From a virus, in IMG/VR virus record IMGVR_UViG_3300042452_000294, positions 1 to 21,043 of that record: a stretch of DNA of 21,043 nucleotides. One strand, 5' to 3'. The notes under the pieces are model-generated. The model was not told the origin of the DNA. It searched no databases and worked only from the letters and a program-made list of their open reading frames with translations. Both the position numbers and the translations under genes were made by a program. Of this stretch, positions 1-21,043 are shown in pieces (the first letter of the stretch is position 1; each line of letters begins with the position of its first letter).

Positions 1-2
1 GT

Positions 3-203
3 GCCATCATGGCGCTGTACGGCAACATGGCCAACAGCTCCTACTACGGCATCCGCCAGGCCATCGAGATCGCGTCCAGCGATCAGGTGAACTTCCTGAG
101 CGACCAGACCGTGATTCGGGCAGTGGCTCGCGTTGCCATCACGCACGCGAACCTGGGCACCGACACCGTCGCCGGTCCGATCATCGGCCTCGTGGGTGCG
201 TGA
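3..203 (+). CDS. Major capsid protein, C-terminal fragment (HK97-like)
   Basis: The reading frame is open from the left edge, so the gene begins outside the window; 66 residues are visible. The visible part reads as the end of an HK97-fold capsid protein: a YGNMANSSYYGIR stretch (an axial-domain-like 'gdf..gy.i..r' pattern), then a DQVNFLSDQTVIRAVARVAI stretch resembling the usual C-terminal 'dq...r...R' segment, ending GPIIGLVGA. The position immediately before neck genes fits a capsid gene. The protein would form the head shell. The fragment is short, so the family call rests on pattern and context. It is followed at once by a strong intrinsic terminator, which suggests that capsid mRNA is made separately, and probably in excess, from the tail genes. 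Confidence 0.7.
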   Translation, partial: AIMALYGNMANSSYYGIRQAIEIASSDQVNFLSDQTVIRAVARVAITHANLGTDTVAGPIIGLVGA

Positions 204-234
204 GCCTGACGGCTTGACGTGAAGTGCAAACTGG

Positions 235-270
235 GCGGGCCGCTCCACAACGGGGCGGCCCGCTCTCTTT
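235..270 (+). terminator. Intrinsic terminator after the capsid gene
   Basis: A perfect 9-bp stem, GCGGGCCGC (235-243) pairing with GCGGCCCGC (255-263), has an 11-nt loop and is followed by TCTCTTT. It lies 32 bases after the capsid stop and just before the next gene. It also argues against the GTG at 224 as start of the next gene, because the whole hairpin would then be inside coding sequence. Confidence 0.85.
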
Positions 271-283
271 GTTGAGGTTGCAC

Positions 284-1018
284 ATGCTGGTCAAGGTTGG
301 CGAGACGCAGGTAGACGTGCGCGTCGAGGCGGTCATGTCCGTTCCCCGGCTGGGTTTCATGGACAACTTCTACAGCTGGGCCCAGGCGTTAATGCCGCTT
401 GGGATCCGGCCGACCAAGGTGACCGGGGCATTTTGGGGCCAGTGCCTGCAACGAGTCTGCGAGCAGTTCGTGGATAAGTGCGAGTACATCCTGACCATCG
501 ACTACGACACGTTTTTTACCCGCGAGGACGTGGAGCACCTTTTCGCCCTGGCGATGACGTTTCAGTGCGACGCAGTGACCGGCCTGCAAACGAAGCGGGA
601 GGACGGACGCCCGATGCTTACCTTGCTGGGCACGCTGGACAATCCGCCCGAGGAAGGCAAGACGCGGCTGCCGGTGTCATGGTTCGCGGAGCCCGTGCAG
701 GAGGTGGATAGCGCCCACTTCGGTTGCACGGTCATCTCGACGGCCGCCCTGAAGCGAACGCCGAAGCCGTGGTTTCAAGGCATCCCCAACGAGGCGGGCG
801 AGTGGGGCGAAGGCCGCACGGACGATGACATCTTTTTCTGGAAGCAGTTCCGCAAGGGCGGCAACCGCGTCCACGTCTCGCCCCGCATCGTGCTCGGCCA
901 TGGCGAGTACATGGTGACGTGGCCCGGCAAGCAATTGGACAAGCCGGTTTTCCAGTACAGCACGGAGTTCGCAAACACGCTGAAGCGTCCCGAAACTGCA
1001 TGGAGTGTGCCCCAGTGA
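284..1018 (+). CDS. GT-A glycosyltransferase-like protein
   Basis: A 244-residue protein whose layout fits a nucleotide-sugar glycosyltransferase of the GT-A (GT2-like) type. A TIDYDTFF segment gives a DxD metal site (D73, D75), preceded by a hydrophobic strand. A TDDDIFFW segment at 179-186 sits where the catalytic acidic residues usually lie, and H206 in a VLGHGE motif could be the third metal ligand. There are no membrane segments or signal peptide. The ATG at 284 is chosen because an intrinsic terminator occupies 235-270; a GAGG lies about 8 bases upstream. It sits between capsid and neck genes, so a structural or virion/host-glycan modifying role is possible. The substrate cannot be read from the sequence. 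Confidence 0.65.
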   Translation: MLVKVGETQVDVRVEAVMSVPRLGFMDNFYSWAQALMPLGIRPTKVTGAFWGQCLQRVCEQFVDKCEYILTIDYDTFFTREDVEHLFALAMTFQCDAVTGLQTKREDGRPMLTLLGTLDNPPEEGKTRLPVSWFAEPVQEVDSAHFGCTVISTAALKRTPKPWFQGIPNEAGEWGEGRTDDDIFFWKQFRKGGNRVHVSPRIVLGHGEYMVTWPGKQLDKPVFQYSTEFANTLKRPETAWSVPQ

Positions 1019-1254
1019 GGAAACTGAAATTCACCCGCGCGTGGCGTGGCTACCGCAAGGGGCAGGTGGTGGAGATCGCCGGCGGGCTTGCCACGCAGTT
1101 GCTCGCCCAGCGTGTCGCGGTTGAGGACAGCCAACAGACGCTGATTGAGACGGCCGCCGTCGAGCACCAGGCCGAAACGGCCGACGCCACGCCCAGGAGA
1201 CGAGGACGCCGTGCAGTATCGAAGCCTGACTCGACAGACACCGCCAGCCGTTGA
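1015..1254 (+). CDS. Small connector-region protein of unknown function
   Basis: A 79-residue basic protein. The N-terminal half (FTRAWRGYRKGQVVEIAGGLA) looks like a short SH3-like beta segment, seen in small proteins encoded between capsid and gp6-like genes of many siphoviruses; the C-terminal half is low-complexity and charged. The GTG at 1015 overlaps the upstream stop (GTGA) and has GGAG 9 bases upstream; ATG 1000 is the alternative start. The 3' end overlaps the next gene by 44 bases in another frame, typical of tightly packed phage genes. No specific function can be assigned. Confidence 0.6.
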   Translation: MRKLKFTRAWRGYRKGQVVEIAGGLATQLLAQRVAVEDSQQTLIETAAVEHQAETADATPRRRGRRAVSKPDSTDTASR

Positions 1255-1819
1255 GCCCGTCACGCTGTCCGAGGCGAAAGCCCATCTGCGGGTGGACGCG
1301 ACCGAAGACGATGCCTACATCGCCACGCTCATCACGGCGGCCCGCGAGTGGGTTGAGCAGTACCTAGACCGTACGCTGGTGCATACCCAGTGGGTCATGC
1401 GGTTCGACAAGTTCCCCGACAGCGGCATTGAACCCGTCGAGCTGCCCCGCCCGCCAATGGTGTTCAGTGGTACGGCCACGGCGGTTGCCGTGACGTTCAC
1501 GCAGGAAGCCGGGCCGACGAGCACCTACAGCACGGCGGAATACCGGGTGGACCGCTACGCCACGCCGGGCACGATCCTGCCCATTTACGGCAGCACATGG
1601 ACGCCGCACCGGCAGGACGATAACGCCATAAGCGTGACGTGGTGGGCTGGCTACGGAGCCAGCGGAACCAGCGTCCCGGCGGCGATACGGCACGCCATGC
1701 TGATGCTGATCGGCACGTGGTACGAGCGGCGTGCGGCGGCAGACAACGCTGGCAGCACGGAAGTGCCGTTCGGCGTGAAGTCGCTCCTCGACTCGCAACG
1801 CTGGGGCTCCTACCGATGA
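1211..1819 (+). CDS. Head-tail connector, gp6-like / phiE125 gp8 family
   Basis: A 202-residue protein whose N-terminal half carries the hallmark of this connector family: PVTLSEAKAHLRVDATEDDAYI, then a helix with AAREWVEQYLDRTLVHTQW. This matches the pattern of HK97 gp6-like adaptors (PF05135) and TIGR02215-type proteins. These form a ring below the portal and join it to head-closure proteins. The GTG at 1211 is chosen because GAGG ends 5 bases upstream and the homology-like sequence starts just after it; the longer ATG version at 1145 adds a low-complexity basic stretch. It overlaps the head-closure gene by 4 bases. Confidence 0.85.
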   Translation: MQYRSLTRQTPPAVEPVTLSEAKAHLRVDATEDDAYIATLITAAREWVEQYLDRTLVHTQWVMRFDKFPDSGIEPVELPRPPMVFSGTATAVAVTFTQEAGPTSTYSTAEYRVDRYATPGTILPIYGSTWTPHRQDDNAISVTWWAGYGASGTSVPAAIRHAMLMLIGTWYERRAAADNAGSTEVPFGVKSLLDSQRWGSYR

Positions 1820-2136
1820 TCGACGCCGGCAAGCTCCGCGAGCGTGTCACGGTGCAGATCGCCAGCGGGGCTACTAACGCCTTTGGCGAGACGGTTCTAT
1901 CGTGGGCCAACTCCACGGCAGCGTGGGCCAACGTTGAGGGCGTATCAGCCCGCGAGTCTCTTGGCATGGGGCAGCAGGAGATTGGCGTAACGCATCGCGT
2001 GCGGATGCGTTACCTGCCGGGCCTCACGCAGAACATGCGGCTGGCATGGCGTGGCCGCACGCTGGACATCGTTAGCCTGCTCGAGCACGGCAACCGCAGC
2101 GAACACGAGATCATCTGCCAAGAGACGGTGCGCTAA
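1816..2136 (+). CDS. Head closure / head-tail adaptor protein
   Basis: A 106-residue beta-rich protein. The pattern MIDAGKLRERVTVQ, then FGE...W.....AWANVE, RVRMRYLPGLTQNMRL, WRGRTLDIVSLLE and a final HEIICQE matches phage head-tail joining proteins of the SPP1 gp16 / PF05521 type, usually 100-115 residues. It would plug the connector after DNA packaging. Start and previous stop overlap as ATGA, implying coupled translation. Gene order (gp6-like, closure, gp10-like, terminator) is the standard siphovirus neck order and supports the call strongly. Confidence 0.88.
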   Translation: MIDAGKLRERVTVQIASGATNAFGETVLSWANSTAAWANVEGVSARESLGMGQQEIGVTHRVRMRYLPGLTQNMRLAWRGRTLDIVSLLEHGNRSEHEIICQETVR

Positions 2137-2915
2137 TGGCAGCCGCCAACGAGCCGCTGATCAAAATCCGCCTGGGCAAGAAAGCCACCAAGGGCAGCAT
2201 CGACCTTGGAATTGTCGCCCCGCTCCGCGAGGTTGTGGAAAAGCTGCAAGCCCTGCCCAAGGACATCAGCATCAAGTACCAGATGAAGGCGCTGCGGAAG
2301 GCCGCAAAGCCCGGCATGGATGCCCTGCGCACGAACTACTCGCAGCTGGGCGAAGTCACCGGCAACCTACGGGCCAGCGTCGCAAAGGCCGAGCGGAAGT
2401 ACACGAATAACAAGCAGCGCATTCCCGTCAGCGTCATCGTGGTTGGCCCTCGGAGGCCCACCAACAGCAAGAGCCAGAAAAGCGCCACGCCGGCCTTCAA
2501 CGGTGGAACAGTGCTCAAAGGGCCAAACCGTGCATATCACTCGCACTTGATCGAGTTTGGCACCAAGCCGCGAACGCCTGGATTCAAGACGCGGTCGCGG
2601 CGTCGCGGGCGCGTCTTGCTCGGCGGACGGATCCGCACGCAACGTGAAAATTTCCTAGAGCGATCTGCCAACAAAAGCGGGATCCTTTCGTCGTTTTCCA
2701 GCCGTGGCCCGTTCAAGTCCAAGGGCCGTGGCAGGTACCCAACTGACTTTATTGCCACTGGCCCGGTGCGTGGAATCCAAGCCTATAAGCCGCTTCAGCG
2801 TGCCTTTACGTCCTCGCGATCTCAGATGCAAAGCATCCTCGACACGGAGATGCGGAAGGCGTTGTCGAAGGCCCAGCAGGAATACGCCAAGAGCCTCAAG
2901 GATCTCGGCCCATGA
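2136..2915 (+). CDS. HK97 gp10-like neck/tail completion protein
   Basis: A 259-residue, very basic protein. Features seen are an early helix with LREVVEKLQALPKDI, a KALRKAAKPGMDALRTNY helix, and the AYHSHLIEFGTKPR motif, which is diagnostic of the HK97 gp10-like family (the HxxxxEFGT segment). Family members are often 120-180 residues; this one is longer because of an Arg/Lys/Gly-rich insert around residues 150-210. Its role is in tail-to-head joining. The start overlaps the previous stop by one base (TAATG). Confidence 0.82.
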   Translation: MAAANEPLIKIRLGKKATKGSIDLGIVAPLREVVEKLQALPKDISIKYQMKALRKAAKPGMDALRTNYSQLGEVTGNLRASVAKAERKYTNNKQRIPVSVIVVGPRRPTNSKSQKSATPAFNGGTVLKGPNRAYHSHLIEFGTKPRTPGFKTRSRRRGRVLLGGRIRTQRENFLERSANKSGILSSFSSRGPFKSKGRGRYPTDFIATGPVRGIQAYKPLQRAFTSSRSQMQSILDTEMRKALSKAQQEYAKSLKDLGP

Positions 2916-3322
2916 AAGCCCCCGAAACCGTACTCCTCTCGGCCCTCACCTCAAGCACTTCCGTGTATTCGCTTGTGGCCGCCAACATCCGCCCGCTTGT
3001 GGTTGAGTCCGGCACGCCGATGCCGTTCGTCACGTGGAAACGCATGGGCATCCAACGGACGCAAACGCTGGGCAGCCCACTTGGCACGCCCAAGCTCACG
3101 CTGCAATTCGACATCTACGGCACCACGTATGACCAGGCCCGCGAGGTGGCGGACGCCATGCGTGTCGTTCTGGATGGATACGGGGGCACCGTGAACAATA
3201 CGGAAGTGAAGCAAACGTCGCTCGAAAACGAGTCCGACGACTTTGTTTCACTCGGCGGGGCAGAGATGCCGCCGGCGTACCAGATCACCCAAGTCTACGA
3301 CGTTATCTGGCAGGAGATTTAG
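2912..3322 (+). CDS. Tail terminator (tail completion) protein
   Basis: A 136-residue protein following the DUF3168 / gpU-like tail terminator pattern: an N-terminal helix (ETVLLSALTSSTSVYSLV), a strand with PFVTWKRMG, then LTLQFDIYGTTYDQAREVADAMRVVLDGY, and a terminal YQITQVYDVIWQE strand. Such proteins cap the tail tube and set its final length together with the tape measure. It overlaps the gp10-like gene by 4 bases (ATGA), so it is coupled to it. Position directly before the tail-tube genes agrees. Confidence 0.82.
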   Translation: MKAPETVLLSALTSSTSVYSLVAANIRPLVVESGTPMPFVTWKRMGIQRTQTLGSPLGTPKLTLQFDIYGTTYDQAREVADAMRVVLDGYGGTVNNTEVKQTSLENESDDFVSLGGAEMPPAYQITQVYDVIWQEI

Positions 3323-3325
3323 CGC

Positions 3326-3706
3326 ATGGCCGTCACGCCCCATGATTCCGGCACGACCTTCTCGTTCGCCGGGACCAACTACACGGTTACCAGCATCACC
3401 TACACGGTCGGTGCGACGGGCGGCGGCGGCACGGATGCTATCGACATCTCCCACCTTGGCCAGACCACGGGCCAGTCAGTCCTTTCTCGGTCCCGTCCGC
3501 TGGTTGGCTCGGCCGGCACCACGGACACCGGAAAGAGCGTCAGCATCGAGTACATCGGCAACGTCGTCATCGCCCAGAACGCGACCGGCACGCTGACGAT
3601 CACGGGCGGCGTGAGCGTGAGCGCCACGGCGACCTGCAACTCCTCGAGCGTCACGCTTACCGTGAACGACGTGGTTCGGGGCTCGGCCGACTTCTCGCTC
3701 GCCTGA
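3326..3706 (+). CDS. Major tail tube-like protein 1
   Basis: A 126-residue, Thr/Ser/Gly-rich protein predicted to be almost all beta strand, without charged helices. Placement between tail terminator and tail chaperone is the place of the major tail protein. It contains TGTLTITGG near residues 85-95, echoed in the next gene, and an early segment reading DSGTTFSFAGTNYTVTSITY. It would polymerise as hexameric rings to form the tail tube. The assignment rests on context and fold-like composition rather than a specific motif. Confidence 0.65.
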   Translation: MAVTPHDSGTTFSFAGTNYTVTSITYTVGATGGGGTDAIDISHLGQTTGQSVLSRSRPLVGSAGTTDTGKSVSIEYIGNVVIAQNATGTLTITGGVSVSATATCNSSSVTLTVNDVVRGSADFSLA

Positions 3707-3724
3707 TCGCCACGGAGGCAACCC

Positions 3725-4039
3725 GTGGCCACGTATAGCACCGGCATCACCGCGACGTGGGGTGCCGTTACGTTTGGCGAGATGCAGTCGCTGTCGTGGA
3801 ACTACGGCGGGCTGGAGAAGGGCCGCGATACTCCGTGGACTGACAGCCCCGGATCCGTGTCGATTCAGTGCCTGAGTGCCACTGGCATTGATGTCAGCAA
3901 CGCGGGCGACACGGCCACGCTGACCATCACGGGCGGCGGCTGCGCCTTGACGGTGCCTGCAATCTATGAGTCGGTGAGCGTCGATGCCGAACTCAACGGC
4001 GTCACGAAGTACACCGTGAACCTCAAGGTACTCAGCTAG
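3725..4039 (+). CDS. Tail tube-like protein 2 (probable paralogue)
   Basis: A 104-residue beta-rich protein starting at GTG 3725, with GGAGG 8 bases upstream. It shares the layout of the preceding gene: a strand pair at the start (ATWGAVTFGEMQSLSWNYGG), a central SVSIQ strand, an ATLTITGGG motif and a final beta hairpin. I read the two as diverged duplicates. One may form the tube and the other a minor tube ring or decoration, or the pair may co-assemble. Function is inferred from similarity of layout and position. Confidence 0.55.
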   Translation: MATYSTGITATWGAVTFGEMQSLSWNYGGLEKGRDTPWTDSPGSVSIQCLSATGIDVSNAGDTATLTITGGGCALTVPAIYESVSVDAELNGVTKYTVNLKVLS

Positions 4040-4047
4040 GAGCAGCC

Positions 4048-4392
4048 ATGGACCTGACGAAAGATGCCATCCTGGGGGCCAACGACCTGAACGTGCTGAA
4101 GGTGCACGTGAAGGAATGGGGTGGCGACGTGCACGTGCGTGTGATGACCGTAGGCGAGCGAGACGCCTATGAGTGCGAATGGCTCGCCAACAAGGAAAAG
4201 GGCGTCCAGAACTTCCGCTCCAAGTTCCTCGCCCGCTGCCTGTGCGACAAGGACGGCAACCGGCTCTTCACCGACGCCGAGGTGGACAAGCTCGCCAGTA
4301 AGTCAATCGCGGTGGTTGATCGCCTGTTCAATCGGGCGATGAAGCACAACGCCATGAGCATGGAGGACGTGAACGAACTGGCGGGGGAATGA
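4048..4392 (+). CDS. Tail assembly chaperone (gpG-like)
   Basis: A 114-residue, mainly helical acidic protein. MTVGERDAYECEW near residue 33, FLARCLCDKDGNRLFTDAEV, and a final VVDRLFNRAMKHNAMSMEDVNEL are typical of siphovirus tail assembly chaperones, which bind the tape measure and bring tube subunits to it. It lies immediately before an overlapping GpT-like gene and the tape measure, the classic arrangement. The stop overlaps the next start as ATGA. Confidence 0.8.
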   Translation: MDLTKDAILGANDLNVLKVHVKEWGGDVHVRVMTVGERDAYECEWLANKEKGVQNFRSKFLARCLCDKDGNRLFTDAEVDKLASKSIAVVDRLFNRAMKHNAMSMEDVNELAGE

Positions 4393-4703
4393 ACGCCCGG
4401 CCCACGCTGCTGTTTGCAATGCGGCTGGCCGGGCACCTGCGGATGACGTTGGGTGAGTTGTTTGAGCGGATGGATAGCCGAGAGTTTGCGAGGTGGTTAG
4501 CCCTGCACACGTACTACGAGCCGATCGGTGGTGAGTGGCAGCAGACCGGCACGCTGGCCGCTGCGGTGCTCGCCCCGTACTGCCGACGTGGGAGCGTGCC
4601 AGAGCCTGAAGATTTCATCCCGGTGCTGAAGAAGAAACCTCAACACAAAACACAGATTAACGACGTGCTGCGGCAGATGGCCGCAGACCTCAGCAAGCAG
4701 TAG
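4389..4703 (+). CDS. Minor tail / chaperone partner protein (gpT-like)
   Basis: A 104-residue protein. The N-terminal stretch LRMTLGELFERMDSREFARW, followed by ALHTYYEPIG, is the pattern of GpT-like/DUF4035-type proteins encoded right after the tail chaperone. The C-terminal part contains PEDFIPVLKKKP and a polar helix. In many phages this reading frame is made as a -1 frameshift extension of the upstream chaperone. Here it has its own ATG overlapping the stop (ATGA), so simple coupling is also adequate. The -1 frame is open for at least 65 bases upstream of the ATG. Confidence 0.72.
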   Translation: MNARPTLLFAMRLAGHLRMTLGELFERMDSREFARWLALHTYYEPIGGEWQQTGTLAAAVLAPYCRRGSVPEPEDFIPVLKKKPQHKTQINDVLRQMAADLSKQ

Positions 4704-4705
4704 CC

Positions 4706-6538
4706 ATGGCAACGATCGCCCTCGGGTTCAACATCTCGGCATCAGCGACGGGCATGGCCCAGGGCGTGAACGCTGCTGCCGTGGAGCTTGAGAAGCTCGG
4801 GCTCGCGGCGAAGAAAACGGCGAGCGACGTTGGGGTTCTGAAGACGTTGTCCGTTGGGCGTGCGTTTATCGACGGCATCCAAAGCGTCTACAGCACGTTT
4901 TCCGGTTTTGCTCAAGGTGCGTTTGACGCCGTTGAGTCCACGTCGAACCTGTCCCGCGAACTGGGCATCAGCTACTCGCAGCTTCAAGAGTTGCAGATCG
5001 CGGCGGACTTGGCTGGCGTTTCCACGGACACACTCGGCAAAGCGTTCACCAAGGCGCAGGTAGCCATCACCAAGGCCAGCCAGGGCGGTGCCGAGGCCGT
5101 GAAGGCGTTGTCTTCCATCGGGCTGTCGGCCGCCGACTTTGAGGGGCTTTCGTCCTCTGAGCAATTCACGCTAATCGCCAACGCCATCAACGGCATCTCG
5201 GATCCGGCGCAGCGGGCTGCGGCTGCCGTCTCGATCTTCGGCCGCAGCGGGGCCGAGCTGCTGCCGGTGTTCCGCGAGTTGGGTGGCAATCTTGCCACCT
5301 CGCAGGAGTTTCTTGCGAAGTTTGGCGGCGGGCTGACGGCACTGGATGTCGGCAACATCAACACGCTTGGCGACACGTTCCAGCTCGCCGGCCAAGCCAT
5401 TCAAATTGTCGGGCAAAAGGTGCTCGCGGAATTGGCCCCCGCGTTGACCGAAGCCGCGAATCAGTTCATCAACTTTGCCGCGTCGCTGGATATTTCAGCC
5501 ATTGCGGCGACGGCCACGAGTGTGATCGAGGCACTTGGCGGCGCATTAACTTTTTCGTACAGCGTGGCGGAATTGCTGTCTCCAGTGTTTAGCGCAATCG
5601 GATCTGCCATTGAGTTTATGGCGGAAAATTCCAAGGGGGCTGCCACTGGCCTGCTGATCGCGGCCGGGGCGTTGGTGGCGTATCAAGCGTCTGCCGTGAT
5701 TGCGACTGTGGCAACCGTTGGCCTCGGCGGTGCCATCAAGGCGTTGCTCGCAAGCACGGGCATCGGCCTACTCGTGACGCTCTTCGGCACGCTCGCCGGG
5801 GCCGCCATTGAGTGGGGGCTGTCCACAAAAGACTCGGGCGATAAGGCCAAGGCTGGCGTTGGTGGTGTTGCTGACGCCGCAAAGTCTGCGGCAGCAACGG
5901 CCGAAGCCCTCGGCAAGAGTGCTGCCAAGTCCACTGCCGATGCGTTCAAGGCGACAGAAGATGCCTCCAAGAAGGCAGCCGACGAAGCCAAGAAGGCATC
6001 CGACGCAGCCCGACGCGAGGCCGACGCTTCCATTGAGCGGATGAACACGGAGATGAACTTTGGCGGCGACAGCCAGCGGGCCAACGCTGCGAAGGCGGTA
6101 GACGCGATCCAGCAGGACATTCTCCGCACTGAGCAGGAGATCGCCGCCGCACGCGAGGCTGGCGACCAGGCCGCGATTGATGCCGGCACGAGCCGTCTGG
6201 CCCAACTTGACCAAGCCATGGCCCGCGAAAAGGACATCGCCAGCGGAGCCCGCAAGGCGGCCGAAGAGCGGGCTAAGTACGAGAAGCAATACGCCGAACA
6301 GCGGCTGAAGTTTGAGGAGCAGATCGCGACCGCCTTCCGCGCCCCGACGCCGCAGCTCAACCTTGAGGACACTCGCACCGCGTCAGGCTACGCCGCACTC
6401 CAGCGGTTCTCCGAGAGTCAGGCCAACGACCCGGCCCTCGAGGAGTACCGCAAGCAGCTCAAGGAGTTGCAGGCGATCCGCCGCGAGATCGCGAAGACGA
6501 GCGATCAGACCGAAACCGTAGACATCCTCGGGGGCTAG
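4706..6538 (+). CDS. Tail tape measure protein
   Basis: A 610-residue protein, the longest gene here, placed right after the chaperone pair. The N-terminal third has the tape-measure signature (ELGISYSQLQELQIAADLAG, then VSIFGRSGAELLPVFRELG near 175-193). Residues about 311-372 are strongly hydrophobic and could cross the host membrane during injection. Residues about 380-560 are an Ala/Lys/Glu-rich helical region with coiled-coil character. It sets tail length and is ejected ahead of the DNA. Using the familiar rule of about 0.15 nm per residue, the tail would be near 90 nm (inference). No lytic transglycosylase or peptidase domain is apparent. Confidence 0.92.
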   Translation: MATIALGFNISASATGMAQGVNAAAVELEKLGLAAKKTASDVGVLKTLSVGRAFIDGIQSVYSTFSGFAQGAFDAVESTSNLSRELGISYSQLQELQIAADLAGVSTDTLGKAFTKAQVAITKASQGGAEAVKALSSIGLSAADFEGLSSSEQFTLIANAINGISDPAQRAAAAVSIFGRSGAELLPVFRELGGNLATSQEFLAKFGGGLTALDVGNINTLGDTFQLAGQAIQIVGQKVLAELAPALTEAANQFINFAASLDISAIAATATSVIEALGGALTFSYSVAELLSPVFSAIGSAIEFMAENSKGAATGLLIAAGALVAYQASAVIATVATVGLGGAIKALLASTGIGLLVTLFGTLAGAAIEWGLSTKDSGDKAKAGVGGVADAAKSAAATAEALGKSAAKSTADAFKATEDASKKAADEAKKASDAARREADASIERMNTEMNFGGDSQRANAAKAVDAIQQDILRTEQEIAAAREAGDQAAIDAGTSRLAQLDQAMAREKDIASGARKAAEERAKYEKQYAEQRLKFEEQIATAFRAPTPQLNLEDTRTASGYAALQRFSESQANDPALEEYRKQLKELQAIRREIAKTSDQTETVDILGG

Positions 6539-6539
6539 C

Positions 6540-7415
6540 GTGGCCGTCACCTCATACCGGGAAGTCATCCCGCGAACTTACGAGCACAAGATCGGCGGCA
6601 GCCCCACGGCCACGCGCGTGTTCATGGCCACCGTGGATGGCCCTACCGGCTCGTCTGGGGTGATCGGATCCATTGGCATTGGGCACGGCTCTCCGCATCC
6701 CGATCACGGCAACCTGACGTGCGACGGCATCTCGGCCGAAGAGACGGATCGCCACCACGTCACCGTGACGTACAGCTACGCCGTAGCCGACCCCACAGAA
6801 GATGACCCGTCCCAGCCTCCATGGATGCAGCCGGATACGTGGAATTTTTCCACGACAAATTCAAGCGTGGCGTGCACGGAGTACTATCCATTCGATGGCG
6901 TCAATGTGGCGGATTCTTTGGCCAATACCGCTGGGGATGCGATCTTCGGAATATCCAGACCGGAAGCCGAGCTAAAGATTTCAATTAGTGGCGCGCGATA
7001 CAGGCTCAATCTTGCACGCATCAAGCGGTACGGAAACACGATCAACGACCGTCCGTGGGCTGGGTTCCCAAAGCACACAGTGCAATGCGTTGGTGTGTCC
7101 GCCAGTCCGCAGCGCATAGAGTGGGACGGGCAGGTTGTGGACTATTGGCAGATCACGGTGGACTTGGTCTACCGCTCAAGCAGCCATGACCTTTTCCTGC
7201 CAAACGTCGGCTTTCATGTCATCGCCGGCGGCAAGAAACAGCGAGCCTGGACGTACATTGAGCAGGACGGTGAGCGTGTGAAGGTTCCAGCGCCGCACCC
7301 GGTTGCGCTGAACATGCAGGGCGGATTCTTGTGCGGCCCTGATCAAGACGGTGCTCGTGGGCCGAACGGCGGCACGCCCGACGATGACGACACCAGCTAT
7401 TTCGGAGCGGGGTAA
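6540..7415 (+). CDS. Distal tail structural protein, unknown family
   Basis: A 291-residue protein with many short strands and few helices. It starts at GTG 6540, two bases after the tape-measure stop. Downstream of the tape measure one expects distal tail and baseplate proteins, and the fold-like composition agrees. Two recognisable stretches are a polar segment rich in His/Asp (HGSPHPDHGNLTCDG) and a Gly/Asp tail (PDDDDTSYFGAG). I recognise no enzymatic motif. It might be a baseplate hub or a component that contacts the Cys-rich proteins downstream; this is inference from order. Confidence 0.5.
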   Translation: MAVTSYREVIPRTYEHKIGGSPTATRVFMATVDGPTGSSGVIGSIGIGHGSPHPDHGNLTCDGISAEETDRHHVTVTYSYAVADPTEDDPSQPPWMQPDTWNFSTTNSSVACTEYYPFDGVNVADSLANTAGDAIFGISRPEAELKISISGARYRLNLARIKRYGNTINDRPWAGFPKHTVQCVGVSASPQRIEWDGQVVDYWQITVDLVYRSSSHDLFLPNVGFHVIAGGKKQRAWTYIEQDGERVKVPAPHPVALNMQGGFLCGPDQDGARGPNGGTPDDDDTSYFGAG

Positions 7416-7418
7416 GCC

Positions 7419-7586
7419 ATGGGCTACGAATACGAAGACAACGCCGAAGACATTGACGCGCCGGACATCCAAGCCGTAGACGGCGCGTGCCCGCCGATCA
7501 AGCTGCGGTATCGCATTTTTCCGTCGTACGACTTCAACCTGATTTTTTCTCTGCCTCCTGAAAACGTAGATTGGCGAGACGACTGA
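7419..7586 (+). CDS. Small acidic tail-operon protein
   Basis: A 55-residue acidic protein beginning MGYEYEDNAEDID and ending PPENVDWRDD, with a short hydrophobic strand (YDFNLIFSL) in the middle. It is spaced 3 bases from the previous gene and its stop overlaps the next start (TGATG), so it is embedded in a continuous translational chain, which supports it being real despite its size. No family is recognised. It could be a small structural or chaperone component of the tail tip. Confidence 0.55.
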   Translation: MGYEYEDNAEDIDAPDIQAVDGACPPIKLRYRIFPSYDFNLIFSLPPENVDWRDD

Positions 7587-8059
7587 TGCCAAGCCAGAAC
7601 GTCTTTATCGCGAAGCGCGAAACCACGGGCGTGAAAGTCACGTTTTGTGCGCCGTATACCAATACGTTTGTGTGCACGTCGTGGCCCGTGTTTTCAGAAG
7701 GCACGACTGACGGAACGACGGCGTATCTGGCCAATACGACGCTCAAGCAACTGGATCCGCCTGGGTCATATGTGTTGCCAAACGCTCCGACCTTCACCTA
7801 TGACCAGCCGTCCGGCACTGGCGTTATCACGTTTAATTATGGGCTGACATTTCAGCCAACGCCACGAGAGTATCAGGCCGCGTCGAATCCCAGGCGATAC
7901 AAGTACATCCTCGCGCTTACTGGGTATTCGCCGGGCAACGAGTGGGCAGCCAGCCACACGGCGCACAGTTCCGTGGCCTTGCACGGGCAGGTTGACGTGT
8001 ACGTGGGCGGAACGCAGGTAACTTCCTCGATTTCTATTTGCTCGTTGCAGGTGGTGTGA
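7586..8059 (+). CDS. Tail-region protein of unknown function
   Basis: A 157-residue protein, rich in Thr, Ser and aromatic residues and probably all beta. Alternating segments such as GVITFNYGLTFQP and VALHGQVDVYVGG look like strands of a jelly-roll or Ig-like domain. The ATG at 7586 overlaps the preceding stop by one base. Position among distal tail genes suggests a tail tip, fibre-base or decoration protein. No motif identifies a specific role. Confidence 0.5.
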   Translation: MPSQNVFIAKRETTGVKVTFCAPYTNTFVCTSWPVFSEGTTDGTTAYLANTTLKQLDPPGSYVLPNAPTFTYDQPSGTGVITFNYGLTFQPTPREYQAASNPRRYKYILALTGYSPGNEWAASHTAHSSVALHGQVDVYVGGTQVTSSISICSLQVV

Positions 8060-8060
8060 A

Positions 8061-8579
8061 ATGGCCGACCCGGTCAACTTCACCAGGCCAGCGGCAGAGC
8101 GCATCGCGAAGGTGGTGCGGGCCGTCGAGTACGGCAACCGGGACAGCACGGGGCCGTCGCTAGATCGCCCGTGGTACAGCGACCCCGGCATGCCGCTGCG
8201 CCTTGGCACCTTCACCGGCAATTGGGAAACGGCCCAATACACCACGGTCACGCTGCACGGCTCAACCGTCACGGCGAGCGTCTACAACTGGTGCAACCCG
8301 GCCTTGGGTGCGAGCACCTCGAACACGACCGAGTCTCGGTACGTGATCTTCGGCAAGATCAAGGGCACCAACTCAGCCGTCGAGATCCAGATGCGGTCCA
8401 CGTCCACGCAATGCACGGCGACGCTCGTGCTGGGGACGCTCGACCTGAAGACGCTGCCCGGCTTTCAGGCCGACGTAATCCAGCTGCTTGGCCACTCGGT
8501 CGGCGACACCGCCTCGACGTGTAGCGGCGGGCTCCAGTGGTACTCAATCACCACCTGTGCTACGGCGACCAGCTCGTGA
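8061..8579 (+). CDS. Tail-region protein with RPAAERIAKVVRAVE motif
   Basis: A 172-residue protein. The N-terminal FTRPAAERIAKVVRAVEYGNRD is a short amphipathic helix that I recall as recurring in prophage tail proteins, where it may be a trimerisation or docking segment. The rest is beta-rich (TTVTLHGSTVTASVYNW, SRYVIFGKIKG, STQCTATLVLGTLDL) with five cysteines, three of them in the last 70 residues. A role as tail fibre base or tip adaptor is inferred from order. It overlaps the next gene by 4 bases (GTGA). Confidence 0.5.
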   Translation: MADPVNFTRPAAERIAKVVRAVEYGNRDSTGPSLDRPWYSDPGMPLRLGTFTGNWETAQYTTVTLHGSTVTASVYNWCNPALGASTSNTTESRYVIFGKIKGTNSAVEIQMRSTSTQCTATLVLGTLDLKTLPGFQADVIQLLGHSVGDTASTCSGGLQWYSITTCATATSS

Positions 8580-8974
8580 CGCTCATCACCTTCCAAGACG
8601 GGAAGGCCATCTTCCGTGACGGCAAGGTCGGCACGGAGCAAGGGTGTTGCTGCGAAGCGGGCCAGGAGTGCCAGGCGGGGTGCCCGTCGCTGGATGGGTG
8701 CAATTTGGTTGTGCTTGGGGATTTTGGAGATTTCCAAGTCGAGTACATCAACGAACCTGCGGCGGGATTTTTGGTCGGTGCTGATTGCGTTTTGGCGTTT
8801 GAAATCGCAGACATTCCTTTCGAGTCCGGCGGCGACATCTCGGCAAACGCCACATTCGGGTACGACGCCAACTGCAATCCGGAAATCAAAACCGTCACGG
8901 TCACGCACAGCCAGGACTGCAACGATCCTGGCGTTGATTGCTTCCCGCTGATAGTCACCCTTGCCTGCACATAG
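8576..8974 (+). CDS. Cys-rich tail-region protein
   Basis: A 132-residue protein with 12 cysteines. The N-terminal third has a dense cluster (CCCEAGQECQAGCPSLDGC at about 28-46), then a beta-rich domain with a spaced set of Cys ending in LACT. GTG 8576 overlaps the preceding stop (GTGA). There is no signal peptide, so the cluster more likely binds metal (zinc or iron-sulfur) than forms disulfides in the cytoplasm, although oxidation after release is possible. Tail-tip metal-binding proteins are known in other phages; this one I do not recognise. Confidence 0.5.
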   Translation: MTLITFQDGKAIFRDGKVGTEQGCCCEAGQECQAGCPSLDGCNLVVLGDFGDFQVEYINEPAAGFLVGADCVLAFEIADIPFESGGDISANATFGYDANCNPEIKTVTVTHSQDCNDPGVDCFPLIVTLACT

Positions 8975-8980
8975 TGACCC

Positions 8981-9205
8981 ATGATCCGCCGCGTATCGCA
9001 CAAGAACGCCAAGCGCATCGACGCTGCGTCAAGGCCCGGCCTTGGCGACATGGTCGCCGCTGGGCTGTCGGCGGTCGGCATCACGAAAGAGCGAGCCCAG
9101 GCGGTGGCCTCGGCCGTGGGCGTGAAGGACTGCGGATGCCGGAAGCGGCAGGCCGCTCTGAACCGGCTGGGCGAAAAGCTGGGCCTCCCGCCGGGTCAGC
9201 CTTGA
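8981..9205 (+). CDS. Small protein with C-terminal CxC/KRQxxLNRLG motif
   Basis: A 74-residue basic protein. The last third, VKDCGCRKRQAALNRLGEKLGLPPG, matches a short Cys pair plus 'kRq..lN' motif common at the C-terminus of small phage proteins of unknown function. The start is helical and Ala-rich. It closes the long late-gene chain; a 36-base gap with a start-site hairpin follows. Its role is unknown; the CxC pair might bind a metal. Confidence 0.5.
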   Translation: MIRRVSHKNAKRIDAASRPGLGDMVAAGLSAVGITKERAQAVASAVGVKDCGCRKRQAALNRLGEKLGLPPGQP

Positions 9206-9221
9206 CGGCCCCGCTAGGGTG

Positions 9222-9243
9222 ACGGGCGAAAGGAAACGCCCGT
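9222..9243 (+). promoter_or_regulatory. Hairpin presenting the RBS of the small membrane gene
   Basis: ACGGGCG (9222-9228) pairs perfectly with CGCCCGT (9237-9243). The 8-nt loop is AAAGGAAA, the Shine-Dalgarno sequence of the gene starting at GTG 9242. The first two bases of the start codon lie in the stem. There is no T-run, so it is not an intrinsic terminator. It looks like a translational control element. Confidence 0.6.
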
Positions 9244-9388
9244 GGCCCCGTGGCTGATTGGACTCACCGGCGCGATCTACCTCGTGGTGGCCGCCGATCT
9301 CGCGGCACACCACAAGCTCGGCCTGGCGGTGGCCTACCTCGGGTATGCGTTCGCGAACGTCGGGCTGTACCTCGCGGCGAAAGGGTGA
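9242..9388 (+). CDS. Tiny two-segment membrane protein
   Basis: A 48-residue protein, strongly hydrophobic, with two likely membrane segments: PWLIGLTGAIYLVVAADLA at about 3-21 and LAVAYLGYAFANVGLYLAA at about 28-46, separated by AHHKLG. GTG start, preceded by AAAGGA with 8-base spacing, inside a hairpin. Small proteins with two helices near the late/accessory border may be holins or superinfection-exclusion factors. No endolysin gene is near, so the holin idea is weak. Confidence 0.55.
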   Translation: MAPWLIGLTGAIYLVVAADLAAHHKLGLAVAYLGYAFANVGLYLAAKG

Positions 9389-9391
9389 ACC

Positions 9392-9658
9392 GTGGGAATC
9401 CGTCACCGCGTCAAACTCGCCGGCCGCGTCTGGGTGTGGTGCTACACCCGCCTGCGTGGCTCGGCTGACGGGTGGGCGAATGACAACGGCACGGTGCTCA
9501 TTCACGACAAGCTCACGCCGCAGCGGCTGCTCGAAGTAGAGCTACATGAGGCGTTGCACTGCTTATACCCCGATCTATCGGAGGAAAGCGTGACCAACGG
9601 GGCACGCGACCTGCGACGGTTGCTGTACGGGACGCTCGGGTACCGACGGAAGGAGTGA
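9392..9658 (+). CDS. Mini HExxH metallopeptidase-like protein
   Basis: An 88-residue protein starting at GTG 9392. The motif LEVELHEALHCLYPDL gives a HExxH zinc site (H52, E53, H56), with D61, E64 or E65 as possible third ligand. Compact proteins of this type (a pattern 'HEalHa..pdl.Ee.v...a..la..l...gY') occur in many phages and resemble a cut-down SprT/WSS domain. The expected reaction is peptide-bond hydrolysis, but the fragment is small enough that activity is uncertain. It overlaps the RBS region of the next gene. Confidence 0.6.
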   Translation: MGIRHRVKLAGRVWVWCYTRLRGSADGWANDNGTVLIHDKLTPQRLLEVELHEALHCLYPDLSEESVTNGARDLRRLLYGTLGYRRKE

Positions 9659-9660
9659 CC

Positions 9661-10662
9661 ATGGGTGGCGACGCGATCACCGATAAGGCTCGCAAGCTCT
9701 GCCGGATGCACCCCGACGCGCCGTCGCGGACGCTCGCGAAGCGGCTCGTGAAGGAGTGCAACGGGGCCATCACGCTGCACCAGGCCCGCCTGCGGATCCA
9801 GCGGCAGTTTGGCGTGCAAGGATCGCGGAACCGGAAGACCGTCAAGCCCGTGGCACCTCGAGCCCCACGCAAAGCGGGCGAGATCCTCGCCATGCCGAAG
9901 AGCGCGGCAGGCGAGTGGACGCCGCATCGGCTCGACGTGCTGGGCCCGGTCGGCATCTTGTCCGACGTGCATGTGCCCTACCACTCCGAGATCGCGGTGG
10001 CCGCTGCCGTTGGCTTCCTGAAAGACCACGACCTTTCGGCCCTGCTGCTGAACGGCGACATCGCGGACTTCTACGCCATCAGTCGCTACATGAAAGACCC
10101 CGCCCAGCGTGACTTCAAGGGCGAGCTGGAGGCGGTGCGGGACTTCATCGCGTACTTGCGGCAAGAGTTCCCAAAGATCCCGATCGTCTACAAGACCGGC
10201 AATCACGAAGACCGGTGGCGGCACTGGCTCTTTCAGCATGCGGCTGAGATCAGCGACGATCGCCGCATGAGTCTCTGTGCGTGGCTGGACCTCGACAAGC
10301 ACGGCGTGACCCTGGTGGACGATCAACGGCCCGTGATGCTCGGGAAGTTGCCCGTGCTGCACGGCCACGAATTGCCCAAAGGTATGGCCGCACCGGTGAA
10401 CGTCGCTCGAGGTGCCTTCCTGCGGACGCTGTCCACGGTGCTGGTTGGCCACTCGCACCGGACGAGCAACCACGCCGAGTCGGATATGTGGCACCACGAG
10501 ACCGGATGCTGGAGCACGGGGTGCCTGTGCGACCTGCGGCCCGAGTACTGCGTGATCAACCGGTGGAACCACGGCTTCGCCATGGTGACCGTCCACAAGG
10601 GCGGTGCGTTCGATGTGAACAACTACCGGGTGATGAGTGACGGCACTGTGCGATCGGCTTGA
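9661..10662 (+). CDS. Metallophosphoesterase with N-terminal helical extension
   Basis: A 333-residue protein. The full set of calcineurin-like metallophosphoesterase motifs is present: D102-x-H104 (SDVH), GDIAD at 132-136, GNHE at 180-183, HGHE at 234-237 and GHSH at 263-266. Residues 1-60 form a basic helical region that could be an HTH-like nucleic-acid-binding part (CNGAITLHQARLRIQRQFG). ATG 9661 is chosen because AGGAG lies 5 bases upstream; GTG 9655 would sit on that RBS. It may act on nucleic acid or cyclic nucleotide substrates; the substrate cannot be told. It is probably co-transcribed with the mini-peptidase. Confidence 0.85.
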   Translation: MGGDAITDKARKLCRMHPDAPSRTLAKRLVKECNGAITLHQARLRIQRQFGVQGSRNRKTVKPVAPRAPRKAGEILAMPKSAAGEWTPHRLDVLGPVGILSDVHVPYHSEIAVAAAVGFLKDHDLSALLLNGDIADFYAISRYMKDPAQRDFKGELEAVRDFIAYLRQEFPKIPIVYKTGNHEDRWRHWLFQHAAEISDDRRMSLCAWLDLDKHGVTLVDDQRPVMLGKLPVLHGHELPKGMAAPVNVARGAFLRTLSTVLVGHSHRTSNHAESDMWHHETGCWSTGCLCDLRPEYCVINRWNHGFAMVTVHKGGAFDVNNYRVMSDGTVRSA

Positions 10663-10709
10663 CGCAGGGCGGATGCTGCGGTTTTCCACTTTCCAGAAAA
10701 AGGAACGCC

Positions 10710-11189
10710 ATGACCGCGACGATGGAACAAGCCAACGCCACGCTGAAGGCCGCCGTGAAGGCACGGATGGACTCGACGCCGGCGGACGATCCCAAGATGG
10801 TTGGGTATGGCGACACGCCGAGCGACACATACGCCGAGTGGGAGCCGGGCTTTCGTGGAAGCTCGCTCTTGAAGAGCGACGTGCACCCGACGAGCCAGGC
10901 GTTCTTTGATCTCTGCGACGCACTCAAGGACATGCACCGGCGGAAGTCCAGCGACTACGGCTGCCCGAGCGGCACCGACCCGCTGGCGAACATCCGCAAC
11001 GGGGCCAAGTTCGTCGGCATCCCGTCGTGGAAGGGCGCGATGGTGCGGCTGAGCGACAAGGTCACGCGGCTCGCCGCGTACAACGCCACTGGGCGTCTGG
11101 AGAATGAGTCGCTTGAGGACAACCTTTTTGATCTCGCCTCGTACAGCCTGCTGGCCTTGCTGCTGCACCGCGAGGAGCAAGGCACCTAA
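10710..11189 (+). CDS. DUF1599 / nucleotide-modification-associated protein
   Basis: A 159-residue helical protein. The C-terminal half shows the DUF1599 (PF07659) pattern: MHRRKSSDYG near 76-84, DPLANIRNGAKFVGI, RLSDKVTRLAAY and ESLEDNLFDLASYSLLA. The acidic/Lys residues D82, D116, K117, E136, D137 and D141 are those expected to line a metal/nucleotide pocket. The family resembles all-alpha nucleotide pyrophosphatases and is linked with modified-nucleotide biology. AAAAAGGA lies 5 bases upstream of ATG 10710. Last plus-strand gene before the convergent hairpin. Confidence 0.72.
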   Translation: MTATMEQANATLKAAVKARMDSTPADDPKMVGYGDTPSDTYAEWEPGFRGSSLLKSDVHPTSQAFFDLCDALKDMHRRKSSDYGCPSGTDPLANIRNGAKFVGIPSWKGAMVRLSDKVTRLAAYNATGRLENESLEDNLFDLASYSLLALLLHREEQGT

Positions 11190-11190
11190 G

Positions 11191-11261
11191 CCGGGCGGCG
11201 GGTTGAGGCGACGGGCGGGGTTTCATCCTTTCCCCCACCTATCGCCTCCCCGCTTGCCCGG
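11191..11261. terminator. Large hairpin between convergent genes, likely bidirectional terminator
   Basis: Two long arms, 11191-11220 and about 11232-11261, are imperfect inverted repeats: CCGGGC pairs with GCCCGG at the outer ends, AGGCGA with TCGCCT in the middle, and GGGG with CCCC at the inner ends. The loop is TTTCATCCTTT. It fills the whole gap between the DUF1599 gene (+) and the integrase (-), so it probably stops transcription from both. A classic U-run is absent on either strand. Confidence 0.65.
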
Positions 11262-11262
11262 T

Positions 11263-12228
11263 TCATGCTGCCGGCGACGAACCCTCGGTACTTGGCGGCA
11301 ACTGCCGAGGATTTGTCGCTGGCCCGTCGAGATCGAGGGGCGGGAGGAAGTCCAGGGCGGACTCGACCCCGGTGATCCGCTCGTCGTAGTAGTGCGTCTC
11401 GGCCATTTCCTCACTGCTGTGGCCGAGCTGCTTCTTTGCCGACTTCCCGGCCCGCTTCAGGTACGAGGCCGTTGATTTGCGGATGCTGTGAAACGGGTGG
11501 TACGGAACGTCTGCCTTCTTGCACAGAACCCTGAGGCTTCCGTAGCAAGACAGGATCTTTCGATCATCCAGCCAAGGCCACACGAGGGCGTCTGCCGGGC
11601 CTTTCTGCGTCGCCATGATCCGGGCCAGTTCCGGCGTGATCGCCCGTGTAATCGTCTCCCTGTGCCCCTTCCGGGTGGCCGCCAGGAAAGTCAGCGTGCA
11701 CCGTTCTAGATCCACTTCGCCCCAGCGGATGGCAAGGATGGCCCCGATCCGCTCGCCGGTCTGAAACATGGCCATCAGCTTCGTCATCCAGTACCAGGCC
11801 GCCGGCTTGCCCGCCACAAGCCCCTTGCGGTGCCGGGCTGCCCTAACCAGGGCGCTGAGCTCATCGGCCGTGTAGGCCACTGGGCGTGGCTTAGGAACGC
11901 GAGGCCGAGCGTAGTCGGGGAACTCGAGCAGCTCTCCGTCAGACCGCTTCCAGCGTTTCTTGGCGAGCCACGTCCACAGGCTCCGCAGGTGCGCTGAGTC
12001 TTTGGCCAGGCTGGCTGGCGAGATCACTCCACGCTTGCGGTCGTGCACGGTCGTGCCACGCCACCTGATGAACCGGGCGGCCGTGAGGTCGTCAAGGTCA
12101 TCGACGGTCGGCTCGTGGCCGAGGAAGTCGCGGAACCTGTCCAACGTGGATTCGTACATCACCACCGACCGCTCGCTGAGATTTTTGAGCGGGGCGATTC
12201 GGTCCTTTAGCAGCTCTCGCAAAGTCAT
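11263..12228 (-). CDS. int: Tyrosine recombinase / phage integrase
   Basis: A 321-residue tyrosine recombinase. There is an N-terminal SAM-like DNA-binding half (LSERSVVMYESTLDRFRDFLG) and a catalytic half with R160 (TGERIGAILAIRW), K187 in the beta-hairpin, H247-x-x-R250 (HSIRKSTASYL), H270 (QLGHSS) and nucleophile Y280 or Y281 (ETHYYDE). All catalytic residues appear present. It catalyses phage integration and, with an excisionase, excision. AGGAG lies 7 bases upstream of the ATG. It is the only minus-strand gene, transcribed from a promoter at 12262-12289. Confidence 0.93.
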   Translation of the reverse strand: MTLRELLKDRIAPLKNLSERSVVMYESTLDRFRDFLGHEPTVDDLDDLTAARFIRWRGTTVHDRKRGVISPASLAKDSAHLRSLWTWLAKKRWKRSDGELLEFPDYARPRVPKPRPVAYTADELSALVRAARHRKGLVAGKPAAWYWMTKLMAMFQTGERIGAILAIRWGEVDLERCTLTFLAATRKGHRETITRAITPELARIMATQKGPADALVWPWLDDRKILSCYGSLRVLCKKADVPYHPFHSIRKSTASYLKRAGKSAKKQLGHSSEEMAETHYYDERITGVESALDFLPPLDLDGPATNPRQLPPSTEGSSPAA

Positions 12229-12261
12229 CTGGCGTCTCCTTTTTTTGGGCCAAGGGACGCT

Positions 12262-12289
12262 AGTCTACGAATGGTGTACAGGTGTTCAA
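12262..12289 (-). promoter_or_regulatory. Integrase promoter
   Basis: Read on the minus strand, TTGAAC (-35, at 12284-12289) and TAGACT (-10, at 12262-12267) are 16 bases apart. The spacer contains the GTGTACAG element at 12274-12281, so a bound protein would block the promoter. The leader runs to the AGGAG at 12236-12240. Confidence 0.5.
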
Positions 12290-12346
12290 CCTACACCCCA
12301 TCCGTTAACAACAACCGGCCTTGGCGGCCACGCGGGTAGTGTACAG
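12274..12346 (+). repeat. Direct repeat GTGTACAG, 65 bp apart
   Basis: GTGTACAG occurs at 12274-12281 and 12339-12346, within the 200-bp int/xis intergenic region. The first copy sits in the int promoter spacer. These may be operators, or arm-type sites for the integrase or excisionase. The rest of 12229-12428 has no gene; no core attachment site can be recognised without the host sequence. Confidence 0.5.
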
Positions 12347-12393
12347 ACTTTCGAGTGCCGTAGACAATGGAAGGTGTTCCGGCTGGCGGCAGA

Positions 12394-12421
12394 TTGACGG
12401 CCATAGCGACGGCGTTAAATT
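12394..12421 (+). promoter_or_regulatory. Promoter of the Xis-like HTH gene
   Basis: TTGACG at 12394-12399 and TAAATT at 12416-12421 have a 16-base spacer. The GCGTTA element overlaps spacer and -10. Predicted transcription starts near 12428, next to the ATG at 12429, so the mRNA could be nearly leaderless if that ATG is used. Confidence 0.4.
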
Positions 12422-12428
12422 GCGGGGC

Positions 12429-12665
12429 ATGGTGATGGTGCTGCCCGAGGGCAAGAAGTTGATTTCCACGGCTGAGGCCGCCAAAGCCCTTGGCGTGTCC
12501 ATGGGCCGTGTCCGCCAGCTCGGGATCCTCGGGCCCAAGAAGGGCGGCCTGACCCGCTACTGGGCCGCCCCGACCGCCCTGGTGTTCGACGCCGAAGAGG
12601 TGGCCAAGCTGGCCAAGGCGAAGCGGGCGACCGGCCGCCCTCGCGGCGGGTTCAAGGCGAACTGA
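12429..12665 (+). CDS. Xis/MerR-like small HTH protein
   Basis: A 78-residue protein. A helix-turn-helix of the MerR/excisionase type is visible: LISTAEAAKALGVSMGRVRQLGIL, then a wing-like TRYWAAP and FDAEEVAKLAK. The C-terminus is basic (RATGRPRGGF), consistent with DNA contact. It is divergent from int, the usual place of an excisionase or integration regulator. ATG 12429 is chosen over the in-frame ATG 12321, which adds an unlike stretch across the intergenic region; ATG 12435 is also possible. Either directionality factor or repressor is possible. Confidence 0.68.
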   Translation: MVMVLPEGKKLISTAEAAKALGVSMGRVRQLGILGPKKGGLTRYWAAPTALVFDAEEVAKLAKAKRATGRPRGGFKAN

Positions 12666-12677
12666 CCGGCCGCCTCA

Positions 12678-12703
12678 AGATTCTGGCGACAGGTGCCGAA
12701 TCT
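12678..12703 (+). terminator. Hairpin between HTH gene and operator 1
   Basis: AGATTC (12678-12683) pairs with GAATCT (12698-12703), and the inner GGC pairs with GCC past one bulged base. It is followed by CCTCTT only, so it is at best a weak terminator or attenuator isolating the HTH gene from the next promoter. Confidence 0.35.
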
Positions 12704-12707
12704 CCTC

Positions 12708-12735
12708 TTGACAGCGTTCTAACGCCGACGCTAAT
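12708..12735 (+). promoter_or_regulatory. Promoter with operator 1
   Basis: TTGACA at 12708-12713 is a perfect -35 box; GCTAAT at 12730-12735 is a usable -10 at 16 bases. Between them lies the palindrome GCGTTCTAACGC (12714-12725). A protein bound there would occlude RNA polymerase, so this is a repressible promoter for the 48-residue ORF and possibly for the early operon. Confidence 0.65.
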
Positions 12736-12932
12736 GTGCCGCCCAGCAATTGAGGAGATGTCGATGGACACGACCCGTTGGACGAACGCCATGCAGGCTC
12801 TCGTGTTGGTTCGGATCGGGCAGGAGCTTGGCACCGATGGCCCAGCGGCCCGCGCCATCCACGACTTGCTCGAGCTGTTTTCGGCGATCACTGGCAGCCT
12901 TTTTCGCTGACGGCGTTCTAACGCCGACGCTA
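12709..12932 (+). repeat. 25-bp promoter/operator direct repeat, two copies
   Basis: A 25-bp sequence occurs at 12709-12733 and 12908-12932 with a single difference (position 5). Its invariant 20-bp part is GCGTTCTAACGCCGACGCTA (12714-12733 and 12913-12932), which contains the palindrome GCGTTCTAACGC. The copies are 199 bp apart and bracket the 48-residue ORF. Half-site versions (GCGTTA) occur in two nearby promoters, at 12412-12417 and 12964-12969. Confidence 0.8.
12764..12910 (+). CDS. 48-residue protein between the two operators
   Basis: A 48-residue, largely helical protein: RWTNAMQALVLVRIGQELG, then AARAIHDLLELFSAITGSLF. GAGGAG at 12752-12757 is 6 bases before ATG 12764 (ATG 12758 is directly on the RBS, so less likely). 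It has its own strong promoter carrying operator 1, and its stop codon TGA is the first three bases of the second 25-bp repeat. No family is recognised. It could be a small regulator, an antirepressor or the product that relieves the operators; that is inference from position only. Confidence 0.55.
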   Translation: MDTTRWTNAMQALVLVRIGQELGTDGPAARAIHDLLELFSAITGSLFR

Positions 12933-12958
12933 CCCCAAAAAACGATTCGGATGGTCGC

Positions 12959-12986
12959 TTGACGCGTTAGTGGACAGATGTATAAC
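12959..12986 (+). promoter_or_regulatory. Early operon promoter
   Basis: TTGACG at 12959-12964 and TATAAC at 12981-12986 are separated by 16 bases, the best promoter seen in the window. A half operator GCGTTA overlaps its -35 end. It lies 27 bases after the second operator copy. The in-frame ATG at 12978 is inside this promoter, which supports ATG 13017 as the first start of the operon. Confidence 0.7.
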
Positions 12987-13016
12987 GGCCCCCTCGCAAG
13001 AAAGGACTTCCCCCAA

Positions 13017-13292
13017 ATGAACGCAGTTAACCACCCCGGCGACTCGGAATACCTCGGTGCAGTTCAAGGAATGCTCGACACGTACGGCGGACGCGGCGTG
13101 ATCCGTGACGGACGCCTGGTCTCGACGTACGCGGTCGGCGATCGGATCCGGTGGACCGACGAGAAGGGCCGCGAGCGCAAGGGCGTCGTGGTCGAGGTGC
13201 TGTCGGAGGACACGTACCACGTCCGAAGCCACGTCCCCGATCACGGCAACCTGCACTTCGCGGTCACCGAAGAGCAGGCGATGCCGTTCTGA
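13017..13292 (+). CDS. First early-operon protein, SH3-like, unknown function
   Basis: A 91-residue protein. The C-terminal half reads YAVGDRIRWTDEKGRERKGVVVEVLSEDTYHVRS, a KOW/SH3-like barrel pattern of the type that binds nucleic acid or protein; the N-terminal 35 residues are polar. GAAAGGA is about 10 bases upstream of ATG 13017, a little far but resembling the RBS of neighbours. Being first after the early promoter, it could be a regulator of early transcription or replication. A 126-base gap follows, holding a short GC-rich inverted repeat (CCCGGT/ACCGGG) and no convincing gene. Confidence 0.55.
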   Translation: MNAVNHPGDSEYLGAVQGMLDTYGGRGVIRDGRLVSTYAVGDRIRWTDEKGRERKGVVVEVLSEDTYHVRSHVPDHGNLHFAVTEEQAMPF

Positions 13293-13418
13293 GTTGGCGA
13301 ATCACGAACAGAAGCCCGGTGGAACCGGGTTGACCACGGAAGGGATCACGACCGGCAAGGCAAGGACGCGGAGCCGGTTTTCACAACAGACGGAAAACAG
13401 AAACGAAAGGACATCGGC

Positions 13419-14309
13419 ATGGTTCAGATTCGCAAAGCCCGCCGCAGTGCTACGAAGCTGCGGCTCCTGCTCACCGGCCCCAGCGGCAGCGGGAAGACGT
13501 GGGGTGCCCTGCAGATTGCCAAGGGCATCGGCGGCAAGTGCGTGGTGATCGACACGGAGGAAGGCTCGTCCGACCTCTACGACCACCTGCACGACTTCGA
13601 CGTGATTGACCTGCGACCGCCGTTCTCGCCGGAGCGGTACATCGAGGCCATCACGGCGGCCGAGGAGGCTGGCTACGAAGTCATCATCGTGGACAGCGTC
13701 ACCCACTGCTGGAGCGGGTCGGGTGGGTGCCTGGAGATCCTCGAGGACGTTGCGAAGGCGCAGTTCCGTGGCAATACGTGGTCCGCGTTCAGCGTGATCA
13801 CGCCTCGGTGGCGGGCCTTCGTGGACAAGCTTTTGCGGTCTCCGGCCCACATCATCTGCTCAGGCCGGTCGAAGACCGAGACGGCCCAGGTGGACGACCA
13901 CGGCAAGAAGAAGGTGGCCAAGCTCGGAATGAAGCTGGAGGCCCGCGACGGGCTGGAGTTTGAGTTCACCTGCGTGCTCGACGTGATCCACGACGGGCAC
14001 TACGCCACGGTCAGCAAGGACCGCACGGGTCTCTTCGCTGGCGATCCCAAGCCCATCACGGTCGAGACGGGCCGGCGGCTGGCTGAGTGGCTGGCCGGCG
14101 GGCACGCGATCGCGACGGACGACATCGACGTGGTCGAGAAGGCCCGCGAGGCCATTCACGACGCCGCGAGTGTTGACCGGCTGGACAAGGTGATGAAGGT
14201 CGTGGCCCAGCGGGTCACGGAAAAGCGCATCACGGAGAAGACCGCTGCCTCGTTGTGTGACGAGGCGGCTGCGAAGCGGACGGAACTCACCACGGCCGTG
14301 ACGGCCTGA
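13419..14309 (+). CDS. AAA_24 / Sak4-like RecA-fold ATPase
   Basis: A 296-residue protein. Walker A is GPSGSGKT at 20-27, Walker B is VIIVDS with D92, and the intermediate DTEEGSSDLYDHL fits the RecA-fold phage ATPases of PF13479 (AAA_24), which include Sak4 single-strand annealing recombinases. The C-terminal 70 residues are a helical tail (ASVDRLDKVMKVVAQRV) shared with relatives. It would promote homologous annealing of phage DNA. It is followed immediately by an SSB-like gene and two nucleases, the expected partners. ACGAAAGGA precedes the ATG by 8 bases. Confidence 0.82.
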   Translation: MVQIRKARRSATKLRLLLTGPSGSGKTWGALQIAKGIGGKCVVIDTEEGSSDLYDHLHDFDVIDLRPPFSPERYIEAITAAEEAGYEVIIVDSVTHCWSGSGGCLEILEDVAKAQFRGNTWSAFSVITPRWRAFVDKLLRSPAHIICSGRSKTETAQVDDHGKKKVAKLGMKLEARDGLEFEFTCVLDVIHDGHYATVSKDRTGLFAGDPKPITVETGRRLAEWLAGGHAIATDDIDVVEKAREAIHDAASVDRLDKVMKVVAQRVTEKRITEKTAASLCDEAAAKRTELTTAVTA

Positions 14310-14326
14310 ACAGAAAGGACTGAACC

Positions 14327-14815
14327 ATGGACTTCACGATTGCACAGAACGACCAGACCACGGCGGGTGTCATCGACCGCGAGATCGTGCCTGCTGGCAC
14401 GCATCTCATGGAGATCAAGGCCGCTGAGGAGAAGACCAACCAGTACAAGGTCTGCGACGAGAACCCGCACGGGCACGTCCTGGCACTGCGGCTGGCGACG
14501 AACGGCGGCAACTACCGCTTCGTGTTCGACGACATCCCGCAGCACCTCGGGTGGCGTGCCCAGCAGCTCGCCGCCGCGTGTGGGTTCGACGTGGCGAGCG
14601 GCACCCTGTCGCTCAATCCTGATGACCTCGTGGGTCGCGTGCTGAACGTCGAGATCAGCCACTACACGAGCAAGGCCGGCAAGGTGTCGGCGGTCGTGAA
14701 GAAGTACCTGCCGGCGTCGCCTGCTGCAGCCAACAAGCCGAAGGCTGCGACGGCCGTGAAGCGGTCGCCAGCGGCGAAGGTGACGGCTGCGTCCGATGAC
14801 TCCATCCCTTTCTGA
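14327..14815 (+). CDS. DUF669-type single-stranded DNA-binding protein
   Basis: A 162-residue protein. The beginning and middle (IDREIVPAGTHLMEIKAAEE, NYRFVFDDIP, LVGRVLNVEISHYTSKAGKVSAVVKKYLP) match the pattern of DUF669-family phage SSB-like proteins. The C-terminus is a Lys/Ala-rich linker of about 30 residues ending in an acidic tip, DDSIPF, the typical SSB tail that recruits other replication proteins. It is adjacent to the Sak4-like ATPase, a frequent pairing in phages. GAAAGGACTGAACC precedes the ATG. Confidence 0.78.
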   Translation: MDFTIAQNDQTTAGVIDREIVPAGTHLMEIKAAEEKTNQYKVCDENPHGHVLALRLATNGGNYRFVFDDIPQHLGWRAQQLAAACGFDVASGTLSLNPDDLVGRVLNVEISHYTSKAGKVSAVVKKYLPASPAAANKPKAATAVKRSPAAKVTAASDDSIPF

Positions 14816-14823
14816 GGTGCCAC

Positions 14824-15168
14824 ATGGGAAAGGACTTCCCGCGTGACTTTGAGACCGTCGAGGAGTACAGGGCCCGCGTGGCACGCGAGAGCGTGTTCGA
14901 CGAGCCCGTGGTCTGCGACACGGACATCGGCAAGGTGCTCGAGCAGTTCACGCCTGAGCAGCCGGTGAGCGACACGGTGGTCAACGGCCAAAGGATCCGC
15001 GTGTACGCCAACGGCACGCGGATCACGTCGGGCCTGGGCGAGCCGTTCGCGCCGGAAGGCAACGACGGTGTCCGGCCTGGAAGCGTCGCGGCGCGGGCTG
15101 CGTTCAAGGCTGGGCTGGAAGGCGAGTACATCGACCGCATGAGGGCCCGCTACGGCGGGGAGTGGTGA
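14824..15168 (+). CDS. Early operon protein of unknown function
   Basis: A 114-residue protein, acidic at the start (FETVEEYRARVARESVFDEP) and basic at the end (EYIDRMRARYGGEW). GAGGTGCCAC lies upstream of ATG 14824, eight bases after the SSB gene. It is consistent with a small accessory factor for recombination or replication, but I recognise no family. The 157 bases after it (15169-15325) hold no convincing gene; there are two ACGCCGGC words and GC-rich inverted pieces, without a clear terminator. Confidence 0.55.
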   Translation: MGKDFPRDFETVEEYRARVARESVFDEPVVCDTDIGKVLEQFTPEQPVSDTVVNGQRIRVYANGTRITSGLGEPFAPEGNDGVRPGSVAARAAFKAGLEGEYIDRMRARYGGEW

Positions 15169-15325
15169 CACAACGGCACGCGGTTGCCTGAGCGGCTTGA
15201 AGCTGCATCCGCCCGTAACGCCGGCCCAGTGCGGATGAACGCCGGCAGTCGCAGTGATCCTCCTCCCGATCGTGATGCGACCGCCGGCCCGGCGTCACAG
15301 GGCCAATACACATGGGAAGGAATCC

Positions 15326-15847
15326 ATGAGCGGTTACTACGAACGCACTCCTGCTGTGAACACGGACGGCTCGCCGACATTCGCAACAGCCTCGGACCTT
15401 TCTGCACAGAAGGCAGTCGCTCGGATGCTAGAGGACGCTTGGGGGCCAAACGTCAGCATTTCTGCGTTCCCAAGGCTGCACGTGATCGACTTCTATGCCG
15501 AGCGTGACGGCCGAGTTTCCGCGCTCTTGGAATTGAAGTGCCGCTCTCACGAGTCGAGTGCCTATCCGACTGTGTTCCTAAACATGAGGAAGTGGATAGC
15601 ACTGCTGTGGCACGCCGGAATGCTTGGAATTGCGCCCCTGTTTGTCGTGAGGTTCACCGACTGCGTCATGTGGTGCGACGTTCGCGAGATCGACGCCCGA
15701 CAGCACATTATTGGCGGGACCAAAACCATTGTGAAGTCTTCATCCGACATTGAGCCCGTCATCGAGGTTCCCGTTGCGCAGATGAAGACCGTTTTTCTTC
15801 CGTCGTGCCAAACCACTACCGAAAACGAGGCCACGGATGGCCGCTGA
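15326..15847 (+). CDS. PD-(D/E)XK-type endonuclease-like protein
   Basis: A 173-residue protein. An IDFYAERDGRVSALLELKCR segment gives D55 and E69-x-K71, the order and strand layout of a PD-(D/E)XK nuclease core, preceded by a helix with QKAVARMLEDAW and followed by a helix (MRKWIALLWHAG) as in Holliday-junction-resolvase-like phage enzymes. GGAAGGAATCC precedes ATG 15326, supporting this start over ATG 15254. It would process recombination intermediates or cut foreign DNA. It overlaps the HNH gene by 11 bases. Confidence 0.68.
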   Translation: MSGYYERTPAVNTDGSPTFATASDLSAQKAVARMLEDAWGPNVSISAFPRLHVIDFYAERDGRVSALLELKCRSHESSAYPTVFLNMRKWIALLWHAGMLGIAPLFVVRFTDCVMWCDVREIDARQHIIGGTKTIVKSSSDIEPVIEVPVAQMKTVFLPSCQTTTENEATDGR

Positions 15848-16355
15848 TTGCCAGCATAAAAGCCGCCTTGTTCGCAAACAAAACAGCGCCGGCGTCTGGA
15901 TGTTCACCTACCAGTGCCAGGCCTGCGGCGAGATTGACCGAGCAATGACGCCCAGCGGCGGAGTGTGGGTGCCACGGTCTGCCGTCACGCTCGACATCGA
16001 AGATATTCCCGTTTTTGACGACGCGCTGCGGAACCATGTCATGCAGCGGGCTGCAGCAACTGTGCACGCAGCGCGTGAGGTTGAGCGTGAAGAGTGGTGG
16101 GATCGGTACGACGAGTACCTATCGACGTACGAGTGGCATCAGAAACGCGAGCGTGTGCTGCGTCGCGATAAGTACCTCTGCCAAGGATGCCTTGAGCACG
16201 AGGCCATCCACGTGCATCACCTGACCTATGCGCGGTTGTTCAACGAACTGCTGTGCGATCTCGTCTCGCTGTGTGGTCCGTGCCACCAACTGTGTCACCC
16301 GTACAAGGACATTTCAGGAAGGAGCTGGCATGGATTCGCTCGACCAGTGCATTGA
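15837..16355 (+). CDS. HNH endonuclease with N-terminal zinc ribbon-like part
   Basis: A 172-residue protein. The C-terminal half has the HNH-type treble clef: C115-x-x-C118, HVHH at 125-128, N136, C146-x-x-C149 and H150. The N-terminal part has C5, H7, C27 and C30, suggesting an extra zinc site. Linked by a helical middle rich in Glu/Arg/Trp. It could be a nicking nuclease for replication or packaging, or a homing-type nuclease; its location within a compact operon favours a phage-function role. Its end overlaps the primase-helicase start by 26 bases. Confidence 0.78.
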   Translation: MAADCQHKSRLVRKQNSAGVWMFTYQCQACGEIDRAMTPSGGVWVPRSAVTLDIEDIPVFDDALRNHVMQRAAATVHAAREVEREEWWDRYDEYLSTYEWHQKRERVLRRDKYLCQGCLEHEAIHVHHLTYARLFNELLCDLVSLCGPCHQLCHPYKDISGRSWHGFARPVH

Positions 16356-18111
16356 TTTCCTCGGCGCGATCTTTGAGCCCGAGGACATCATCGAGTTCCG
16401 ACCGCTCCCACCGCAGAACGCGGGCCGGAAGTGGGCACCGCTCTCGGAACTGCCAGACATCGTCGATTGGCTGCAAGGGCTGAACGCTGACGAGCAGCTG
16501 CGGGTGCATGCCTATTTCGGAGCCAATCCACGCAACGCCAAGGGCGTTAGCCAGGCCGAAGGCGTGAAGCTGGCTCGGTGCCTGTTTGCCGACTTCGACG
16601 GTGGCGTGATTGTCGAGGACGCCTGGGCCCGCATCAAGGCGGCCGGATTCCCGATGCCGACGGCGACAATCGAGAGCGGTGGCGGCGTCCATACGTGGTG
16701 GCGGCTCGACACGCCGATGCTGGATGCGGCTGCATGGCACGACCGAATGAAGGGCATCGCGTCGGCTGTCGGCTCCGATCAGTCGATCTGCGATTGGCCG
16801 CGAATCATGAGGTTGCCCGGCTTCGTGAATTGGAAGCACGAGCAGAGGCCCCTCGCGCGGCTTGCGGACTGTGACCCGACGCGGGTGTACGGCTTGTCCG
16901 CGTTCAAGAGCGGGGCGGCTCAGTCGATCGTGGTCGCGCCCAAGTCGATGAGCGACCTGACTCGGCGGTTCCTCGAGGAGGGCTTCACGCTCGCGGCTGG
17001 CCGGCGGCAGACGATGTTCACGGTCGCCTGCGACATGGCGGCCCGAGGGTGGGGTGTTGCCGAGGCCACGGCCACGATCATGGCCCGCATGCGGACGGTG
17101 GGCCTGCGGACGGACGACCTTGAGGACTGCCCGCGTCAGATAGCCAACGCCTGGAAGCGGCCACGGCTTCCGGTCATCGGCTCGGCTGACGAGGCCCAGC
17201 CGGTGGTGGACGCCATCGACGAGACGCCGACGCCCACGTTGCTGGACGCCATCGAGGCGTGGCGGCAGCAGGAGGACACGCCGGCCCTGCCGACTGGCAT
17301 CCCGTCGCTCGATCGCCTATTCGACGGCGGATTGCCACTCGGGCAGATGACGGCGCTGGCGGCGGCCCCCGGCGTGGGTAAGTCGGCGCTGGCGTTGCAC
17401 CTCGCCATCCAGTGCCTGGTGGAAAACACCGAGCTCGTGGCGACGTGGTGCCTGGGTGAGATGACCAAGGCGTCGCTGGCCGCTCGGGCCATCACCAACT
17501 TTGACGGCCGGCAGCGCGGGCTGACGCTGCAGGACGTGATCCACAAGAAGCCGCCCGCCGACGAGATCGCCACCGGCATGGGCGAGCGGATCGGGCGACG
17601 CCTCAAGATCATCGAAGCCCCGCTTGTCATCGACCGCATCGAGCGGGCCGTGGCCAAGGACAAGCCGCAGCTGCTGATCGTGGACTACGTCCAGCTCGTG
17701 CAATCGAGCCGGCATTTTCAGGATGCCACGGGTGAGATCGTGGACTGCCTGCGGAAACTGCGGCAGATCACCACGGCCCACAACATGGCGACGCTCATCG
17801 TCACGAACATCGCCAAGGGCTGCGACCACAACACCGAGATTGGCAACATCGGGAAGGGGTCGAACCAGATCGACTTCGACGTGGACAACTTCCTGTTCGG
17901 TCACCGGTCTGGCGAGACCTGCGACGACGGCGGCATCAAGATCGAATGGAAGTGCAAGAAGCTTCGCCAGGGCCAGATGGCCGACGTGGAACTGTGGTTC
18001 TTCGGGAAGTACCAGCAGTTTGAGGACGGCTCGGCCCCGGTGTTCGGTGAGATCGAGGAGTTCAAGCGGTTCGCTCCACCGGCCGGCGGCACCGATTGGA
18101 GCGTCATCTGA
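16330..18111 (+). CDS. Primase-helicase fusion: AEP primase plus DnaB-like helicase
   Basis: A 593-residue protein with two enzymatic parts. The N-terminal half shows archaeo-eukaryotic primase motifs: D88-x-D90 (FADFDG), SGGGVH at 116-121, and D155 to K169 with RLPGFVNWK, as in RepB-like primases. The C-terminal half is a RecA-fold DnaB-type helicase: AAPGVGKS at 345-352, catalytic E377 in CLGEMTK, Walker B LLIVDY at 448-453. It would unwind the fork and make primers. AGGAAGGAG before ATG 16330 fixes the start; the upstream ATG 16228 lies in HNH-coding sequence. It is followed with one base overlap by the initiator gene. Confidence 0.87.
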   Translation: MDSLDQCIDFLGAIFEPEDIIEFRPLPPQNAGRKWAPLSELPDIVDWLQGLNADEQLRVHAYFGANPRNAKGVSQAEGVKLARCLFADFDGGVIVEDAWARIKAAGFPMPTATIESGGGVHTWWRLDTPMLDAAAWHDRMKGIASAVGSDQSICDWPRIMRLPGFVNWKHEQRPLARLADCDPTRVYGLSAFKSGAAQSIVVAPKSMSDLTRRFLEEGFTLAAGRRQTMFTVACDMAARGWGVAEATATIMARMRTVGLRTDDLEDCPRQIANAWKRPRLPVIGSADEAQPVVDAIDETPTPTLLDAIEAWRQQEDTPALPTGIPSLDRLFDGGLPLGQMTALAAAPGVGKSALALHLAIQCLVENTELVATWCLGEMTKASLAARAITNFDGRQRGLTLQDVIHKKPPADEIATGMGERIGRRLKIIEAPLVIDRIERAVAKDKPQLLIVDYVQLVQSSRHFQDATGEIVDCLRKLRQITTAHNMATLIVTNIAKGCDHNTEIGNIGKGSNQIDFDVDNFLFGHRSGETCDDGGIKIEWKCKKLRQGQMADVELWFFGKYQQFEDGSAPVFGEIEEFKRFAPPAGGTDWSVI

Positions 18112-18704
18112 TGGCCGGGCACCACCACGACAAGAAGCCATCGCGCAAGGGCGAACTACGTCGCCGCTGGCGGGCGTTCCTCGAGGACGGCTCCATAGCC
18201 AGCCTCCGCAGCGAAGGCCGTCTGGTGGCCCTGTACGTGCTGCAGGTGGCCGATTGGTCCACGTGCGAGGTCCGGTTCACCTACCGCCGGGCAGCCCGGT
18301 GCATTTGTGTACACGTCACGAGCGTCCGGAGGGGCGTTTCGCAGTTGGTCGAGGCTGGGATTCTGGAGGTTTTGGAGAAGTCAGCCGGGCCCGGAAAGAC
18401 AAAGTACCGGATCTGCGAGCGCGCACAGTGTGTGTCCACCCCGGACACGAGCCGTGCGCGCTTGTGTACACGAGCCGTGCCCACCCCGGACACGAGTGGT
18501 GCGCGCTCCGGACACGAGCCGTGCGCGCAGCGGACACCAGTTGTGCGCGCAGCGCGCACAGGCCGTGTACACGGTTCAGTCTTTCTCAGTGGTTCTCCAG
18601 TGAGAACCAGTGAGAAATCCAGTGAGGCCACGGCCATGGCCGGTGCAGGACCGGCCAGGCCGTGCCCCACGCCGCAGGATTCGGATTCAGCCGCCGTCGG
18701 TTGA
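18111..18704 (+). CDS. Winged-helix replication initiator-like protein carrying the origin
   Basis: A 197-residue protein. Residues about 20-102 are a winged-helix-like domain: LRSEGRLVALYVLQVADW, then CVHVTSVRRGVSQLVEAGILEVL and a wing GPGKTKYRI, similar to phage O-type initiators. Residues 105-160 are odd, Cys/Arg/Thr/Pro-rich, and coded by seven 22-bp iterons, so their composition is dictated by DNA. It would bind the iterons and load the helicase encoded just upstream (start overlaps its stop, TGATG). The parallel is lambda O with its origin inside the gene. The C-terminus is low-complexity. Confidence 0.68.
   Translation: MAGHHHDKKPSRKGELRRRWRAFLEDGSIASLRSEGRLVALYVLQVADWSTCEVRFTYRRAARCICVHVTSVRRGVSQLVEAGILEVLEKSAGPGKTKYRICERAQCVSTPDTSRARLCTRAVPTPDTSGARSGHEPCAQRTPVVRAARTGRVHGSVFLSGSPVRTSEKSSEATAMAGAGPARPCPTPQDSDSAAVG
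18423..18568 (+). repeat. Seven iteron-like repeats, 22-bp period
   Basis: Cores begin at 18423, 18445, 18468, 18490, 18512, 18534 and 18556: a step of 22 each time except one of 23. The consensus core is ACACGAGCCGTGC, a dyad (CACG-AGC-CGTG). Copies 2, 3 and 5 are identical over 13 bases; copies 4 and 6 vary in the middle; copies 1 and 7 fit as well or better when read inverted. The step of 22 shifts the reading frame each time, so selection is on DNA. Confidence 0.85.
18582..18617 (+). repeat. 36-bp palindrome following the iterons
   Basis: TTTCTCAGTGGTTCTC (18582-18597) and GAGAACCAGTGAGAAA (18602-18617) are inverted repeats matching in 15 of 16 pairs, around a 4-base centre CAGT. It is much less GC-rich than its surroundings and lies 14 bases after the last iteron core. 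Confidence 0.8.
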
Positions 18705-18710
18705 CGGCGG
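18691..18710 (+). promoter_or_regulatory. Perfect hairpin over the initiator stop codon
   Basis: CCGCCGTC and GACGGCGG form an 8-bp stem with a GGTT loop; the TGA stop (18702-18704) is within it. No T-run follows, so a mRNA stabilising or attenuating role is more likely than termination. Confidence 0.4.
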
Positions 18711-18738
18711 GAGTACCACAGGAGCGAGAGGTGTACCC

Positions 18739-18963
18739 ATGAGCACGGAAGCGGAGCCGGACAAGCTGACGGAGCGGCAGCAGGAGGTCTACGAGTTCAT
18801 CTGCAAGAACGCCGGCTTCTACGGGCCGACGGTCAGAGAGATTGCCGCCGCGCTCCAGATCGCCTCGCCAAACGGCGTGGTGTGCCACCTGAAGGCTTTG
18901 GAGCGGAAGGGGCGTATCCGGAGAACCCCCGGCATCAGTCGTGGCATAGAGGTGCTCACATGA
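18739..18963 (+). CDS. Orphan LexA-type DNA-binding domain protein
   Basis: A 74-residue protein matching the N-terminal winged-helix of LexA (PF01726): LTERQQEVYEFICKNAGFYGPTVREIAAALQI, then NGVVCHLKALERKGRIRR and GISRGIEVL. The LexA peptidase half (Ser-Lys dyad and cleavage site) is absent, so RecA could not inactivate it by self-cleavage. GAGAGG is 7 bases before ATG 18739; the upstream ATG 18610 would code an unlike basic stretch. It could repress host or phage SOS-type promoters, or be the phage repressor. Start of the next gene overlaps its stop (ATGA). Confidence 0.75.
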   Translation: MSTEAEPDKLTERQQEVYEFICKNAGFYGPTVREIAAALQIASPNGVVCHLKALERKGRIRRTPGISRGIEVLT

Positions 18964-19205
18964 GCCCAGAGAGCCCATGCCCGGCCCCGGCTCCAGGCAT
19001 CCTTGCCGACATGTGTGCCGTCGCCGCGTGGGACGATCACGTCGATGACCACGCCCGCAAGCTGCTCGAGTGGTCCGCCGACACGATCCGCGCGTTGATG
19101 GTGGCGAACGGCCGCTATGCGAATCGGGCCGAGCACTACGAAGCCGAGGCGGCGACGTACGCGGCCCTGCTCTACGGCCCGAATCAGAAGGGCGGTGCGG
19201 CGTGA
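18960..19205 (+). CDS. Small helical protein, unknown function
   Basis: An 81-residue protein, coupled to the LexA-type gene by a 4-base overlap (ATGA). It is mostly helical: WDDHVDDHARKLLEWSADTIRALMVANGRYANRAEHYEAEAATY broken into two amphipathic helices. No motif is recognised. It might partner its neighbour as a dimerising or inhibitory factor, given the coupling; this is inference. Confidence 0.5.
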   Translation: MSPESPCPAPAPGILADMCAVAAWDDHVDDHARKLLEWSADTIRALMVANGRYANRAEHYEAEAATYAALLYGPNQKGGAA

Positions 19206-19381
19206 CGCTCCGCGACTTCGTCTGTATCGCAATCGGTGAATTGCTCCTGGCGATGACGTTCATCCTGGGAGTTTTGGTTGGTGTCTCCATGAAGCGAAAG
19301 GAATCGCATGACAACGGCAACGAAGGAACGATCGAAGGCTCGCAAGGCTGGGCCGAGTGGCGCGACGCTGAGCGCCGGTGA
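19202..19381 (+). CDS. Single-span small membrane protein
   Basis: A 59-residue protein from GTG 19202, overlapping the previous stop (GTGA). A hydrophobic segment (CIAIGELLLAMTFILGVLVGV) at about residues 8-28 is followed by MKRKES, so the positive side suggests a C-in topology, and a polar tail. The last 74 bases overlap the DnaN gene in another frame. The tail coding region is thus shared; the tail may be only tolerated. Role unknown; exclusion or small regulatory membrane proteins look like this. Confidence 0.45.
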   Translation: MTLRDFVCIAIGELLLAMTFILGVLVGVSMKRKESHDNGNEGTIEGSQGWAEWRDAERR

Positions 19382-20435
19382 ACTGCGGAAGGCTCTCGGT
19401 GCGGTGGCCCCGGCGGTGCCGACGCGCGGGCCGAAGCCCGTACTGACGAACGTGCTGCTCTCGGGCGGCACGCTCACCGGCACGGATCTGGAATTGCGGA
19501 TCGCCGTCCCGATTGGTTACACCGGAACGGAACTGCTCCTCCCGCACGCCCGGCTCTCGCAGATCGTGGCGAGCCTGTCGCCGGACGCTGAAGTGTCGCT
19601 GCGTGTGGACGGCACGTCGTGCGTGGTGCAGGCCGGGCACGGGACGTGGCGTCTTCCCGTCGAGGATGCCAACGAGTTCCCCGGTGCGGCCGAGGTGGAC
19701 GCGAAGCCCATCGCCCGGCTGCCGGCGGATCAGTTCACGTCGCTCATGGGCAGCGTGCGGTTCGCCACGGACAACGAGTCCAGCCGATACGCCTTGGGCG
19801 GCGTGCTCGTGCAGTTCACTGGCGGCATGCTGTCGCTCGTGGGCACGGACGGCCGGCGGATGTGCGTTGCCGAGTGCGAGATCGACCAGGCCACGGACGA
19901 TACGTCGGTGATCGTGCCGCGCCGGGCGGTAGACGTGCTGTGCCGGCTGGCCCACGGTGCCGATGCCGTGCAGCTGGAGTCCACGGGCCGCGAGTTGGTG
20001 GCCGATGTGGACGGCGTGTCGGTGCGGGCGGCCCTCGTGGAAGGCAAGTTCCCCCGGTGGACCGACGTTGAGCCGAAGCGGACGGTGAAGGCATCGCTGG
20101 TGGTTGTGGGCGAGCTGCTGGCCGCGTGCCGCCAGGCCGCGATCTGCACGAGCGAGCAGAGCAAGGGCGTCACGTTTGCCGTGACGGCAGAGGGGCTGCA
20201 CCTCACGAGCCGGTCGGCCGAGTACGGCGAGGCGTCCTGCACCTGCGACCTCGTCGAGCCGGGCCAGGCGTGCGTGGTGTCGCTCGACCCGCGCTTCGTG
20301 ACGGAGTGGCTTGGGTGCGGCTCGTTTGACCAGGCCGAGACGGTAGAGCTCGAGGCGGCAGACGCCCAGTCAGCCGTGGTGCTGCGGGCTCAGGATTGCC
20401 GCTGCGTGGTCATGCCTCTCGCGGTGGAGGGCTGA
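19308..20435 (+). CDS. dnaN: DNA polymerase III beta subunit-like sliding clamp
   Basis: A 375-residue protein, close to the usual DnaN length. Features are an initial domain with GELRKALGAVAPAVPTRGPKPVLTNVLL, a second domain with FATDNESSRYALGGVLVQF and LVGTDGRRMCVAECEI (the classical YxLnGv and atDgrRla patterns), and a C-terminal VVMPLAVEG like the usual M-P-x-R/L end. It would form a ring and tether polymerase. No polymerase is in the window, so it probably serves host Pol III or a polymerase to the right. AAAGGAATCGC precedes ATG 19308. Confidence 0.88.
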   Translation: MTTATKERSKARKAGPSGATLSAGELRKALGAVAPAVPTRGPKPVLTNVLLSGGTLTGTDLELRIAVPIGYTGTELLLPHARLSQIVASLSPDAEVSLRVDGTSCVVQAGHGTWRLPVEDANEFPGAAEVDAKPIARLPADQFTSLMGSVRFATDNESSRYALGGVLVQFTGGMLSLVGTDGRRMCVAECEIDQATDDTSVIVPRRAVDVLCRLAHGADAVQLESTGRELVADVDGVSVRAALVEGKFPRWTDVEPKRTVKASLVVVGELLAACRQAAICTSEQSKGVTFAVTAEGLHLTSRSAEYGEASCTCDLVEPGQACVVSLDPRFVTEWLGCGSFDQAETVELEAADAQSAVVLRAQDCRCVVMPLAVEG

Positions 20436-20437
20436 CC

Positions 20438-20947
20438 ATGCACGACATCGACTACGCCGAGGTACGCCGTCTGCGTGCCATGGATTTGACCTGCCGTGAG
20501 ATCGGCAAGCGGCTGGGCACCACGGGCGACGTGATCTGCAAGATCGTCAAACGGCTTGGCCTGCCGTCGCTGCGAAACCGCTCGCGGCAGCAGCCGGTGG
20601 ACGTGCCGACGCTGTTCGCGACGTGGAACGATTCCAGGCTCACGGTGGCCGAGGTGGCCCGCAAGCTCGGGATCACAACGGGATACCTGTACCGGCTGGC
20701 TGATCGTCACGCGCTGCCAGAGCGTGACCATCACCACCGGTGCAACGTGCTCGAGGAGGCCACGCCCGAGGAGGACGAGGCGTCGCGGGAATCGTTGGCG
20801 CTGGCACCAGGCGTGCAGCGTCGCATCAAGGAGCTCGGTATCGGGATGCCGGTGGCCGAGCTGCCAGACGTGCCGCCGTGGTTCAGCGTGACCACGGAGC
20901 CGGGGCCGTACGCCGAGGATTGGGAGGACGGGTATCCGTATGACTGA
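20438..20947 (+). CDS. Protein with two HTH-like segments
   Basis: A 169-residue protein. Two helix-turn-helix-like stretches are visible: AEVRRLRAMDLTCREIGKRLGTTGDVICKIVKRLGL (about 7-42) and RLTVAEVARKLGITTGYLYRLADRHAL (about 67-93). The second half is acidic and Pro-rich (PPWFSVTTEPGPYAEDWEDG). Such duplicated HTH phage proteins act as late regulators or terminase small-subunit-like factors; the position after the clamp at the end of this operon does not decide between them. Confidence 0.6.
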   Translation: MHDIDYAEVRRLRAMDLTCREIGKRLGTTGDVICKIVKRLGLPSLRNRSRQQPVDVPTLFATWNDSRLTVAEVARKLGITTGYLYRLADRHALPERDHHHRCNVLEEATPEEDEASRESLALAPGVQRRIKELGIGMPVAELPDVPPWFSVTTEPGPYAEDWEDGYPYD

Positions 20948-21043
20948 CGAGACACTGCGCGGTGATCTGGAGATTGCGCGGCTGCGCCTTCAGGCGGCGC
21001 ACGCAGAGGCTGAACTTCTCCGCACGGCCATCCGCCGCCTCGC
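20940..21043 (+). CDS. Start of a coiled-coil protein, truncated by the window
   Basis: The last 34 complete codons, from ATG 20940 overlapping the preceding stop by 8 bases, read as a helical coiled-coil: LEIARLRLQAAHAEAELLRTAIRRL. GAGGACGGGT lies upstream. The gene continues past the right edge; function unknown. Its coupling shows that the early operon does not end here. Confidence 0.5.
   Translation, partial: MTDETLRGDLEIARLRLQAAHAEAELLRTAIRRL

Follow-up and report, generated by a model that had tools for sequence, protein, structure and literature searches.

A phased iteron array inside a phage winged-helix gene, a probable nested replication origin

We analysed a 21,043-bp stretch of viral DNA, hereafter the window, from IMG/VR virus record IMGVR_UViG_3300042452_000294, which is possibly a fragment. 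The results showed seven dyad iterons within a winged-helix gene, located in its 3' half and beginning 310 bp from its start. We infer that the encoded protein binds this array and that the array, joined to an AT-richer segment of repeats and hairpins, very probably constitutes a replication origin nested in its own initiator gene.

Geometry of the array and its gene neighbourhood

The positions of the units (Table 1) were set by a CAC-N5-GTG anchor, and the CAC of the seven cores starts at 18424, 18446, 18469, 18491, 18513, 18535 and 18557. The motif GNNCAC-N5-GTGNNC matched seven times in the 21,043 bp, always inside the array, whereas 100 dinucleotide shuffles of the window gave a mean of 0.99 matches, a maximum of 4 and never 7. 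Tandem Repeats Finder scored the array at 120 (period 22) and 145 (period 44), the top two scores in the window, and an Rfam search returned no match. An earlier note on this DNA had reported seven copies at steps of 22 with one of 23, and all were confirmed in place. Its 13-letter consensus fits the first and last copies poorly; what all seven share is CAC-N5-GTG. Since the units are dyads, half-sites recur every 11 bp in alternating orientation. Within units and across linkers alike, the outer half-site triplets were no more symmetrical than composition predicts. The proposal that bound proteins would lie on one face of the helix holds only roughly, because a step of 22 bp makes 2.1 turns when a turn takes 10.5 bp, a drift of ~34 degrees per unit.

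Table 1. Coordinates of the iterons, adjoining elements and genes in the window
Feature	Position	Strand	Remarks
Primase-helicase gene	16330..18111	+	Directly 5' of initiator gene; PF16793 5.4e-6, PF03796 7.2e-21
Putative initiator gene, 197 aa	18111..18704	+	Same place directly 3' of helicase in relatives
Winged-helix domain, residues 12-101	18144..18413	+	AlphaFold model, pLDDT 88
Predicted recognition helix codons, residues 69-81	18315..18353	+	AlphaFold model; residue 70 T or N
Iteron array, seven 17-bp dyads GNNCAC-N5-GTGNNC	18421..18570		Steps 22,23,22,22,22,22
Iteron 1, GCGCACAGTGTGTGTCC	18421..18437		Dyad motif
Iteron 2, GGACACGAGCCGTGCGC	18443..18459		Dyad motif
Iteron 3, GTACACGAGCCGTGCCC	18466..18482		Dyad motif; preceded by 23-bp step
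Iteron 4, GGACACGAGTGGTGCGC	18488..18504		Dyad motif
Iteron 5, GGACACGAGCCGTGCGC	18510..18526		Dyad motif
Iteron 6, GGACACCAGTTGTGCGC	18532..18548		Dyad motif
Iteron 7, GCGCACAGGCCGTGTAC	18554..18570		Dyad motif
Five CAGT copies (18577, 18587, 18598, 18608, 18620)	18577..18623		Candidate unwinding element
Hairpin 1, 16-bp arms, one G-G mismatch, loop CAGT	18582..18617		Compensatory changes in relatives
Hairpin 2, TGGCCGGT-GCAGG-ACCGGCCA	18637..18657		GC-rich; similar distance in same-branch relatives
LexA-like gene	18739-18963	+	DNA-binding domain 18739-18960, E 1.7e-19; no peptidase domain

The ATG of the initiator gene overlaps the stop codon of the gene before it (TGATG). By Pfam, that gene encodes a RepB/AEP-type primase N-terminus and a DnaB_C helicase C-terminus, with RepB_primase (PF16793) scoring 26.8 bits against a cut-off of 24.3, and the primase part matched the PrimPol AEP domain of PDB 6zp9 at 1.3e-4. 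The initiator gene had been placed behind the phage's own primase-helicase in the earlier note, and the Pfam results support this identity.

The winged-helix domain that had been proposed was supported by an AlphaFold model (Table 1). PDB structural neighbours of the model were ordinary winged helices of both regulators and initiators, with regulators of the CodY, MarR, Fur and CRP types in the majority; the matches also included 4pql and 4pt7, entries titled DNA-binding protein and initiator, which we take to be pSK41 RepA. Among the predicted viral structures of BFVD, gpO-type proteins (E 2.2e-4 and 8.2e-4) and RepL were found among many other HTH proteins. The window protein matched no Pfam family, and its best PHROG match was 'replication initiation protein' at E 0.09. 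Profile searches matched some relatives weakly to RepC, RepL or phage O models, and TIGR01610 phage_O_Nterm was reached by 2 of 26 family members (best E 0.017). Because the neighbours mix regulators with initiators and the sequence libraries assign no family, the modelled fold fits an initiator without proving one; many transcription factors share it.

The predominance of regulators among the fold neighbours would also suit an array that acts as an operator, with the winged-helix protein as a transcription regulator of its own operon. We consider this unlikely. The array lies 310 bp inside a gene whose start overlaps the helicase stop, and no promoter-like site was found in 18000-19000. In 12 whole related records the motif amounted to the array plus a few strays, so that almost no copies lie elsewhere. 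Five to seven phased units with a covarying hairpin exceed the needs of a repressor, and the conserved partner is a helicase.

Other genes on the plus strand include an AAA_24/Sak4-like ATPase gene (13419-14309) and next after it, in the same module, a gene with weak similarity to single-strand-binding protein (14327-14815). A PDDEXK_14 endonuclease gene (15254-15847) overlaps an HNH endonuclease gene (15837-16355) just 5' of the primase-helicase gene, and a phage DNA polymerase III beta clamp (sliding clamp) is encoded at 19308-20435. The phage is probably temperate, since a tyrosine integrase gene on the minus strand (11263-12228) lies beside a short plus-strand ORF (12321-12665) that, judged by eye only, could encode an excisionase or an HTH protein. 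An extrachromosomal prophage might use the array as a TubR/tubC-type partition centromere, in which a winged helix binds direct repeats. The combination of a winged helix with iterons suits this design, and a TubR fragment appeared among the Foldseek matches (rank 36). It is nevertheless very improbable here: neither TubZ nor a ParM-like motor is encoded among the neighbouring genes examined, the phage carries an integrase gene, and the conserved neighbour is a helicase.

Relatives of the array and the level of selection

A helicase search gave 49 viral loci, 37 of them with readable downstream sequence. An array was present at the same place in all 37, and the helicase-selected relatives encode a winged-helix protein at this locus. 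We also searched 2.9 million viral contigs at the DNA level, blind to protein, for four CAC-N5-GTG units at 22-bp steps. This search found 46 loci, and every one encodes the same winged-helix domain (E 1e-26 to 1e-44), with the array beginning 7-67 nt after it. A DnaB-type helicase gene lies upstream in 44 of them; the other two gave no helicase match in the stretch examined. Relatives that keep the protein and lack the array, which the earlier note had named as evidence against an origin, were not seen among these loci.

Arrays in the 46-locus set contain 5-7 units, and 207 of 249 steps are exactly 22. Many relatives have seven units spaced exactly 22,23,22,22,22,22, and others have six, with or without the 23-bp step. 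Thirteen of the 46 loci form a second branch, whose helicase matches by its DnaB-type part alone. In L192, the member examined, the helicase gene has no primase domain, unlike the window's primase-helicase, and a DUF6551 gene (L192:2112-2969) lies 5' of it.

In a few relatives spacing was kept where the letters changed. Dyads in L011, L020 and L022 are of the GGAAC/GTTCC type, and units in L024 have the form (C/T)AC-N5-GT(G/A). Single units are inverted in place in L022 (about 314-470 of the gene), the spacer of the last unit is inverted between L028 and L030 (GAGCC to GGCTC), and spacer pairs interchange (GAGCC/GGCTC and GTAGC/GCTAC). These in-place inversions and spacer swaps suggest template switching at the dyads. 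Letters differ and units invert while spacing stays, indicating that one unit after another is rewritten until the entire array has changed, on a grid that stays the same.

Searches beyond this set were largely negative. The full initiator protein alone, used as query, retrieved no close relatives. In annotated cultured phages the winged-helix domain was unmatched, and helicase identity was about 21-29% among the matches listed. Prophages in 84,980 species genomes included none that was close, the sole match being a 33% primase in a Planctomycetota MAG; a search of 392 Planctomycetota genomes, run without a positive control, found none. Phages with the nested array form a large, unstudied environmental group, and no cultured relative was found in these searches. 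Helicase relatives at 32-35% identity (L131, L148-L160) showed no comparable array 3' of the helicase (L149 read). At 42% helicase identity, L123 encodes a different winged-helix-like protein and carries about three 22-bp copies, with a match of 0.56 against a shuffled maximum of 0.49; these copies, at L123:5569-5640 near the end of the winged-helix-like gene, are of unrelated sequence. The 22-bp grid may have arisen before the present family.

Differences between thirteen close pairs were counted by codon position; the pairs partly overlap, which makes p-values from these counts indicative only. The counts were 125/79/350 in the winged-helix domain (63% at position 3), 45/40/47 in the array and 29/22/25 3' of the array, and within the gene protein-level selection was confined to the winged-helix domain in the pairs compared. 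The half-site GTGACC, which contains TGA, occurred in 0 of 23 units in the read frame versus 18 of 91 others. In L114 the gene ends at the TGA of iteron 4, inside an array of six iterons with perfect dyads in the six outer pairs; at least this phage can therefore do without the C-terminal tail as protein, if the contig is correctly read. The codon-position counts, the frame-specific avoidance of TGA and L114 agree with the earlier view that the conserved unit is DNA, and these comparisons indicate that selection in the array is on DNA, not protein. The accompanying claim that the encoded residues do not repeat holds only in part, since units in the same frame do repeat peptides (STPDTSRAR / PTPDTSGAR).

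Nearly all relatives have no stop in the frame across the array, as would be expected if selection acted on a repetitive protein tail and the DNA repeat were its by-product. Against this stand the even spread of differences over codon positions, the presence of units in each of the three frames, the stop inside the array of L114, the inverted units of L022 and the unrelated letters of class B arrays, so that we give this explanation hardly any weight. Conversely, it is the protein's C-terminal half that appears to be a by-product, arising from reading through the origin.

Covariation between array and protein

Distances between arrays tracked distances between helix 3 sequences when the rest of the domain was allowed for (partial Mantel 0.44, p=0.0004), whereas the control, DNA 3' of the array, did not (partial Mantel -0.15, p=0.95). 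A covariation scan peaked at helix 3 and at residues 24-44, the latter peak being higher and lying outside the recognition helix. Where residue 70 is N, the base next to CAC is G in 0-8%; where it is T, that base is G in 20-93%, bar three phages, which also have no arginine at residue 73. The association of residue 70 with this base (Mann-Whitney p=0.00017) is exploratory, because the residue was chosen after the alignment had been viewed. Residue 70 changes 8 times on the helicase tree, and among five independent well-supported tree pairs four agreed and none opposed, which is too few for a sign test to reach 0.05. Between L192 and L169/L173, and between L209 and L194/L195, the helicases are nearly identical, and residue 70 and the base next to CAC switch together.

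A LexA-like protein is encoded directly 3' of the initiator gene in 25 of 30 relatives, as in the window, and its DNA-binding domain could make it the protein that binds the array. Arrays of class B (GGAACAACTGTTCC) resemble the Gram-positive LexA box, which speaks for such a binder. Its recognition helix, however, does not track the array (partial Mantel -0.01, p 0.50). The arrays of L066/L074 and of L002/L005 are nearly identical, yet their LexA helices differ at 79% and 43%, respectively, and the gene was not found behind the initiator gene in five relatives that keep the array. We therefore regard the LexA-like protein as a highly unlikely binder. For the winged-helix protein, we lean towards the view that the initiator and the origin nested in its gene can be exchanged together as a single unit of specificity, and that the gene's 3' portion, half of its length, is a DNA element merely kept open for translation.

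The adjoining segment and comparison with known origins

The earlier note described the array but overlooked the hairpins and CAGT repeats directly 3' of it. The CAGT copies lie about one helical turn apart and contribute to hairpin 1. At 54% AT, positions 18576-18625 are the most AT-rich 50 bp in the scanned region, most windows of that size across the array having 24-34%; this AT-richness is moderate and less than lambda's. Across 21 relatives, 94% of the cells of hairpin 1 were paired, compared with 37-52% when slid. There were 59 two-sided changes versus 16 in shuffles, and one position showed four Watson-Crick types. The second branch has a similar plan, in which CCTCAA replaces CAGT and a hairpin is kept.

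RSF1010 has iterons, and beside them its two opposed ssi sites, which the primase uses, take the form of hairpins. The window resembles it in having its own helicase, an AEP-type primase (RepB_primase match), iterons and adjacent hairpins, of which there are two. RSF1010 / IncQ encodes the RepA helicase, the RepB' primase and RepC, and carries the ssiA and ssiB sites (PMC4538821). Unlike these separate proteins, primase and helicase are one protein in the window, and the array lies inside the initiator gene. We considered the hairpin as a dedicated RepB'-type primase site, which became less probable because the second branch keeps a hairpin although the helicase gene of its member L192 has no primase domain; a pure RSF1010-like primase site is therefore unlikely. 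The hairpin would more plausibly serve in unwinding or as the place where the helicase enters.

The origin of lambda, and also of the Stx phages P27 and 933W, lies inside the initiator gene; the initiator's N-terminal half binds the iterons, which form imperfect inverted repeats, with an AT-richer segment on one side of the array (PMC7466680, PMC4488673, PMC3349717). Here too, the initiator gene contains dyad iterons, located after the part that encodes the DNA-binding domain, and the AT-richer segment adjoins them 3', although it is weaker than in lambda. Lambda has four iterons and the Stx phages six, of 18-19 bp, whereas these arrays comprise 5-7 dyads set 22 bp apart, among which a step of 23 bp recurs. 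The 'lambda O/ori arrangement' named in the earlier note thus stands as a layout, but no significant sequence match to O families was obtained in the tests run. The C-terminal domain of lambda O recruits the helicase loader P, whose gene comes next; the tail here is without protein-level selection and is mostly missing in L114. No P loader gene was identified, the next gene encodes a LexA-like domain, and the helicase gene lies upstream. Further differences from lambda are the hairpins that covary and the CAGT repeats in helical phase. We infer that the nested array works like lambda O/ori; the likeness is one of arrangement, and membership of the O family is not claimed.

Initiators of the RepABC-type RepC, RepL and pSK41 RepA kinds are likewise winged helices, and there were profile matches to RepC and RepL, but these were weak, many proteins have this fold, and the gene neighbourhood differs. 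The Gram-positive phages SPP1 and TP901-1 have iteron origins inside replisome-organizer genes, with a helicase in the same module. The window shares origin repeats in the initiator gene and a helicase in the module with them, while its protein is unmatched in annotated cultured phages.

In the mechanism that we propose, winged-helix protomers would read GNNCAC half-sites every 11 bp in alternating orientation and coat the 5-7 dyads. The bound protomers would strain the neighbouring CAGT/hairpin segment, leading to its opening or extrusion, and the helicase encoded upstream, primase-fused in the window's branch, would be loaded at the opened segment. A GC-skew check, which the earlier note had suggested, was run in a 49-kb relative and showed no switch at the array.

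This reading would add a large, unstudied phage group to the nested initiator/origin units. The same DNA would serve as putative origin and as reading frame, and the trace of this conflict is measurable, TGA being avoided in the read frame only. With dozens of arrays of near-constant spacing and changing letters, a code at residue 70 and perhaps residue 73 becomes testable by part swaps, which could also probe whether the 23-bp step is needed and what the hairpin does. If initiator and origin are indeed exchanged as one unit, these phages would provide a natural series of orthogonal origins, in which spacing and architecture are largely constant and the protein-DNA code can be read from sequence.
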